NCBI RefSeq assembly: GCF_015101885.1
Contig: NZ_CP062941.1
Coordinates: forward strand, 2,976,001-3,040,000
DNA: 64,000 nt
Direction: 5' to 3'
Source of the DNA: Massilia litorea
GTDB lineage: Bacteria > Pseudomonadota > Gammaproteobacteria > Burkholderiales > Burkholderiaceae_D
The notes under the pieces were generated by a model, which did not search any database, was not told where the DNA came from, and saw only the letters and a program-made list of their open reading frames with translations. Positions 1 to 64,000 of this stretch are shown in pieces (within the stretch, counting starts at the first letter, position 1; each line of letters starts with the position of its first letter). Both the position numbers and the translations under genes were made by a program.

Positions 1-1
1 C

Positions 2-1225
2 GGTATCACGCTCGTGTATTCGCGCCAGTACGCCACGGATCGCGGCATGCTCTCGGGTAACCTGGGCGGCGAGTTCTATGTGCTCGCGCTGTTCTCGATG
101 CTGGGCCAGATGATCATGATCTCCGGTAACAGCATGCTGTCGATCTACCTGGGCCTGGAACTGATGTCGCTGTCGCTGTACGCGCTGGTGGCCCTGCGCC
201 GTGACCACGCGACCTCGACCGAAGCGTCGATGAAATACTTCATCCTCGGTTCGCTGGCCTCGGGCTTCATGCTCTACGGTATCTCGATGATCTACGGCGC
301 CACCGGTGCTCTGAACCTGCCGCAAATCGCCGCCGCCGCCTCGACCGGCGCGAACAGCACGATCCTCGTGTTCGGCCTGGTGTTCCTGGTGGCCGGCATG
401 GCCTTCAAGCTGGGCGCGGTGCCCTTCCACATGTGGGTGCCGGACGTCTACCAGGGTTCCCCGACGGCAGTGACCCTGCTGCTGGGCGGTGCGCCGAAGC
501 TCGCTTCGTTCGCCATGGTGATCCGCATCCTGGTCGAAGGCCTGGGCAGTTTCGCCTACGACTGGCAGCAGATGCTGCTGGTGCTGGCCGTGCTGTCGCT
601 GGCCATCGGTAACCTGACCGCAATCGCCCAGACCAACATCAAGCGCATGCTGGCGTACTCGACCATTGCACAGATGGGCTTCGTGCTGCTGGGCATGCTG
701 GCCGGCGTGGTCGGCGACGACCGTTCGAACATGGGCGCCGCCTACAGCTCGGCGATGTACTACTCGATCACCTATGTGCTGACGACCCTGGGCAGTTTCG
801 GCCTGATCATGATGCTGGCGCGTTCGGGCTTCGAAGCCGAGCAGATCGCCGACTTCAAGGGCCTGGGCCGCCGCGCGCCATGGTTCGCGGTCGTCATGAC
901 GATCCTGATGTTCTCGCTGGCCGGCGTGCCGCCGATGATGGGCTTCATGGCCAAGTGGGCAGTGCTGCAGGCCATCGCGAATACCGGCGCCGTCTGGCTG
1001 GCGGTGGTCGCGGTGATGTTCTCGCTGATCGGCGCGTTCTACTACCTGCGCATCGTCAAGACGATCTGGTTCGACGAAGCCGCCGATACCAGTGCGATCG
1101 CCACCCCGTTCGACATGCGTGTCGTGCTGTCGGTGAACGGTATCGCCGTTGTCCTGCTGGGCCTGATGCCGGGTACGCTGCTGGCGGTCTGCCTGCACGC
1201 GATGCAGCTGACCCTCAAGTCCTGA
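2..1225 (+). CDS. nuoN: NADH-quinone oxidoreductase subunit N, 5' truncated by window
   Basis: Membrane proton-pumping subunit of respiratory complex I. The frame is open from base 2 (reading [10 protein letters not shown]), so the gene begins upstream of the window and the internal GTG at 14 is not its start. About 408 residues are visible, against roughly 480-490 for a full NuoN, so the first helices are missing. The visible part is a chain of hydrophobic helices with the family pattern of a conserved glutamate in [12 protein letters not shown], a lysine in [13 protein letters not shown] and the segment [15 protein letters not shown]. It is followed 7 bases later by a DUF2818 gene, the usual neighbour at the end of betaproteobacterial nuo operons. 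Identification is secure. Confidence 0.96.
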
Positions 1226-1232
1226 TCGACTG

Positions 1233-1553
1233 ATGGACGTCTCGTTCGCAAGCTGGATCGTGGTTGCCGTCGCGTTCATCGCGGCCAACCTTCCGTTTGC
1301 GAACGAGCGCGTGTTCGGCTTCGTTTCCCTGAAGCCAGCGCAAACCGGTCAAGCGCGCACCAAGCCCTTCCTTGCGCGCCTGCTCGAGCTCCTTGTTCTA
1401 TACTTCCTCGTCGGCCTCGTCGGCTACCTGCTGGAATCCCGCATCGGCAATGTGTTTGCCCAGGGCTGGGAATTCTATGCGGTTACCGGCTGCCTGTTCC
1501 TCGTGCTGGCGTTTCCGGGATTCGTTGTAAGGTACCTGCGTAAGCGCCGCTGA
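1233..1553 (+). CDS. DUF2818 family small membrane protein
   Basis: A 106-residue protein with a hydrophobic N-terminal segment (about residues 5-22), a short basic loop, then two more hydrophobic segments (about 46-67 and 85-100) and an Arg/Lys-rich C-terminus (RYLRKRR). This size and topology match DUF2818, a family that regularly follows nuoN in Burkholderiales. It lies 7 bases after nuoN and is probably co-transcribed. The function is not established. Its constant position suggests a link to complex I or the membrane around it, but that is inference. Confidence 0.85.
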   Translation: MDVSFASWIVVAVAFIAANLPFANERVFGFVSLKPAQTGQARTKPFLARLLELLVLYFLVGLVGYLLESRIGNVFAQGWEFYAVTGCLFLVLAFPGFVVRYLRKRR

Positions 1554-1584
1554 TTGTCCGATCAACGCTCTACACAGGAGTCCC

Positions 1585-2142
1585 ATGGATTCGCATCTGA
1601 AGGAAATCCGCCTCGACGGCGAAGTTGCCTACGACGGCAAGTTCCTCAAAGTCTCGCGCGACCGCATTCAACTGCCTGACGGCAGCATCTCGCACCGCGA
1701 ATACATCCGCCATCCAGGCGCGGTCGTGATCCTGCCGCTGCTGGACGACGGCCGCGTGCTGCTCGAACGCCAGTTCCGCTATCCGAACGACCGCGTCTTC
1801 GTCGAATTCCCGGCCGGTAAAATCGATCCGGGCGAAGACCATCTCGCCTGCGCCAAGCGCGAACTGGAAGAGGAAACGGGCTATACGGCGACCGACTGGC
1901 GCTTCGTCTGCACCATCCACAATGCGATCGCGTATTCGGACGAACACCTGGAACTGTACCTGGCACGCGGCCTCACGGCCGGCGAAGCGAAGCTGGACGA
2001 AGGCGAGTTCCTCGAAACCTTCACCGCCACCGTGCCGGAACTGATGGAGATGGTGAAGGCGGGGCAGGTAACCGACGTAAAAACCATCATCGGCGCCTTC
2101 TGGCTCGAGAAGATCGTGGACGGGACCTGGTCGCCCGCCTGA
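1585..2142 (+). CDS. NUDIX hydrolase, ADP-ribose pyrophosphatase type
   Basis: A 185-residue protein that probably hydrolyses ADP-ribose or a related nucleoside diphosphate derivative to AMP plus a phosphorylated sugar. The NUDIX box is complete: GKIDPGED near residues 74-81, followed by KRELEEETGY, giving the RE..EE..G metal-binding pattern. The downstream part (YSDEHLELYLARGL) is also typical of the ADPRase subgroup. The start ATG at 1585 has AGGAG six bases upstream. It lies 4 bases before the next gene and leads a compact run ending in ispD and ispF, so it is probably the first gene of that operon. Housecleaning role inferred from the family. Confidence 0.92.
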   Translation: MDSHLKEIRLDGEVAYDGKFLKVSRDRIQLPDGSISHREYIRHPGAVVILPLLDDGRVLLERQFRYPNDRVFVEFPAGKIDPGEDHLACAKRELEEETGYTATDWRFVCTIHNAIAYSDEHLELYLARGLTAGEAKLDEGEFLETFTATVPELMEMVKAGQVTDVKTIIGAFWLEKIVDGTWSPA

Positions 2143-2146
2143 AGCC

Positions 2147-2839
2147 ATGAAATGGTTGTTTGCGCTGTCCTTGATGTTCTTCCTCGCCCCGGCGAGCGCG
2201 CGCACCGCCTTCCAGGCGCGCTGCGAGGACACGATCGGACAAAGCGTCTCGGTCATGCGCTCGAACCAGAACGGCTACCGGGTCGACAACAGCTATTCCT
2301 TCCACGGGCTCTCCGCCATGAAGGGCGAGCGCGCGCCCGGCAGTTATGTGCTGGGGCTGACCCGCACCGAATCCCGGGTCGGCGTCAAGGTCGAGGGCCG
2401 CATGCTCACCGACCCGGCCACGGGCTACGAATGCGTGGCGCCGCGGCTCGACATCAAGCTGAGCTACCTGCCCATCGTCGTGTACGTCGGGCGCGAGTTC
2501 GCCCCCGGCACCTGCTCCTACCGCGAAATTCTGGCGCACGAAATGCGCCATCTCGATGTCTACCTGAAGTACCTGCCGCAGGCCGAGAAGGTCGTCGGCG
2601 ACGCGCTGGCGCGCCGCTTCCAGGGCAAGCCGCTGTACGCCCCGGCGGGCCAGGTACGCAATTTGTTGCAGCGCGAAGTCGACACCGGCTGGATGCCGTT
2701 CATCAAAAACGAGATGGCGAAAGTGGAGCGTTTACAGGCCGCAATCGACACGCCGCAAGAGTACGCGCGTCTCGGCAAAGTTTGCGCAGGTGAGGTACAG
2801 TCTCTTATTAGACCGGCAAAGAGTAAACGAAGAACATGA
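2147..2839 (+). CDS. Secreted protein of unknown function with HExxH motif
   Basis: A 230-residue protein with a signal peptide (MKWLFALSLMFFLAPASA, predicted cleavage after ASA), so periplasmic or secreted. Around residue 130 it has AHEMRHLDVY, which fits the HExxH zinc-metallopeptidase consensus with an extra histidine in the motif. I do not recognise a named family. The length, signal peptide and motif suggest a small zinc-dependent hydrolase or a degenerate relative. It starts 4 bases after the nudix stop and its TGA overlaps the ispD ATG, so it is translationally coupled to isoprenoid genes. That coupling may be positional only. No transmembrane segment is seen after the signal peptide. 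Confidence 0.75.
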   Translation: MKWLFALSLMFFLAPASARTAFQARCEDTIGQSVSVMRSNQNGYRVDNSYSFHGLSAMKGERAPGSYVLGLTRTESRVGVKVEGRMLTDPATGYECVAPRLDIKLSYLPIVVYVGREFAPGTCSYREILAHEMRHLDVYLKYLPQAEKVVGDALARRFQGKPLYAPAGQVRNLLQREVDTGWMPFIKNEMAKVERLQAAIDTPQEYARLGKVCAGEVQSLIRPAKSKRRT

Positions 2840-3549
2840 ATTCCCAGGCACCACGCTATTTCGCCCTGATCCCCGCCGCCGGCGTCGGGGCGCGCATGGC
2901 TGCGAGCGGACCGAAGCAATACCTGAAAATCGGCGGCAAGCCGATGCTGCGCCATGCCATCGATGCTTTCCTGTTCAGCGAACTGATCGCGCACACGTAT
3001 GTCGTGGTCAGCGCGGACGACCCCATCATCGACAGCATCGTGCCCAGCCACGGCGTGACCGTACTGCGCTGCGGCGGCGCAACGCGCATGGAATCCGTGC
3101 GCAACGGCCTCGCGGCCCTGGCGCCGACGCTGCGCGAGAACGACTGGGTGCTGGTGCACGACGCCGCCCGCCCCGGCCTCGACGAAGCGCTGATCGAAAA
3201 GCTGATCACGACGACCGGCGAACACCCGGTCGGCGGCCTGCTGGCCCTGCCGGTGGTCGACACCGTCAAGCGCAGCATCGGCGGCGAACTCGGTACCCTC
3301 AGTACCGTTGCGCGCGAAGGCCTGTGGCTGGCCCAGACGCCGCAGATGTTTCGCTACAAGCTGCTGCGCGAGGCCCTGTCGGCCGCGCGCGACCCGAACC
3401 AGATCACCGACGACGCCTCCGCCGTCGAAGCACTCGGCCTGTCGCCGAAGCTCGTCGAAGGCCACCCGCGCAACATGAAGGTGACGCTGCCTTCGGACGT
3501 GCGCATCGCCGAAATGTACCTGGCCACGGCCCAACCCGAATTATTGTAA
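2836..3549 (+). CDS. ispD: 2-C-methyl-D-erythritol 4-phosphate cytidylyltransferase
   Basis: Transfers CMP from CTP to 2-C-methyl-D-erythritol 4-phosphate, the third step of the MEP isoprenoid pathway, in the cytoplasm. The N-terminus [13 protein letters not shown] is the glycine-rich CTP-binding loop, followed by [22 protein letters not shown] near residues 112-119 and the C-terminal [12 protein letters not shown] are further family signatures. At 237 residues it is of normal length. Its ATG overlaps the upstream TGA by 4 bases, and ispF starts 7 bases downstream, the arrangement common in proteobacteria. Confidence 0.97.
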
Positions 3550-3556
3550 GCACACC

Positions 3557-4066
3557 ATGGCACTCGCATCCTATAACCCGACCCCGCCATTTCGCATCGG
3601 CACCGGCTATGACTGCCACCGCCTGGTCGAAGGGCGCAAACTCATCGTCGGCGGCGTGACCATCCCGCATCGCCTGGGCCTGTTCGGCCACTCCGACGCC
3701 GACGTGCTGCTGCACGCGATCATCGACGCGCTGCTCGGCGCCGCCGCCCTGGGCGACATCGGCAAGCATTTCCCCGACACCGACCCGATGTTCGCCGGCG
3801 CCGACTCGCGCGTGTTGCTGCGCGAAGCGGCAACCCGCGTCGTCGCCACCGGCTACACGATCGGCAATGTCGACGCCACCATCATCGCCCAGCAACCGAA
3901 GATGGCGCCGCATATTCCGCACATGGTCTCGCGCATCGCCGAGGACCTGGGCGTGTCGCCGCAACAGGTCAACATCAAGGCCAAGACCAACGAAAAGCTC
4001 GGCTACCTGGGCCGGGAAGAGGGCATGGCGGCCGAAGCGGTGGCGATGCTGATCCGGGCAGCGTAA
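3557..4066 (+). CDS. ispF: 2-C-methyl-D-erythritol 2,4-cyclodiphosphate synthase
   Basis: Cyclises CDP-methylerythritol 2-phosphate to MEcPP with release of CMP. Zinc ligands are visible as the DxH pair in GYDCHRL (about residues 18-24) and the histidine in [19 protein letters not shown]. The conserved [12 protein letters not shown], and the C-terminal [18 protein letters not shown] with its Lys-Thr CDP-binding residues, are intact. At 169 residues it is slightly longer than most because of an N-terminal extension ([12 protein letters not shown]). It is the last gene of the nudix-ispD-ispF run. No clear terminator follows. Confidence 0.97.
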
Positions 4067-4148
4067 GCGCGCCGACCGGCGCCGGAATGTCCGGTACCTC
4101 GCTCCCCGCAGGTACGCGGTCGTTGCCGTGGGCCCGGTGCTGCGACAC

Positions 4149-4379
4149 TCAATGCAGGAGTTTCGCAGCCGCAAACGCCAGCCCGGCAATGGCCGTGGCG
4201 GTGCCAAGAAACCACTTGATCAGCGTGGACTCAAGCTGCGCGACGTCGGCCTTTGTCGCCGAGTGGCTGGCAAGCCCGTCGGTCACGGTGTCGATCTTCG
4301 TCAGGCGCACATCCACGCAACGCAGGTCGCGGCGGCACTCGTCGGCAAATCCTTCCAGCCTTGCGATTCTTGGTTCCAT
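4149..4379 (-). CDS. Small coiled-coil protein with C-terminal membrane anchor
   Basis: A 76-residue protein read from the ATG at 4379, which has a GGAG about 10 bases upstream. The first 50 residues form a heptad-like amphipathic region (IARLEGFADEC, VRLTKIDTV, KADVAQLE) and the last 20 (LIKWFLGTATAIAGLAFAAAKLL) form a single membrane helix. This plan is seen in phage-derived small proteins of the haemolysin-XhlA or DUF1640 style. No named family can be assigned with certainty. The frame stays open upstream to 4685, but that extension is basic and proline-rich, unlike a real protein, so the short start is preferred. It stands alone between ispF and an MFS gene. Confidence 0.6.
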   Translation of the reverse strand: MEPRIARLEGFADECRRDLRCVDVRLTKIDTVTDGLASHSATKADVAQLESTLIKWFLGTATAIAGLAFAAAKLLH

Positions 4380-4754
4380 GTTGTCATCGTCTCCGCGTCG
4401 TAAAGCGGTGTCAATCGGATCGCGCGGCGGACCACCTGGACCGGCATACGCGGAACCAGCCTGTGGTCTTCTCGTCACGGCTGCCTTTGTTGTCTGCTCG
4501 TGCATATGGGTGAAGCTTTCTTGTGAGATGGGCCGAGGGTGCCAATAGGGGGCTGGCCATCGGACGGCATGGCCGCTACGTATCGTTGGATCGCCCAGTT
4601 CCATTTTCGATCCCGCTATCCGTTTGTCCGATATCAGCACAGCCATACCGGACACCGGGCAGCCATAAGCAGGGGGCTCCAGCAAAGCCCGCGTTTCGTT
4701 GTTAAACTCTCATTCCAATCCGCATGCGTGTGCACGCGGCAAAAATAAAACGGG
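4380..4754. other. Intergenic region without a supported gene
   Basis: About 375 bases between the small minus-strand gene and the MFS gene. Open frames here lack ribosome binding sites and have biased, non-protein-like composition. It must hold the promoters of both flanking divergent genes, but no convincing sigma-70 pair stands out. Confidence 0.4.
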
Positions 4755-6008
4755 ATGATGATGAACACCCACACCGAGATGTCGCCACGCGCCGCCTGGC
4801 TCCTGATCCTTGCCGCCAGCGCGATCCTCATGATTACGATGGGCGCGCGCCTGACGACCGGCCTGTTCCTGTCGCCGCTGAACACGGCCACCGGCCTGGG
4901 CGTGGCCTCGATCAGCTTCGCGCTGGCGATCGGCCAGTTCATGTGGGGTGCCTCGCAGCCGGTCTTCGGCGCCATTGCCGACAAGTACGGCCCGGCGCGC
5001 GTGATCGTGCTGGGCGCGCTGCTGCTGGCCGGCGGACTGGCGGCCACGCCCTTCGTCAGTTCCGAATGGGGCCTGCTGCTGACCATGGGCGTGCTCTCGG
5101 CCGCGGGCGCCGGGGCGGGCAGCTTCTCGATCCTGATCGGCGCCACCGCCCAGCGCCTGCCGCCCGCGCGCCGGCCCTTTGCATCCGGCTTCATCAATGC
5201 CGGCGGCTCCTTCGGCCAGTTCGTGTTCTCGCCGCTGATGCAATTCCTGATCGCCGGACCCGGCTGGATCATCGCCATGTTCACGATGGCGGCCACCACC
5301 TTGCTGACCATTCCGCTGGCCTGGCTGATGCGCGGCCGCAAGGCCACGCAGCCGACGGTGGCCGCGGCGGGGGCGGCCCCGGTCGTGGGCATCGGCCTGA
5401 CCCAGCAGCTGCGCGAAGCGCTGCGCGACCGCAGTTACCTGTGCCTGCACGCCGGTTTCTTCACCTGCGGTTTCCATATCGCTTTCCTCGTGACCCACCT
5501 GCCGGGCGAAGTGGCGCTGTGCGGCCTGCCGGTCGGCGTGGCGGGCACGGCGCTGGGGCTGATCGGCCTGTTCAATATCGCCGGCAGCCTGAGTGCCGGC
5601 GCGCTGTCGACACGCTATCGCATGAAAAACCTGCTGGCCCTGATGTACTTCAGCCGTGCGCTGATCATCGCGGTCTACCTGATGGCGCCGAAGACCGCCT
5701 GGACTTTCTATATCCTCGCGGCCGCGCTCGGCTTTACCTGGCTGGCGACGGTGCCGCCTACCGCCGGCCTGGTCGGCAAACTGTTCGGCACGCGCTACCT
5801 GGCGACCCTGTTCGGCCTGACCCTGCTGTCGCACCAGATCGGCGGCTTCTTCGGCGCCTGGCTGGGCGGCCTGTCCTTTGTCCGGTTCGGCGACTACAGC
5901 TGGATGTGGTACGCCGACATCGCGCTGGCGCTCGCAGCCGCCCTGGTCAACCTGCCGATCCGCGAAGCGCCGGTGGTGCGCGCCGGCGCGCCGCTGGCGA
6001 AGGCCTGA
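4755..6008 (+). CDS. MFS transporter
   Basis: A 417-residue inner-membrane protein with 12 predicted helices, typical of the major facilitator superfamily. Motif A is present between helices 2 and 3 as GAIADKYGPARV (about residues 74-85). The N-terminal half ends with a cytoplasmic loop around residues 195-215 (RGRKATQPTVAAAGAA), and the second half begins with a conserved Gly-rich helix. Residue pattern and length resemble the oxalate/formate antiporter-like or cyanate-permease-like group, but the substrate cannot be read from sequence. Its stop overlaps the start of the next small gene by one base, so the two are translationally linked. Confidence 0.85.
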   Translation: MMMNTHTEMSPRAAWLLILAASAILMITMGARLTTGLFLSPLNTATGLGVASISFALAIGQFMWGASQPVFGAIADKYGPARVIVLGALLLAGGLAATPFVSSEWGLLLTMGVLSAAGAGAGSFSILIGATAQRLPPARRPFASGFINAGGSFGQFVFSPLMQFLIAGPGWIIAMFTMAATTLLTIPLAWLMRGRKATQPTVAAAGAAPVVGIGLTQQLREALRDRSYLCLHAGFFTCGFHIAFLVTHLPGEVALCGLPVGVAGTALGLIGLFNIAGSLSAGALSTRYRMKNLLALMYFSRALIIAVYLMAPKTAWTFYILAAALGFTWLATVPPTAGLVGKLFGTRYLATLFGLTLLSHQIGGFFGAWLGGLSFVRFGDYSWMWYADIALALAAALVNLPIREAPVVRAGAPLAKA

Positions 6009-6313
6009 TGCGCGATCCCTGGGCCTACCGCGAGGTCGCCGTCCACTCGGTGCTCGACGCGCGCACCGGCCGCCTGCAGATCCGGCCGATGCCGGGCCAG
6101 GCCTTTGCGCCCTCGATGCGGGTGCAGTGCGCGCGCGCCCTGAGCGATCCGGCGCAGTACCCGGCCGGCACCCGTTTCCTGCTCAACGCCAAGCTGACCG
6201 ACCGCCTCGGCGGCGAGCCCTTCCTGTTCGCCTGGCATGGCGATCCGGTGCAGGTGCTGAGCGCGGCGCAGGCCCGTAAATTCCTCGCAGCATTCCGGCG
6301 CGGCCGCATATGA
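6008..6313 (+). CDS. Uncharacterised 101-residue protein
   Basis: Starts with an ATG that shares its first base with the TGA of the upstream MFS gene (TGATG), strong evidence of coupled translation. The product is soluble, begins MRDPWAYREVAVHSVLDAR and contains KLTDRLGGEPFLFAWHGDPVQVL. I do not recognise a family, and no signal peptide or membrane helix is seen. Composition is protein-like (mixed charged and aromatic residues), unlike the shadow frames nearby. A role together with the transporter is inferred only from the overlap. Confidence 0.7.
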   Translation: MRDPWAYREVAVHSVLDARTGRLQIRPMPGQAFAPSMRVQCARALSDPAQYPAGTRFLLNAKLTDRLGGEPFLFAWHGDPVQVLSAAQARKFLAAFRRGRI

Positions 6314-6390
6314 GCGGGCCGGGCCGTGCGTACGTGATCAAGTGAAATTGGTTAACATCATGATTTTGTAAACAAGGAAGAGGGGATCGC

Positions 6391-6945
6391 ATGGCATCGA
6401 AAAAAATTGCAATCGTGGTGGGCAGCCTGCGCATGGGTTCGTACAGCGGCAAGCTGGCCAAGGTGATGAGCCAGCTGGCGGAGGGCAAGCTCGACATGGA
6501 AGTGGTCGAGATCCGCGACCTGCCGCTGTATGACCAGGACATCGACACCGAGACCCCGCCGGCCGCCTACACGGCCTTCCGCGAGCGTATCCGCGCGGCG
6601 GACGGCGTCCTCTTCATCACCCCGGAATACAACCGCTCGATCCCGGGCGCGCTGAAGAACGCGATCGATGTCGGCTCGCGCCCCTACGGCAAGGCCGCCT
6701 GGAGCGGCAAGCCCTGCGCCATCGTCAGCCAGTCGCCGGGCGCGCTCGGCGGCTTCGGCGCCAACCACCACCTGCGCCAGACGCTGCCTTTCCTGAACAT
6801 GCCTGCGATGCCGGCGCCGGAAGCCTATCTCGGCGGCATCGCCGACAAATTCGATGGCGAGCACCTGAAGGACGAGTCGCTGCGCGCCTTCCTGCAGACC
6901 TTCGTCGATACCTTCGCCGCCTGGGTCGAGCGTCACGCCGGCTGA
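6391..6945 (+). CDS. NADPH-dependent FMN reductase family protein
   Basis: A 184-residue flavodoxin-fold oxidoreductase that uses NAD(P)H to reduce FMN and, in relatives, quinones, azo dyes or chromate. The phosphate-binding loop appears at the N-terminus as VVGSLRMGSYSGKLA. The family signature TPEYNRSIPGALKNAID sits at about residues 75-91, and SQSPGALGGFGANHHLR follows at about 112-128. It has its own ribosome binding site (GAGGGG) and a strong downstream terminator, so it is probably monocistronic. The physiological acceptor is unknown. Confidence 0.92.
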   Translation: MASKKIAIVVGSLRMGSYSGKLAKVMSQLAEGKLDMEVVEIRDLPLYDQDIDTETPPAAYTAFRERIRAADGVLFITPEYNRSIPGALKNAIDVGSRPYGKAAWSGKPCAIVSQSPGALGGFGANHHLRQTLPFLNMPAMPAPEAYLGGIADKFDGEHLKDESLRAFLQTFVDTFAAWVERHAG

Positions 6946-6963
6946 TCCCGGCCCACAGCCTTC

Positions 6964-7011
6964 ACGGCCCCGTCGCCTGCGCAGTGCCGCGCAGGTGACG
7001 GGGCCGTTTTC
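6964..7011 (+). terminator. Rho-independent terminator after FMN reductase
   Basis: A 19-bp stem with one mismatch (left arm starts ACGGCCCCGTC, right arm ends GACGGGGCCGT) and a 6-base loop, directly followed by TTTTC. It lies 19 bases after the stop codon. Confidence 0.9.
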
Positions 7012-7209
7012 ATTTCTTCCCTCCAATTTCGCATCGGCGCACGTTTGACCGAGCGCAAACGGACGACGTCGTACTGCCCTAGCCTTGAGGCTTCGCGCGG
7101 AAGACGCCCACCCTGTTCCGGGATTGGGCGCCGCCGGCGATACCGGCGCGGGCCGATGGGCCGTGCGCCGGACTACTCCTATAACCACTACCCATGAATG
7201 AGGCAACGA

Positions 7210-7824
7210 ATGTATCCATTTTCCCAATCGGTAACTCCGGCAGTGCGCACCCACCTGGACGCGCAGACCGCCTTCATGAACGACATGTCGAAATCGCTGT
7301 TCCAGTCCTTCCAGCAGATGTGCAACCTGAACATCCAGCTGGTCCAGACGATGCTTGAAGAAACGGCGCTGGCCAGCCAGCAGATCCTGACGGCCGACCG
7401 CCAGACCGAAGTACTGAGCGCGGCCGCATCGCGTGCCCAGCCTGCTACCGAAAAGCTGCGCGCCTACCAGCAGCACATCTCGCGCGTGGCGGCCGACGCC
7501 CAGGTCGAGCTCGCGCGCGTGACCGAACAGCACGTGCAGAACACGACCCGTACCGCGCGCGAGCTGGCCGACGAGGTGGCACGCAACGCCTCCGAAGAAA
7601 CCCAGCGCGGCCTGCGCCAGGGCCAGGACACGCTGCAGCGTTTCGTCGATCCTTTCAGCACCGGCAACGGCCATGACCGCGCCAAGGGCAATGGCGGCGC
7701 GGGCGCCAGCATGCAAAGCAGCGGCGCCGGCGCCAGCATGCAAAGCAGCGGAGCAGGGGCAAGCCAGGGCGGAAGCAGCCAGCGTCCGGACACCCCGGCC
7801 GGGAAGGGCACGCCCGGGGCCTGA
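7210..7824 (+). CDS. Phasin family protein
   Basis: A polyhydroxyalkanoate granule surface protein, about 204 residues from the ATG at 7210. That start is chosen because GAGG sits six bases upstream of it, whereas the ATG at 7198 has no binding site. Residues about 1-155 are a long amphipathic helix region rich in Ala, Gln and Glu (QSFQQMCNLNIQLVQTMLEE, ELADEVARNASEE), as in phasins that coat PHA granules. The C-terminus is a Gly/Ser/Ala-rich tail containing a perfect protein repeat, GAGASMQSS twice, encoded by two 27-bp units. PHA synthesis genes are not in this window. Confidence 0.85.
   Translation: MYPFSQSVTPAVRTHLDAQTAFMNDMSKSLFQSFQQMCNLNIQLVQTMLEETALASQQILTADRQTEVLSAAASRAQPATEKLRAYQQHISRVAADAQVELARVTEQHVQNTTRTARELADEVARNASEETQRGLRQGQDTLQRFVDPFSTGNGHDRAKGNGGAGASMQSSGAGASMQSSGAGASQGGSSQRPDTPAGKGTPGA
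7696..7749 (+). repeat. 27-bp tandem repeat in the phasin tail
   Basis: Two adjacent 27-bp units (7696-7722 and 7723-7749) differ at a single base, and a third, diverged copy follows. They encode GAGASMQSS repeats in the disordered tail, so copy number may vary between strains without breaking the frame. Confidence 0.85.
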
Positions 7825-7909
7825 CAGGTCCATGCCGGCTACGTGATGCGTCGCGGGCAGGAAAGGGCGGCAGCGGGGTCTGGCCAACTCCGCCGGCGGC
7901 CGGGTGAAC

Positions 7910-8875
7910 TCATCCGGCCTCGCCGCCACCATCCCTGTCGCGCCGCTCGCGGTCCAGCTTTTCCTTCATCGCCGCCACGTCCGTCATGAATTCGTCCACG
8001 CTGGAATCGGGCGTGGCGCGCATCCCCGGCGGCAGCAGCACCGACATGTACAGTTCGTCGGCCAGGCGGCCATTGCGCTGCTCGTTGCTGATCAGGACCA
8101 GTCCCGAACCGAGCAGTGCCAGTGCCGCGCAGGTGAGGGCGTGGCGCCGGCGCGGCTCGGGCTTCACGGTCGCCAGGTGAAAATACACCATGCCCGCCAC
8201 CAGCGCGATCGCGACATGCGAGCCGTAGCGGGTGAAGAGTTCGATCGAATACGCGTAACCAATGGCGCTCGAGACCAGCTGGTACAGCATCAGCGCCGCC
8301 ACCCCGCAGCCGAAAATGAACAGGTGGCGGCCGAGCCGCGCATGGCGTCCGAACAGGCGGTTGCCGAAGGCCCACAGGCCGCTCCAGACCAGGCCGGCGC
8401 CCAGGCCGTAGGCCAGCGCCAGCAGGTAGCGGAACGGGCGATACGCCTGGGTATCGGCCAGCCACATCGTAAACAGCGCCACGATGGCGATGAGCAGGGT
8501 GCCCGCCATGCCGGGCAGCGCGCCTTCCCAGCCGTGCATGGTGCGGTCGCGCAGTTCGGCCGGCACCGGAAAATCGGCGGCGCGGATGCGCAGCGTGGTG
8601 TGTCCCAGCCGTACGACCGTATTGCCGCCGAGGGCGAGCCGCTCGCTGCGCTTGCCGGCATGGACCACGCCGTTGCGCGTGCCGAGATCGCGCAGCAGCA
8701 GGGCGCCGTCTTCACCGGCGTCGACCTGCGCGTGATGCGGGGCGGCATAGGGATCGTCGAGGATGTAATCGTTGTCGTAGCCGCGCCCGATACGGATCGG
8801 CAGTTTCTCCACACGATGGCGGTGCAGCACGTCGCCGTTGCGGGCGAGGGTTTCGATGAACCACGGCCCCTTCAT
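7910..8875 (-). CDS. FHA domain membrane protein
   Basis: A 321-residue protein whose N-terminal 85 residues form a forkhead-associated domain, a phosphothreonine-binding module. Key features are IGRGYDNDYILDD (Gly30, Arg31), the APHHAQV strand (His47-His48) and DLGTRNGV (Asn68). A run of hydrophobic helices follows (about residues 125-270, for example LLIAIVALFTMWLA and LLALAYGLGAGLVWSGLWAF), then a charged cytoplasmic tail (MKEKLDRERRDRD). It starts 10 bases after the stop of the protease gene, so the two form an operon. No Ser/Thr kinase gene is nearby. It may be a membrane sensor coupled to the exported protease, which is inference. Confidence 0.85.
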   Translation of the reverse strand: MKGPWFIETLARNGDVLHRHRVEKLPIRIGRGYDNDYILDDPYAAPHHAQVDAGEDGALLLRDLGTRNGVVHAGKRSERLALGGNTVVRLGHTTLRIRAADFPVPAELRDRTMHGWEGALPGMAGTLLIAIVALFTMWLADTQAYRPFRYLLALAYGLGAGLVWSGLWAFGNRLFGRHARLGRHLFIFGCGVAALMLYQLVSSAIGYAYSIELFTRYGSHVAIALVAGMVYFHLATVKPEPRRRHALTCAALALLGSGLVLISNEQRNGRLADELYMSVLLPPGMRATPDSSVDEFMTDVAAMKEKLDRERRDRDGGGEAG

Positions 8876-8885
8876 ACGGTATTAC

Positions 8886-10319
8886 TCATAACTTTCCGCT
8901 GCGCCCGAGCGCGCTGAGGAAAGCGCGGGCCACGCGCATGCCGTTATCGTACGACACGCCCGACACGTCGAGCCGGCTTTGCAGGCTGGCCTGCGGATTG
9001 TCGGTGCTGGCGGTGAGCAGCGTGAAGTTGTACAGCCCCGGGAATTTGCGGTAGGCACGCACGCAGGTGACGGCGCGCAGCGGCAGCGTGTTCGAATGCA
9101 CGAAACGTTCGCTGCAGCGCGGGCTGGTGAGGCGCACGTCGCGCGCTCGTCCCAGGCGGTCGACGCCGAACTGGCTGCTGGCCAGAGCCGCGAAGCGCAG
9201 CGGATGCAGGCTGGCCGAGCGCAGGTAGTGGTGGCTCATCGACACCTGGCCGGTCTGCTGGGTGTCCGATACATAGATGGCCGACTCCATCGCGCAACTG
9301 AGGGTGTCCGAGCTGAAGGAGGCCTCGGCCATGAAGTTCGAGCGGCCCCAGCAGCGTACCTGGCCGGATTCGCGCACCGGTACCCGGTAGGGACCCATGC
9401 TCTTGATCGAGAAGGGGGTGTCGAGCAGCCGCCCGACCATCGCGCGCTGGTGCGCCAGCAATTGCTCGGCAATGAGGGGATTGAAGTCCTTCGGGGCCGC
9501 CGGCTGGCTGGCCACCCGGCGCAGCAATTCCTGCGCATATTTCACCGGCACGAGGAAGCTGACCGCTTCGCCGTCGCGCCGTTTCGAGACATTGATCCCG
9601 GCGACGGTACCGCTCGCCGTCACGCTCGGTCCGCCGCTCATGCCCGAATTGATGGGGCCGCTGAAGATCAGCTGGTCGTAGAAGCTGCGGCTGACCACGC
9701 CGTTGTAGGCGCCTTCGGAAATGGCGAAGCCCAGGTCGAGCGGATTGCCGAGCGAGTACAGGTCCTGCCCCTGGATCAGCTTGACCGGCTTTTCCGGCAC
9801 GATGAAGAAACCGCTGCCGTTGCGGCGCACGCGCAGCACGGCGAGATCGTGCAGCACGTCCACCGCCAGCAATTCGACCGGCCCCTGCTTGCCGTCGGTG
9901 TCGACGAACTCGCCCGCATACACCTCGGGATCGAGCGCCATCTGCGAGACCACGTGGTAATTCGTCAGCACCAGGTTGCTCGTTCCCACCATGAAGCCCG
10001 AGCCGACGGTGGACTGGGTGCGTCCGTTGCGCAATAGCATGCGGATCTGCAGCAGGTCGGCCTGGGCCGAGGAATACAGTTGCTGCGCCGCCGAGGAAGG
10101 CGGCGGCAGGGGCGTCGTGGTATCGAGTTCGCCGGGACCGGGGGCGCTCGGCGTGGTGCCGGGCGGCGTGGCCGGCGGCACGACCAGGGGCGGCACCGGG
10201 GCGGCCGTTGCCGGCGCTGGCGAGGTGGACTGGGAACGTGCTGCCGCGCGCTCGCCCGCCGGGGCGGCAAGGGCAGCGCCGAGACAGCAAGTCAACAGGA
10301 GACTGGCGGCAAGTTTCAT
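8886..10319 (-). CDS. Secreted trypsin-like serine protease (S1C type)
   Basis: A 477-residue exported protease. A signal peptide (residues 1-19, ending AALA) is followed by a Pro/Ala/Thr-rich low-complexity linker (about 20-75). The chymotrypsin-fold domain has a full catalytic triad: His122 in TNYHVVSQ, Asp158 in LHDLAVLRV and Ser228 in SGMSGGP. No PDZ domain follows. Instead there is a roughly 200-residue C-terminal region with four or more cysteines that I cannot assign. It is unlike DegP or DegS in this respect. The substrate is unknown. It is first in an operon with the FHA protein. Confidence 0.88.
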   Translation of the reverse strand: MKLAASLLLTCCLGAALAAPAGERAAARSQSTSPAPATAAPVPPLVVPPATPPGTTPSAPGPGELDTTTPLPPPSSAAQQLYSSAQADLLQIRMLLRNGRTQSTVGSGFMVGTSNLVLTNYHVVSQMALDPEVYAGEFVDTDGKQGPVELLAVDVLHDLAVLRVRRNGSGFFIVPEKPVKLIQGQDLYSLGNPLDLGFAISEGAYNGVVSRSFYDQLIFSGPINSGMSGGPSVTASGTVAGINVSKRRDGEAVSFLVPVKYAQELLRRVASQPAAPKDFNPLIAEQLLAHQRAMVGRLLDTPFSIKSMGPYRVPVRESGQVRCWGRSNFMAEASFSSDTLSCAMESAIYVSDTQQTGQVSMSHHYLRSASLHPLRFAALASSQFGVDRLGRARDVRLTSPRCSERFVHSNTLPLRAVTCVRAYRKFPGLYNFTLLTASTDNPQASLQSRLDVSGVSYDNGMRVARAFLSALGRSGKL

Positions 10320-10429
10320 GGCAGTGGCAAGGCGCAGGCGGCATCGCCCGGGCGATGCCGCCCTGCACAGTCAGCAGTCCGTATCAGAAGTCGGTACTGC
10401 TATCTTGCCACTAATTTGCGTGCAGAACC

Positions 10430-11080
10430 TTACAGTTCGCCATCCTCGGGAACCAGCGCGGCCTGGGGGCTCATCATGTGGCCCAGCTTGGCCTGCTTGG
10501 TGTCGAGGTAGCCGGTATTGAAGGCATTCCGGTTCACCAGCAGCGGTACCCGTTCCGTCACCTCGATGCCCAGGCGCGTCAGGGCGTCGATCTTGCGCGG
10601 GTTGTTGGTCATCAGCTTGACCTGCCTGATGCCGAACTGCTCCAGCATCGGCAGGCATAGTTCGTAGTTGCGGGCATCGGCGTGGAAACCGAGCTGCAGG
10701 TTCGCTTCGACCGTGTCGGCGCCGGCTTCCTGCAGGCGGTAGGCGCGGATTTTATTCACCAGGCCAATCCCGCGCCCTTCCTGGCGCAGGTAGAGGAGCA
10801 CGCCGCGGCCTTCGGCGGCGATGCGTTTCAGGGCGCCCTCGAGCTGGGCGCCGCAATCGCAGCGCTGCGAGAACAGCACGTCGCCGGTCAGGCATTCCGA
10901 GTGGACGCGCGCCAGCACCGGCTCGCCGCTGTCGATATCGCCCAGCGCCATCGCCAGGTGTTCCTTGCCCGTCGAATGCTCGACGAAGGCGTGCAGCGTG
11001 AACTGGGCCCAGGGAGTGGGCAGCGCGCAGGACGTGACATAGTCGAGCAGGGGAGCGGCGGGCGTGGCGGTATTGGACAT
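10430..11080 (-). CDS. ribA: GTP cyclohydrolase II
   Basis: Opens the imidazole ring of GTP to give 2,5-diamino-6-ribosylamino-pyrimidinone phosphate, the first step of riboflavin synthesis. Zinc ligands are the three cysteines in [20 protein letters not shown]. The catalytic/GTP-binding segment [17 protein letters not shown] is intact, and the C-terminal MTNNPRKI is also typical. At 216 residues it is a stand-alone RibA without a fused DHBP synthase domain. No FMN riboswitch is visible upstream. It is divergent from the histidine-kinase gene at 11208. Confidence 0.97.
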
Positions 11081-11207
11081 GCTGTTTCTGTTACGGTGGA
11101 TGTAACCGGTAAGTATAAGAGAAATCGGCCGCGGCCGTGCATTCGATGGCGGCGCCGGCCTGCGGGCATCGTCCGCATGTTACTCTTGCACCAGAGTAAA
11201 TCATCCG

Positions 11208-13532
11208 ATGCCCATGGACCGTTCCCCGACCTCCCTTCCCGAACAGCAGAGCGCTCCCGCGCCCGTAAGCCGCAGGCCGGCACGGCGCGGCCTCGGTACC
11301 TGGCTGGCGCTGGCCTTCTCGCTGCTGTCGATCATCCTCACCGTGCTGATGGTCGAGGTGGTCGACGTGGCGGCCACCGGGCAAATCGAGACCAGCATCG
11401 GCAACGGCCTGCGCGAGCTGGCGGTGCAGGCCGCGGACAAGCTCGACCGCGGCATGTACACGCGCTACCGCGAGGTCAAGCTGCTGGCACAGCGGCGCGA
11501 CCTGGCGCCAGGCAGTAACGCCCTGGCCGACCGCCGCGCCGTGCTCGACAGCATTCGCGAGTCCTACGGTTTCTACGACTGGATCGGCATGGCCGGCCTC
11601 GACGGACGGGTGCAGGTGGCCGCCGGCCGCCTGCTGGAGGGCGCGGATGTGTCGCAGCGGCCGTGGTTCCGCAACGCGCAGAAGGGCATCTACGTCGGCG
11701 ACGTGCACGAGGCGCTGCTGCTGGCGAAACTGCTGCCGCGCCAGGACGGCGAACCGCGCCGTTTCGTCGACCTTGCCTTCCCCTACAAGGATGCGCAGGG
11801 CAAGACGCTGGGCGTGCTCGGCGCCCACCTGTCCTGGCAATGGGCGCGTTCGATCGAGCGCTCGGTGATCGCGCCGCTGGCCACGCGCGGCAAGGTCGAC
11901 GCCCTGATCGTCGGCAGCAACGGCAGCGTGCTGCTCGGCCCCGCCGGCCTGCAGGGCAAGACGCTCGATCTCGCCAGCCTGCGCGCGGCCCAGCGCCAGG
12001 ATGCCGGCTACCTGGTCGAGCGCTGGCCGGACGGCACCTCCTATCTCGTCGGCTTCAGCCGCAGCCACGGTTTCGAGGACTATCCGGGCCTCGGCTGGAC
12101 CGTGCTGGTGCGCCAAGCCGAGCTGGAAGCCTACGCGCCCGCCAAGGCGCTGCGCCGGCGCGCCCTGGTCAGCGGGCTGGCGCTGGCGGCGCTGTTCTCG
12201 ATCGTCGGCGTGGTGCTGGCGCGCTACATCACGCGCCCGCTCGGGCGGCTGGTGAGCGAGGCCGAGCGCATTCGCGGCGGCGAGAACGTGCAGCTGGCCT
12301 CGGGCGCGGGCAGCTATGTCGAGGTCGAGACGCTGTCGGCGACCCTGAACGCCCTGCTCAGCGACCTGCGCCGGCGCCGCCACGAACTGCGGGACGTGAA
12401 CGCCAGCCTCGAGGCGCGGGTCGAGGACCGCACCCGCGAACTCGAACGCGCCCTGGTCGCGGTGCGCGCCAGCGAGCAGCGCATCGGTGCCATCGTCGAG
12501 GCGGCCCAGGATGCCTTCGTCGGGGTCGACATGCGCGGCCTGGTCACGGACTGGAACAGCGCCGCCGAGCGCATGTTCGGCTGGAAGCGTGCCGAGGTAC
12601 TGGGCTGGCCGATGCCGGAACTGATCGTGCCCGAGCGCTTCCGCCCCAGCACCCATAAAGCCATCGAGATGGTGCGCGCCACCGGCTACAGCCCGCTGCT
12701 GGAGCGCCGCGTGGAGCGCGTGGTGATCGACCGCCAGGGCGTGGAGTTCCCGATCGAGATGACGGCGGGCCTGGCGCAAGGGGTCGAGGGCAGTTTCTTC
12801 GCCGTCTTCCTGCACGATATCTCCGAGCGCAGGAAAGTCGAGCAGCTGAAAAGCGAGTTCGTGGCCACCGTCTCGCACGAACTGCGCACGCCCCTGACCT
12901 CGATCCGCGCCTCGCTCTCGATGCTGGCCGACGGCATCGCCGGCGACCTGCCGCCCGATGTGGCGGGCCTGGTGCGGATTGCAAACGAAAGCTGCGAACG
13001 CCTGGTGCGCCTCGTGAACGACGTGCTCGACATCCAGAAGATCGAGGCCGGCGGCATGCACTTCGAGCGCCACGCCCAGCCGCTGCTGCCGGTGGCCGAA
13101 CATGCGCTGGCCGGCATGCAGGCGTATGCCGATCAACTGGGCGTCAGGCTCCAGCTCGACTGCGAGGAGGCGGCGCGCGGCCTGTCGGCGACGATCGACC
13201 AGGACCGCCTGGTGCAAGTGTTGACGAACCTGCTGTCGAATGCGGTCAAGTTCTCGCCGCGCGGCGGGGCCGTGACGCTGGCGCTGTGCCGGCATGCGGA
13301 CGGCGCACGCCTGTCGGTGCGCGACCAGGGCGCCGGCATCCCGCCGGCCTTCCGGCCGCGCGTGTTCCAGCGCTTCGCCCAGGCCGACGGCGCCGACACC
13401 CGCCAGAAGGGCGGCACGGGGCTGGGCCTGTCGATCAGCAAGAGCCTGGTCGAAGAACACGGGGGGCAGATCAGTTTCGAGACGCAGCAGGGGCAGGGCA
13501 CCGTTTTCCACGTCGACCTGCCGCCGGCGTAA
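11208..13532 (+). CDS. Membrane sensor histidine kinase with cache, HAMP and PAS domains
   Basis: A 774-residue hybrid of sensing and kinase modules. After a short basic N-terminus there is a membrane helix (about residues 30-52) and an extracytoplasmic double-cache-like region (about 55-315, with YGFYDWIGMAGLDGRV and WFRNAQKGIYVGDVHE). A second membrane helix (about 322-342) leads to HAMP (YITRPLGRLVSEAERI), a coiled coil and PAS (about 420-530). HisKA follows, with phosphoacceptor SHELRTPLTSIR near residue 560, then HATPase_c with N-box LLSNAVKFSPRGG and G-box GGTGLGLSISK. There is no receiver domain. The likely partner regulator is not adjacent, but the CheY-like protein at 17714-18109 is a candidate. 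The ligand is unknown. Confidence 0.93.
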   Translation: MPMDRSPTSLPEQQSAPAPVSRRPARRGLGTWLALAFSLLSIILTVLMVEVVDVAATGQIETSIGNGLRELAVQAADKLDRGMYTRYREVKLLAQRRDLAPGSNALADRRAVLDSIRESYGFYDWIGMAGLDGRVQVAAGRLLEGADVSQRPWFRNAQKGIYVGDVHEALLLAKLLPRQDGEPRRFVDLAFPYKDAQGKTLGVLGAHLSWQWARSIERSVIAPLATRGKVDALIVGSNGSVLLGPAGLQGKTLDLASLRAAQRQDAGYLVERWPDGTSYLVGFSRSHGFEDYPGLGWTVLVRQAELEAYAPAKALRRRALVSGLALAALFSIVGVVLARYITRPLGRLVSEAERIRGGENVQLASGAGSYVEVETLSATLNALLSDLRRRRHELRDVNASLEARVEDRTRELERALVAVRASEQRIGAIVEAAQDAFVGVDMRGLVTDWNSAAERMFGWKRAEVLGWPMPELIVPERFRPSTHKAIEMVRATGYSPLLERRVERVVIDRQGVEFPIEMTAGLAQGVEGSFFAVFLHDISERRKVEQLKSEFVATVSHELRTPLTSIRASLSMLADGIAGDLPPDVAGLVRIANESCERLVRLVNDVLDIQKIEAGGMHFERHAQPLLPVAEHALAGMQAYADQLGVRLQLDCEEAARGLSATIDQDRLVQVLTNLLSNAVKFSPRGGAVTLALCRHADGARLSVRDQGAGIPPAFRPRVFQRFAQADGADTRQKGGTGLGLSISKSLVEEHGGQISFETQQGQGTVFHVDLPPA

Positions 13533-13552
13533 CACCGAAGGCGCGCCTGAAT

Positions 13553-15214
13553 CTAGCGCCAGCCGTGCAGGGCAACGCCGCCGAAACTGGGCCAGGCGGA
13601 AAAATCGCGTTCCAGCCCCGGCAGCAGCGTACGCAGGCGAGCGCGGTCCTTGTAAAAGCTGGTGGCGCCGCCGTCGAGCGTGCGTTCGCCGGAGAGGAGG
13701 AAGAGGGTGCCGGATGCTGTCTTCACCGGCTGGCGCAGCAGCACCAGCACCTGCGTATCGCCGGCGCGGGCCAGCAGCAGCGAACCCGCTTCGCCGGCGT
13801 CTGCCCGCACATAGCGCCGCTGCAGTTCCGGCGCCACGCGCCCCGCCTCCAGCGCGATGCGCACGCGCTTGCCGTGCAGCCGGCCCCAGTCGAGGAAGGG
13901 GACGGCGAAGCGGACGATCTGGTCCGGATCGGTACGGTAATCCATCACGGCCAGCCCGTCGGCGGTCGCGGCCAGGCCGTCCAGCAGCGTACGCTTGTCC
14001 GACCACCAGAAAGGCACGACGAATTCGAGCGGCATGCCGGCGGCCGCGGCGTGCAGCGCGCGGGCCATCGCCAGGTATTCGCGCTCGCGCGCGGCCGGAT
14101 CGAGCACGGTGTCGTCCAGCAGGTAGGGTTCGACGTCGAACTGCATGGCGCGCAGCCGCTCCTCGGGCGCGGCGGCGCGGTTGTAGGCCGCATAGGCGCG
14201 GGCGCGGTCGACGGTGGCCGCACGCTGCGCGGGCAGCACCATGTGCGGATCGCCCTCGACGCTGGTCACCGCAATGCCGGCGCGGTGGGCGCGGCGCACG
14301 AAGGCGGCCAGCCTGCCTCGCTCGCGTACCGCCGGGCCGTCGAGCGGCACCACGATGAACAGTTCGCCGATCTTCTCGCGCCCGGCCCAGGCCAGCAGCG
14401 CGTCCGGCGCATCGCGCCACTGGGTGCGCTCCCAGATCCAGGCCGCGCGCGGCTGCGGCTCGCCGGCGACCGGTTCGAGCGCCAGGTGCTCGAGCGTGAG
14501 GGTGGCGGCGCCCGAGGGGCACAAGAGCACGAACTGGCGCCAGTCGGCACGCTCGAGGCGAGCAGGCAAGGCCAGCACCGTTTCGCGCCCTGTGGCGGCG
14601 AGCGCGCCGAGCGGGTACGACGCTTCGCGCGCCGCCGACGAATCGTCCGCTGCCTGCAGGGCGAAATCGCCGCTGGCGCTGTAGCGCGCCGCCAGGCGCA
14701 GGTCCGCCAGCGGCAGCTGCCACGGTCCGTCGATCAGCACGCCGGCGGCACGCTGACCAGGAGCGCACACCAGGCGCAGCTTGCCGTCCACGTGTTCGAT
14801 GCGCACCCGCTCCTCGATCCCGAACGGCCGCACCCGCGCCTCTTTCAGCAGGTTGGCGTGCAGCGGCATCGAATGCCGTTTCGGTGCAGTGCCCGGGCGA
14901 TCCGGCTGGGGCAGGTCGTGGTTCGCCGGCCGGAAGGGGACCTTGCCGGCCGCGCCGTAGAGCAGGATGGTGCGTGCCGGCGTGTCGCCGGCGGGCAGCG
15001 GGTACAGGCTGTCCACAAGGGCCGCGTCGAGCCCGAGGCCGGTGGCGCGGCAGCCGGGCAGCTGCGGCGCCGCGTTCGCGACCAGGACCGTGCCGTCGGG
15101 GAGGGTGGCACGCACGCCGTCCTGCGGCGCCCCCGCGGCCGGGCACAGGTGCAGGGTGCCGGCGTGGGCGGAGGATGACATCAGGATCGCCAGGGCCGCC
15201 AGCAGCCGTTTCAT
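13553..15214 (-). CDS. Secreted TIM-barrel protein, possible glycoside hydrolase
   Basis: A 553-residue protein from the ATG at 15214, which overlaps the upstream glycosyltransferase stop by 4 bases (ATGA). It has a signal peptide (MKRLLAALAILMSSSAHA) and a beta-rich first half. The second half reads like a TIM barrel: KIGELFIVVPLDG, GIAVTSVEGD, LRAMQFDVEPYLLDD (about residues 350-364), LEFVVPFWW, DGLAVMDYRTDPD and RIALEAG. The FDVEPYL strand resembles the acidic catalytic strand of GH18-like or similar barrels. I cannot name the family. Coupling to a processive glycosyltransferase suggests it trims, binds or modifies the exported polysaccharide, an inference from context. Confidence 0.72.
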   Translation of the reverse strand: MKRLLAALAILMSSSAHAGTLHLCPAAGAPQDGVRATLPDGTVLVANAAPQLPGCRATGLGLDAALVDSLYPLPAGDTPARTILLYGAAGKVPFRPANHDLPQPDRPGTAPKRHSMPLHANLLKEARVRPFGIEERVRIEHVDGKLRLVCAPGQRAAGVLIDGPWQLPLADLRLAARYSASGDFALQAADDSSAAREASYPLGALAATGRETVLALPARLERADWRQFVLLCPSGAATLTLEHLALEPVAGEPQPRAAWIWERTQWRDAPDALLAWAGREKIGELFIVVPLDGPAVRERGRLAAFVRRAHRAGIAVTSVEGDPHMVLPAQRAATVDRARAYAAYNRAAAPEERLRAMQFDVEPYLLDDTVLDPAAREREYLAMARALHAAAAGMPLEFVVPFWWSDKRTLLDGLAATADGLAVMDYRTDPDQIVRFAVPFLDWGRLHGKRVRIALEAGRVAPELQRRYVRADAGEAGSLLLARAGDTQVLVLLRQPVKTASGTLFLLSGERTLDGGATSFYKDRARLRTLLPGLERDFSAWPSFGGVALHGWR

Positions 15215-16644
15215 GCCGAAGGCGGAGGCACGCCGGCGGCTTCCTCGCCGATGCCCTTGCGCTTCATCGCGCCCCAGGTCGATTCCTTCCCGCGCGCCCA
15301 GCGCCACAGGCCGACCAGGCGCCACCAGGTATTCAGTTGCCGGTAGCCGAAGTTCTCGAGGATCACGACCAGTCCCAGCATCAACAGCTGCTTGCCGCGC
15401 GGGTAGAGGTGGAAGGACATCTCCTCCAGCAGCAGCCCCGAGGCCGACAGCAGGATGCCCAGCCCCAGCGCCACGAACAGGAAGGCGCCGAAGGCTTCCC
15501 ACGAAATCGCGCCGGTGAGGAAGGCGAACACCATGAAGATATAGCCGCCCAGTTCGATCACCGGCCCGAGCCATTCAAAAAACAGCATGAACGGGAAGGC
15601 AACCCAGCCGGCCACGCCGCCGTTACGCGAACACATCAGGCCCCAGTTGGCGCTCAGGCTCTCGGCCAGGCCGCGCTGCCAGCGCACACGCTGGTTTTTC
15701 AGGGTCGCCAGGTCTTCCGGGGCCTCGGTCCAGCACACCGGATCGGGCACGAATTCGATGCGGTAGGGCTGGCGCTTTGCGCGCAGCGTGCGGTGCATGC
15801 GCACCACGAGTTCCATGTCTTCGCCGATGGTGTCGGGCCGGTAGCCGCCGGCCAGCACCACCGCGTCCTTGCGGAAGATGCCGAAGGCGCCGGAGATGAT
15901 CAGCATGCCGTTCAGCGCCGACCAGCCGAGGCGCCCGAAGAGAAAGGCGCGCAGGTATTCGACGACCTGAAACAGCGCCAGCGGGCTGCGCGGCAGGCCG
16001 ACTTTCGTCAGGAAACCGCCGGAGACCTCGCAGCCGTTGGCGACGCGCACCGTGCCGCCGGTGGCAACCATGGTCGGGTCGCGGAGAAAAGGTTCCGTCA
16101 CCTTCGCCAGGCTGTCGCGCTGCAGGATCGAGTCGGCGTCGACGCCGCAGAACAGCGGATAGCGCGAGGCGTTGATGCCGGCGTTGAGCGAATCGGCCTT
16201 GCCGCCGTTGACCTTGTCGATCACGCGCACGTTCGGGTAGCGCGTCGAGCGGTAGATCTGGCGCACCTCTTTCGTCGGAATCGTGCGCCGGTAAGCTTCC
16301 GGGAAGGGCAGCAGCGCGAACTCGCGCTTCAGCACGTCCAGCGTAGCGTCCTTCGAGCCGTCGTTGATGATCACGATCTCGAATTCCGCATAGGTCAGCT
16401 GCAGCATCGAGCGGATCGAGGCGGCGATCGTCGCCTCTTCGTTATACGCCGGGACCAGGATGCTGACCGGCGGCTCCAGGCCGGAATAGGCGCGCGGCAG
16501 GTCGCCCAGGAACTGCTCCTGGCCGCGCTTGTGCAGGGCGCGCAGCGAGAACAGGTTCAGGAGCAGGTAGCCGCCGTTGAGCGCCACGAAAAAGCAGAGC
16601 ACGAACCAGGTGACGAAGGTGATGACGACATGATAGGTATTCAT
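15211..16644 (-). CDS. Processive family 2 glycosyltransferase (membrane)
   Basis: A 477-residue inner-membrane polysaccharide synthase. One N-terminal helix (about 8-30) precedes the GT-A domain, and three to four C-terminal helices follow (from about 325). All synthase motifs are visible: VSILVPAYNEEATI, NDGSKDATLD, the DxD-type FCGVDADSIL, TIGEDMELVV and QRVRW (QxxRW) near residue 305. This set is characteristic of processive enzymes such as PgaC, hyaluronan or cellulose synthase. The polymer is not known. The ATG overlaps the stop of the HEAT-repeat gene upstream (16641-16644), and the stop overlaps the next gene, so translation is tightly coupled. Confidence 0.9.
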   Translation of the reverse strand: MNTYHVVITFVTWFVLCFFVALNGGYLLLNLFSLRALHKRGQEQFLGDLPRAYSGLEPPVSILVPAYNEEATIAASIRSMLQLTYAEFEIVIINDGSKDATLDVLKREFALLPFPEAYRRTIPTKEVRQIYRSTRYPNVRVIDKVNGGKADSLNAGINASRYPLFCGVDADSILQRDSLAKVTEPFLRDPTMVATGGTVRVANGCEVSGGFLTKVGLPRSPLALFQVVEYLRAFLFGRLGWSALNGMLIISGAFGIFRKDAVVLAGGYRPDTIGEDMELVVRMHRTLRAKRQPYRIEFVPDPVCWTEAPEDLATLKNQRVRWQRGLAESLSANWGLMCSRNGGVAGWVAFPFMLFFEWLGPVIELGGYIFMVFAFLTGAISWEAFGAFLFVALGLGILLSASGLLLEEMSFHLYPRGKQLLMLGLVVILENFGYRQLNTWWRLVGLWRWARGKESTWGAMKRKGIGEEAAGVPPPSA

Positions 16645-17693
16645 ACGGAAGCGCTTTCGGCCATCGCCTGCGACAGCATGTCGGCGGCGAAGCGGTCGGT
16701 GAGGGAAGCGCGCAAGGCCTCCAGGTCGGCGCGCGTGAGCGCCGGCAGTTCGAGCAGGGCCTCGGCGGCGCGGTAGCGCACCCACCATTCGCGGTCGCCG
16801 AGCAGCTGTACCAGGCGCTCGGCGTCGCCGCGTTCGCCGACCCGGCCCAGGGCGCGCGCGGCCTGCACCCGCACCTGCCAGTCCTCGTGCGCCAGCAGGG
16901 CGCGCACCTCCGGCAGGGTCTCGGGCGTACGCACGCCGCGCAGGCCGGCGATCACGACCGGCATCGACCCGCTGTCCAGGGCCGACTTCAGCACGCCGGC
17001 CGGCAGCGCCAGGTGCAGCGCCTCGGCGATGCGCAGCGCGCGCGGCAGCTTGTCTTCGCCCAGCTGCGGCAGCAGGCGCGTCAGCGCACGGGCCGCCGGT
17101 TCGGTCGCCTGCTGCAGGATGCCGGCCGCCAGCGACAGCGCCCATTCCTCGCGCGCGATAAAGAGCGGCACCATGTAGTCGCTTGCGGCCTGCGGGTCGA
17201 TCCGCACCAGCGCCCACAAGGCCGTGAGCGACACCGTATTGTCCGGCTGTCCGGCCATGCGCAGCAGGCCGGGCCAGGCATCGAGGTCGTGCAGGTGGCC
17301 CAGCACCAGGGCCGAGAGCAGGCGCGCCGGACGGCTGCCGCGTCCCAGCAGGCCGCGCGCATAGGCGTCGATCCCGAGACGGCGCGCGACTTCGTTCAGC
17401 GCCTCGTTGGCTTCGCCGCGCAGCGAACCTTGCAGGTGCGCCCACAGGCGCAGGAAGGGCAGGCGTTCGCCGCGCCGCAGCGGGGGCAGGGTGGCCGGCA
17501 TCTCGCCCACGATGGCGGCGTTGAGCAGCGGACGCCAGCGGCTCAGCGCACGCGCATCGCTGCGCTGGCGCCGGCGCAGCATCATGCGCATGGCGATGAT
17601 CTGCAGGGCCAGCAGCAAGGTCAGGATCAGCGCCGCGAAGCCGGTCCAGATGGCTGCGGCGACGAAGGGGTCGGAATGGGGGACCAAGGTCAA
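16641..17693 (-). CDS. HEAT-repeat membrane protein
   Basis: A 350-residue protein with one N-terminal membrane helix (about residues 10-33, AAIWTGFAALILTLLLALQIIA) followed by a basic stretch (RRRQRS) and a long helical-repeat region. C-terminal repeats are clear HEAT units: LPEVRALLAHEDWQVRVQAARALGRVG and AERLVQLLGDREWWVRYRAAEALLEL, each split here by context only. The start is taken as TTG at 17693, with AGGA eight bases upstream; no ATG is available in the gap after the response-regulator gene. Probably a cytoplasm-facing scaffold for the synthase encoded next, with which it overlaps by 4 bases. No catalytic motif is seen. Confidence 0.8.
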   Translation of the reverse strand: MTLVPHSDPFVAAAIWTGFAALILTLLLALQIIAMRMMLRRRQRSDARALSRWRPLLNAAIVGEMPATLPPLRRGERLPFLRLWAHLQGSLRGEANEALNEVARRLGIDAYARGLLGRGSRPARLLSALVLGHLHDLDAWPGLLRMAGQPDNTVSLTALWALVRIDPQAASDYMVPLFIAREEWALSLAAGILQQATEPAARALTRLLPQLGEDKLPRALRIAEALHLALPAGVLKSALDSGSMPVVIAGLRGVRTPETLPEVRALLAHEDWQVRVQAARALGRVGERGDAERLVQLLGDREWWVRYRAAEALLELPALTRADLEALRASLTDRFAADMLSQAMAESASV

Positions 17694-17713
17694 CTGGGCT
17701 GTCCTCGCGCCCG

Positions 17714-18109
17714 TCAGGCGCTGGGGCGGAGATAGCGGCGCACGCGTGCCAGCAGTTCCTGTGGCTGGAAGGGCTTGATGACGAAGTCGCTGGCGCCGGC
17801 GTCGAGCGCGCGCACGGTGTCGCGCTCGGTGTTCTTGGCGGTCAGCATCAGCACCGGCACATCGCGCCAGCTGTCCCTGGCCCGGATCTGCCCCACGATC
17901 TCGAAGCCGTCGACATACGGCAGCATCACGTCGAGCAGGACCAGGGCCGGCGGATTCGAGGTGGCGATGTGCTGCGACGCGGCGCGCCCGTCGGCCATGT
18001 GTACGACCTGGTAACCCTGCCGTTCCAGCATGAAGCGCAGGACCTGCGAAATATGTTCGTCGTCCTCGACGACGAGGACAGTGGGGACGGTGGCCGGATC
18101 TGGTTGCAT
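17714..18109 (-). CDS. Single-domain response regulator (CheY-like)
   Basis: A 131-residue receiver domain with no output domain. Acidic pocket EDDEH near residues 15-19, phosphoacceptor Asp in LVLLDVMLPYVDG near residue 60, conserved Thr/Ser in VLMLTAKN and Lys in FVIKPFQPQE. The linker to the next gene is 20 bases, and it leads the operon of HEAT protein, GT2 and TIM-barrel protein. The simplest reading is that phosphorylation of this protein controls the synthase complex by protein contact, not transcription. The histidine kinase at 11208 or the one at 18995 could be its donor. Both are inferences. Confidence 0.92.
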   Translation of the reverse strand: MQPDPATVPTVLVVEDDEHISQVLRFMLERQGYQVVHMADGRAASQHIATSNPPALVLLDVMLPYVDGFEIVGQIRARDSWRDVPVLMLTAKNTERDTVRALDAGASDFVIKPFQPQELLARVRRYLRPSA

Positions 18110-18254
18110 GCAGTGTCGGTAAGGAGGGGATGAAGCCGATTATAGCCAAGCCCCGCGCCCGGGGCGCCATTCGATGTGGCCGGCGAGCGGGAGAAGGCCG
18201 GTCGAGGCCGCTGATCGTTGCTAAGAAGCAACGGTCAGGGGGCCAAGCCTGGCT

Positions 18255-18470
18255 TCAGCGCGCACCCCGCAGCGGATCGAGCAGGGCGCGCAGGTCGTTA
18301 TGGTCGAGTTCGTACATCAGGGCCAGCAGCTCGCCCAGTTCGCCGCGCGGAAAGCCTTCGCGCGCAAACCAGCCCAGGTAATGGCCCGGCAGGTCGGCGA
18401 TTTTCCGGCCTTCGTACTTCCCATACGGCATTTCGCGTGTCAGCAGCAGGAGCAGGTGTTCGGGTGTCAT
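18255..18470 (-). CDS. DUF3820 family protein
   Basis: A 71-residue soluble protein. The sequence MPYGKYEGRKIADLPGHYLGWFAREGFPRGELGELL matches the DUF3820 pattern (quoted here only to show the PxGKYxGxxxxDLPxxYLxWF arrangement, residues about 14-50). This small domain is widespread in proteobacteria and has been likened to exonuclease-associated modules, but its function is not established. No strong Shine-Dalgarno is seen. It is a lone gene between the response-regulator operon and the divergent DUF1810 gene. Confidence 0.85.
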   Translation of the reverse strand: MTPEHLLLLLTREMPYGKYEGRKIADLPGHYLGWFAREGFPRGELGELLALMYELDHNDLRALLDPLRGAR

Positions 18471-18531
18471 GGTGGCGCCACTTTAGCAAAAACGGCGAAA
18501 GAGGTAGCATAAGTATTCTTGGGAGATCGCC

Positions 18532-18951
18532 ATGGACAATGAATTCAACCTCGACCGCTTCGTCAGCGCCCAGGATCCCGTGTATTCCGAAGTCCTGGCC
18601 GAGCTGCGCACGGGCAAAAAGCGCACCCACTGGATGTGGTTCGTCTTTCCCCAGATTGCCGGACTGGGCCAGAGCGAGATGGCGCGCACCTATGCGATCG
18701 GATCGGGCGACGAAGCCGCCGCCTACCTGGCGCATCCCGTGCTCGGGCCGCGCCTGCGCGAATGCGCGCGCCTCGTTGCATCGCACCGCGACAAGACGAT
18801 AGGCGAGATCTTCGACAGTCCCGACGACCGCAAATTCCATTCCTCGATGACGCTGTTTAACGACGTCGCGCCCGACGAAGCCGTGTTCCAGACCTGTCTC
18901 GACCAGTTCTTCGACGGGCGGCCCGATAGCGCGACGCTCGACCGGCTCTAG
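18532..18951 (+). CDS. DUF1810 family protein
   Basis: A 139-residue soluble protein starting at an ATG preceded by GGGAGA. Family signatures are NLDRFVSAQDPVY near the N-terminus, KRTHWMWFVFPQIAGLG (about residues 30-46), YLAHPVLGPRL and the C-terminal KFHSSMTLF. DUF1810 is a small alpha-helical family of unknown biochemical function, often found near calpastatin-like annotations in databases, a label that says nothing about role. It stands alone and is divergent from the DUF3820 gene. Confidence 0.92.
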   Translation: MDNEFNLDRFVSAQDPVYSEVLAELRTGKKRTHWMWFVFPQIAGLGQSEMARTYAIGSGDEAAAYLAHPVLGPRLRECARLVASHRDKTIGEIFDSPDDRKFHSSMTLFNDVAPDEAVFQTCLDQFFDGRPDSATLDRL

Positions 18952-18994
18952 AAAGACGCGGCGCGCTTTCGCAAGCCTGCACATGGGCCGGCGC

Positions 18995-20338
18995 CTACAG
19001 GCTCGCCTCTATGTGCAGAGGTAATTGCACAGTAAACACACTTCCTTTTCCTTCGCCGGCGCTGTCCACGGCCACGCTTCCCTTGTGCGCCTCGACCAGG
19101 TTGCGCACCAGGGCCAGGCCCAGTCCCAGGCCGCCGTCGGTGCGGTCCGACGACACTTCACCCTGCGCGTAGAGGTCGAACAGGCGCGGCATCAGCTCGG
19201 CTGTAATGCCCTTGCCGTTGTCCGCTACCAGCAGCACCGCCATCGGCCCGCGTTGTTCCAGCGCGATGCGGATGTGTCCGCCGCTTGCGGTGTAGCGTAT
19301 GGCGTTGCCGAGGAGGTTGCTCAGCACCTGGATCAATCGCGTGCGGTCGCCCAGCACCAGCAAGGGGGCCGTCCCGAGCTGCTGTTCGATGCGGTGGTGT
19401 TTGCGGTCCGCCAGGGACTGCATCTGCTCGACGGCCGCGGCCACGATCGCGGCCAGTTCCACCGGGGCCTGCTCCAGCTGCACCAGGCCGCGGCTGACGC
19501 GCGAGACGTCCAGCAGGTCCTCTACCAGCCTGCTCATGTGCGCGACCTGGCGGCCGATCAGTTCACCCATCTGGTTGGCGCGCTCCGAACTCACGCCTGC
19601 CGGCTGGAGCAGGGTGGCGGCCATGCCGGCCGCCGACAGCGGGCCGCGCAGTTCGTGGCTGAGCGTGGCCAGGAACTCGTTCTTGCTGCGATCCGCCTGC
19701 TGCAATGCGACGGCTTTATCGTCGAGCAGATCGTAGAGCGCCTCGATGTTGCGATTTCGTTCCTCCAGGCGCGTCGTCACCAGCAGCAGCTCATCCTGCC
19801 GCGCCTGCAAGGCACTCAGGGCATCGGTCAGCTCACGGTTCTGGTGGCGTGCTTCCGACAAGGCCGCCTGGTCGGGCAGCGCCTCGAACTTCGCCACGAC
19901 GGCGCGGAAGGTGTCGGCACCGATGAAGGGCGTGTGCACAAGGAAGGGCTTGCCGACGGTAATGCGGGTGCCGGCGGCGCTGCTGGCAATGTCGAAATCT
20001 TCCATCAGGCGCCGCGCCGACAGGATGCCCAGGCCCATGCCCGAGGTCGAACGGTACTTCCCCGCGAGGATCAGCTCGAGGTCGGCGATTCCGCTGCCCC
20101 GGTCTTCCAGGGTGATCAGCAGTTTTTGAGGCGCCACTGCGCCGCTGACCGCAAACGACACCGAGCCGGTACGCGCATAGTTATAGATGTTACGGGCCAG
20201 CTCGGACACGACGGTGCTGATGCGCGCCTGGTCGAGGGCGCCAAAGCCGCAGGCCTCCGCAATCTGACGCGCCCGCTGGCGCGCGGCAATAACGTCAAAC
20301 TCGGTATTGACACCAAGGGACAGTATTTTTTCAATCAT
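18995..20338 (-). CDS. Cytoplasmic histidine kinase with N-terminal RsbT-like ATPase domain
   Basis: A 447-residue soluble protein from the ATG at 20338. An upstream in-frame TTG at 20407 has no binding site. Residues 1-135 form an anti-sigma/RsbT-type HATPase domain (VNTEFDVIAARQRARQIAE, STVVSELARNIYNYARTG, DRGSGIADLE). A coiled coil follows (about 160-215), then HisKA with KNEFLATLSHELRGPLSA near residue 225 and a second HATPase_c (LIQVLSNLLGNAIRYTASGG, DNGKGI, GGLGLGLALVRN). Two GHKL ATPase modules in one chain are unusual. No membrane segment is present, so it probably senses a cytoplasmic or partner-protein signal. Confidence 0.88.
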   Translation of the reverse strand: MIEKILSLGVNTEFDVIAARQRARQIAEACGFGALDQARISTVVSELARNIYNYARTGSVSFAVSGAVAPQKLLITLEDRGSGIADLELILAGKYRSTSGMGLGILSARRLMEDFDIASSAAGTRITVGKPFLVHTPFIGADTFRAVVAKFEALPDQAALSEARHQNRELTDALSALQARQDELLLVTTRLEERNRNIEALYDLLDDKAVALQQADRSKNEFLATLSHELRGPLSAAGMAATLLQPAGVSSERANQMGELIGRQVAHMSRLVEDLLDVSRVSRGLVQLEQAPVELAAIVAAAVEQMQSLADRKHHRIEQQLGTAPLLVLGDRTRLIQVLSNLLGNAIRYTASGGHIRIALEQRGPMAVLLVADNGKGITAELMPRLFDLYAQGEVSSDRTDGGLGLGLALVRNLVEAHKGSVAVDSAGEGKGSVFTVQLPLHIEASL

Positions 20339-20469
20339 GCGGTATGGGTGGTTGCCTGGGAGGCTCTGCGAAGAGGAAGCCGTGAACCACGGGAAGGATA
20401 GTCGCAATGACTATTTCTGAACGGAATTATACTCGGTTCGGCAAGCTTGGTTGCCAGATTCTCCAGGCC

Positions 20470-22122
20470 TCAGGTCCCGAAATCGATCGTCAACGGCAAG
20501 CTGGGCGCCTGCCACCGATAACGCCCATCGAGCACGTCCCGTCCCGGATGCGCGCCGCGCCATTCGATGCCGAGCAGGCGCGCCAGGCTGAAACCGAACC
20601 AGTCGCCGCGCACCGGCGCCGTCAGGGCCTGGCCCGGCGCCGGGTCGGCGAAGGAACTCCACAGCATCAGCGGAATGCGGTAACCGTCGGGCGTGGTGGC
20701 GCTGTGGCCGGCGCGGTCGGTCGTGTGGCCGACCTCCTGGCCATGGTCCGACAGGAAGACCCAGGTCTGCCTGCCCGCCGCCTGGCGCGAGAGGTCGAGC
20801 GTGGCTGCTACCGTGCTGTCGTGGTAGCGCACGGCCGAATCGTAGTCGTTGCGCAGTTCGCGCAGCCAGGCCGGGCGGCCTTCGCTGCGCAGGCGCGCGT
20901 CGACGCGGTCGAGCGCGTGGGCGTAGGGGCTGGCGCCGTCCGGGTGGCGCATCCGGTAGTGCGGATGCAGGCCGAGCATGTGCAGGACGATCAGTTTGCG
21001 CGGCGCCGGGTCGGCCAGCGCGGCGCGTGCGGCCGGCAGCACCTGGCCGTCCAGCGCGCGCGAGCCGCGTCCCGGCATGTTGTTCAGGATTTGCACGCTG
21101 TCGGCCAGGCGCGCATGTTCCTGCTCGATCGCGAGGTCGTTGTGGTTGCTGATCCAGAAGGTGCGGTAGCCGGCGGCCCGCGCCAGCGCCAGCAGGTGCA
21201 CGCGCGAATGCGCTTCCGGGGACCCGAAATAGAACAGGTTGCGCAGTGCCGGCACGGTCGAGGCATTCACCGACCAGGCGTGGCGGAACACCTGCAGCTG
21301 GCCGCCGAGCAGGCGCTGGCGCTCGGACAGGGCGGGCGAGGTGGCGCGCTGGTAGCCGTAGCTGCCGAGGTTACTGCGGTTCATGCTCTCGCTGATGACC
21401 AGCACCAGGGTGTCGGGACCGTTCTTCGACAGCGTCGGCGCGAGCGCCGTGGCGCTGGCCAGCAGTTCGCTGCGCTGGCGCCCGAGGCTGGCCCATTCCT
21501 GGCGCAATTGCGTCACGTCCTGCGACCACTGGGGCCAGAACAGCAGCGGATGATGGCGCCGCGTGGGCTTGCTGGCGAAGGCGCCGACGATCAGCGCCAG
21601 TATCAGCGCCGCAAGCACGATGGTCCAGCCGCGCGGCTCCGGCACGCGCGGCGGCGAACGCCACCAGCGCACCAGGCCCCAGGCCAGCAGCGTGCCGCAC
21701 AAGAGGGCGAAGCCGGACCAGGCCAGCAGGTCGCGCCAGTACATGCTGACGAATTCCATCGACTCGTCGCCCGTGGTGTTGGCCACGGCGCTGAGCACCA
21801 TCGAACTGTTGGGCAGCGCATCGTAGGCCGCGAGCAGGAAGCCGCGCACGGCGCCGTCGATCACGAAGGCCAGGCCGGCGGCGAAGCAGACGATGGCCTG
21901 CGCCAGGCGCCGTCCGCGCGTCGCGCAGGGCCACCACAGCCAGAACCAGATCGGCAGCGCCAGCACCAGCATCTGCCAGACGCGCGTGCCGTCGTGGCCG
22001 GCAAATATGGCGAAGCTCAGGGCGCAGATCGGCAGCAGGAGCGGCGCCAGACCGCGCAGCGCCGCCTGCGCGCGCAGGCGCGGCGTCGCGTGCACGACGC
22101 GTTCGTGGATGCAGGAAGTCAT
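20470..22122 (-). CDS. Membrane phosphoethanolamine transferase-like (sulfatase-fold) protein
   Basis: A 550-residue inner-membrane protein with about five N-terminal helices (residues about 25-205) and a periplasmic alkaline-phosphatase/sulfatase-fold domain. Metal and nucleophile features resemble EptA and related enzymes: VLVISESMNRSNLGSYGY with Glu near residue 246, ASTVPALRNL carrying the candidate Thr nucleophile, WISNHND, and FLSDHGQEVG followed by AGHS as late metal ligands. It probably transfers a phosphoethanolamine or similar head group to lipid A or a surface glycan. The exact acceptor is unknown. It is unusual in having SESMNR where EptA has GETSR. Confidence 0.82.
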   Translation of the reverse strand: MTSCIHERVVHATPRLRAQAALRGLAPLLLPICALSFAIFAGHDGTRVWQMLVLALPIWFWLWWPCATRGRRLAQAIVCFAAGLAFVIDGAVRGFLLAAYDALPNSSMVLSAVANTTGDESMEFVSMYWRDLLAWSGFALLCGTLLAWGLVRWWRSPPRVPEPRGWTIVLAALILALIVGAFASKPTRRHHPLLFWPQWSQDVTQLRQEWASLGRQRSELLASATALAPTLSKNGPDTLVLVISESMNRSNLGSYGYQRATSPALSERQRLLGGQLQVFRHAWSVNASTVPALRNLFYFGSPEAHSRVHLLALARAAGYRTFWISNHNDLAIEQEHARLADSVQILNNMPGRGSRALDGQVLPAARAALADPAPRKLIVLHMLGLHPHYRMRHPDGASPYAHALDRVDARLRSEGRPAWLRELRNDYDSAVRYHDSTVAATLDLSRQAAGRQTWVFLSDHGQEVGHTTDRAGHSATTPDGYRIPLMLWSSFADPAPGQALTAPVRGDWFGFSLARLLGIEWRGAHPGRDVLDGRYRWQAPSLPLTIDFGT

Positions 22123-22512
22123 GGCCTGGGGCGTGCGGCTGAGGGTGCGCGGATCAGGCGAGTTTGCCGGCGCGGGAAGGCCGGCCGGGGAAGAGGTTGA
22201 GCAGGCGAACGTCGATGTGCTTCGATGGATTCATGCAGGCTTCTGTCTCTATGGTTGTAGCGTCGAACCGCAATACCAGCTTCCGGATTGAAAGATTGCA
22301 TTGCAGGAACAAACTCACTTCGCGCCGGCAAGTGTATACGCTTGAGCTGTATATGCATATTCCATATTGAAGAATATTTTTTGGCATGGACAGGTTTTCA
22401 AGAGACGGCATGCATTTCGTGCCGCCGATGCCGCGCCATGCGCGGGACAAACCGATGTTGTGCGTATAATCCGCGGAGTGTCTGTCCTTCCCAATTACTG
22501 AAAATAACAACT
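22123..22512. other. Divergent intergenic region upstream of sulfatase-fold and NYN genes
   Basis: About 390 bases, visibly richer in A+T than its surroundings around 22320-22400. It should contain divergent promoters. One very short minus-strand frame (ATG near 22234, ending at 22154, 26 codons) sits just before the sulfatase-fold gene, but it has no clear binding site and is not called. Confidence 0.4.
22465..22470 (+). promoter_or_regulatory. Candidate -10 element for the NYN gene
   Basis: A consensus TATAAT 43 bases upstream of the ATG at 22513. No good -35 hexamer lies at 16-18 bases, so this is a moderate call. Confidence 0.4.
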
Positions 22513-24003
22513 ATGGCTTCATCCGATAACATCAGCATGGCGGTGTTCTGCGATTTCGAGAACGTCGCACTCGGCGTGCGCGACGCGAACTACGAAAAAT
22601 TCGACATCAAGCCCGTGCTCGAGCGCCTCCTGCTCAAGGGCAGCATCACGGTCAAGAAAGCCTACTGCGACTGGGACCGCTACAAGGGCTTCAAGTCGAC
22701 GATGCACGAAGCGAATTTCGAACTGATCGAGATCCCGCACGTGCGCCAGTCGGGCAAGAATTCGGCCGACATCCGCCTGGTGGTGGACGCGCTCGACCTG
22801 TGCTACACCAAGTCGCACGTCAACACCTTCGTCATCATCAGCGGCGACTCCGACTTTTCGCCGCTGGTGTCGAAACTGCGCGAGAACAACAAGCAGGTGA
22901 TCGGCGTGGGCGTCAAGCAGTCGACTTCCGACCTGCTGGTGGCCAACTGCGACGAATTCATCTTCTACGACGACCTGGTACGCGAAGTGCGCCGCGCCGC
23001 CGCCAAGCGCGACGAACGCAAGGCCGCCCCGCAGAACAACAAGCGCCCGAGCGACGACCGCCGCAAGGAAGAACTCGAGGCGCGCAAGACGCAAGCCCTG
23101 GAAATGGTGGTCGAGACCTTCGACGCGCTGGTCTCGGAACGCGGCGACACCGGCAAGATCTGGGCCTCGCTGCTGAAGGACACCCTCAAACGCCGTCGTC
23201 CGGAATTCTCGGAGGTGTATTACGGCTTCCGCACCTTCGGCAACCTGCTGGAAGAGGCGCAGGTACGCGGCCTGTTCGAATTCGGCCGCGACGAAAAATC
23301 CGGGACCTACGTCTACCGCACCAGCGGCGCCAACGCCGCGCAGCCGGCCGAGGGCTTGAGCATGGCCGAGACCATCATGGCCGGCACCGACGCGCATGCC
23401 GAAGGCGACGAGGCAGCCGCGCCAGGCGAGGCGAAGGAAGAAGGCAAGACCAAGCGCGGCCGCGGCGGCCGTGGCCGCAAGAGCGCGCGCGGCGAGGCGC
23501 CGTTCGTGGCGGTGACGCCGGACGAGGCGGTCGAGGCGGTGCAAGCCGATGAAGGGCCGGGCGAAGCAGTGAGCGAGCCGGCCGTGGACGAAGGGGCCGA
23601 GGCCTGGCCCGCGCCGGCTGCCCTGGAAGAAGTGATCGCCGCCGTCGAGCCGGCCGTGCTGGAAGAAGCGCCGGCGCCCGCCAAGAAGGAGCGTCGCCGC
23701 GCACCACGCAAGCCGGCCGCGAAGAAGGGGGCGCCGGTCGTGGAGCCTGCGGCCGACTCCAGCCAGGCCGACGCGCCGGCTGCGCAGGTGCCGGTGGCCG
23801 AGATCACGGCGCCGGTTGCCAGGATCGAGGCCAGCGATGTCCGTCATGCTGCCGACAGCGAGCTGGAAGAGGACGATGTCCACGAGGACGACGTGAACGG
23901 CAATGTCGCCGAGGGCGCCAGGCCGGTCCGCAGCGGCGCGGCTCGTCCGGCACGCAAGCCGGCCGCGCGCAGCCGCCGTCCGGCCAAGCCGAAGGCAGCG
24001 TAG
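22513..24003 (+). CDS. NYN/PIN-like nuclease with OST-HTH (LOTUS) domain
   Basis: A 496-residue LabA-type protein. The NYN domain (about residues 5-150) has the acidic residues expected of a PIN-fold RNase: FCDFENV, SADIRLVVDALDL and ISGDSDFSPLV. It is followed by a charged linker and a LOTUS/OST-HTH RNA-binding module (about 190-275, IWASLLKDTLKRRRPEFSE, FGNLLEEAQVRGLFEF). The last 200 residues are low-complexity Ala/Glu/Lys/Arg-rich and likely disordered, ending with lysine-rich ARSRRPAKPKAA that could contact nucleic acid. It likely binds or cuts RNA; the target is unknown. The start at 22513 is chosen by family N-terminus (MASSDNISMAVF). Confidence 0.88.
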   Translation: MASSDNISMAVFCDFENVALGVRDANYEKFDIKPVLERLLLKGSITVKKAYCDWDRYKGFKSTMHEANFELIEIPHVRQSGKNSADIRLVVDALDLCYTKSHVNTFVIISGDSDFSPLVSKLRENNKQVIGVGVKQSTSDLLVANCDEFIFYDDLVREVRRAAAKRDERKAAPQNNKRPSDDRRKEELEARKTQALEMVVETFDALVSERGDTGKIWASLLKDTLKRRRPEFSEVYYGFRTFGNLLEEAQVRGLFEFGRDEKSGTYVYRTSGANAAQPAEGLSMAETIMAGTDAHAEGDEAAAPGEAKEEGKTKRGRGGRGRKSARGEAPFVAVTPDEAVEAVQADEGPGEAVSEPAVDEGAEAWPAPAALEEVIAAVEPAVLEEAPAPAKKERRRAPRKPAAKKGAPVVEPAADSSQADAPAAQVPVAEITAPVARIEASDVRHAADSELEEDDVHEDDVNGNVAEGARPVRSGAARPARKPAARSRRPAKPKAA

Positions 24004-24112
24004 CAGGGAAGCCGGAGAAGGGCCCGGCAGCAAGCGGGTGCGGGACGGGCAACCGGTCCCGCATCCTGCGGTCTGACCGATTGGTGGTACAACCGTGGTG
24101 GAAGGAGCTGTC

Positions 24113-24544
24113 ATGCGTGCGCTTGCCGGATTGCTGATGTCCCTCGTTGCCCTCGCTTCTTCGGTCCAGGCGGCGCCACCCGCGCCGCTGGCGACCCACC
24201 CCATCCTCGGCATCTGGCGCCTGGCGCTGCCCGAACTCCACTGCGTCGAAACCTACCGCTTCCGCGGCGACGGCACCACCCTGGTCACCAGCAAGGAAGA
24301 AGTCTCCGAAAGCGAATACCGGATTCCCGACAAGCCGAGCGTCAAGGGCTTCTACAAGTTAGAGGACCGCATCGTGAAGGACAACGGCAAGAAGGACTGC
24401 TCGGGCGAGATCATGAAGGTCGGCACCCAGGCGACCAATTTCGTGCGCTTCCACCCGTCGGGGGCCTTGTTCCTGATGTGCAGCGACGAGACGATGGAGA
24501 CCTGCATCGGGCCGTTCGAACGGGTGGAGGGAGAGGAGGCGTAG
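24113..24544 (+). CDS. Secreted protein of unknown function
   Basis: A 143-residue exported protein from the ATG at 24113, preceded by GGAAGGAG seven bases upstream. The signal peptide is MRALAGLLMSLVALASSVQA. The mature part starts near ILGIWRLALPELHCVETYRF and contains LEDRIVKDNGKKDCSGEIM and FLMCSDETMETCIGPFERV, with four cysteines likely paired in the periplasm. The GIWRLxLP..CVETYRF pattern suggests a lipocalin-like small-beta-barrel fold, but no named family is certain. Its TAG stop lies inside the inverted repeat that follows. Confidence 0.78.
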   Translation: MRALAGLLMSLVALASSVQAAPPAPLATHPILGIWRLALPELHCVETYRFRGDGTTLVTSKEEVSESEYRIPDKPSVKGFYKLEDRIVKDNGKKDCSGEIMKVGTQATNFVRFHPSGALFLMCSDETMETCIGPFERVEGEEA

Positions 24545-24647
24545 GGTGGGCACTCGTGCCCACGCGGTGATACGCGTCGGCTGCGCTTTCGCGCTCGCTG
24601 ATCTCGCGGCTGACTATCACCGCGTGGGCATGAATGCCCACCCTACG
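24540..24647. repeat. REP-like inverted repeat pair
   Basis: Two 33-base arms (24540-24572 and 24615-24647) are reverse complements with 31 of 33 positions matching, and both arms read CGTAGGGTGGGCA from their outer ends. Each arm is also a small hairpin (GTGGGCAC TC GTGCCCAC in the left arm). The loop is about 42 bases. This is the layout of extragenic REP/BIME elements. It overlaps the stop codon of the upstream gene and may serve as a transcript end. Confidence 0.8.
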
Positions 24648-24717
24648 AAGCGCTGATGGTCCGTTCCCCCGTCTGGGTGTATATTGCTGGGCGAAACGTC
24701 AACACCCACGGAAACAC

Positions 24718-26187
24718 ATGTCCCCGGTTCTTCTCTTCTGCATCCTCATCGGCTATTTCGCGCTCCTGCTGGGCGTCGCCTGGGCCACCTCCCGCAACGC
24801 CAACAACGACAGCTTCTTCATCGGTAACAAGAGCAGCAACTGGATGCTGGTCGCCTTCGGCATGGTCGGCACCACCTTGTCCGGCGCAACGTTTATCAGC
24901 GTACCCGGCGCGGTCGGCAAGGATGCCTTCGGCTATGGCCAGATCCTGATCGGCTATGTCTTCGGCTATGTCGCGGTGGCCTACATCCTGCTGCCCCTGT
25001 ATTACCGCCTGAAACTCACCTCGATCTACCACTATCTCGACGTGCGCCTCGGCCGCCGCGCCTACCAGAGCGGGGCGGGCTTCTTCATCGTTTCGCGCCT
25101 GCTCGGTTCGACCGCGCGCCTGTACCTGGTCGTGAATATTTTGCAGGCCATCATCCTCGACAGCCTCGGCATCCCGTTCTGGCTGACTACGCTGGTGATC
25201 CTGGCCATGATCCTGATGTACACCTACCAGGGCGGCGTGAAGACCATCGTCTGGACCGATACCCTGCAGACCACCTGCATGCTGTTCGGCCTGTTCGCCT
25301 GCGTCTGGTTCCTGCTGGGCGAACTCGGCATGTCGATCCCGCAAAGCCTGGATGCCATGCGCGCGCAAGGCTTGTCGCGCATCTTCACGATGGATGTCGA
25401 CAGCCCGAACTTCTTCTGGAAGCAGTTCGTGGCCGGCATCTTCATCGTGCTGACGATGACGGGCATGGACCAGGAAATGATGCAGAAAACGATCTCGGTG
25501 AAAACCCTGGCCGACTCGCAAAAGAACCTGCTGAGCCTGACCCTGGTGCTGGTGGTCGTGCTCTCGGCCTTCCTGTTCCTGGGCGGGCTGCTCTACCTGT
25601 ACGCGCCGCTGGCCGGCGTCACGGCCACCGGCGACAAGATCTTCCCGGCCGTCGTCATGGGCCACTTGCCGGCCACCGTGCAGATCATCTTTTTGATCGC
25701 GCTCGTCTCGGCCCTGTTCCCGAGCGCCGACGGTGCCATCACGGCGCTGACCTCGACCTTCTGCATCGACATCCTCGGCATCAAGCGCCGCCAGGATCTC
25801 GACGTGGCGGGCCAGGAAAGCCTGCGCCGCCGCGTCCACCTGGGCTTCGCGCTGCTGTTCCTGGTGCTGGTGCTGGGCTTCAAGGCGGTCGACGAGCCGA
25901 GCATGATCGGCGTGATCCTGAAACTGGCGGCCTACACCTATGGTCCGCTGCTCGGCCTGTTCGCCTTCGGCATGCTCACCAAACGCACGCTGACCGACCG
26001 GCTGGTGCCGTTCGTGACGGTCGGCGCGCCGGTTCTTTGCGCCATCCTTGAGTTCTATCAGCAATATTTGCTCGGCAGCTATCGGCTGGGACTTGAACTG
26101 TTGATGGTCAATGGCATACTCGTATTCGTTGGCCTGTTTGCGATCTCTCACAAAGAGACGGCGAACAAGCTGACGGTTACTGCCTGA
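24718..26187 (+). CDS. Sodium:solute symporter family protein
   Basis: A 489-residue inner-membrane protein with about 13 hydrophobic helices, typical of the SSS (LeuT-fold) superfamily. Signatures include SFFIGNKSSNWMLVAFGMVGTTLSGATFISVPGAVG near the N-terminus (residues about 25-60, quoted in part), GGVKTIVWTDTLQ (about 173-185) and ALFPSADGAITAL (about 337-349), which carries the sodium-2-site-like serine. The substrate is not deducible; relatives carry sugars, amino acids or nucleosides. The start at 24718 excludes an unlikely N-terminal extension. It stands alone between the REP-like repeat and sppA. Confidence 0.88.
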   Translation: MSPVLLFCILIGYFALLLGVAWATSRNANNDSFFIGNKSSNWMLVAFGMVGTTLSGATFISVPGAVGKDAFGYGQILIGYVFGYVAVAYILLPLYYRLKLTSIYHYLDVRLGRRAYQSGAGFFIVSRLLGSTARLYLVVNILQAIILDSLGIPFWLTTLVILAMILMYTYQGGVKTIVWTDTLQTTCMLFGLFACVWFLLGELGMSIPQSLDAMRAQGLSRIFTMDVDSPNFFWKQFVAGIFIVLTMTGMDQEMMQKTISVKTLADSQKNLLSLTLVLVVVLSAFLFLGGLLYLYAPLAGVTATGDKIFPAVVMGHLPATVQIIFLIALVSALFPSADGAITALTSTFCIDILGIKRRQDLDVAGQESLRRRVHLGFALLFLVLVLGFKAVDEPSMIGVILKLAAYTYGPLLGLFAFGMLTKRTLTDRLVPFVTVGAPVLCAILEFYQQYLLGSYRLGLELLMVNGILVFVGLFAISHKETANKLTVTA

Positions 26188-26215
26188 CGTCCCCCCTTCA
26201 TTTAGCGGAGTTCCG

Positions 26216-28084
26216 ATGTCCTTCAAGCCTCTCACTTCCCTGCGTCGCGGTGTCGGCATGTTCTGGCGCGGCCTCGATGCCACCCGCCGCTTCGTGCTCA
26301 ACGCGCTGTTCCTGCTCATCGTCATCGTCCTGCTGGTGACCATGTTCGGCGGCGGCACCAAGCCGCTCGCCTCGAAAACGGCGCTGGTGCTCGAGCTGCG
26401 CGGCGACCTGGTCGAAGAGCACAGCGGCGGCCTGCGCGACGCCCTGCTGGCCAATGTCGGCGGCGAGGTACGCCGCACGGTCGAGCTGCGCGACCTGCTG
26501 GTCGTGCTCGATGCGGCCGCGAAGGACAAGAACATCAGCAGCGTCTACCTGCTGCTGGACGAACTCGACGGCGGCGGCCTGGCCATGCTGCACGAAGCCG
26601 GCGCCGCGATCGACCGCGTCAAGGCGGCCGGCAAGCCGGTCATCGCCTGGGGCGGCAACTTCGACCAGAAGCGCTACCTGCTTGCCTCGCACGCCAGTGA
26701 AGTCTATATGCACCCGATGGGCATGGTCCTGATCGAAGGTTTCGGCCGGCGCCGCAACTACTATCGCGACGCGCTCGACAAGCTCGGCGTGACGGTCAAC
26801 CTGATGAAGGTCGGCACCTATAAAAGCTTCGCCGAGCCCTATATCGCCAACGGCCCCTCGCAGGCGGCGCTGGAAGCGGACACCTTCCTCTACGGCGCGC
26901 TGTGGAACGGCTACACGGCCACCGTCGAGAAGAACCGCAAGCTGGCGCCGGGCTCCGTGGCGCGCGGCATCGAGCAGTTGCCGCAGCTGATGGAAGCGAC
27001 CGGCGGCAATGCGGCGCAGGTGGCGCTGAACCTCAAACTGGTCGACGGCATCAAGACCAAGGACGAAGTGCGCGCGCTGATGATCAAGCGCGGCGCCTAC
27101 GACGAGTCGGCCAAGAGTTTCCGCCAGGTCTCCTACGGCGACTACCTCGGGCGCAATCCGCAGAAGGCCTTCGGCGACGCGGTCGGCGTGATCGTCGCCG
27201 CCGGCGAAATCACCGATGGACAAGGCGGCCCGGGCGTGGTCGGCGGCGTCTCGACCGCCAACATGATCCGCCGCGCGCGCGAGGACGATGCGATCAAGGC
27301 CGTGGTGCTGCGCGTCGATTCGCCCGGCGGCAGCGCCTACGGCTCGGAACTGATCCGGCGCGAACTGGAACTCACGCGCGCGGCCGGCAAGCCGGTCGTG
27401 GTCTCGATGGGCAACGTCGCGGCCTCCGGCGGCTACTGGATTTCGATGGCGGCCGATGAAGTCATCGCCGACCCCTCGACCGTCACCGGCTCGATCGGCG
27501 TATTCGCGATCCTGCCGACGGCCGACAAGGTCGCGGACAAGCTGGGCGTGCGCACGGGCGGCGTGACGACCACCTGGCTGGCGGACGCCTACAACCCCCT
27601 GCGCCCGCTCGACCCGCGCTTCGCCCAACTGGTCCAGTCCAGCATCAACAACGTCTACCGCGAGTTCACGACCAAGGCCGCCGCCGCACGCAAGACCACG
27701 CAGGCGAAGATCGACGAAGTGGGGCAGGGCCGGGTCTGGACCGGCACCCAGGCCAAGGAACGCGGCCTGGTCGACCGCCTGGGCAGCTATGGCGACGCGC
27801 TGCGTTCGGCCGCCAGGCGCGCGCACCTGAAGGACGACTTCCGCGTCGCCTATGTCCAGCGTCCGGGTTCCAGCCTGGAGCGCGTGCTGTCGCTGCTGGG
27901 CGTGTCCAGCGTCCAGGCCATCAAGATCGAGGTCAAGCTGGGCATGCTGCAGGGTGTGCTGCCAGCGGCGCTGCCGGCCGGCGCCGTGGCCGGGGCCGCG
28001 AAAGACCTGGGCTGGCTGTCGGAACTGGCCGACGGCAAGAAGCCGTTCGCGGCCGTGACGCACTGCCTGTGCGAGCTGCCATAG
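26216..28084 (+). CDS. sppA: Signal peptide peptidase SppA, long (67K) type
   Basis: Inner-membrane serine protease that degrades cleaved signal peptides. At 622 residues it is the long tandem form like that of E. coli. One N-terminal helix (about residues 30-48) anchors it. The first S49 domain supplies the catalytic lysine in VGTYKSFAEPY (about residue 201), and the second supplies the serine in NVAASGGYW (about residue 405), with VDSPGGSAYGSELI upstream. Both catalytic residues are present. It is preceded by GCGGAG before the ATG and followed by a strong terminator. Confidence 0.96.
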   Translation: MSFKPLTSLRRGVGMFWRGLDATRRFVLNALFLLIVIVLLVTMFGGGTKPLASKTALVLELRGDLVEEHSGGLRDALLANVGGEVRRTVELRDLLVVLDAAAKDKNISSVYLLLDELDGGGLAMLHEAGAAIDRVKAAGKPVIAWGGNFDQKRYLLASHASEVYMHPMGMVLIEGFGRRRNYYRDALDKLGVTVNLMKVGTYKSFAEPYIANGPSQAALEADTFLYGALWNGYTATVEKNRKLAPGSVARGIEQLPQLMEATGGNAAQVALNLKLVDGIKTKDEVRALMIKRGAYDESAKSFRQVSYGDYLGRNPQKAFGDAVGVIVAAGEITDGQGGPGVVGGVSTANMIRRAREDDAIKAVVLRVDSPGGSAYGSELIRRELELTRAAGKPVVVSMGNVAASGGYWISMAADEVIADPSTVTGSIGVFAILPTADKVADKLGVRTGGVTTTWLADAYNPLRPLDPRFAQLVQSSINNVYREFTTKAAAARKTTQAKIDEVGQGRVWTGTQAKERGLVDRLGSYGDALRSAARRAHLKDDFRVAYVQRPGSSLERVLSLLGVSSVQAIKIEVKLGMLQGVLPAALPAGAVAGAAKDLGWLSELADGKKPFAAVTHCLCELP

Positions 28085-28141
28085 TGGCTGGAGCTTCATC
28101 CATGTAGCGGATTTGTATCGGCTGTTACAAACTGCAGGAAG

Positions 28142-28169
28142 GGCGCCGGGACATCCGGCGCCTTTTTTT
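28142..28169 (+). terminator. Rho-independent terminator after sppA
   Basis: An 8-bp perfect stem (GGCGCCGG with CCGGCGCC) and a 5-base loop, followed by seven T. It lies 58 bases downstream of the sppA stop. Confidence 0.92.
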
Positions 28170-28353
28170 CGTCCATCTCCTGCCTATTTCCTCCTATGGT
28201 GTAAAGCGGTGTAAAGACCGTCCCGGCAAGGCCGCCAGCCGGGTTTCCTGACGGCCGCGCTATGTACGTTACGAAACATATCCTTGCGGTGGGGCGTGCT
28301 ACATTCCGAGCTGATTACTTGTGTATTCAGCAAGCCGACTATCAAGGATGAGC

Positions 28354-29724
28354 ATGGATTCCACCGTTTCCCCGAACAAGACCCCCAGTCCCGATACGCG
28401 TGCCAGGAAGCGCAGCAAGGTCATCGGCGGCATCATCGCCGTGCTGGCCATGGCGGCGCTGGCGGCGCTGGCCTGGTACCTGACCCATCGCACGCCGCCG
28501 CAAGCCGCAGGTGGCCCCGGCGCCGCCGCGGGTGCACGTGGCGGGGCAGGAGCGGCAGCGGGCAGCGGAGGCGGTGCTCGCGGTCCTGGTGGAGGCGGGG
28601 GACGCCGCGGTGCGCCGGCCACCACGGTGGGCGTGGCGACGGCCGAACAGGTCGACATCCCGGTAACGCTCGAGGCCCTGGGCACGGTGACGCCGGCGGC
28701 GGTGGCCACGGTGCGGCCGCAGGTCTCGGGCGTGCTCCAGAAGATCAACTTCACGGAAGGCCAGGTCGTGCGCGCCGGGCAGGTGCTGGCCACGATCGAC
28801 CCGCGCCAGTCGGAAATCGCGCTCCTGCAGGCCACCGGGCAGCGCCAGCGCGATGAAGCCCAGCTGGAAAATGCGCGCCTGCTGCTGTCGCGCTACCGTA
28901 CCTTGCTGGAACAGGACTCGATTGCGCGCCAGGAAGTCGATACCCAGGCGGCCCTTGTAAAACAGCTGCAGGCGACGGTCAAGACCGACACCGCGGCCGA
29001 GAACCTGGCGCGGCTGAACCTGAGCTATGCCCAGGTCAAGGCGCCGATCTCCGGGCGCGTCGGCCTGCGCACGGTCGACATCGGCAACCTGGTGTCCAGC
29101 GGCGACGCCAACGGCATCGCCGTGATCACCCAGTTCTCGCCGATCGACGTCGAATTCGCGGTGCCCCAGGACCAGGTGCCGGAGCTCCAAGGCCGCATTG
29201 CCCAGAACGCCAGGCTGCCGGCGATCGCGCTCGACCGCACCCGCAGCGCCACGCTCGCCACCGGCCGCTTCGCCGCGCTCGACAACCAGGTCGACACCCA
29301 GACCGGCACCGTGCGCGCCAAGGCGCGTTTCGAGAACACCGACAACAAGCTGTTCCCTAGCCAGTTCGTCAACCTGCGCCTGCAAGTGCGCACGATCGAG
29401 GGCGCCGTCGTGGTGCCGGTCAACGCGCTGCGCCATGGGGCAAACGGCGATTTCGTGTACGTACTCAATCCGCAGGAGAAGACGGTGGCGCTGCGTAACG
29501 TGACGCGCGGGCAGGCGACGGGCGACAAGGTGCAGGTGGCGACCGGGCTGAAGGCCGGAGAGCAGGTGATCACCGAAGGTGCGGACCGCCTGAAGGACGG
29601 CGCGAAAGTGACGCTGCCGGGTGACCGGCCGCAGGGCGGGGCAGGTGGACGGCAAGGCGGACGTGCCGGCGAGGGCGCGCAGGGCGAACGTCCGCGCCGC
29701 CAGCGCGAGGGAGCAGCGCAATGA
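28354..29724 (+). CDS. mdtA: RND efflux periplasmic adaptor (MdtA-like)
   Basis: Membrane-fusion subunit of a tripartite efflux pump, 456 residues from the ATG at 28354 (AAGG six bases upstream; the ATG two codons earlier is too close). One helix anchors it (about residues 22-44). It is followed by an unusual Gly/Ala/Arg-rich linker (about 50-90), then the lipoyl/hairpin/beta-barrel body: [40 protein letters not shown] and [11 protein letters not shown]. The order adaptor, two different RND permeases, outer-membrane channel matches MdtABC-type systems. The C-terminus is again Gly/Arg-rich. Confidence 0.92.
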
Positions 29725-29752
29725 GTGCCGCCGTCGGCGGTGGGGGCCGCTC

Positions 29753-32700
29753 ATGAGCCCCTCCGGCCCCTTCATCCGCCGCCCGGTCGCGACGGCCCTC
29801 CTGATGCTGGCCATCGTGCTGGCCGGCCTGGTCGGCTACAAATTCCTGCCGCTGTCCGCGCTGCCGCAGGTCGACTTCCCGACCATCCAGGTACAGACCC
29901 TGTACCCCGGCGCCAGTCCCGAGGTCATGGCGCGCACGGTCACCGCGCCGCTGGAGCGCCAGTTCGGCCAGATGTCGGGCCTGTCGCGCATGAGTTCGAC
30001 CAGCGCCACCGGCGTCTCGATCGTGACCCTGCAGTTCGGCCTCGGCCAGACGCTCGACGTGGCCGAACAGGAAGTGCAGGCCGCGATCAATGCCGGCGGC
30101 TCGCTGCTGCCGGCCGATTTGCCGGCGCCGCCGGTCTACGCCAAGGTCAATCCGGCCGACGCGCCGGTGCTGACCCTGGCGATCACCTCCGACACGGTGC
30201 CGCTCACCGAAATCCAGAATCTGGTGAATACGCGCCTCGCCCTGAAAATCAGCCAGGTCTCGGGCGTGGGCCTGGTCTCGCTTTCGGGCGGCCAGCGTCC
30301 GGCCGTGCGCATCCAGGCCGATACCGAGGCGCTGGCGTCCTACGGCATGGGCCTCGATTCGCTGCGCACCGCGATCACGGCGGCCAACGCCAACAGCGCC
30401 AAGGGCAGCTTCGACGGCCCGACCCGCGCCTACGCGATCAATGCCAACGACCAGCTGGTGACGGTCGACGATTACAAGAACCTGATCGTCGCCTACCGCA
30501 ATGGTGCTCCCGTACGCCTGGATAACGTGGCGAAGGTCGTCGACAGCGCCGAGAACGTGCGCCTCGGCGCCTGGGCCAACCTGAAGCCGGCCATCATCCT
30601 GAACGTGCAGCGCCAGCCGGGCGCGAACGTCATCGCCACCGTGGACGCCATCAAGGAGCGCCTGCCGGAACTGCAGGCCAGCCTGCCGGCCTCGCTCCGC
30701 CTGGACGTGCTGTCCGACCGCACGACCGGCATCCGCGCCTCGGTCGAACACGTGCAGATCGAGCTGCTGCTGGCCGTGGCGCTGGTGGTGCTGGTGATCT
30801 TCGCTTTTCTCCACAGCGTGCGCGCCACGGTGATCGCCAGCCTGGCCGTGCCGATCTCGCTGATCGGCACCTTCGGCGTCATGTACCTGCTCGGCTACAG
30901 CCTGAACAACCTGTCGCTGATGGCGCTGACGATCGCCACCGGCTTCGTGGTCGACGACGCCATCGTGATGATCGAGAACATCGCGCGCTATATCGAGGAG
31001 GGCGAAAAGCCGATGGCGGCGGCAATCAAAGGCGCGGCGCAGATCGGTTTCACCATCATCTCGCTGACGGTCTCGCTGATCGCCGTGCTGATTCCGCTGC
31101 TGTTCATGGGCGACGTGGTCGGGCGCCTGTTCCGCGAGTTCGCGGTGACGCTGGCGATCACGATCCTGATTTCGGCCGTGGTGTCGCTGACCCTGGTGCC
31201 GATGATGTCGGCGCGCTGGCTGCGCAGCCATGAGGAAGAAAAGCCGGGCCGCCTGGCGCAAAAGACGCAGGCCTTCTTCGACCGCGTGATCCACAAATAC
31301 GACCGTGGCCTGGACTGGGTGCTGGCACGGCAGGGCCTGACCCTGATCGTCGCCCTGGCCACGCTGGCACTGACGGCCCTGCTGTGGGTCGTGATCCCGA
31401 AAGGCCTGTTCCCGACCCAGGACACGGGCCAGCTGCAGGCGCGCGTGGAAGCGCGCCAGGCGATCTCCTACGCGCGCATGGCCGAGATGCAGCAGGCGGC
31501 GGCCAAGGCCATCCTGGACGATCCGGCCGTGGAATCGCTGGCCTCGAACGTGGGCGTGGACGCCGCCAACAACACGATGCTCCACGCCGGCACCATGCTG
31601 ATCAATCTGAAACGCGACCGCGACGGCGACCCGGACGAGATCATGACCCGCCTGAAGCGGCGTGTCGCGAACGTCGCCGGCCTGACCCTGTATCTGCAGC
31701 CGACCCAGGACCTGACCATCGACGCCGAAAGCGGCCCGACCCAGTACCGCGTGTCGCTGGAAGGCGCCGACAATGCCACCGTCACGCAATGGGCGCGCAA
31801 GCTCGTCGATCGCATGGCCCGGCAGGAGCAGCTGCGCAACGTCACCACCGACGCCGGTGCGATGGGTGCGGCCGCCGTCGTCCACATCGACCGCGACACG
31901 GCCTCGCGCCTCGGCATCACGGCGTCCAGCATCGACGACGCCCTCTACAGCGCCTTCGGGCAGCGCATCGTCTCGACCATTTTTACCGAGACCAACCAGT
32001 ACCGCGTGATCCTGGAAGCGCAACAGGACGAGGCAATGTCGCTGGCCGCCCTCGGCCGCCTGCAGCTGCGCACCAGTTCCGGCGAGCCGACCCCGCTGTC
32101 GGCGGTGGCGACGATCCGCGAAGAGCAGGCCCCGCTGCAGGTCACCCACGTGGCGCAATACCCGGCCACGACCATCGGCTTCGACACCAGCACCGGGACT
32201 TCGCTCGGCCAGGCCGTCGATTCGATCCGCGCCGCAGCCGCCGACATCAAGATGCCGGCCTCGGTGACGCTGACCTTCCTCGGCGCTTCCGGTGCGTACG
32301 AGAACTCGCTGTCGAACCAGCTGTGGCTGATCCTGGCCGCCGTGGTCTGCGTCTACATCGTGCTGGGCGTGCTGTACGAGAGCTATATCCACCCGCTGAC
32401 CATCCTCTCGACCCTGCCTTCGGCGGGTGTGGGCGCCTTGCTGGCGCTGTGGGTTACGGGGCAGGGCCTGGGCGTGATCGGCATCATCGGCATCATCCTC
32501 CTGATCGGCATCGTCAAGAAGAACGCGATCATGATGATCGACTTCGCGATCGAGGCCGAGCGCGACCAGGGAAAATCCCCGCTCGACGCCATCCGCCAGG
32601 CGGCATTGCTGCGCTTCCGCCCGATCCTGATGACGACCCTCGCCGCCCTGTTCGCCGCAGTCCCGCTGATGTTCGGCTGGGGCGAGGGCGCCGAACTGCG

Positions 32701-32851
32701 GCGTCCCCTGGGTCTCGCCATCTTCGGCGGCCTGATCCTCAGCCAGCTGCTCACGCTGTTCACCACGCCCGTGATCTATCTCGCTTTCGATCGTCTTTCG
32801 CGCCGCTGGAGCGGCAAGGCGCCTGCCAGGCCACGTGAGGTCGGCGCATGA
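29753..32851 (+). CDS. mdtB: RND efflux permease, MdtB-like
   Basis: Inner-membrane proton-driven drug exporter, 1032 residues from the ATG at 29753 (GGTGGGGG upstream; upstream in-frame residues are not protein-like). N-terminus [19 protein letters not shown] is the first helix. The proton-relay Asp-Asp pair is in [13 protein letters not shown] (about residue 405), and the conserved Lys of the second half is in [16 protein letters not shown] (about 925). It forms a heteromultimeric permease with the next gene product in known MdtBC systems. Its stop overlaps the next start by 4 bases (ATGA). Confidence 0.94.
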
Positions 32852-35800
32852 ACCTGTCGAAGCCCTTCGTCCAGCGCCCGATCGCGACCGTCCTGCTGAC
32901 GATCGGGCTGGCGCTGGCGGGCATTGCCGCCTTCTTCGTGCTGCCGGTCTCGCCGCTGCCCCAGGTCGACTACCCGACGATTTCGGTCTCGGCCTCGCTG
33001 CCCGGCGCCAGCCCGGAGACCATGGCCAGCAGCGTGGCGACGCCGCTCGAGCGCAGGCTGGGCACGATCGCCGGCGTCAACGAGATGACCTCGAACTCGG
33101 GCAGCGGCTCGACCCGCGTCAGCCTGCAGTTCGACCTGAACCGCAAGATCGATTCGGCTGCGCGCGAAGTGCAGGCTGCAATCAATGCCGCACGCGCCGA
33201 CCTGCCGTCCACCCTGCGCAGCAACCCGACCTACCGCAAGGCCAATCCGTCGGACCAGCCGGTGATCATCCTGGCGCTGACCTCGAAATCGCGCACCCCT
33301 GGCCAGATCTACGACGCGGTCTCGAACATCGTCCAGCAGCGCCTGGCCCAGGTGCCGGGCGTGGGCGAAGTCGAGATCGGCGGCGGCTCGCTGCCTGCCG
33401 TGCGCGTCGAACTCAATCCCTATTCGCTGAATCGCTACGGCGTCTCGGCCGAGGATGTGCGCGCCGCCATCCAGTCGAGCAATCCGAACCGGCCGAAAGG
33501 GGCGCTGGAGGGCAACGGCAACCGCCTGCAGATCTATTCGCAGGCGGACACGCCGACCAACGGCCGCGGCGCCGCCGACTACCGGGGGCTCGTCGTCGCC
33601 TGGCGCGACGGCGCCGCGATCCGCCTGCAGGACGTGGCCGACGTCATCGACGGTCCGGAAAACATCAACACCCTCGGCCTGTTCAACGGCGAGCCGGCAG
33701 TCATCGTGCTGATCACGCGCCAGCCGGCGGCGAACGTCATCGAAACGGTGGACGGCGTGCGCGCGCTGCTGCCTTCGCTGCAGGCCCAATTGCCGGGCGA
33801 CGTGACCCTGCAGGTGGCCTCGGACCGCACCAATTCGATCCGCTCCTCGCTGCACGAGATCGAATTCACGCTGATGGTCTCGATCCTGCTGGTGGTGCTG
33901 GTGGTGAGCGTGTTCCTGCGCAGCGCCCGCGCCACCGTCATCCCGGCAGTCGCCACGGTGGTCTCGCTGCTGGGGACCTTCGGCGTCATGTACATGCTGG
34001 GCTTCAGCCTGAACAACCTGTCGCTGATGGCGCTCACGGTCGCCACCGGCTTCGTCGTCGACGATGCCATCGTGGTGCTGGAAAACACGGCGCGCCATAT
34101 CGAATCCGGGATGGACCGCATGCAGGCGGCGCTGGTCGGCGCGCGCGAAGTGGGATTTACCGTCCTCTCGATCAGCCTCTCGCTGGTGGCGGTCTTCATT
34201 CCGCTGCTGTTCATGGGCGGACAGGTCGGACGCCTGTTCCGCGAATTCGCGGTGACGCTGTCCGCAGCCGTCATGATCTCGCTCGTCATTTCGCTGACCA
34301 CCACGCCGATGATGTGCGCCTGGCTGCTGAAGAAAGGGCATACCATCGAGCGTCCGCCGGGCCGCCTGGCGCGCTGGGCGGAAGGCGGCTTCGACTGGAT
34401 CCATCGCGTCTACGAGCGCTCGCTCGACTGGGCGCTGGGCAGCATGGCGCTGGTGATGATCATTCTCGTGTTCGTGATCGGCCTGAACGTCTACCTGTTC
34501 GCGGCGGCCCCCAAAGGCTTCTTCCCGCAGCAGGACACGGGCCAGATCAGCGGCGGCATCCGCGCCGACCAGAGCATCTCCTTCCAGGCGATGCAGGGCA
34601 AGATGCGCCAGCTGGTCAACATCATCAAGCGCGACCCGGCGGTCAACACCGTCGTCGGCTTCACCGGCGGCGGCCGGGCAGGGGGCGGCTTCATGTTCAT
34701 CGACCTCAAGCCCGCGTCCGAGCGCACCGACAAGGGCCAGGCCGTGATCGCGCGCCTGCGCCCGAAACTCGCGCGCGTGACCGGCGTCTCGCTGTTCCTG
34801 AACCCCGTGCAGGACCTGCGCATGGGCGGACGCTCGAGCAACTCGACCTATCAATACACGCTGAAAAGCGACAACGCCGGCGACCTGAAAAACTGGGCCG
34901 GCAAGCTGGCCGACGCCATGAAGCGCCAGCCGCAGCTGGTCGACGTCGACACCGACCAGGCCGAGAACGGCGTCGAGATGTTCGTCTCGATCGACAAGGC
35001 GACCGCCTCGCGCCTCGGCATCAGCACGCGCGACGTCGACAATGCGCTGTACAACAACTTCGGCCAGCGCCAGGTCGCGAACATCTACGATGAGCTGAAC
35101 CAGTACCACGTGATCATGGGCGTGGCGCAGAAGTATGCGCAGACGCCGGAGGCGCTGAAGGATGTGTACGTGCCGGCGAATCCGACCGCCACCGCAGCTG
35201 CCACCGCGAATACCACCCCGGCGCCGGCATCGAGCCTCACGGCCACGCGCGACGCCTCGGGCGGTTCGGCCCTGTCCCGCAGCGCCACGACGATGGTGCC
35301 CTTGTCCGCCATCGCCAGCTTCGCCGAGAGCGCCACGCCTACCTCCGTCAACCACCAGGACGGCGAACTGGCGACGACCGTGTCGTTCAACCTGGCCGAG
35401 GGCGCCAACCTGGAAGACGGCAAGGCCGCCGTCAAGCAGGCGGAAGCCGACATCGCCATGCCCTCCAACGTGCGCGGCAGCTTCCAGGGGACAGCGCGCG
35501 CGGCCGAGGAATCGAACAAGGAGCAGCCGATGCTGATCCTGGCGGCGATCGTCGTCATCTACATCGTGCTCGGCATCCTGTACGAAAGCCTGATCCACCC
35601 GATCACGGTGCTCTCGACGCTGCCCTCGGCCGGCGTGGGCGCCGTGCTGGCGCTCCTGATGTTCAACATGGAGTTCACGATCATCGCCCTGATCGGCGTA
35701 TTCCTCCTGATCGGCATCGTCAAGAAGAATGCGATCCTGATCATCGACTTCGCGCTCGACCTCGAACGTTCGAAGGGCGTCTCGGCCCTTGAAGCCGTGC

Positions 35801-36081
35801 GCGAAGCCTGCCTGCTGCGCTTCCGTCCGATCCTGATGACGACCCTGGCTGCGGCGCTGGGCGCGCTGCCGCTGGCGATCGGCTTCGGCGAAGGCTCCGA
35901 ATTGCGCCAGCCGCTGGGCATCGCCATCATCGGCGGCCTGGTCGCGAGCCAGTTGTTGACGCTGCTGACCACGCCGGTGGTCTACGTCCTGCTCGACAAG
36001 CTGCGCCGTCCGACGACGGGCGAGCGCGAACTGGCGCGCCATCCGGTCGAAGACGAAGCCCTGCCTTCCATTTCACGATGA
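32848..36081 (+). CDS. mdtC: RND efflux permease, MdtC-like, with an inserted low-complexity loop
   Basis: Second RND permease, 1077 residues. N-terminus [19 protein letters not shown], relay residues in [13 protein letters not shown] (about 406) and [16 protein letters not shown] (about 965) are intact. It is about 45 residues longer than typical MdtC. The excess is an Ala/Thr/Pro/Ser-rich stretch at residues about 774-815 ([19 protein letters not shown] and following) inside the second periplasmic porter region, just before VPLSAIASF. Coupled by ATGA overlaps to both neighbours. Substrates are unknown; MdtABC homologues export bile salts, novobiocin and metal-chelating compounds. Confidence 0.93.
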
Positions 36082-37496
36082 GACCCTGTATGCAGAAATC
36101 CAAGCCGTTCCGATTGACCGCGTTTTCCATGGCCCTTGCCCTCGGCCTTGCCGGCTGCGCCGTCGGCCCCGCCTACCAGCGCCCGGCCACGCCCGAACCC
36201 GTGGCGTTCAAGGAGCTCGAGGGCTGGGTGCCGGCCGCGCCTGCCGACGCGCTCGAGCGCGGACCGTGGTGGCAGCTGTTCGGCGATCCCACCCTCGATG
36301 CGCTCGTCGCCGGCGTCGAGGTCTCGAACCAGAACGTGGCCGCCGCCGTTGCCAACTACGCGGCCGCGCGCGCGGCGGTGCAGCAGGAGCGCGCCGCCCT
36401 GTTCCCGTCGCTCTCGCTGACCCTGGGCGCCGACCGTTCCGGCGTACGCGGGCAGGGCGCGGACAACCGCTATCGCCTGAACCTGGGCGGCAGCTGGGAG
36501 CCGGATGTCTGGGGCCGCCTGCGCGCAGGCGTCACCAGCGCCCAGGCGGGCGCCGAGGCCAGCGCGGCCGATCTCGCCAGCGCGCGCCTCTCGGCGCAGG
36601 GAGAGCTGGTTTCGAACTATTTCACGATCCGCGCCCTCGACGCCCAGCGCGCCCTGCTTGAACGCACGATCGCCGGCTACGAGCGCGAGCTGCAGATCAC
36701 GACCAATCGCTTCAACGCCGGCATCGCCGCCCGTACCGACGTGCTGCAGGCCCAGACCCAGCTCGCCACTGCGAAGAGCGACGAACTCTCGCTGCGGCGC
36801 CAGCGTGCCCAGTTCGAGCACGCGATCGCAATCCTGGTCGGCAAGGCGCCGAGCGAATTCGCGCTGGCGCCGCTCCCCGACTGGCGCGTGACGGTGCCGG
36901 ACGTGCCGGTCGGCGTGCCGGCCACGCTGCTGCAGCGCCGTCCCGACATCGCCGCCGCCGAACGCGAGGTCGCCGCCGCGAACGCGGAGATCGGCGTCGC
37001 ACGCGCTGCATACTTCCCGAACATCGGTTTATCGGGCTCGCTCGGCACGAGCGGCAGCCGCGTGGGCGACCTGTTCAAGCTCTCGAACGCGGCCTGGTCC
37101 TTCGGCCTGTCTGCGGCGCAGGCTATCTTCAACGCCGGCGCCACGCGCGCCGCCGTCGCCGGCGCCGAGGCGCGTCACCAGGCGGCCGTCGCGCGCTACC
37201 GGCAGACGGTGTTGACGGCCTTCGGCGACGTCGAAGACCAGCTCACGGCAACCCGCGTGCTGGCCCAGCAGCAGGACCTGCGGCGCCAGGCCTCGGAGGC
37301 CGCCGACCTGGTCGAGCAGCAGATCATGAACCGCTATCGGGCGGGGCAGGTGGGCTATACGGAGGTGGTGCAGGCCCAGGTCACGGCCCTGAACGCGCGC
37401 CGCTCGCTGGTGCAGGTGCAGAGCGACCGCCAGACGGTGGCGGTGGCCCTGATCCAGTCGCTCGGCGGCGGCTGGCATGCGGGCAGCCAGCCTTGA
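36078..37496 (+). CDS. RND outer-membrane channel lipoprotein, NodT family
   Basis: A 472-residue TolC-like channel that completes the efflux complex. Signal peptide with a lipobox, ALGLAGCAVGPAYQRP, places the lipidated cysteine near residue 28. The family start CAVGPAYQRPATPEP and the two long-helix repeats (NLGGSWEPDVWGRLRAGV, RAAYFPNIGLSGSLGTSG) are clear. The ATG at 36078 overlaps the mdtC stop by 4 bases. This is the last gene of the operon. A full single-operon pump with its own channel suggests self-sufficient export. Confidence 0.94.
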   Translation: MRPCMQKSKPFRLTAFSMALALGLAGCAVGPAYQRPATPEPVAFKELEGWVPAAPADALERGPWWQLFGDPTLDALVAGVEVSNQNVAAAVANYAAARAAVQQERAALFPSLSLTLGADRSGVRGQGADNRYRLNLGGSWEPDVWGRLRAGVTSAQAGAEASAADLASARLSAQGELVSNYFTIRALDAQRALLERTIAGYERELQITTNRFNAGIAARTDVLQAQTQLATAKSDELSLRRQRAQFEHAIAILVGKAPSEFALAPLPDWRVTVPDVPVGVPATLLQRRPDIAAAEREVAAANAEIGVARAAYFPNIGLSGSLGTSGSRVGDLFKLSNAAWSFGLSAAQAIFNAGATRAAVAGAEARHQAAVARYRQTVLTAFGDVEDQLTATRVLAQQQDLRRQASEAADLVEQQIMNRYRAGQVGYTEVVQAQVTALNARRSLVQVQSDRQTVAVALIQSLGGGWHAGSQP

Positions 37497-37641
37497 AATA
37501 CACGGCCTGGGCCCAAGCTGGGGTTATCGATCACTCAAGCAGGGACTGCCATGTTCTTCTTCCGCCATCCGAAGCCTGTCGTCGACGGGCGCGCGGTCGC
37601 CGTCCAGGTCGTGCAGCAGAAGGCCGGGCAGCCCGTCGCGG

Positions 37642-38688
37642 CTACGGTACTGAGCGCGAGGATGCCGCCGGCGCCGGCGCCTCCTGCGGCTCCTCCGCCC
37701 GCCGCGCCCATTTTTGCGCCAGCACCGCGCACACCATCAGCTGGATCTGGTGAAACAGCATCAGCGGCAGGATGATCATCCCCAGCGCCGACGGCGCGAA
37801 CAGCACCTTGGCCATCGGCACGCCGCTGGCCAGGCTTTTCTTCGAGCCGCAGAACACGATCGTGATCTCGTCTTCTTTCGAAAAGCCGAGCCGGCGGCTG
37901 GTCCAGACGGACAGGCCGAGGGCAATCGCCAGCATCACACAGGACAGCACGCTCAGCACGACCAGCGCCGTGCCCGAGATGTGCTGCCACAAGCCCTCGT
38001 TGACCGACTCGCTGAAGGCCATGTAGACCACCAGCAGGATCGAGCCCTGGTCGACATAGCGCAGCACGGGTTTATGGCGGTCGATGAAGGCGCCGATCCA
38101 GGGGCGCAGCAGCTGGCCGGCCAGGAAGGGCAGCAGCAGCTGTTCGACGATTTTCCAGATTTGCGCCAGGCCCGAGCCCCCGGCGCTTTGCGCACCCTGC
38201 AGCACCAGGGTCCCGACCAGCAGCGGCGTGAGGAAGATGCCGAGGAAGTTCGAAGCCGTGGCGCTGCAGACGGCCGCCGCGACGTTCCCGCGCGCCAGCG
38301 CCGTGAAGGCGATCGAGGACTGCACGGTGGAGGGCAGCACGCACAGGAACAGGATCCCCATCGTCAGCTCCGGCGTGAGCAGCTTCAACGCCAGCGGTTC
38401 GATGGCCAGTCCCATCAGCGGGAACATGACGAAGGTCGCGGACAGCACCAGCAGGTGCAGGCGCCAGTGGGTCAGGCCTGCCACCAGCGCTTCGCGCGAG
38501 AGCTTGGCGCCGTGCAGGAAGAACAGCAGGCCGATTGCCAGCGTGGTGACGTCGCCGAGGACGAGGGCGGCCTGGCCGGTGGCCGGCAGCAGGCTCGCCA
38601 GCAGGACCATGACCATCAGGCCGATGGTGAAGGCGTCGAGCGCGAGGCGGCGCATGAGGGTGGAGACAGAAGTGGCAAGGCTTCGCAT
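37642..38688 (-). CDS. Bile acid:sodium symporter family protein (SBF-like)
   Basis: A 348-residue membrane protein with about ten helices, matching the SBF-like (YfeH-type) branch of the BASS superfamily. Signatures are FLHGAKLSREALVAGLTHWRLH (residues about 57-78, shown in part), LCVLPSTVQSSIAFT (about 110-124) and FCGSKKSLASGVPMA (about 280-294). It is convergent with the efflux operon and lies 145 bases beyond it. The substrate is unknown; the family carries organic anions with sodium. The last 25 residues are an Ala/Pro-rich tail. Confidence 0.88.
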   Translation of the reverse strand: MRSLATSVSTLMRRLALDAFTIGLMVMVLLASLLPATGQAALVLGDVTTLAIGLLFFLHGAKLSREALVAGLTHWRLHLLVLSATFVMFPLMGLAIEPLALKLLTPELTMGILFLCVLPSTVQSSIAFTALARGNVAAAVCSATASNFLGIFLTPLLVGTLVLQGAQSAGGSGLAQIWKIVEQLLLPFLAGQLLRPWIGAFIDRHKPVLRYVDQGSILLVVYMAFSESVNEGLWQHISGTALVVLSVLSCVMLAIALGLSVWTSRRLGFSKEDEITIVFCGSKKSLASGVPMAKVLFAPSALGMIILPLMLFHQIQLMVCAVLAQKWARRAEEPQEAPAPAASSRSVP

Positions 38689-38852
38689 GGGATCTCGGGC
38701 GGGAACGTCGGTGAATGGGCCATTCTAGCCTCAAGCATGGCCCCGTGCTGCGGCGCGCGCAGAACGCATGGTCTGACGCCAAAAAATCGTTTTCCCGCTC
38801 TTCTCAACCGGGCTATACTCCCCGCTTGAATTTTTCTCATCCGGGGTACAAC

Positions 38853-41000
38853 TTGTTCAAATCGATCGTTCTTCCCGCGACTTTCCCTGTCCTTCTGCTG
38901 GGCGTTGCGGGCCACGCCATGGCCGACGAAGGCCAGTGGCAGCCGCACCAGCTGCCGCAGCTGAAATCCGAACTGAAACGCATCGGCATCACGATGCCGG
39001 CCGAGAAACTGGCCGACCTGTCGAAGCATCCGATGAGCGCGATCGTGTCGCTGGGCGGCTGCTCGGCCTCCTTCGTCTCGCCCGACGGCCTGGTGGTCAC
39101 CAACCACCACTGCGGCTATGGTGCGATCCAGCGCAATTCGACCCCGGAAAAGAACTACATCGTCGACGGCTTCCTGGCGAAAACCCGCGCCGAGGAACTG
39201 CCGGGCGGTCCGAACACCCTGGTCTACGTTACCGAGAAGGTCGAGAACGTGACCGATCGCGTGCTGAAGGACCTGGGCGCGAACCTGACCGGCCGCCAGC
39301 GCAACGAGGCGATTTCCTCGCGTGTGAAAGCCCTGATCGCCGAGTGCGAGAGCGACAAGGCCTACCGCTGCTCGGTGCCGGCCTTCCACCGCGGCCTCGA
39401 GTACTACCGCATCAAGCAGCTGATGATCCGCGACGTGCGCCTGGTGTACGCACCGTCGGACAAGATCGGCAACTTCGGCGGCGACATCGACAATTATGAA
39501 TGGCCGCGCCAGACCGGCGACTATTCCTTCCTGCGCGCCTATGTCGGCCCGGACGGCCGCCCGGCCGATCCGTCGCCGAACAACGTCCCGTACAAGTCGA
39601 AGGATTATCTGGTCGTCTCCGCCGAAGGCCTGAAGAACGGCGATCCGATCCTGCTGGCCGGCTACCCGGGCCGCACCAGCCGCTACAAGCTGCCGTCCGA
39701 GATCCGCTTCGCGCGCGACACCGACTTCCCGGCCAAAGCGGCCACCATTACCGCCGACCTGGCCGTGATCGCCGAGGCCACCAAGGGCAATCCTGCCTGG
39801 GACGTGCGCTACGCCAGCGTCGCGAAAAGCCTGAACAACGTGCTGAAAAAGACGCAGGGCCTGATGGACGGTTTCGCGCGCAAGGACGTCGCGGCCATCA
39901 AGGACGTGCAGGACGCCGAGTTCCGTGCCTGGTATGCAAAGAATGGAAGCGGTCCGCAACTGCTGGCCGACCTCGACGCCGTGATCGCCGCCGACATGGC
40001 GCTCTCGCGCGAAGAGGCCGCCTATGCGGAAGCCTCGCATAGCGACCTGCTGAAAAGCGCGCGCACCCTGTACCGCCTTGCCCAGGAACGCCAGAAGCCG
40101 GACGCCGAGCGCGAAGCCGGCTACCAGGAACGCGACCTCTCCTTCATCAAGGCCCGCCTGACGCGCCTGGAGCAGTCCTTCGTGCCGGGCGTCGACCAGG
40201 CGCGCTATGCCGCTGCCCTGAACCGCTATGCGAAGATCGATCCGAAGCTGCGCCCGCAAGGGCTGGACGCGCTGCTGCCGGCCGCGAATAGCCTGGGTTC
40301 CCTGTACCAGTCGACCGAACTGGCCGACACCAATAAACGCCTGGCCTGGATCGGCAAGGACGTCGACGCCTTCCGCGCATCGAAGGATCCGTTCATCGTG
40401 CTCGCGGTGCGCCTGAACGAGGTCGCGACCAATCTGGACGAACGCCGCAAGGAAGTCGACGGCAACCTCGATCGCACCATCCCGCAGTACATGGCGGCCG
40501 TCATCGCGTACAAGAAGTCGCAGGGCAAGCCGGTCTATCCGGACGCGAATTCGACGCTGCGCGTGACCTTCGGCACCGTGGCGCCGTACACGCCGCGCGA
40601 CGGCCTGGTCAAGGGACCGTTCACGACGGTCGAGGGCATCGTCGAGAAGGCGACCGACAAGGACCCGTTCCTGGTTCCGGCCGCGCTGACCGAAGCGGTG
40701 AAAGCGAAGCGCTATGGCGTGTTCAAGGATCCGGTGCTGAACACGGTGCCGGTGAACTTCCTGTCGAGCGCGGACACGACCGGCGGCAATTCCGGTTCGG
40801 CCGTGATGAACAAGCGCGGTGAGCTGGTCGGCCTGAACTTCGACTCGACCTACGAGTCGATCACCAAGGACTGGTACTTCGACACCGCGATCACGCGCGC
40901 GATCCACGTCGATATCCGCTACATGCTGTGGGTGATGAAGGAAGTCGACCATGCCGACAACCTGCTGAAGGAAATGACGATCAAATACCCGAAGAAGTAA
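38853..41000 (+). CDS. S46 family dipeptidyl peptidase (DPP7/DPP11-like)
   Basis: A 715-residue exported serine exopeptidase that removes dipeptides from peptide N-termini. The start is a TTG at 38853 with GGGG eight bases upstream, giving a proper signal peptide (FKSIVLPATFPVLLLGVAGHAMA); in-frame codons further upstream are not signal-peptide-like. The catalytic triad is His in VVTNHHCGYGAI (about 88-90), Asp in GGDIDNYEWPRQTGD (about 212-214) and Ser in TTGGNSGSAVMN (about 649). Length is right for S46. At the position that selects acidic or other P1 residues in DPP11/DPP7 it has Ser within NFDSTYES. A terminator follows. Confidence 0.92.
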   Translation: MFKSIVLPATFPVLLLGVAGHAMADEGQWQPHQLPQLKSELKRIGITMPAEKLADLSKHPMSAIVSLGGCSASFVSPDGLVVTNHHCGYGAIQRNSTPEKNYIVDGFLAKTRAEELPGGPNTLVYVTEKVENVTDRVLKDLGANLTGRQRNEAISSRVKALIAECESDKAYRCSVPAFHRGLEYYRIKQLMIRDVRLVYAPSDKIGNFGGDIDNYEWPRQTGDYSFLRAYVGPDGRPADPSPNNVPYKSKDYLVVSAEGLKNGDPILLAGYPGRTSRYKLPSEIRFARDTDFPAKAATITADLAVIAEATKGNPAWDVRYASVAKSLNNVLKKTQGLMDGFARKDVAAIKDVQDAEFRAWYAKNGSGPQLLADLDAVIAADMALSREEAAYAEASHSDLLKSARTLYRLAQERQKPDAEREAGYQERDLSFIKARLTRLEQSFVPGVDQARYAAALNRYAKIDPKLRPQGLDALLPAANSLGSLYQSTELADTNKRLAWIGKDVDAFRASKDPFIVLAVRLNEVATNLDERRKEVDGNLDRTIPQYMAAVIAYKKSQGKPVYPDANSTLRVTFGTVAPYTPRDGLVKGPFTTVEGIVEKATDKDPFLVPAALTEAVKAKRYGVFKDPVLNTVPVNFLSSADTTGGNSGSAVMNKRGELVGLNFDSTYESITKDWYFDTAITRAIHVDIRYMLWVMKEVDHADNLLKEMTIKYPKK

Positions 41001-41020
41001 GCGGGCAGATGGACCGTTAA

Positions 41021-41055
41021 AACCGCGCCCCGGAGATCCAGGGCGCGGTTTTTTT
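41021..41055 (+). terminator. Rho-independent terminator after the S46 peptidase gene
   Basis: A 10-bp perfect stem (AACCGCGCCC with GGGCGCGGTT), a 10-base loop and a run of T. Confidence 0.92.
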
Positions 41056-41081
41056 ATGCCAGGGCGACGGCCGCCGACGCC

Positions 41082-41111
41082 AAAAAAACCGCGGCGCCAG
41101 GGCCGCGGTTT
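41082..41111 (-). terminator. Rho-independent terminator after the S9 peptidase gene (minus strand)
   Basis: Read on the minus strand: a 9-bp stem (AACCGCGGC with GCCGCGGTT), a short loop, then seven T. It ends the convergent S9 gene 28 bases after its stop. Confidence 0.9.
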
Positions 41112-41138
41112 CTGCCATCGGCTGCGCGATGCGCAAGC

Positions 41139-43097
41139 TTACTTCGGCGCCGCTCCCGGACCGATATGCTTGCCGAGGAAGGCCTCGAGCTTTTCGTAGA
41201 AGGCGGTGCGGTTGGCCGTGTCGTAGAAGCCGTGAGCTTCGTTCGGAGCAAGGAACCATTCCGGTGGGCGGCCGGCGGCGGTCAATGCAGCGCGCAAGGC
41301 ATGGGCATGGTCCACGACGGCACGCTTGTCCTGCCCGCCGTGGACGAGGAAGACTGGCGCCTTGATGCTGGCTGCCAGCGTCACTGGTGAATTGCGGTCG
41401 AGCTCCTCCTTGTCGTCGCCGATGTATTTGCGGAAGGCGCTCGTCTTGACTGTGTCGTATCGATTGTTCTGCGGCTTGGCCAGCAGCTTGAGGTCATACA
41501 CGCCTACGTAGCCGACCGCGCACTTGTAGAGCGATGGCTCGCGCGCCGCGAGCATCATCGAAGCGTAGCCGCCGAAGCTTGCGCCGTAGGCGCATACGCG
41601 TTCGCCATCTGCCATTCCCTGGGCGATGGCCCAGCGCGTTCCGTCGACGAGGTCGTCGATGATCTTTGTGCCCCACTGGCGATAACCCGCTTCCAGGAAG
41701 TTCAGCCCGCGCCCGCCCGAGCCGCGGAAGTTGACCTGCAGGACGGCATAGCCGCGGCTGGCAAGGAATTGCGCGTCTTCGTCGAAGAACCAGTTGTCGT
41801 AGGGACCGTGCGGACCGCCGTGCGGCAGGACGACCATCGGTGGCTTGGCTGCGCCGGTGCCGCGCGGTATGGTGAGGAAGCCGTGCAGTTCGAGTCCGTC
41901 GCGTGCCCGGAAGCTGATCGGGCGTCGTTCGGCCATCTGTTCCGGGTCGATTTTCTCCATCGCGGAAAACAGCATGTCGGCCTTCATCGTCTCACGGTTG
42001 AACAGATAATAGCTCCCCGGGTCGCGGTCGCTTTTTACGCTGAACAGCAGGAGCTTGCCGTCGTCGCTGTAGTCGATGAAGTTCAGGTACTCGCCAGGGA
42101 ATTGGGCGCTGAGCTCCTTGTGCAGCCGCGCGTCAGCGCCGTTCTCGTCGAAGTAGCGCAGGCTGGGGATGCCGACGGCAGAGTAGGCAGCGAAGGGCAG
42201 CGAATCGCTCGTATACAGCGTGCCGCCAACGCTGCCGACAGCGTCCTGGAACAGGATACTGCGCTTGCCGGTCGCCAGGTCTTCCCGCACCAGCTGGTCA
42301 GGCTCGCCGTGGACCGAGTAGCTCGCAATGAACTCGCGATCGTCGGCGCTGAACTGGAATGGGTGGTAACGCCGGAAATCGCGCTTCTCGATCTTGTTCC
42401 AGCGGCCGCTGGCATCGTCGAAACGGAATTCGACGGCACGGGACTGGTCGTCGACGCCGGTGGCGAAGCGCGGCGTGCCGTTGTGCTGCAAGACGAAGCT
42501 GAGATCCTGCACCGGCAGGTCGGCCACCAGCTTGCGCGTGGACTTGTTGGAGTCGATGTCGTACAACAGGCTGTTCTTTCCGCGCCAGGCGTAGCTGCCG
42601 ACGAAGACATGCCCATCCCGTTTGTTCGACATGCCCTCGATACTACCGTAGGCATGGTCGTCACCGTAGCGTTCCCCCTGTTTGGAATACATGAACATGT
42701 CGTATCCGAACAGGTATGCCTGCTTGCTGCCGTCGAGTTCCACCGCGACTACCTCACCGGTCATCTGCGGCGCCTCGCGCGACCCGAATTCGCGCGCCTT
42801 GGCAACGACGAGCCGGGTCGGGCTGACCCAGAAATAGTTCGCCGGCACCTCGAAAGCCTTCATGCGGATCGCCCCGGTCATTTTCATTTCCGGGACGGTA
42901 TACATCATGAGGACCGGAATGAAACGGTCGCCGCTGGGCAGGCGCACCGTAATCGCCACATGCTTGCCATCCGGCGACAGGCGCGGCTGCGAAAACTGGT
43001 CTTCGTGGACGAAGTCCGCGAGGGGAACAGTCGCGTCGGCGAGGACCGGTACGACCGACAGCACGGCTGCGCAGATGGCCGCTAGATGCATACGCAT
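41139..43097 (-). CDS. S9 family prolyl oligopeptidase-type peptidase
   Basis: A 652-residue exported peptidase from the ATG at 43097 (AGGAGA five bases upstream), with signal peptide MRMHLAAICAAVLSVVPVLADA. A beta-propeller N-terminal half (about residues 30-390) precedes the alpha/beta-hydrolase domain. The catalytic serine is in YGASFGGYASMML (about 490), Asp in HGGQDKRAVVDHA (about 583) and His in PNEAHGFYD (about 620). It probably trims oligopeptides in the periplasm and could feed the neighbouring S46 enzyme. It is less GC-biased than its neighbours in places (for example 41300-42300), but the coding pattern is normal. Confidence 0.93.
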   Translation of the reverse strand: MRMHLAAICAAVLSVVPVLADATVPLADFVHEDQFSQPRLSPDGKHVAITVRLPSGDRFIPVLMMYTVPEMKMTGAIRMKAFEVPANYFWVSPTRLVVAKAREFGSREAPQMTGEVVAVELDGSKQAYLFGYDMFMYSKQGERYGDDHAYGSIEGMSNKRDGHVFVGSYAWRGKNSLLYDIDSNKSTRKLVADLPVQDLSFVLQHNGTPRFATGVDDQSRAVEFRFDDASGRWNKIEKRDFRRYHPFQFSADDREFIASYSVHGEPDQLVREDLATGKRSILFQDAVGSVGGTLYTSDSLPFAAYSAVGIPSLRYFDENGADARLHKELSAQFPGEYLNFIDYSDDGKLLLFSVKSDRDPGSYYLFNRETMKADMLFSAMEKIDPEQMAERRPISFRARDGLELHGFLTIPRGTGAAKPPMVVLPHGGPHGPYDNWFFDEDAQFLASRGYAVLQVNFRGSGGRGLNFLEAGYRQWGTKIIDDLVDGTRWAIAQGMADGERVCAYGASFGGYASMMLAAREPSLYKCAVGYVGVYDLKLLAKPQNNRYDTVKTSAFRKYIGDDKEELDRNSPVTLAASIKAPVFLVHGGQDKRAVVDHAHALRAALTAAGRPPEWFLAPNEAHGFYDTANRTAFYEKLEAFLGKHIGPGAAPK

Positions 43098-43150
43098 GAA
43101 CGTCTCCTGATGTGTGGACCTGGATAAAATAAAAACCATACAAGTGTTTC

Positions 43151-43159
43151 AGTATATCA
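43151..43159 (-). promoter_or_regulatory. Candidate extended -10 promoter of the S9 peptidase gene
   Basis: On the minus strand the sequence reads TGATATACT, an extended -10 element, about 54 bases upstream of the start codon in an AT-rich stretch (43150-43195). The -35 match (TTGTAT at 15 bases) is weak. Confidence 0.4.
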
Positions 43160-43336
43160 ATATATTTCAATATACAAAATTCTTTTTGACAACACGTAGT
43201 ACCGGGGCTACATGCTCCTTCCATTGCATATTCGCGATTGTGCGTGCATACTCGCCAGCCCGATGAGCTCCGCCTTTTTCCTCCTGCCGCCATGCCCCGC
43301 GCGACCTGACGCAGCCCGGGCCGGCGCGTCCCACGC

Positions 43337-43945
43337 ATGAACGATACCTTCGCCCTGTTCGGCTTCGCCACCACCCCGCTCGAACTGATTTCCTTCGTCC
43401 TCGCAGTCGTCACCGTCCTGCTCAACATCCGCCAGAATCACTGGGCCTGGCTGTTCTCGATCGCTTCTTCCGCCACGTATGCGGTCGTGTTCTTCGACGC
43501 GCGCCTGTATGGCGACAGCGGCCTGCAGCTGGTCTTCATCGCGACCTCGGTCTGGGGCTGGTGGCAGTGGCTGCGCGGTGCCGGCGAGGGCGACGCGCGG
43601 CTGGTGGTCACGCGTCTGAACCGCGCCGGCTGGGCCTGGACCCTGGCTGGCTGGGCCGTGGGCTTCATCGTGCTGTCCTGGTTCCTGAAGGCGTACACGA
43701 ACACCGATGTCCCCCACATGGACGGCTTCCTCACCGCCGGCAGCCTGGCCGGCACGGTGCTTCTGGCGCGTAAAAAAGTCGAGAACTGGAATGTGTGGCT
43801 GGCCGTCGACGTGCTGTATGTCGGCCTGTATGTCTACAAGGACCTGCATGTGACGGCGGTGCTGTACGCGGTCTTCGTGGTGCTGGCGGCGCGCGGCCTG
43901 GTCGCCTGGGGCAATCTGGCGAAAGCCCGGCAGGTGCAGCCATGA
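43337..43945 (+). CDS. PnuC-family vitamin transporter, probable thiamine transporter (PnuT-like)
   Basis: A 202-residue inner-membrane facilitator with about seven helices. The PnuC features are the Trp-rich SVWGWWQWLRG motif (about residues 71-81) and the C-terminal KKVENWNVWLAVDVLYVGLY (about 152-171). PnuC proteins carry nicotinamide riboside, while PnuT members carry thiamine; sequence alone does not decide here. The overlapping kinase gene would trap the vitamin by phosphorylation. The convergent TonB receptor gene is controlled by a TPP riboswitch, which favours thiamine. The gene itself shows no riboswitch upstream. Confidence 0.9.
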   Translation: MNDTFALFGFATTPLELISFVLAVVTVLLNIRQNHWAWLFSIASSATYAVVFFDARLYGDSGLQLVFIATSVWGWWQWLRGAGEGDARLVVTRLNRAGWAWTLAGWAVGFIVLSWFLKAYTNTDVPHMDGFLTAGSLAGTVLLARKKVENWNVWLAVDVLYVGLYVYKDLHVTAVLYAVFVVLAARGLVAWGNLAKARQVQP

Positions 43946-44478
43946 GCGGCGTGCGCCGCATCGCCGTGCTGGGCGCCGAGTCGTCCGGCAAGTCGACCTT
44001 GTGCCAGGCGCTGGCGCAGCGTTACGGCACGCTCTGGGTGCCCGAATACCTGCGCGAATTCGTCGACACCCACGGGCGCGTGCCCTTCGAAACGGACCAG
44101 TACGGGATCGCCCGCACCCAGCGCGCACGCGAGGACGAAGCCGCGGCGCGCGCGAACCGCTTCCTGTTCTGCGACACGACGCCGCTCATGACGGCGCTCT
44201 ACAGCCGCGCCTACTGGGGCAGGGTCGACGCCGGGCTCGAACGCCTGGCGGCCACGCACGACTACGCGCTGACGCTGGTGACGGCGCCCGACACGCCCTG
44301 GATAGCGGACGGCCTGATGCGCGACTCGGAAGAGGTGCGCGAGCGCGTCTTCGGGATGGTGGAGCGGGAACTGGACGAACGCGGCATCCGCTTCGTGCTG
44401 GTGGAAGGCGACCTGCCGCACAGGCTGCGGCAGGTCGAGGCGGCGCTCAGGGTGCTGGCGCCGCTGGATGCACTTTAA
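43942..44478 (+). CDS. NadR-type AAA ATPase / vitamin kinase
   Basis: A 178-residue P-loop protein that matches the ribosylnicotinamide-kinase domain of NadR. The Walker A loop is LGAESSGKSTLCQALA (about residues 9-24), followed by VPEYLREFVDTHGR, a kinase-specific segment, and FCDTTPLMTALYSRAYWG, the Walker-B-like region. It lacks the N-terminal HTH and adenylyltransferase domains of full NadR. ATG overlaps the transporter stop by 4 bases (ATGA), so transport and phosphorylation are coupled. If the locus serves thiamine, as the nearby TPP riboswitch suggests, it could be a thiamine kinase. This is a testable inference. Confidence 0.85.
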   Translation: MSGVRRIAVLGAESSGKSTLCQALAQRYGTLWVPEYLREFVDTHGRVPFETDQYGIARTQRAREDEAAARANRFLFCDTTPLMTALYSRAYWGRVDAGLERLAATHDYALTLVTAPDTPWIADGLMRDSEEVRERVFGMVERELDERGIRFVLVEGDLPHRLRQVEAALRVLAPLDAL

Positions 44479-44487
44479 AAGCCGGCT

Positions 44488-46638
44488 TCAGAAATCGACC
44501 TGCGCCGACAGGCGGAAGGTCCGCGGTGCGCCCGGGAACAGGTAGCCTCCCAGGTCCTGGGTGACGTCGCGCCAGTAGAACTTGTCGAACAGGTTGTCGA
44601 CGCGCGCGCGCAGGGTGACGTTCGTCGTGCCCATCTTCATGCCATAGGCCGCGCCGAGGCCGAACACGTGATAGCCCGGCACATCGATCGTGTTGGCCGG
44701 ATCGAAGGTCTTCTTGCCTGCGTATTGCCACTGGCCGTTCACTTTCAGTCCGGGGACGCTTGCCAGCGCATACTCGGCCCAGACGGTCGTCTTCAGGTCG
44801 GGCACGTTGGTCACGCGCTTGCCGTCGAGGGTGGCGTCGCCCGTGTCTTCCTGGCGTGCGCGCAGGGCCAGCAGCGAGGCGCCGTAGGCCAGGCCGTTCG
44901 AGGCGCGCTGGGCCGACAGCTCCAGGCCGCGGTGATTGCGCTGGCCGTTACGCACGAAGGTGTTGGTCGCATCGGTATATTCCAGTCCGGAGGTGATCTG
45001 GAAGACGGCGGCGCTGACCGACACGCCTTCGCCCGCGATGCCCTTCACGCCGAACTCGAGCTGCTTCGAACGGTTTGGTCCAAGGTCCTGGTTCGCGTTC
45101 GTCGTTTCCATCGGCGCCACGCCGCCCGATTCCAGGCCGTGGGCGAGGGTGCCGTAGACATTCCAGTTCCTGGCCGGGCTGTACACCAGCGAGACGTTCG
45201 GCAGCGCGAACGACGCCTTGTCGTTCGCCCATGGCAGGTCCGCCTGCAAGCGCTGGGCGCTGTCGATCTTCACGTAGCGCAGGCCGGCATGCACGCTGAG
45301 TTCCGGCGACAGGGTGACGATATCCTGCGCATAGACGGCGCGTTCGCGGTCGCGGAAGCGCTCGTAGCGCGGGCTGAGGATCGGATCGCCAGGCGCCGGA
45401 TCGGTGACCAGCGGCTGGTGAATGTTGCTGTAGCCGGCGTACTCGTAGAAATACGGGTGATTGAGCTCGTTGTAGAAATAGTCGCGCCCGCTGTTGTGGC
45501 GCTCGGCGTAGCTGGTGCCGATCGTCAGCAGGTGCCGCAGGGCGCCCGTATTCAGGTGTCCCTGCAACTGGGCCTGCACGCCGAACGGCGTCTTGCGCTC
45601 GCCCACGCTCCGGTAATCGTAGACGTCGTAGTCGCCGTTGGCGCAGTAGCCCGGATAGTAGCCATCGCCCTCGTTGCTGCAGCCGTAGGGGAAAGCGGTG
45701 AAGTCATCGCGTTTGAACCAGTGCTTGTTGGCGCTGACCGTGGCGTTCCAGTCGGCGTTCAGGCGGTAGGCGAAGCGCAGGCCGAAGTTGGCGCTGTCGG
45801 TGTCGACCGGCCTGGTCCAGGGCTGGGCATTGAGGAGCAGCTTCGGCGACACGTTCGCCGGCAGGTCGGTGCCGCGGGTCAGCTGGTAGCCGGGCGCGGT
45901 GATTTGCTCCTTGTGCTGGAAGTCCATGTCCAGCTGCAGCAGGGCGTCCGGCGTGATCTGCCAGTCGAAAGCGCCGGAGGCGAACTGGCGCTCGCCGTCG
46001 GCGCCGCGCACGTAGGAGCGCAGGCGGTCGGCGGCGGCATTGATGCGGTAGCCGAAGCGCTTGTCGTCGAAACGCCCGCCGATGTCCGCTTCTGCGTGGA
46101 GGGTGCCGCGCTCGCGCGCTTCCACCGTGACCGAACGCAGCGGCGTGTCGGTCGGGCGCTTGGTCACGAAGTTGATCACGCCGCCCGGCGCGGCCAGGCC
46201 AGCCTGCAGGCCGGCCACGCCCTTGAGCAGCTCGACACGCTCCTTGTTCTCGAGCGGGATCTGGGTGTCGCCGGGGATGGCGATGCCGTCCTTGCGGTAG
46301 CCCGAATTGGTGTTCAGCTTGAAGCCGCGCACCGAGAACTGCTCGGCATAGCCGACCGCGTTGTAGGCGTCGCCGACCGAGGCGTCGTATTGCACGGCTT
46401 CGCTGGCGGAGCGGATCGACAGGGCCTGCATCTGGCTGCGGTCGATGGCGACCACCGAGGCCGGGACGTCCATCAGCGGCAGGTCGGCGAAGCTGCCGAT
46501 GGCGGCGCGGTCGGCGGCGGGTTTGCTGCCGGTGACCAGCACCGAGGCGACCGGCGCCGGTTCCGCGGTTTGCGCCTGGACGGCGAATACCTGCGCGAGG
46601 GCACAGGCGAGGAGGGAATGCTTGAAGACGGGTTTCAT
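44488..46638 (-). CDS. TonB-dependent outer-membrane receptor under TPP riboswitch control
   Basis: A 716-residue receptor from the ATG at 46638. Signal peptide MKPVFKHSLLACALAQVFAVQA; TonB-box-like region (about 30-40, VASVLVTGSKPA); plug domain with DVPASVVAIDRSQMQAL and LLKGVAGLQAGLAAPGGVI; then a 22-strand barrel ending PRTFRLSAQVDF with the terminal aromatic needed for BAM insertion. Sequence style is that of siderophore receptors (FhuA/FpvA-like), but the leader carries a TPP riboswitch, so thiamine or a thiamine precursor is the likely cargo. It is convergent with the pnuC/nadR-like pair, 9 bases apart. Confidence 0.92.
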   Translation of the reverse strand: MKPVFKHSLLACALAQVFAVQAQTAEPAPVASVLVTGSKPAADRAAIGSFADLPLMDVPASVVAIDRSQMQALSIRSASEAVQYDASVGDAYNAVGYAEQFSVRGFKLNTNSGYRKDGIAIPGDTQIPLENKERVELLKGVAGLQAGLAAPGGVINFVTKRPTDTPLRSVTVEARERGTLHAEADIGGRFDDKRFGYRINAAADRLRSYVRGADGERQFASGAFDWQITPDALLQLDMDFQHKEQITAPGYQLTRGTDLPANVSPKLLLNAQPWTRPVDTDSANFGLRFAYRLNADWNATVSANKHWFKRDDFTAFPYGCSNEGDGYYPGYCANGDYDVYDYRSVGERKTPFGVQAQLQGHLNTGALRHLLTIGTSYAERHNSGRDYFYNELNHPYFYEYAGYSNIHQPLVTDPAPGDPILSPRYERFRDRERAVYAQDIVTLSPELSVHAGLRYVKIDSAQRLQADLPWANDKASFALPNVSLVYSPARNWNVYGTLAHGLESGGVAPMETTNANQDLGPNRSKQLEFGVKGIAGEGVSVSAAVFQITSGLEYTDATNTFVRNGQRNHRGLELSAQRASNGLAYGASLLALRARQEDTGDATLDGKRVTNVPDLKTTVWAEYALASVPGLKVNGQWQYAGKKTFDPANTIDVPGYHVFGLGAAYGMKMGTTNVTLRARVDNLFDKFYWRDVTQDLGGYLFPGAPRTFRLSAQVDF

Positions 46639-46744
46639 TGGTTTGCTCGCTTTCGCGCGCCACATTGGAGGGCGCACTGCTTTTTTGGAAAAGCCGGAGC
46701 CAACGTGGGGGAAGGGCAAACAAGGTGTGAACTGCTTGGCGCGC

Positions 46745-46820
46745 TTTCCTTCGCTGGCATTATCCAGATCAGGTACGAAGGGTATCTCTCACCCGGAACA
46801 ACGTTCCAGGACCCCTAGCG
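46745..46820 (-). promoter_or_regulatory. TPP (thiamine pyrophosphate) riboswitch
   Basis: Read on the minus strand, the THI-box core is complete: AGGGGT, then GGTGAGAGATACCC, then ACCTGATCTGGATAATGCCA and GCGAAGG. These are the strongly conserved pyrimidine-sensor and pyrophosphate-sensor elements in the correct order. It lies about 107 bases upstream of the TonB receptor start codon. The expression platform (46639-46744) contains a GCGCGCC/GGCGCGC-type stem near the binding site, suggesting control of translation, but the mechanism is not resolved. Confidence 0.94.
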
Positions 46821-46915
46821 AGGCAGCAGTGTAACACGGGTGGCGAAAAGCGTGGTGGTTCTGCCAATGGCCAGTTCGGTGGCCGGGCGGGTCCGCCCCA
46901 GGGTTTGTGGCTTGC

Positions 46916-47887
46916 CTACACCCCCACCGTCTCCCGCAACGGCGCCGCATGCTCGTGATGCGAGCGCGCATGCAGCAGGTGGCGCTGCAGCGTCGCGCGC
47001 GTGCTCTCGCCGATGGCGCGCCAGTATTCGCGGCGCTGGGCGGCACGCTTGCGGTGCTTCGAGGGCATGTCGGCCAGCGGTTTCAGGTAGAAGGGCAGGG
47101 CGACCAGCCAGGCCCTGCCGGGCAGTTCGACGCCGCCCAGGATCTTCCAGAAGCCGTCATAGGCATTCACGAACTGCTTGACCTCCTCCGGATCCCAGGC
47201 GATATGCGAGGTGGCCTTCACGGCCAGGACCTGCTCCAGGCCGACCGCCTGCGCCAGGCCCTGCATCGCCGCGAAGCAGAAGAAGCTCGGCGAATTGTTC
47301 GGGAAGCCGGTCTCGAAGGCGTCGAAGGCCTCGCCCGAGTCGGTCCAGCGGCCCTGGTTGCGCGCGATGAAAGGTACGAGCGAAGGCCCGGCCGCTGCCG
47401 GCACGCCGGCGATCGCAGCGTCGATCCACGAAAAGGACAGGCGGTGCAGCACCTTGCCGTCGGCGATCAGCGCGATCGTCAGGTCGCCCTCGGCATTCAT
47501 GCGCGAGGCCATCTCGAGCCGGATCAGGAAGGCGTGTTCGCCGACGCCGTGCTGCCACAGGGTCAGGCCGCCCTCGGCATACACGGCCGCCTTGTAGGCC
47601 GCGTCGAAGGTCGCCTCTTCGAAGCGGTAGTGCGACAGCACGCATTGCACGCGCTGGCGTGCGCTCAGACCCCGCAGCAGGTAGCCGCGGTGGCTCAGGT
47701 GGTGAAAGGGGTCGTCGTTCGGCGCGCGCATCACGTGGTTGCGGTAGACGTCGAGCCGGCACAGCGCGGCGTGGGCCCGGTAGTAGCGCAGAACGCGGGC
47801 GCTGCGCAGTACCGTCAGCAGCCAGGACGAGAAGGACAGCGCGCTGCGGCGGGCCAGCCAATAACGAGTCAGGTGAGCGAAGATCAT
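46916..47887 (-). CDS. VirK/YbjX family protein (DUF535)
   Basis: A 323-residue soluble protein from the ATG at 47887, preceded by GGAGC. The family pattern is seen in HLSHRGYLLRGLSARQRVQCVLSHYRFEE (residues about 68-96, shown only as a guide to the SxRxYLxxxLsxxQRxxxxxxHY layout), ERMNAEGDL-like EMASRMNAEGDLTIALIADG and FFCFAAMQGL. VirK/YbjX proteins are linked in enterobacteria to antimicrobial-peptide resistance and virulence-factor export, but the molecular function is unclear. It is divergent from the ancestral start of the gst gene. Confidence 0.85.
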   Translation of the reverse strand: MIFAHLTRYWLARRSALSFSSWLLTVLRSARVLRYYRAHAALCRLDVYRNHVMRAPNDDPFHHLSHRGYLLRGLSARQRVQCVLSHYRFEEATFDAAYKAAVYAEGGLTLWQHGVGEHAFLIRLEMASRMNAEGDLTIALIADGKVLHRLSFSWIDAAIAGVPAAAGPSLVPFIARNQGRWTDSGEAFDAFETGFPNNSPSFFCFAAMQGLAQAVGLEQVLAVKATSHIAWDPEEVKQFVNAYDGFWKILGGVELPGRAWLVALPFYLKPLADMPSKHRKRAAQRREYWRAIGESTRATLQRHLLHARSHHEHAAPLRETVGV

Positions 47888-48165
47888 GGAACGCTCCGTG
47901 GTAGACGGCGGGTTGCGGACAGCTTCATGGTGTCCCAGCCTGCCGGGTCCAGCGGTGAGATTGCTCAATGGAAACAAATTCTCTGTAGCAATATTTTGGA
48001 CAGGCTCTTCCCCGTCTTGCGTACGCATCGTCAGCATCGTGTCCTGTTCCCAAGTCTGCTTTTCTTGTCGAAAATCTACATTCCCAATTGCAAGATTAGC
48101 ACGGCGCGCGCGCTGCCTCGCCAAATTCTGCTCCATACTGCCTTTCCCAGGCAGAGGAGGACGCG

Positions 48166-48189
48166 ATGGCATACGAACTGTTCTATTGG
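48166..48189 (+). pseudogene. Displaced original 5' end of the gst gene
   Basis: The host start region left behind by the insertion: GAGGAGG, five bases, then ATG and codons for MAYELFYW. The last six of these codons (YELFYW) fall in the 18-bp attachment core that recurs at 53482. Beyond 48189 the sequence is element DNA, and the frame soon stops (about 48312). The continuing host gene is at 53500. Confidence 0.85.
48172..48189. repeat. attL core (18 bp)
   Basis: Left copy of TACGAACTGTTCTATTGG. To its left is host DNA with the old gst start. To its right is the element arm, which contains TGCACCAT (48200-48207) and the integrase ATG. Confidence 0.88.
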
Positions 48190-48205
48190 TTTAGAATAGT
48201 GCACC

Positions 48206-49873
48206 ATGAACCCTACCGCTTTCAGTTACATACGCTGGTCTTCGGCTCCGCAAGGCAAAGGCCACACCGAAGAACGACAGACCGACATCGCCGAGGAATA
48301 CGCCAAGGCTAAGGGACTAGTCCTCGATACCACGCGCAACATGCGTGACGCTGGCGTATCGGGCTGGTCTGGTAGGAACATCAGCGACGGTGCACTTGGA
48401 GCCTTCATCAAGGCGATTGAAGCGGGCGACATTGCCCCCGGCTCCTTCCTTCTAATCGAAGACATCGACCGTCTATCGCGCCTGCCTGTGATGGATGCAC
48501 TAGCGGTCTTCCAACGGATCATCGGTGCTGGTATCACCATTGTGACGCTCCGTGACAAACAGGAGTACAGCTTGGAGCGGCTGAAAGAAGACTGGACACC
48601 GCTTATGCCGATCCTGTTTGCAATGGCACGCGGGCATGGCGAGAGCGAGCGTAAGTCCGACCTTATCGGCAAGGCATGGCGAAATAAGAAATTAGCAGCA
48701 GCCAGCGAGGCCCGTACTCCCATCGGCGACAACGCGCCTATGTGGCTGAGCTACTCCCCAGATAAGGGCTATACGCTGAAAGAGAAATGGACGCCGATAA
48801 TCGAGAGAATGTTTCAGTTGTACATCGACGGTCACGGCCTGATAGCGATTTCACACATTCTGAACGATGAAGGGGTACGCACTTCCCGTGGAGGCATATG
48901 GGGGCCGAGCAGCTTGGACAGGGTGCTTAATAACCGTTCTGTAATTGGCGAGTACCAGCCTCGCACTAGGAAAGGTAAAGTGCGAGAGAACGCCGGGAAC
49001 CCCATCCCCCGGTACTACCCGCCAGCCATTGACGAGGAAACTTTCTACCGTGCCCAGCGTGTACGCGAGAGCAGGAACAGAACAGGTACGTCCAAGCAGT
49101 CGAAGAACTTCAATCTTTTTCAGGGAATAGGGCAGTGCCGCTTATGCGGTTCGACGCTTCATTCAGTGAGCAAGGGTGCACCGCCGAAGAATCACACCTA
49201 CCTTCGCTGTTCCTCCGCGAAGAAGCGAGTATGCAAGGCCGGGTACATACGACTTGATGCGGCGGAAGCGGTATTCCGGGAAGTGTTAGCCAAGATCGAA
49301 TCTGCAAAATCACTCGTCCATGACGCCAGTGCCGAGCTTGTACGCCAGCAGTCCGAGCTAAGAGGCCGGATAGACGAGCATCGCCAGCACTTGAAGCAGC
49401 TTGTCGAAGTCCTGCAAACGAACACATCCAGCACGATCCTAGGCGAAGTGGTACGGCGTGAAACGGCGATCACCGACCTGACGAAGCAAGTAGACGAAAT
49501 CTCGCTGGCGCTGGCGAGTAATGCGATAACCGACAAGGAATCGTTCTTCGCCTCGCTCGATCTAGTCTCGTACGAAGGCCGCAACCGGGCGAATGCACTG
49601 CTTAAAGAACTACACATCACCATCCGGGTAGCAACCGAGAAGCCCCACCGCTACCACGTCTATCAGGACGAGGAACCATTGTTCGATCTGGTCAAGCGGG
49701 CAGATAAGGAAAAGCCGGTGTTCTACCCTGCCAATAATAAGCAAAGGGCAATCATCATGCGGCAGGAAGGTACGTTCACACCCCTAATTAACTTTGATGA
49801 AGACGCTTTCGACGGAGACGCGGAAGGCGAGCAGTACGAGAACGAAGGGTACGACAGCCGGGAATGGTACTAG
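48206..49873 (+). CDS. int: Large serine recombinase (site-specific integrase)
   Basis: A 555-residue recombinase that integrates and excises the element through a 5'-phosphoserine intermediate. The resolvase domain starts with YIRWSSAPQGKG, giving the catalytic serine at about residue 12, with LIEDIDRLSRLP as the arginine-rich active-site helix near 84-95. A Recombinase domain follows (LIAISHILNDEGVRTSRGGIW), then a zinc ribbon with CRLCG and YLRCSSAKKRVCKAG (about 310-350) and a coiled coil (about 375-440). The start ATG lies in the attP arm with no Shine-Dalgarno; a TAGAAT -10-like box is 8 bases before it. Translation may be near-leaderless. Confidence 0.95.
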   Translation: MNPTAFSYIRWSSAPQGKGHTEERQTDIAEEYAKAKGLVLDTTRNMRDAGVSGWSGRNISDGALGAFIKAIEAGDIAPGSFLLIEDIDRLSRLPVMDALAVFQRIIGAGITIVTLRDKQEYSLERLKEDWTPLMPILFAMARGHGESERKSDLIGKAWRNKKLAAASEARTPIGDNAPMWLSYSPDKGYTLKEKWTPIIERMFQLYIDGHGLIAISHILNDEGVRTSRGGIWGPSSLDRVLNNRSVIGEYQPRTRKGKVRENAGNPIPRYYPPAIDEETFYRAQRVRESRNRTGTSKQSKNFNLFQGIGQCRLCGSTLHSVSKGAPPKNHTYLRCSSAKKRVCKAGYIRLDAAEAVFREVLAKIESAKSLVHDASAELVRQQSELRGRIDEHRQHLKQLVEVLQTNTSSTILGEVVRRETAITDLTKQVDEISLALASNAITDKESFFASLDLVSYEGRNRANALLKELHITIRVATEKPHRYHVYQDEEPLFDLVKRADKEKPVFYPANNKQRAIIMRQEGTFTPLINFDEDAFDGDAEGEQYENEGYDSREWY

Positions 49874-50044
49874 CAGCAACCAGCACCAGCCCACGGCAAG
49901 CTACCGCCCCTTTCCAGATAGCCGGATTTACTTAGAATCGGCTCGCGTTCGATTATCGAAAACGCTAGGGAATTTGCACGAATACAGGCTCCGGCGACGG
50001 TACGCATAGGGATATACCGTCACGAGTGTATGTAATAGCCGGTT

Positions 50045-50062
50045 CGTTACAATACGTTACAA
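50045..50062. repeat. CGTTACAA direct repeat, possible operator
   Basis: Two copies of CGTTACAA spaced by exactly 10 bases, about 40 bases upstream of a consensus -35 element. Spacing fits side-by-side protein binding on one DNA face. Confidence 0.5.
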
Positions 50063-50102
50063 ATTAGTTTACCCATTATACCTTAAAGTGTGCTAGCAGC
50101 TA

Positions 50103-50131
50103 TTGACAGCAAGCTACTTTGGGTGTATACT
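50103..50131 (+). promoter_or_regulatory. Near-consensus sigma-70 promoter
   Basis: TTGACA, 17 bases, TATACT. It is the best promoter match seen in the window. It lies about 120 bases upstream of the 71-residue gene and should drive the small-gene cluster. Confidence 0.8.
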
Positions 50132-50254
50132 CACAGGGTAACTAAGTCTTGCGCACCGTGATCGTACCTGCGTGCCACGACCCCTTAATCCCCTGAAAAT
50201 CTGAACTGGTAGCAATCCCGCTATCCGTTCGTCCATACGAAAGGAAGTAACAGA

Positions 50255-50470
50255 ATGACAACGCAATTCGCTCGCCCTGAATTTGGCAAGCCACTACGAA
50301 CCCCGGACTACTACGTGCAGTGCCGGGCATACGTCGCATCCCTCCGCTCGACTACTACCATGCGCGAGATTGCAAGAAAGATGAACCAACTAGGCTGGAC
50401 GACTCCAATGGGCCTATCTTGGACGCGTCAAGCAGTAATGAACCTGATGCGTAAGCACCAGACCAAATAA
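50255..50470 (+). CDS. Small DNA-binding protein resembling a recombinase HTH segment
   Basis: A 71-residue protein with AAAGGAAG upstream of the ATG. The C-terminal half, REIARKMNQLGWTTPMGLSW followed by TRQAVMNLM, has the layout of the helix-turn-helix found in large serine recombinases (IAxxLNxxGxxTPxGxxWTxxxVxxxL). There is no catalytic domain. It could regulate the strong promoter upstream or act as a directionality factor for the integrase. Both are inference. It is the first gene of the cluster, followed after 19 bases by the 135-residue gene. Confidence 0.75.
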   Translation: MTTQFARPEFGKPLRTPDYYVQCRAYVASLRSTTTMREIARKMNQLGWTTPMGLSWTRQAVMNLMRKHQTK

Positions 50471-50489
50471 ACGAAAAGGAACTCAAACA

Positions 50490-50897
50490 ATGAGCAAACA
50501 ATCACAAGCAGTTACCACGACCGTAGCCGAGCAGCAGCCCCAAAGCCTGTATGTCATCGGCCCAGTTGCCAACGCGCTGGAACAGGCCAACGCCCATATC
50601 CGAGCCGGGTACGTATTCGATACGAACCTGCCCGTAGAATTCTTCGGTGCAACGGGCATGATGAGCTTTACGCTCAAGTTGGGTAGCCCTACCGAACGCT
50701 TCATTGAAGCGGCAAAGGTAGCAACGGCTGAGGCCATGCAGGTGCAAGAGGTGCAGCGCCAACGCGACATTGAACGAGCAGCCGCCGAACTAGTAGCGGC
50801 CCGTGACCGTGCAGCAGCACAGGCAGCGATCCAAGCGAAAGTGAAAGCAGCGGAAGCCGAGCTTGCTGCGCTCAAAGCAGCAGCAGGGGCCGCATGA
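50490..50897 (+). CDS. Element protein of unknown function with C-terminal coiled coil
   Basis: A 135-residue protein preceded by AAAAGGAA. Residues 1-65 contain mixed beta-like sequence (LYVIGPVANALEQANAHI, PVEFFGATGMMSFTLKL), and residues about 70-132 are a continuous Ala/Glu/Gln-rich helix with heptads (QVQEVQRQRDIERAAAEL, KVKAAEAELAALKAA). No family is recognised. Its stop overlaps the next start by 4 bases. Confidence 0.7.
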   Translation: MSKQSQAVTTTVAEQQPQSLYVIGPVANALEQANAHIRAGYVFDTNLPVEFFGATGMMSFTLKLGSPTERFIEAAKVATAEAMQVQEVQRQRDIERAAAELVAARDRAAAQAAIQAKVKAAEAELAALKAAAGAA

Positions 50898-51079
50898 TGG
50901 GCTGCAATACTCGTCTAGTGAATGCCCGAGCAAGGCGCATTGTCATTAAGCGCCCACGGCCAGCAGTGACGGTACAACCAAAAGAAGCACGTACAACGGC
51001 GATGATCGCGGCATATCTTCGTGCCATTCAACGGAACAGCCCTATCCCAGCCGTAGAAATCACTTTAAACGCGATTTAA
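50894..51079 (+). CDS. Small basic element protein
   Basis: A 61-residue basic protein (MMGCNTRLVNARARRIVIKR), starting in an ATGA overlap with the gene upstream. It contains RARRIVIKRPRP and a helical AMIAAYLRAIQRN. It may bind nucleic acid, but no family is recognised. It is called because of the overlap and because a noncoding stretch follows directly. Confidence 0.55.
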   Translation: MMGCNTRLVNARARRIVIKRPRPAVTVQPKEARTTAMIAAYLRAIQRNSPIPAVEITLNAI

Positions 51080-51500
51080 GGCACCTAGGAGCCGTTTAAA
51101 CGGTTCGGTAAGGGGCAAGCCTACCAAGACCCTTGCAGAGCCTTATAGAGCGTTTAAACGAGTCTAGCCATTCCCGGCAGCGTACCGGGTACTTTTCCCG
51201 GCAACATGGTAAAGTCCCGCCCCTCGCATTCGACGAGTTACGGATTAAAAATTCAGCGGGGCAATACGCGAATCCCCTATGATACGCACCTTTTCCGGCC
51301 CAAGTCAAGCAAAAGTGGGCTGAATCGGTGCTTCATAGGGCAAATTACCCTATTTATTGCCGAAAAGGAAATTTGATTAAAGATAAGGATTAAGTTGTAT
51401 CTACCTAGTTAGTAACTATTAAGTTGTAAGACAGGGTAGTTCAACTAAGTAGCCAACCCTACACCCAGCACATTACAAATAAGAGAGAGGAAGACCAAGC
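51080..51500. other. Noncoding region with palindromes, candidate replication origin
   Basis: About 420 bases without a supported gene, AT-rich towards 51340-51490. It contains CCGTTTAAACGG (12-bp palindrome, 51092-51103), CGTTTAAACG (51151-51160) and a related CTTTAAACG at 51063. A short hairpin ATAGGG-loop-CCCTAT sits at 51335-51353. ATTAAGTTGTA occurs twice (about 51390 and 51418). Position directly before the Rep-like gene fits a double-strand origin, but this is inference. Confidence 0.5.
51395..51422 (+). promoter_or_regulatory. Candidate promoter of the Rep-like gene
   Basis: TTGTAT, 16 bases, TATTAA, about 80 bases upstream of the start codon, in an AT-rich stretch. Moderate match only. 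Confidence 0.4.
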
Positions 51501-52085
51501 ATGAAGAAGGACGGAACGTACATTACAGACGCAAACGAAGGCTTGCACAGTCAGGTGAATTACAGGAAGGCGAAGCAGATGCTTCTGACTCACCCCTACA
51601 CCAACGCAAGGCTGTACCACCTTGTACTGACAGGATCGGAGAGCAGAGAAGATTACAAATGGGCCATTGACCTACTGTGCCGGGAGCTTCGTGCAAACGA
51701 TATGCCCGTGATGTGGAAAGCCTGCTACGAGCGAGACGAGAAGAAGCGGTTCCACGCGCACTACTTCCTACTGATCGAAGCCCATCACAGAATCCCCTGC
51801 CAGATCATGCGGTATCGAAAGGGTGAGTTCCTTGAATCGCGGTTATCGGAGCGTGGCATAGCATTCACCATTGCCCCACCCGGCAAGGAAGTGCACCACT
51901 ACAAAGGCAAGCAGCAGAACTACGCCTTCGTGCCGAAGAAGGCCAGCCCCAGGCTGGACGACGCGCTTGTCTGGGTCAGTTATTTGTTCAAAATGCGCAG
52001 CAAGCAGGACGTAGAAGGCCAGATTTACACTAGCAGCACCAATCGCGGATCGGAGAAGGTACGCCCGGCGAAGGAAGCAGCATGA
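51501..52085 (+). CDS. HUH-type replication initiator candidate (inovirus Gp2-like)
   Basis: A 194-residue protein with GAGAGAGGAAG upstream of its ATG. It has the pattern of small rolling-circle Rep proteins: motif RFHAHYFLLIE with His85-x-His87 (HUH metal site), preceded by CYERDEKK, and a late WVSYLFKMRSK with candidate nucleophile Tyr161 and Lys164. The order and the YLxK motif resemble the Gp2-type Rep of filamentous phages. Rep enzymes of this kind nick one strand at the origin. If real, the excised circle could replicate. The family assignment rests on motifs only. The stop overlaps a 14-codon remnant frame. Confidence 0.68.
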   Translation: MKKDGTYITDANEGLHSQVNYRKAKQMLLTHPYTNARLYHLVLTGSESREDYKWAIDLLCRELRANDMPVMWKACYERDEKKRFHAHYFLLIEAHHRIPCQIMRYRKGEFLESRLSERGIAFTIAPPGKEVHHYKGKQQNYAFVPKKASPRLDDALVWVSYLFKMRSKQDVEGQIYTSSTNRGSEKVRPAKEAA

Positions 52086-52126
52086 ACGCCGCCGCCATTA
52101 AACGGGCGATGTCGTCACATCCGTAA
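52082..52126 (+). pseudogene. Possible truncated gene start after rep
   Basis: An ATGA overlap with the Rep stop opens a frame of 14 codons (MNAAAIKRAMSSHP) that ends at TAA in 52124-52126. Such overlaps usually mark real downstream genes, so this may be the remnant of a lost gene. It may also be chance. Confidence 0.3.
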
Positions 52127-52322
52127 TCGCAAACGACCGCAATGTTTGCTCCGCCGTAAGCATGCGGTTCAGACGAAACGGGTCGTCTACTTTTGGGAAC
52201 TCATGCTGGATCACTGCTTTAGCAACGCCATGCGGAGAGTCATCGTCCGGAGCAAGGTCGATAGTAATTTCTTTCCTACTTGCAACGCCAGCAAGAGTGT
52301 AGGAAACACGGTACTTCGTCAT
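52098..52322 (-). CDS. Small element protein, minus strand
   Basis: A 74-residue soluble protein on the opposite strand to the rest of the element, from the ATG at 52322 (no clear binding site). TKYRVSYTLAGVASRKEITIDLAP and AEQTLRSFAITDVTTSPV have natural protein character with alternating beta strands (the first fragment is residues 2-25, given partly). No family is recognised. It is convergent with the Rep-like gene and divergent from the resolvase. Confidence 0.5.
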   Translation of the reverse strand: MTKYRVSYTLAGVASRKEITIDLAPDDDSPHGVAKAVIQHEFPKVDDPFRLNRMLTAEQTLRSFAITDVTTSPV

Positions 52323-52456
52323 AAGGAAGGCTTGCAAGCGTTGATGGTCATCCCCGAATCATAACAGTTTTCCAACTGCCTGTACCGACATACAACTAGG
52401 TCAAGCCTGTCGGGAATCGACCGAATTCCACCATCCCTGAAACTACCCAGAATACA

Positions 52457-52490
52457 CTGTTGGAAAATTAGGGGTTGCAATTCCCAACAG
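52457..52490. promoter_or_regulatory. 34-bp inverted-repeat site, probable recombinase binding site
   Basis: Outer arms CTGTTGG and CCAACAG are perfect inverted repeats spanning 34 bases, the length of a typical resolvase/invertase dimer site. It overlaps the -35 region of the resolvase promoter, suggesting autoregulation. A related palindrome, CAGTT-TTCC-AACTG, sits at 52365-52378. Confidence 0.55.
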
Positions 52491-52503
52491 TCGAGTATAT
52501 TCT
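52475..52503 (+). promoter_or_regulatory. Candidate promoter of the small serine recombinase gene
   Basis: TTGCAA, 17 bases, TATTCT, 37 bases upstream of the start codon at 52541. The upstream half overlaps the 34-bp inverted repeat. Confidence 0.6.
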
Positions 52504-52540
52504 AACACCCATTGATAACACCCCTAACGAAAGGAAGTAC

Positions 52541-53122
52541 ATGAGCATTTTTGCATACGGAAGGGTCAGCCGTTCTGACCAAAGCACCGAGAATCAACGC
52601 CTTGAAATTGAATCAGCAGGTTACGCGGTCGATTACTGGTATGCCGACGAAGGCGTTAGCGGTAAGGTATCGGCCATGCAGCGCCCACAGTTCGCTAAGA
52701 TGCTCGGCCAGATTCGTGACGGTGAGACGCTGGTAGTATCGAAGCTGGATCGTATCGGACGTGACGCCATGGACGTAGCCGCTACGGTCAAGATGCTGAA
52801 AGAGCGCAAGATCGAAGTAATCGTTCTGCAACTGGGCAAGCTCGACCTGACCAGCCCAGCCGGTAAGCTGATGATGACGATGCTGGCCGCTGTAGCTGAA
52901 ATGGAAAGGGACTTGCTAGTAGAACGTACCCACGCCGGACTTGCCCGTGCAAAGGCCGAGGGTAAGACGCTGGGCCGTACTCCGAAGACCACGCCAGAAC
53001 AACAGGTGAAAATGAAAGCCGACTATGCCAAGGGCGAGACGGTAAGCGCACTGGCCCGCGAGTACAAGGTAAGCCGTGCCACCGTGCTTTCGATTGTAAA
53101 TGCAGAGAAGGCAGCAGCCTGA
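52541..53122 (+). CDS. Small serine recombinase (resolvase/invertase family)
   Basis: A 193-residue recombinase starting at ATG 52541 with AAAGGAAG upstream. N-terminal FAYGRVSRSDQSTENQ places catalytic Ser at residue 10. LVVSKLDRIGRDAMD is the active-site arginine segment, and AVAEMERDLLVERTHAGLARA forms the long dimer helix (quoted residues within about 120-140). The C-terminal HTH is VSALAREYKVSRATVLSIV. It is of the Tn3-resolvase/Pin type and would act on the 34-bp site upstream. In this element it may resolve dimers or control plasmid-like maintenance. It is a second recombinase distinct from the integrase. Confidence 0.93.
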   Translation: MSIFAYGRVSRSDQSTENQRLEIESAGYAVDYWYADEGVSGKVSAMQRPQFAKMLGQIRDGETLVVSKLDRIGRDAMDVAATVKMLKERKIEVIVLQLGKLDLTSPAGKLMMTMLAAVAEMERDLLVERTHAGLARAKAEGKTLGRTPKTTPEQQVKMKADYAKGETVSALAREYKVSRATVLSIVNAEKAAA

Positions 53123-53469
53123 TAGGCGCTAGGAAGACACCACAGCCCCGCTATGGCACGAACGGGCACGGGTTGATACCAACCCAGCCTGAACGCTCCT
53201 AGCCCCTCCTAGAGCCTCTGGTAGATATTTACTTTTCTGGCAACACTTTGTCTTATACCGGCCCCCGCCCTATCAAGTCGCCCGTTCGACCCCGCAGTAT
53301 TTTCCCTTCCCGGCCCACGGCCGCCCAGAAATACTTTTCTGGATTCTGTACCAGTTCCCTGCACAGACCCTAGTTCAAAATTTGAGTTTTGTATTTTTAT
53401 CGGCAAAGTCAATTCCGGTAGTGATGTAACCTGATGCTGTATGTACACCCACCGAAGGAGAAATTTATC
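53123..53469. other. Noncoding right end of the element
   Basis: About 350 bases with no supported gene. TACTTTTCTGG occurs twice as a direct repeat (near 53230 and 53332). The stretch 53370-53460 is AT-rich and ends in a good ribosome binding site (AAGGAGAA) that now serves the gst gene. Any promoter for gst must now be here, but none is clear. Confidence 0.45.
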
Positions 53470-54174
53470 ATGGTGCAATCGTACGAACTGTTCTATTGGC
53501 CCGGCATCCAGGGACGGGGCGAATTCGTCCGGCTGGCGCTCGAGGAAGCGGGAGAGGATTACGAAGACGTGGCGCGCGGGCCGGGCGGCACGGACGCGCT
53601 GATGGCAGCGCTGAAGGAAGGCCCGACGCCCAGTTTCGCGCCGCCATTCCTGCGTGCCGAAGGCATGACGATCGGCCAGACGGCGGCGATCCTGCTGTAT
53701 CTGGGCGAGCGCCACGGCCTGGCGCCGCGGGAGCCGGCGGGGCGCCTGTGGACGCATCAGTTGCAGCTGACGATCGCCGACCTGGTCGCCGAGGCCCACG
53801 ACACGCACCATCCGGTCGGCAGCGGTTTGTACTACGAGGACCAGAAGCAGGAAGCGCTGCGCCGCGCGCAGGATTTCACGTCGGCGCGCATCCCGAAATT
53901 CTTCGACTATTTCAGCCGCGTCCTCGGCGAGAAGGATTACCTGCTCGGTCCTGAGCTCACCTATGCCGACCTCTCGCTGTTCCAGGTGCTGGAAGGGCTG
54001 GCCTACGCATTCCCGCAAGCGACTGCCCGCGCGCTGGCGCAGCATCCGAACCTGGAGGCGCTGCGGCGGCGCGTTACGGCGCGTCCGCGCATCGCCGCTT
54101 ATCTGCGTTCGCCGCGCCGGATTCCGTTCAACGACGACGGGATTTTCCGGCGCTATCCGGAACTCGACAGTTGA
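53470..54174 (+). CDS. Glutathione S-transferase family protein with element-derived start
   Basis: A 234-residue cytosolic GST. N-terminal thioredoxin-like half: YELFYWPGIQGRGEFVRLAL (active-site Tyr-like position) and GQTAAILLYLGERHGL; helical C-terminal half with YLLGPELTYADLSLFQVLEG, the N-capping motif. The start codon, first four codons (MVQS) and binding site (AAGGAGAA) come from the inserted element; the host original read MAYELFYW at 48166. The protein therefore differs only in its first residues. It is convergent with the aldo/keto reductase gene, one base apart. Confidence 0.93.
   Translation: MVQSYELFYWPGIQGRGEFVRLALEEAGEDYEDVARGPGGTDALMAALKEGPTPSFAPPFLRAEGMTIGQTAAILLYLGERHGLAPREPAGRLWTHQLQLTIADLVAEAHDTHHPVGSGLYYEDQKQEALRRAQDFTSARIPKFFDYFSRVLGEKDYLLGPELTYADLSLFQVLEGLAYAFPQATARALAQHPNLEALRRRVTARPRIAAYLRSPRRIPFNDDGIFRRYPELDS
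53482..53499. repeat. attR core (18 bp)
   Basis: Right copy of TACGAACTGTTCTATTGG. The element arm to its left includes ATGGTGCA (53470-53477), the inverted partner of TGCACCAT at 48200. Host gst codons continue to its right. Confidence 0.88.
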
Positions 54175-54175
54175 A

Positions 54176-54976
54176 TCAATCCCAATCCGGCGCGAAGTCC
54201 GGGCTGACCAGACGCTCGCCACGATCGAGTGCGTCGATGGCGGCCAGGTCCTCCGTTCCCAGCACCAGTGCGCGCGCCGCCAGGTTGCTCGCCAAATTCT
54301 CGCGCCGGGTCGAGGATGGGATGACCGTGTAGCCCCGCGCCAGCAGCCAGGCCAGCGTGACCTGGGCGGCTGTCGCGTTCCGGCGCGCCGCGATCCTGCC
54401 GATGACCGGGTCGGCGAGTACCTTGCCATAGGCGAGCGGCATGTAGGCCGTCAGGGGAATGCCGTGTTCGCGGGCGAAGGCGGCCACCGTGCGGTTCTGC
54501 AGGTAAGGATGAAGTTCGACCTGGTTGGTGGCGATGTTCGCCGCCCCGACTGCATCGATCGCTTCCTTCACCAGCGGGATCGTGAAGTTCGAGACGCCGA
54601 TCGCGCGCGTCAGGCCCAGGTCCCGCGCTGCGAGCAGCGCCGCCATCGATTCGGCCACCGGCACCGCGCGGCTTGGGGACGGCCAGTGGACCAGGGTGAG
54701 GTCGAGCCGTTCGAGGCGCAGCTTGCGCAGGCTTTCCTTCAGGCTGGGGATCAGGGCGTCGCCGGCCAGGTGTTCGGTCCAGATCTTGGTGGTGACGAAG
54801 ACCTCGCCGCGCGGCACGCCGCTCTCCGCCAGGGCCTGGCCGACTTCAGCCTCGTTGCCGTAGATCTGGGCGGTGTCGATGTGGCGGTAGCCGAGGTCGA
54901 GGGCGTTGGCGACGCTGTCGATGGCGGCCTGGCCTTGCAGGCGGAAGGTGCCGGCGCCGATGAGGGGCATGTGCAT
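54176..54976 (-). CDS. Aldo/keto reductase (2,5-diketogluconate reductase-like)
   Basis: A 266-residue NADPH-dependent reductase from the ATG at 54976 (AGGA six bases upstream). The catalytic tetrad is visible: Asp34 and Tyr39 in [12 protein letters not shown], Lys64 in VTTKIWTE and His97 in LTLVHWPS. The NADPH-binding [14 protein letters not shown] is near the C-terminus. It is close to DkgB-type enzymes that reduce methylglyoxal or 2,5-diketogluconate. It lies 20 bases downstream of the MFS gene and is co-transcribed with it, opposite the LysR gene. Confidence 0.93.
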
Positions 54977-54996
54977 GATGGATCCTTTTTCAGAAA

Positions 54997-56208
54997 TTAA
55001 ACGAGTTCCGCTTCCTTGGCGGCGGCCTGCGTGCGGCCGCCATCGGACGAGTCGCGCCGGTCGAGCCGGCCCGCCAGCGTGGTCAGTGCCAGCGCGCCGA
55101 CCACGACCAGGGCGCCGATCGGCGGCGTCGCCATCAGGCCGAGGTGCTTGAGCGCCATGCCGCCGCCCCAGGCGCCGAGCGCGATGCCGAGGTTGAAGGC
55201 GGCGATGTTCAGGCCCGAGGCCATGTCCACCGCCTGCGGCACGTCGCGCTCGGCGCGCTGCACGACATACAGCTGCAGGGCCGGCACGTTGCCGAAGGCG
55301 ACCGCGCCCCAGGCCAGCACGGTGGCCACGACCAGCACCGGATGCGGCGCGGTAAAGCTCAGGACGGCGAGTACGGCGGCCAGCAGCGCGAACACGATCT
55401 GCAATGCGCGCACCGGGCCCTTCCGGTCGGCCAGGCGTCCGCCCCAGATATTTCCGACCGCCACCGACACGCCATAGACCAGCATCACCAGGCTGACGCT
55501 GCCCGGTGCAAAGCCGGCCACGTCCTGCAGGATCGGCGCGAGATAGGTGAAGGCGATGAATGTACCGCCATAGCCGAGCGTGGTGATCGCATACACGAGC
55601 AGCAGGCGCGGCTGTTTCAGGACGGCGAACTGGCTGCCGAGACTGGCCGGCTTGGCACCGGCGATGTTGGCGGGAACCAGCAACGCGCTGCCGATCATCG
55701 CGACGATGCCCAGCGCGGCGACCGCCAGGAAGGTCGACTGCCAGCCGAATTGCTGCCCGATCCAGGTTCCCAGCGGCACGCCGGTGACCAGGGCAACGGT
55801 CAAGCCCGTAAACATCAGGGCGATCGCGCTGGCCGCCTTTTCCTTCGGCACCAGACTGGTGGCGATGGTCGAGCCGATCGAGAAGAAGACGCCGTGTGCG
55901 AGGCCGGTCAGCACGCGCGCGGCCATCAGGGCGCCGTAGCCGGGCGCGATCGAGGCGACCAGGTTGCCGGCGGTGAACAGCAGCATCAGGCCGATCAATA
56001 ACTTCTTGCGCGGGACGCGGGCGGTGAGGGCGGTCAGCAGCGGCGCGCCGACGGCAACGCCGAGCGCATACATGCTCACCAGCAGGCCGGCGGAAGGGAC
56101 GGACACGCCGAGGCTGGCGGCCACGTCGGGAATCAGCCCGACGATGACGAATTCGGTGGTGCCGATGGCAAAGGCGCTCAGGGTAAGCGCCCACAGGGCG
56201 AGTGGCAT
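54997..56208 (-). CDS. MFS transporter, DHA1 family (AraJ/YdhP-like)
   Basis: A 403-residue 12-helix transporter. N-terminal [25 protein letters not shown] is typical of the drug:proton antiporter-1 subgroup (residues 3-27, shown partly), with [12 protein letters not shown] as motif A and [17 protein letters not shown] (about 98-114). Motif C-like [18 protein letters not shown] lies in helix 5. The substrate is unknown; arabinose-derivative or drug efflux is possible. It precedes the aldo/keto reductase and is divergent from a LysR gene at 56307, the classic layout of a LysR-controlled operon. Confidence 0.9.
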
Positions 56209-56306
56209 GATTTCTCCAGAAATGGGGGACAGGCACGCAGTCTGAAGGAGTCACCGCCGGAGAAAAATCCCTTGCCGTACAATATACTTTTGCTTGGGAG
56301 TCAATA

Positions 56307-57209
56307 ATGATCGACGTAGACGCCCTGATTGCATTTGCCGCCGTCATGGATACGGGGTCGTTTTCCGGCGCCGCCGTCCGCCTCGACCAGACGCCCTCGG
56401 GCGTCTCGCGCACGATCGCGCGCCTGGAAAAGCATCTCGGCCTGACCTTGCTGCACCGGACCACGCGCCGCCTGCAGCTCACCGACGAGGGCGCCTGGTT
56501 TCTGGAGCGGACGCGCACCCTGCTGGCCGACCTGGCCAGTACCGAGGCCGAGGCGGCCGCGCGCCGCTCCCAGCCCTCGGGCCTGGTGCGCGTGAACGCG
56601 GCCACGCCCACGCTCGACCATCTGCTGGCGCCGCTGGTGCCGGCCTTTCTCGACGCCTATCCGCTGGTGCAGCTGGAGCTGACGAGCGGGGAGACGGTGG
56701 TCGACCTGATCGAGGAGCGCGCCGATATGGCGATTCGCATCGGCACCTTGCCGGACTCGACCTTGAACGCCCGCCGTCTCGGCAGCAGCCGGGTGCAGGT
56801 GCTGGCCGCCCCCGCTTATCTGGAACGGTATGGCAGGCCCGGCAGCGTGGCGGAACTGGCGCGCCACCGCCTGCTGGGCTTTTCGAAGCCGGCGACCCTG
56901 AACACCTGGCCGCTGGCGCACGCGGGAGCCGAGGGCTATACGATCGCCCCAGGCATCACCGCATCGAGCGGCGAGACGGTGCGCCACCTGGCGCTCGCCG
57001 GCGCAGGAATCGCCGCGCTGTCGGAGTTCCTGACGCGCGCCGACCAGGCCGCGGGGCGGCTGGTCCCGGTACTGGAGGAAGCGACCCTGGCATGGTCGCA
57101 GCCGGTCTGGGCCGTCTTCTACAAACAGGGTGCGCTGGCGCCGCGCGTGGCGGCGCTGGTCGATTTCCTGGCGCGCGAACTGGAAGCGGTGCTGGGCGGC
57201 CGGTCCTGA
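56307..57209 (+). CDS. LysR family transcriptional regulator
   Basis: A 300-residue regulator. The winged HTH is at residues about 5-62 ([55 protein letters not shown]), followed by the periplasmic-binding-like effector domain (about 90-300, including [17 protein letters not shown] and [18 protein letters not shown] [10 protein letters not shown]). It is divergent from the MFS and aldo/keto reductase genes with a 98-base gap, so it probably controls them and itself in response to a small aldehyde or similar ligand. The ligand is inference. Confidence 0.93.
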
Positions 57210-57330
57210 TGCGGCCTGGCGCAGCGCAGCATGGATTCTCATTGCACGAACTTCCAACTGGCGCTACGCTCATACGGCAGCACTGTATAAAAACCCATGA
57301 CTATCCATCCATCCTGAAAGGAACAGCGCC

Positions 57331-57804
57331 ATGAATTCCGAGGTCAAACCGGTCGAAGAGGGCATGCACACGGTCACCCCCCATCTCGTCTGCGCCAATT
57401 GTGCAGAGGCAATCGAGTTCTACAAGAAGGCCTTTGGCGCCATCGAAGTCATGCGCTCGCCGATGCCGGACGGGAAAATCGGCCATGCCCAGCTGCGTAT
57501 CGGCGACTCGCCCCTGTTCCTGGCCGACGAATTCCCGGACTACGGCTCCCACAGCCCGCTGAGCCTGAAGGGCAGCCCGGTGACGATCCACCTGTCGGTG
57601 CCGAACGTGGACGAGATCTGGAACAACGCCAAGGCGGCCGGCGCCACCGTGCGCATGGAACTGGCCGACATGTTCTGGGGCGACCGCTACGGCCAGCTCG
57701 ACGATCCTTTCGGCCACCGCTGGTCGATGGCCACGCATATCCGCGACGTGTCGCCCGCCGAGATGGAAGAGGCAATGAAGGCGATGGGAACCGACTGCGC
57801 CTGA
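57331..57804 (+). CDS. VOC (glyoxalase-like) family protein, PhnB type
   Basis: A 157-residue protein with GAAAGGAACAG upstream. The PhnB-like VOC pattern is clear: VTPHLVCANCAEAIEFYKKA (residues about 14-33), IGHAQLRIGDSPLFLADEF and DRYGQLDDPFGHRWSMATHI (about 117-136), with the terminal H-W pair. The fold is that of glyoxalase and bleomycin-resistance proteins. The substrate is unknown, and the metal residues are only partly conserved. It is a single gene. Confidence 0.9.
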   Translation: MNSEVKPVEEGMHTVTPHLVCANCAEAIEFYKKAFGAIEVMRSPMPDGKIGHAQLRIGDSPLFLADEFPDYGSHSPLSLKGSPVTIHLSVPNVDEIWNNAKAAGATVRMELADMFWGDRYGQLDDPFGHRWSMATHIRDVSPAEMEEAMKAMGTDCA

Positions 57805-57835
57805 GCGGTTTGCGCGGGCGCGCCTGAGCTCACAG

Positions 57836-58411
57836 TCAGATCGTGCCCGCCGCGTGCAGGTGCTCGTACAGGATCAGGCTGCCGATCACGATCAGCACCA
57901 CGCCGCCGACGATCTCGGCGCGCTTGCCGACCAGGGCGCCCAGGCCGCGCCCCAGCATCACGCCAAGCGTGACCATGATAAAGGTGGCGCAGCCGATCGC
58001 GGCGGCGACCACGAAGATGTTGGCGTCGATGAAGGCCAGGCCGGCGCCGACGATCAGGGCGTCGATGCTGGTCGCCACGCCGGTGACGGCCAGGCGCAGG
58101 AAGGAGTGGCTGTTCGGCTTTTCTTCTTCCAGCTCGGGTTCGCCCCAGCCCTCGTGGATCATGCGCAGGCCGAGCGCGCCCAGCAGCACGAAAGCGATCC
58201 AGTGGTCCCAGGCTTCGACATAGGGGGCAGCAGCGTTGCCGAGCACCCAGCCGAGCAGGGGCGTGAGGCCTTCGATGACGCCGAAGATGGCGCCGGTGCG
58301 CAGGGCCTCGCGCAGGTGCGGACGTTGCAATGCCGCGCCCTTGCCGACGGCGGCGGCGAAAGCGTCGGTGGACATGGCGAGGGCGAGGGAGGCGGTAGCT
58401 ACGAAATTCAT
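57836..58411 (-). CDS. mntP: Manganese efflux pump MntP
   Basis: A 191-residue inner-membrane exporter from the ATG at 58411, with six hydrophobic helices. Key residues are in the two repeated segments: [17 protein letters not shown] (about residues 9-25) and [17 protein letters not shown] (about 103-119), whose aspartates line the manganese path. At normal family length, it is preceded by a yybP-ykoY manganese riboswitch, which fixes both the assignment and the inducer. Expected role: export of excess Mn(II). Confidence 0.96.
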
Positions 58412-58469
58412 GGGGTCTTTCCGTCGGGCGAACGCAGAGGCAGGCCCGCGCGGCCCGAACACGCACGCG

Positions 58470-58598
58470 GACATGCCAAAGGTCTTGCCAACCGAACGGC
58501 TGCCCGTACCACGGCGCGCATGTAAACGACGGCGCCGAGTATGTTGATACGGGAACTTCCTGCGCACTGACGTGGCGGAAGCAGGCTACTCCCCAATG
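58470..58598 (-). promoter_or_regulatory. yybP-ykoY manganese riboswitch
   Basis: On the minus strand the conserved pieces appear in order: TTGGGGAGTAGCC, then CCCGTATCAACATACTCGG, then GTGGTACGGG and TTGGCAAGACCTTT. This is the three-way-junction aptamer of the Mn-sensing yybP-ykoY class, about 60 bases upstream of mntP. Confidence 0.9.
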
Positions 58599-58774
58599 GA
58601 TGGCGGTATTGTAACCGAGGCCGGATGGAAAAGCTCAGCAATTAGGGTCCATGCACGCACACGTGAGCATTTGCACAAGATTGCATCGCCACGTAGACTG
58701 GACCGCAGCATGACCGCCGCGGCGCTTTCGACAGCTGGCAGCCGGCGGCGCCGAATCCATTTCAGGAGAACAAT

Positions 58775-59698
58775 TTGGACCACCACGACGACCCCTCGGC
58801 ACTCGACATCGTGATCGTGCCGCCCACGCACGACCTGGGCGACGGCTTCCAGGTACGGCGCGCCCTGCCCAGCCGCCAGCGGCGCATGGTGGGACCCTTC
58901 GTCTTCCTCGACCAGATGGGCCCGCACGTGTTCGAGCCCGGGCGCGGCCTCGACGTGCGGCCCCATCCGCACGTCTGCCTCGCCACCGTCACCTATCTGT
59001 TCGACGGCGAGATCCTGCACCGCGACAGCCTCGGCAGCGTGCAGGCGATCCGGCCCGGTGAAGTGAACTGGATGACGGCCGGGCGCGGCATCGTCCACTC
59101 GGAGCGCACCGACAGCCTGCTGCGCCAGGGCCGGTCGAATTTGTTCGGCCTGCAATGCTGGGTGGCGCTGCCCTCGAAACACGAGGAAACCGATCCCACC
59201 TTCGCCCACATCGAAGCCGGCGCCTTGCCCTTCATCGAAGCGGAGGGCGTCGAAGCGCGCGTCGTGGCCGGCAGCTTCTGGGGGCGGCGCGCGCCGGTCG
59301 GCACCTTGTCGGACATGTTCTATGTCGACGTCAGGCTGAAAGCCGGGGCGCGCATCGCGATGCCGCCGGAATACCCGGAACAGGCGATCTATATTGTCGA
59401 AGGCCGCCTCGACCTGGGACGCGACGGCGTGTTCGAGCCCGGCCAGCTGGTCGTGCTCAAGCCCGGTGCCGAAGTGATGCTGGGCGCTCCGGGGCCAGGG
59501 CCGACACGCATCATGCTGCTCGGCGGCGAGCCGATGGATGGGCCGCGCTTCCTGTCCTGGAATTTCGTCGCCAGTTCCGAGGACCGCATCGAACAGGCCA
59601 AGCGCGACTGGAAGGCCGGCGCCTTTCCCCAGGTGCCGGGCGAAACCGAATTCATCCCATTGCCGGAGTCACAGGGTAAGCCCGTACGTTATCCTTGA
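58775..59698 (+). CDS. Pirin family protein
   Basis: A 307-residue bicupin. The start is a TTG at 58775 with AGGAGA five bases upstream and no better ATG. The N-terminal cupin has the iron ligands in [18 protein letters not shown] (His-x-His), and the partner His-x-Glu in [24 protein letters not shown] is the family signature. Some bacterial pirins have quercetinase activity, others act as redox cofactors or regulators. The specific role here is not known. Confidence 0.93.
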
Positions 59699-59771
59699 AA
59701 TAAGTCCCCTCCAGCAAGACTGGAACCGGCGCGCTATGATCCAGGGCTCATCCATATCAAAGGAGCAAGCC

Positions 59772-59825
59772 GTGCGCCGGATTCTCAACCTGATCGACCA
59801 GCCAGACGCGAAGGTGGCAGCATGA
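59772..59825 (+). CDS. Possible 17-codon leader overlapping the PhzF-like gene
   Basis: GTG at 59772 is seven bases after AAAGGAG and opens MRRILNLIDQPDAKVAA, ending in TGA that overlaps the next ATG (ATGA). This could be a small coupled leader peptide. It is very short and may be chance, but the binding site is the best one ahead of the PhzF-like gene. Confidence 0.3.
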   Translation: MRRILNLIDQPDAKVAA

Positions 59826-60682
59826 ACGCCGCCGACGTCCAGCGCATCGCCGCCTTTTCCGACGGCCAGCAGGGCGGCAACCCGGCCGGGGTCTGGATCG
59901 GCGACGCCCTGCCGCCCGACTCCACGATGCAGCGCATCGCCCACGAAATCGGCTACTCGGAGACCGCCTTCGCCGCGCCGCTCGGCGATGGCTGGCGGGT
60001 GCGCTATTTTTCTCCCGAATCCGAGGTGCCGTTCTGCGGGCACGCCACCATCGCGCTCGGCGCCGCGCTGGCCGCCAGCCATGGCGACGGCGTCTATCCG
60101 CTGGCGCTGAACGATGCCGCCATCACGGTCGAGGGCCGGCGCAGCATCCAGCCCGGCGGCGCCGTGCTGACCTCGGCCGCGCTGCAGTCGCCGCCGACCC
60201 GCAGCGCACCCGCTCCGGAGGCGGTCGTCGCGCGCGCGCTGGCCCTGTTCGGGTACCAGCCCGAGGACCTCGATCCGCGCATCCCGCCGGCCCTGGCCCA
60301 TGGCGGGGCAGGGCACCTGGTGCTGGCGCTGCGCAACCGCGCGCTGCTGGCGGCCATGCGCTACGAGCTCGACGCGGGGCGGCAGTTCATGCGCGAACTC
60401 GGCATCGTCACCGTCGTGCTGGTGTTCGCGGAAAGCACCACGCTTTTCCATACGCGCAATCCATTTGCCTCCGGCGGCGTCTACGAGGACCCGGCCACCG
60501 GCGCCGGCACCGCGGCACTGGCGGGCTATCTGCGCGACCTCGACTGGCCGCATGGCGGCGCCATCGACATCGTGCAGGGCGAAGACATGGGCATGCGCTC
60601 GCGCCTGCGCGCCGAGATCGGACCGGAGGCGGGCGGATCGATCCGGCTCTCGGGCACGGCCAGGTCCTTGCAGCGCATGTAA
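59822..60682 (+). CDS. PhzF family isomerase-like protein
   Basis: A 286-residue protein of the diaminopimelate-epimerase fold. N-terminal FSDGQQGGNPAGVWIGD matches the PhzF start, EIGYSETAFA carries the catalytic glutamate, SEVPFCGHATIALGAAL is the first half-signature and YEDPATGAGTAALAGYLRD the second. Phenazine genes are absent, so this is one of the many PhzF-like proteins of uncertain substrate. It shares an ATGA overlap with a possible leader peptide. Soluble. Confidence 0.92.
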   Translation: MNAADVQRIAAFSDGQQGGNPAGVWIGDALPPDSTMQRIAHEIGYSETAFAAPLGDGWRVRYFSPESEVPFCGHATIALGAALAASHGDGVYPLALNDAAITVEGRRSIQPGGAVLTSAALQSPPTRSAPAPEAVVARALALFGYQPEDLDPRIPPALAHGGAGHLVLALRNRALLAAMRYELDAGRQFMRELGIVTVVLVFAESTTLFHTRNPFASGGVYEDPATGAGTAALAGYLRDLDWPHGGAIDIVQGEDMGMRSRLRAEIGPEAGGSIRLSGTARSLQRM

Positions 60683-60713
60683 GTACGACAAGACGGCCTG
60701 TGGCTTGTTGTAC
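60683..60713. terminator. Hairpin after the PhzF-like gene
   Basis: An imperfect 10-bp stem (GTACGACAAG with CTTGTTGTAC, one wobble pair) and an 11-base loop, starting at the stop codon. No long T run follows, so it may be a weak terminator or a processing site. Confidence 0.4.
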
Positions 60714-60844
60714 TGACTCTTAATTGTTATGAAATTTGAATTAAGGGGGAAAAGCCCGCTTGCTCAACAGTTAGATATTTCTCCAAAGATTGATAATTGT
60801 CACAAGTCAAGTGTTTTCCCCCAACATTCAAGGAGTTATCGATC

Positions 60845-61642
60845 ATGGAGCTGTGCCAAGCCAACCCAACCGCCCAAGGAAACGCTGATGCGATCCGCCC
60901 TTTCGGTGGTCAACAGGGCACGCAGCCAGCGATCGAGCGCCTGCCGTTCACGATTCGCCGGGTCGAAACCGAGGATGATCTGCTGAAGGCGGTGCGCATC
61001 CGCCACGCCGCCTACGCACGCCACGTACCGGAGTTTGCACGCACCCTGGCGCTGCCGGAAGCGGCCGACTACGAAAGCGACACCATCGTCCTGCTGGCCG
61101 AGTCCAAGCTGGACGGCTCGCCGATGGGCAGCACGCGCATCCGCACCAACCTGTTCCGTCCGCTGGGGGTGGAAGAATCGGTCGAACTGCCGGACTGGCT
61201 GCAGGGCCGCCGCCTGGTCGAGGCAACCCGCCTCGGCATCGACGAAGGCCGCACCGGCCGCATGGTCAAGATGGCACTGATCAAGGCCTGCTTCAAGTAT
61301 TGCCAGCAAAACGATATCGAGTGGTCGGTCGCCACGGGCCGCCCGACCGTGGCGCGCCAGTATGAGCAGCTGCTGTTCTCGGACGTGTTCCCGGGGCAGG
61401 GCGCGATTCCGCTGGCGCACGTCGGCAACATCGAGCACCGCGTGATGGCCTTCGAGATCGAGACCTTCGAGGCGCGCTGGGCCGCGGCACGCCATCCGCT
61501 GTACAAGTTCTTCTTCGATACCCAGCACCCGGACATCGACGTCGGCCCGAAGGTCGAGCCGCGCCTGACCCGCGTGCGCTTCCCGCAACGTGCCCCGGCA
61601 GCGGTCGCCGGCGCGGGCCACCAGGGCGTGGCATTCGCCTGA
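60845..61642 (+). CDS. GNAT-fold acyltransferase, N-acyl amino acid synthase FeeM-like
   Basis: A 265-residue soluble protein from the ATG at 60845 (AAGGAG upstream). The core, LPFTIRRVETEDDLLKAVRI through ESDTIVLLAES, GSTRIRTNLF and LVEATRLGIDEGRTG (about residues 32-145), follows the layout of FeeM/LuxI-related acyltransferases, with a conserved E-x-x-R in VEATRLG. Such enzymes couple fatty acyl groups from acyl carrier protein to amino acids. Product and family are not proven. AT-rich DNA upstream (60720-60845) separates it from phzF. A GGDEF-EAL sensor gene follows. Confidence 0.62.
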   Translation: MELCQANPTAQGNADAIRPFGGQQGTQPAIERLPFTIRRVETEDDLLKAVRIRHAAYARHVPEFARTLALPEAADYESDTIVLLAESKLDGSPMGSTRIRTNLFRPLGVEESVELPDWLQGRRLVEATRLGIDEGRTGRMVKMALIKACFKYCQQNDIEWSVATGRPTVARQYEQLLFSDVFPGQGAIPLAHVGNIEHRVMAFEIETFEARWAAARHPLYKFFFDTQHPDIDVGPKVEPRLTRVRFPQRAPAAVAGAGHQGVAFA

Positions 61643-61709
61643 GCTTCGAGCTCATCAGCGATATTGCATGACGGCATCACGCTAAAGCTGTATCCTTGCG
61701 CTTGATCAG

Positions 61710-61736
61710 ACTGCGGAAGCTTCCACCGCAGTTTTT
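61710..61736 (+). terminator. Rho-independent terminator after the FeeM-like gene
   Basis: A 7-bp stem (ACTGCGG with CCGCAGT), a 9-base loop and four T after the stem. It lies about 70 bases beyond the stop and ahead of the sensor gene. Confidence 0.75.
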
Positions 61737-61757
61737 GAGTTGCTTGTGATATTGCCC

Positions 61758-64000
61758 ATGCCCAAATCCTCCGACCCGACACGCAGTCCAGTTTCCCTCA
61801 TGGCCAACCTGGCCATGGAGCGGGTGCTGCGCGCATTCGCGTATTACCTGATACCGATCGGCATCGGCCTGTTTTCCGTGATCGCCCTGTTGTTCTGGCA
61901 TAACCAGTACAACGTGACCGAGCCTGCCGGGCTGCCGCTACGCGTGCTGCAGCAGGGAAGCGAAGCCGAGCCGGCCGCCGTCCCGGGCCCGAGCCCGGCG
62001 GCGATCCTGGCGCAGATCGGCACCCAGCCGCCCGTGCCCGGCTTCGACACCAAGCTCAGCGAGCGTCCGGTCTGGTTCAGTTTTTCGCCGATGTCGGCCT
62101 CGGTCGAACAGGACGTCATCGAATTCCCCTCGCGCCACGCGCTGTCGATCCGTTGCTGGGACGCCACAACCCTCCGCCCCCTGGGCGAGGCCAGCCGCAG
62201 CCATGCGACCGGCGCGATCGATCCGGTCAAAGCCGGCTTCGCGCTGCGCATGGCGCGCCTGCCGTCGCAAGTCCTGTGTAGCGGCACCTTCGCCGGTCCC
62301 GCCCGTTTGAGCGTGGCGCAATGGCCATCCGAACAATTCGCCTTGTCGGTCGAGCAATATCACCGCAAGTCGGGGCTGCTCGACGGCGGCATGATCGTGC
62401 TGGCCCTGTTCGTACTGCTGACCGCGCTGATCAACCGCCAGCCTTTGTATGTGCTGTTCTCGGGCTGGCTGATCCTGAACCTGCGCATCGGCGCGCTCTC
62501 GGCCGGCTGGGACATCCAGTGGCTGGGGCAGAGCATTCCCGCCGACTGGCTGTTGACCTCGCGCTCGGTGACGATCACGCTGTACGGCATCGCGACCCTC
62601 ACCCTGTACCAGACCCTGCTGCGCGAAAGCCTGGAAGACTTGCGCTATGCGGCCCCGATGCGCGTCATGCAGTGGCTGTGCCTGCCGATGCTGGCGGCGG
62701 CCGTGCTGGTTCCTTACCGCGTCTATTTACCGATGCTGTGGGTGATTTGCGCCTGCTGCCTGTCGATGATGACGGTGGGCCTGTTCAAGGTCATCGTCGA
62801 ATCGCGCAACCGGGTCGCGTCCTGGTTCGCCGCCTCGTTCGCGCTGACCTTCGTCGCCTCGCTGGCCGAGATCGTCTCGGCGGCGCTCGGCATGCACGAA
62901 GTCATCGGCGTGATCAACAGCGTGACGGCGGCCCTGGCCTCGAGCCTGCTGGCCGCGCTCGCGGTGGCCGAGCAGATGCGCGCGGAAACGGAAAAGCGCG
63001 AGGAAGCCCAGCAAAAGCTGGAGCATGCCTACGAGGCGATGCCGGTCGGCTTGTTCACCCTGGATATGTACGGCCACTTCCAGAGCGCCAATCCGGCGCT
63101 GCGCAAGATGCTGGGCGCGGACAATTTCGAGCTCGGCCGTACCGCCTGGCGCCATTTTTTCAGCGAAAATGTCTGGATGGAACTCCATGAGCAGGTGCAT
63201 GGCCGCAGCGATGCCGAGCTCGAGATCGCCAACCGCGACGGCAGCCGTCGCTTCCTGGTCAGCGCTACCCTGGCGCGCGGACGCATCGAAGGCGTACTGC
63301 AGGACGTCACCGAGAAGCACAAGGCCACCGAGCAATTGCGCTTCATGGCCAACAACGATCCGCTGACCAAGGTCTTCAACCGGCGCGGCATCGAGAAGAT
63401 GTTCGAGGGCGCGGCCACCTCGCTGGCGGCGGGCAAGCCGATGGCGATCGCCTACATCGACCTCGACCGTTTTAAACTGATCAACGACCTGTTCGGCCAT
63501 GGCGCCGGCGACGAAGTGCTGAAACAAGTCTGCGAGCGCATGGCGATGATGCTGGCCGGCGGCCAGCAGATCGGCCGCGTCGGCGGCGACGAATTCGTCA
63601 TCGTCATGCCGGACACGGCCATCCCGCTGGCCTCGCTGATCTGCCGCGGCATTGTCGACCGTATCGGCGGCACGCCATACCGGGTCGGCGACAAGGCCTT
63701 CCACGTGCGCGGTTCGGTCGGCTTGATCGAAGTGTCGAACGGGATGCCGATGAAGGATGCCATCTCCGCCGCCGACCGCGCCTGCCGCTCGGCCAAGGAA
63801 TCAAGCGACGGCCTGGTCGTGTACGAACGCAATGCCGCCGCCTTCCACGAGCGCGAAGCCGAGCTGAACCTCGTGGCGCGCCTGCAGGGGCCGAACGCGA
63901 CCGACGGCCTGTTCCTGGAAATGCAGCCGATCATGTCGCTGAAGAATCCGGGCGAGTCGCTGAATTTCGAGGTGCTGCTGCGCATGCGCGGGCTCGACGG
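61758..64000 (+). CDS. Membrane GGDEF-EAL protein with 7TMR-DISM-like sensor, 3' truncated by window
   Basis: The frame is open from ATG 61758 to the window end (747 codons). A membrane helix (about residues 25-48) leads a periplasmic region (about 49-205). It is followed by seven hydrophobic helices (about 215-400), a 7TMR-DISM-type sensor layout. Then come a PAS domain (about 425-525), a GGDEF domain (about 530-695) with intact VGGDEFVIV, and the start of an EAL domain (QPIMSLKNPGESLNFEVLLR) at the cut. The RxxD inhibitory site before GGDEF is not seen. It likely makes or breaks cyclic-di-GMP in response to an outside ligand. Ligand unknown. Confidence 0.9.
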   Translation, partial: MPKSSDPTRSPVSLMANLAMERVLRAFAYYLIPIGIGLFSVIALLFWHNQYNVTEPAGLPLRVLQQGSEAEPAAVPGPSPAAILAQIGTQPPVPGFDTKLSERPVWFSFSPMSASVEQDVIEFPSRHALSIRCWDATTLRPLGEASRSHATGAIDPVKAGFALRMARLPSQVLCSGTFAGPARLSVAQWPSEQFALSVEQYHRKSGLLDGGMIVLALFVLLTALINRQPLYVLFSGWLILNLRIGALSAGWDIQWLGQSIPADWLLTSRSVTITLYGIATLTLYQTLLRESLEDLRYAAPMRVMQWLCLPMLAAAVLVPYRVYLPMLWVICACCLSMMTVGLFKVIVESRNRVASWFAASFALTFVASLAEIVSAALGMHEVIGVINSVTAALASSLLAALAVAEQMRAETEKREEAQQKLEHAYEAMPVGLFTLDMYGHFQSANPALRKMLGADNFELGRTAWRHFFSENVWMELHEQVHGRSDAELEIANRDGSRRFLVSATLARGRIEGVLQDVTEKHKATEQLRFMANNDPLTKVFNRRGIEKMFEGAATSLAAGKPMAIAYIDLDRFKLINDLFGHGAGDEVLKQVCERMAMMLAGGQQIGRVGGDEFVIVMPDTAIPLASLICRGIVDRIGGTPYRVGDKAFHVRGSVGLIEVSNGMPMKDAISAADRACRSAKESSDGLVVYERNAAAFHEREAELNLVARLQGPNATDGLFLEMQPIMSLKNPGESLNFEVLLRMRGLD

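Follow-up and report, generated by a model that had tools for sequence, protein, structure and literature searches.

We identified a small integrative element of 5,310 bp within the 5' end of a gst gene in the window, the 64,000-nucleotide stretch of Massilia litorea DNA analysed here. Our preferred reading, to which we give a probability of about 80%, is that its large serine recombinase (int) recombines attP with an attB site in gst, and that the element replicates by rolling circle and is transferred with outside help. Its limits, the empty sites in relatives, the domain content, the HUH motif set of its Rep, the recurring backbone and the repeated replacement of gst 5' ends at one boundary were all read directly from the sequences.

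Element limits and empty sites

Two identical 18-bp cores bound the block (Table 1), exactly as the original prediction had stated, and their identity ends at the core borders on either side. In 200 dinucleotide shuffles of positions 47501-54200, the longest exact direct repeat averaged 12.2 bp and reached at most 15 bp. Since further exact repeats of at least 18 bp occur elsewhere in the window (e.g. 7702/7729, 26624/27380 and 30869/33976), the repeat alone is no proof of an element, and it is the empty sites that prove it. In three relatives (G075, G080 and G028) the left and right flanks adjoin with an overlap of 18-20 bp and are contiguous as an uninterrupted gst start, and these loci are therefore empty sites. 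Joined without the element, the host flanks of the window read MAYELFYWPGIQGRGE..., and the left part of this start matches these three relatives; gst as the target is supported. Of the 60 gst genes compared at full length, 48 have the native start; together with the empty sites, this also speaks against the region being ordinary chromosomal DNA. A tRNA target was ruled out, as the window has no tRNA.

At 53.1%, the G+C content of the block lies below the 66.7% of the window outside it, in line with the lower value predicted. A complete large serine recombinase adjoins one end, starting 16 bp inside the left core, with Resolvase, Recombinase and Zn-ribbon domains each above the Pfam cut-off. 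These domains, the direct repeats at both ends and the empty sites support an integrative element with a serine integrase. The attP site forms a dyad of TCATGGTGCA, 32 bp and TGCACCATGA, and the element of a second genome, G007, has the same arms with the same 32-bp spacing.

Table 1. Features of the element and its target gene (positions are those of the window)
Feature	Position	Strand	Basis
Native gst 5' end at left junction, with own upstream region	48166..48183	+	ATG 48166, MAYELF...; matches G075, G080, G028
attL core, 18 bp	48172..48189	+	Exact copy; predicted crossover dinucleotide CT 48183-48184 (dyad centre)
attP dyad right arm TGCACCATGA	48200..48209	+	Contains int start codon 48206
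int, large serine recombinase, 555 aa	48206..49873	+	PF00239, PF07508, PF13408 above cut-off; phrog_95 integrase 1e-64
Sigma-70-like promoter match, 11/12, upstream of h71	50103..50131	+	Consensus match
h71, 71-aa HTH-like backbone protein	50255..50470	+	PF07508 0.0019, PF20552 0.0096, both below cut-off
p135, 135-aa backbone family protein	50490..50897	+	Present in relatives
61-aa ORF	50894..51079	+	ORF list, profile scan
Intergenic, lower G+C, GTTTAAAC palindromes before rep	51080..51500	+	Candidate origin region
rep, 194-aa Y1-type HUH protein	51501..52085	+	H85xH87, Y161xxK164; model and fold matches
79-aa ORF (74 aa from ATG 52322)	52098..52337	-	ORF list, profile scan
inv, small serine recombinase of 193 aa carrying HTH_7	52541..53122	+	PF00239 4e-38, PF02796 2.5e-6
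attP dyad left arm TCATGGTGCA	53468..53477	+	Contains replacement gst start codon
gst as now present	53470..54174	+	Element ATG and codons (MVQS) fused to host codons; GST_C_3 3e-31
attR core	53482..53499	+	Exact copy; predicted crossover CT 53493-53494

Replacement of the gst 5' end

The integrated gst is open and full-length and begins at an element-supplied ATG, so that the gene has been re-headed rather than simply broken: MVQS now precedes YELFYW, where the native protein has MA. The predicted target site is supported; restoration of gst in the integrated state was not part of the original prediction. An element-supplied GGAG (53457-53460) ends 9 nt 5' of the ATG. Inactivation of gst by the element seems unlikely, with a right end that carries a ribosome-binding site, a start codon and the first codons. 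At the level of sequence, then, this is an element that replaces the 5' end of its target and gives it a new start, the target being a GST-family gene and not dusA. Across the genus, 60 genomes were compared, and 12 of them, the window genome among the 12, have an element-type gst start at this same boundary.

Gene content

It had been suggested that the cargo is mostly unassigned, but most genes could be assigned: int, the HTH-like h71, the p135 family, the HUH protein rep and the small serine recombinase inv. No cargo was recognised in the window copy. The scan of seven element ORFs gave no phage structural gene, as predicted, and no match to relaxase families or transfer genes. At E 1e-10, 24 phage records matched int, all with less than 60% identity. 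One of them, a 12.7-kb gut virome scaffold, carries a large serine integrase together with a small serine recombinase, and matched none of the remaining queries among nine window proteins.

The product of h71 has a weak likeness to the recombinase-domain/HTH_62 helix-turn-helix and keeps the same neighbours in relatives; it is possibly a directionality factor or a regulator. Sigma-70-like matches upstream of it are not in excess (4, against a mean of 3.7 in shuffles). For p135, family profile searches gave no match above the curated cut-off, and PHROGs and plasmid records gave none; the gene was found in 11 of 15 genomes tested, and each time it lay no more than about 1.2 kb from rep. In six loci, the region preceding rep gave only a simple repeat among the common 9-mers listed, and no origin motif common to relatives.

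The HUH protein Rep

The rep product is likely a replication initiator, judging from its motifs, and this favours the replicating nature proposed for the element. E77, H85xH87, Y161xxK164 and K168 are invariant in a 96-row alignment, and HxH and YxxK were also invariant in an alignment of 12 rows. A structural model predicted from the 96-row alignment reached a pLDDT of 90.7, and in it Y161, the tyrosine of the YxxK that follows HxH, lies within a helix (150-163). An earlier model from 16 sequences was poor (pLDDT 62.8), gave an unspecific Foldseek list and was discarded. A sequence-profile search of solved structures had no hit up to E 10. An apparent second Rep at the two ends of contig C1 is one locus counted double, since both ends share a stretch of about 13.8 kb at 99.8%.

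Distribution within the genus

The same backbone and gene order recur in eight other loci of the genus, L099 being counted as inside it. Two of the eight have retron-RT or TIR-type genes inserted in the backbone, which are likely phage-defence genes. Of the other family members searched for att repeats, only L066 gave a convincing pair (80.8% over 125 bp, at a spacing of 6,665 bp), and none stood out for L067-L072 and L099. Among the matches listed from a literature in which subscription papers and preprints are thinly covered, neither this element family nor gst as an integrase target is described.

Alternative explanations

The MVQS-type gst starts could be ordinary variation that bears no mark of integration. 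Nine of the 12 (G004, G024, G025, G063, G065, G077, G078, G079 and G085, the last readable in part; G033 was left out because its contig ends) have no backbone proteins between gst and the DUF535 gene, and both junctions are visible only in G000, the window genome, and G007. Against this, the junctions in these two genomes are both present, the boundary of the element-type starts is the same to the base, ATCATGG occurs in 11 of the 12, and the 19-mer GGAGAAATTTATCATGGTG at the gst start is common to G000 and G085. In addition, native starts are interspersed on the gst tree (31 rows), which needs six changes of start type, and we regard ordinary variation as highly improbable. The several element-type starts with no element genes alongside would also suit a static remnant, left by a plasmid that a serine integrase had captured in the chromosome, as would a Rep family member on a 23-kb Massilia forsythiae plasmid. 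Such a remnant is very unlikely, given that int, rep and inv are all open here and the attP dyad is present, that the same gene set stands in eight other loci, and that the start type has changed at least five times.

The relationships of Rep raise two further explanations. A satellite or decayed relative of a filamentous (ssDNA) phage, with G2P-like replication and packaging by a helper inovirus, would account for the match of PF23343 (REP_ORF2-G2P) to 47 of 96 Rep family members (E at most 0.1, best 9.7e-7) and for Inovirus Gp2 among the fold matches of the predicted model; inoviruses are also listed with serine recombinases in PMC6813254. However, the window Rep itself scores 16.4 bits against a cut-off of 27.8, and Zot, the Zot/pI mark of inoviruses, was not found anywhere in the window genome, though a helper might reside in another cell. 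Zot was found in five of 61 genomes; this set includes 11 genomes of the same genus that carry Rep, and two of these (G014 and G031) have Zot; as a control, the same search gave matches in 4 of 14 well-known genomes. Phage records contained no Rep relative, IMG/VR pattern scans with Rep, its alignment and the integrase confirmed none, and the element ORFs include no phage structural gene, so a phage origin of this kind is unlikely, if the least so of the four. The HUH protein could instead be a relaxase, making this an integrative and mobilizable element (IME) moved by a co-resident conjugative system: UniRef names one family member (P0001) a relaxase/mobilization nuclease domain protein, and the lack of recognised transfer genes would fit, since IMEs have few. 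We consider this quite unlikely, as the motif order (H85 and H87, then Y161) is that of Reps and not of Mob proteins, order I-II-III in plasmid Reps being described as reversed in Mob proteins (PMC5714925). Those viral fold matches that bear a name are proteins of replication, and the sole plasmid relative found, that of M. forsythiae, is typed non-mobilizable.

Proposed mechanism

Under the preferred reading of an integrating and replicating element, int would recombine the attP of the circle with attB in codons 3-8 of chromosomal gst, with crossover predicted at the central CT of the dyad. One arm contains the int start codon; in the other lies the ATG that, with the codons after it and a ribosome-binding site, gives gst its new beginning once the element has integrated. 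Excision would be driven by the integrase, aided by a small protein for which h71 is a candidate. Rep would then replicate the excised circle by the rolling-circle route, with the origin probably close to the rep gene, and multimers of the circle would be resolved by inv, which is likely a resolvase. Cell-to-cell transfer may proceed through an outside helper or by transformation.

Comparison with known systems

The integrases of dusA-specific islands and SXT are tyrosine recombinases, and actinomycete AICEs such as pSAM2 are integrative, replicate by rolling circle and carry a TraSA-type transfer gene. The window element is likewise integrative and probably rolling-circle replicating, but no TraSA-type gene was recognised. 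Like the dusA islands and SXT, it has the 5' end of a protein-coding gene as its integration site and supplies a start and an N-terminus; it differs in its target, gst, and in the large serine recombinase that acts there. The dusA islands (IMEVchUSA3 and relatives) provide a new start and N-terminus, and for dusA a new promoter has been shown; IMEVchUSA3 is mobilizable by IncC (PMC8409611, PMC4482086). SXT at prfC is given in PMC8409611 as a case of 5'-end replacement of a protein gene.

A Mycobacterium abscessus prophage also combines a serine integrase with a target at a translation start, its attB-29 lying at codon 6 of a SpoU-like gene, and the authors leave reconstituted expression of that gene unclear (PMC10654092); the window element differs in not being a prophage. 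Serine-recombinase IMEs (Tn4451, rumA elements) are similarly small, with short direct repeats, and most are site-specific, these being reported to disrupt their target gene (PMC5704250). They carry relaxases, whereas the window element has an HUH protein with Rep motif order and re-heads its target. Its Rep resembles Inovirus Gp2 and ORF2/G2P proteins in predicted HUH-type fold and motif set, but its sequence match lies below the cut-off and the element has no recognised phage genes. Because 5'-end replacement and a serine-integrase attB at a sixth codon are both published, the original prediction of a kind not yet described was too strong. We tentatively suggest, as a doubtful extension, that int-h71-p135-rep-inv is an undescribed Oxalobacteraceae lineage of gene-repairing integrated guests, which would leave by rolling circle, travel as helper-borne ssDNA, serve as a vehicle for phage defence and exchange serine and tyrosine integrase modules.

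Conclusions

In conclusion, this element is a clean case of a serine integrase attP arm that is also the coding start of the target gene, and integration therefore need not cost the host its gst. Replaced gene starts may also preserve a record of past integrations once an element has decayed; 12 of the 60 gst genes have such a start. The minimal backbone of about 5 kb, in some relatives with retron-RT or TIR-type genes, makes the spread of small elements that have no transfer genes testable.

Integration at the start of gst

The 18-bp cores of the element (Table) are perfect copies with no extension on either side. No exact direct repeat longer than 15 bp arose in 200 dinucleotide shuffles of 47501-54200. 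Exact repeats of at least 18 bp also occur elsewhere within the 64-kb window, so the core repeat alone is no proof of an element. G+C content is 53.1% between the cores versus 66.7% in the remaining window, and joining the host flanks gives an open gst (glutathione-transferase-like) start, MAYELFYWPGIQGRGE. Empty sites, in which both flanks are adjacent with an overlap of 18-20 bp (pieces 83-86% identical), were found in three relatives' genomes (G075, G080 and G028). The exact cores, the G+C contrast, the rejoined gene and the contiguous flanks in relatives bear out the original observation of a bounded, lower-G+C block inserted in gst.

Coordinates of the element, its target gene and related loci
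Feature	Sequence	Position	Detail
Left core	Window	48172-48189	TACGAACTGTTCTATTGG
Right core	Window	53482-53499	TACGAACTGTTCTATTGG
Dyad centre	Window	48183-48184	CT, core positions 12-13
gst, integrated state	Window	53470-54174	Open, reading MVQSYELFYWPGIQ...
Flank copies, G021 element	L066	5057-5181; 11722-11846	80.8% identical over 125 bp
Retron-type RT	L068	7936-9111	Between rep and inv; PADLOC RT_V, 1e-98
Rep locus, L080	G000:C1	6,461-7,006	
Rep locus, L081	G000:C1	5,181,133-5,181,678	

At the right junction the element side carries GGAG, ATG and the VQS codons immediately 5' of the host codons for YELFYW..., and the integrated gene is therefore open from the element's ATG. As read from the sequence, gst is re-headed by the element, and the left junction keeps the native start as a short stub. 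No strong promoter was seen 5' of the new start, where the sole sigma-70-type match scored 9/12, and such matches showed no excess across the region (4 versus a shuffle mean of 3.7).

The joined element ends (attP) read TCATGGTGCA, 32 bp, TGCACCATGA, and the G007 element has identical arms separated by the same gap. When the window attP was shuffled by mononucleotide, 18 of 5000 trials produced an inverted repeat with arms of at least 10. The two G007 cores are alike except at positions 9 and 11, which fits the expectation for a crossover no earlier than position 12. The ATG of the large serine integrase gene (int) lies within one arm and the replacement gst ATG within the other. By analogy with other serine integrases, the arms are candidate contacts for the integrase zinc domain.

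gst as a recurrent target

Matches to gst were found in all 62 genomes of the genus searched, and the start was read in the 60 with full-length gst, the window's included (G029 and G082, with weak or partial matches, were omitted). Forty-eight carry a native-type start, 1-2 codons ahead of the core, and 12 an element-type start of four codons, M-[VA]-x-[SP], at the same boundary (G000, the window's genome; G004, G007, G024, G025, G033, G063, G065, G077, G078, G079 and G085). ATCATGG is present at the start in 11 of these 12 genes, and the window and G085 have the 19-mer GGAGAAATTTATCATGGTG in common. On a gst tree built by a quick method from the 31 genomes with full-length gst DNA at hand (nine element-type), start type requires six changes, at least five of them forced by starred branches, with gains or losses both possible; label shuffling gave as few changes in 38 of 500 trials.

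In G007 the left junction consists of native upstream DNA, the core and then an integrase start (N-terminus 71% identical over 128 aa, within a 169-aa frame), and the right junction, ~8.2 kb away, bears the four-codon start MVHP. Of the ten other element-type genomes besides the window's, seven were searched for a second core copy (G024, G025, G063, G077, G078, G079 and G085); none was found at up to 4 mismatches, so these gst sites look like right-end remnants left after loss of the rest. No backbone proteins were found next to gst in these seven, with the G085 stretch partly unreadable, or in G004 and G065. A T6SS hcp gene (PF05638) stands between gst and a DUF535 neighbour in G007, G024 and G085 (L078, L084 and L090), the element-type start forming the gst-side border; in G007 a weak murein-endopeptidase match (PF03411) comes after hcp.

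A family of Rep-bearing backbones

Eighteen stretches (L numbers) were picked from genomes by a match to int or to rep, the Y1-type HUH gene; two of them are a single locus seen twice. Seven of the eighteen (L066-L072, from G021, G025, G006, G003, G020, G014 and G005) unite h71, p135, rep, a small serine recombinase (inv) and a large serine integrase, as does a further locus, L099. The other eleven of the eighteen hold partial sets: int and inv without rep (L073, L075, L078, L079), int alone (L082, L083) or rep without a serine integrase (L074, L076, L077, L080, L081); L073 and L074 are separate contigs of one genome. In the window, L066 and L067, int adjoins h71 in the same direction, and in L068-L072 and L099 it sits at the other end with its orientation reversed. 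Fifteen genomes, 14 of them chosen for a Rep match, were tested for p135; it was found in 11, always within ~1.2 kb of rep. Rep matches were found in 12/61 genomes of the first set of relatives and, by profile, in 17/392 genomes and 4/44 genera across the bacterial family.

Among the 120 Rep relatives listed, the longest contig measures 4.9-5.3 kb in at least 13, as it would for complete circles of such an element, although chance may also account for this. The G021 element is flanked by imperfect copies (Table) that read like a host gene end, suggesting gene-end restoration at another target. L073 and L075 have integrases 45-46% identical and a common flank 5' of int that resembles, by eye, a comM/Mg-chelatase-type gene start. 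In L160 (MT836130.1), an unannotated 12.7-kb human gut virome scaffold, a small serine recombinase accompanies a related large serine integrase (36%).

Ten ORFs of relatives (nine cargo-type and the L080 integrase) were scanned with Pfam and eight cargo-type ORFs with PADLOC, which matched three of the eight. These are the retron-type RT of L068; an L072 protein matching a TIR effector (2e-15), for which Pfam places a nucleoside deoxyribosyltransferase domain best over cut-off and TIR below it; and, at L080, a PDC-S33 candidate with a RelA/SpoT domain adjoining inv (3e-112). Pfam also identified a cation-efflux protein in L066 and a response-regulator domain in L069. Neither of the two L099 cargo proteins was matched in the scans. 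No cargo is recognised in the window element; PADLOC matched neither its 61-aa nor its 79-aa ORF.

The integrase module seems exchangeable among Rep-bearing backbones, since a second Rep locus in the window's genome (45% identical) carries a tyrosine integrase, and a plasmid member in M. forsythiae has two genes annotated as tyrosine-type recombinases together with its own RepA. L080 and L081 are this one Rep locus. Besides the tyrosine integrase (PF00589) and the PDC-S33 candidate it holds a small serine recombinase and what by eye is an IS3-like insertion. The ends of the chromosome contig G000:C1 match each other over ~13.8 kb at 99.8%, and given these ends it is probably an untrimmed circle.

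Comparison with known elements and proposed life cycle

According to PMC8409611 and PMC4482086, dusA islands exchange the 5' end of their target gene for a new one, IMEVchUSA3 supplying a promoter and N-terminus, and SXT does likewise at prfC (as cited in PMC8409611). Site-specific serine-recombinase IMEs are said to disrupt their targets in a review (PMC5704250). A serine-integrase attB at a gene's sixth codon is reported in PMC10654092, which calls reconstitution unclear. The principle is thus already known; in the literature searched, we found no description of an element that combines a serine integrase, a gst start as target and an HUH-Rep backbone.

The element is real; we give a probability of about 0.8 that it integrates with 5'-end replacement and also codes for its own replication, and we hold any one transfer route with less confidence. 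Zot, which marks an inovirus helper, was not found in the window's genome, and only 2 of the 11 same-genus Rep carriers in the set searched have it, so these hosts do not generally harbour a filamentous helper. In the most likely life cycle, proposed from the anatomy of the element, int would drive integration and excision at gst, leaving the gene readable in either state, Rep would copy the excised circle by rolling circle, inv would carry out resolution, and spread would occur through a helper or transformation.
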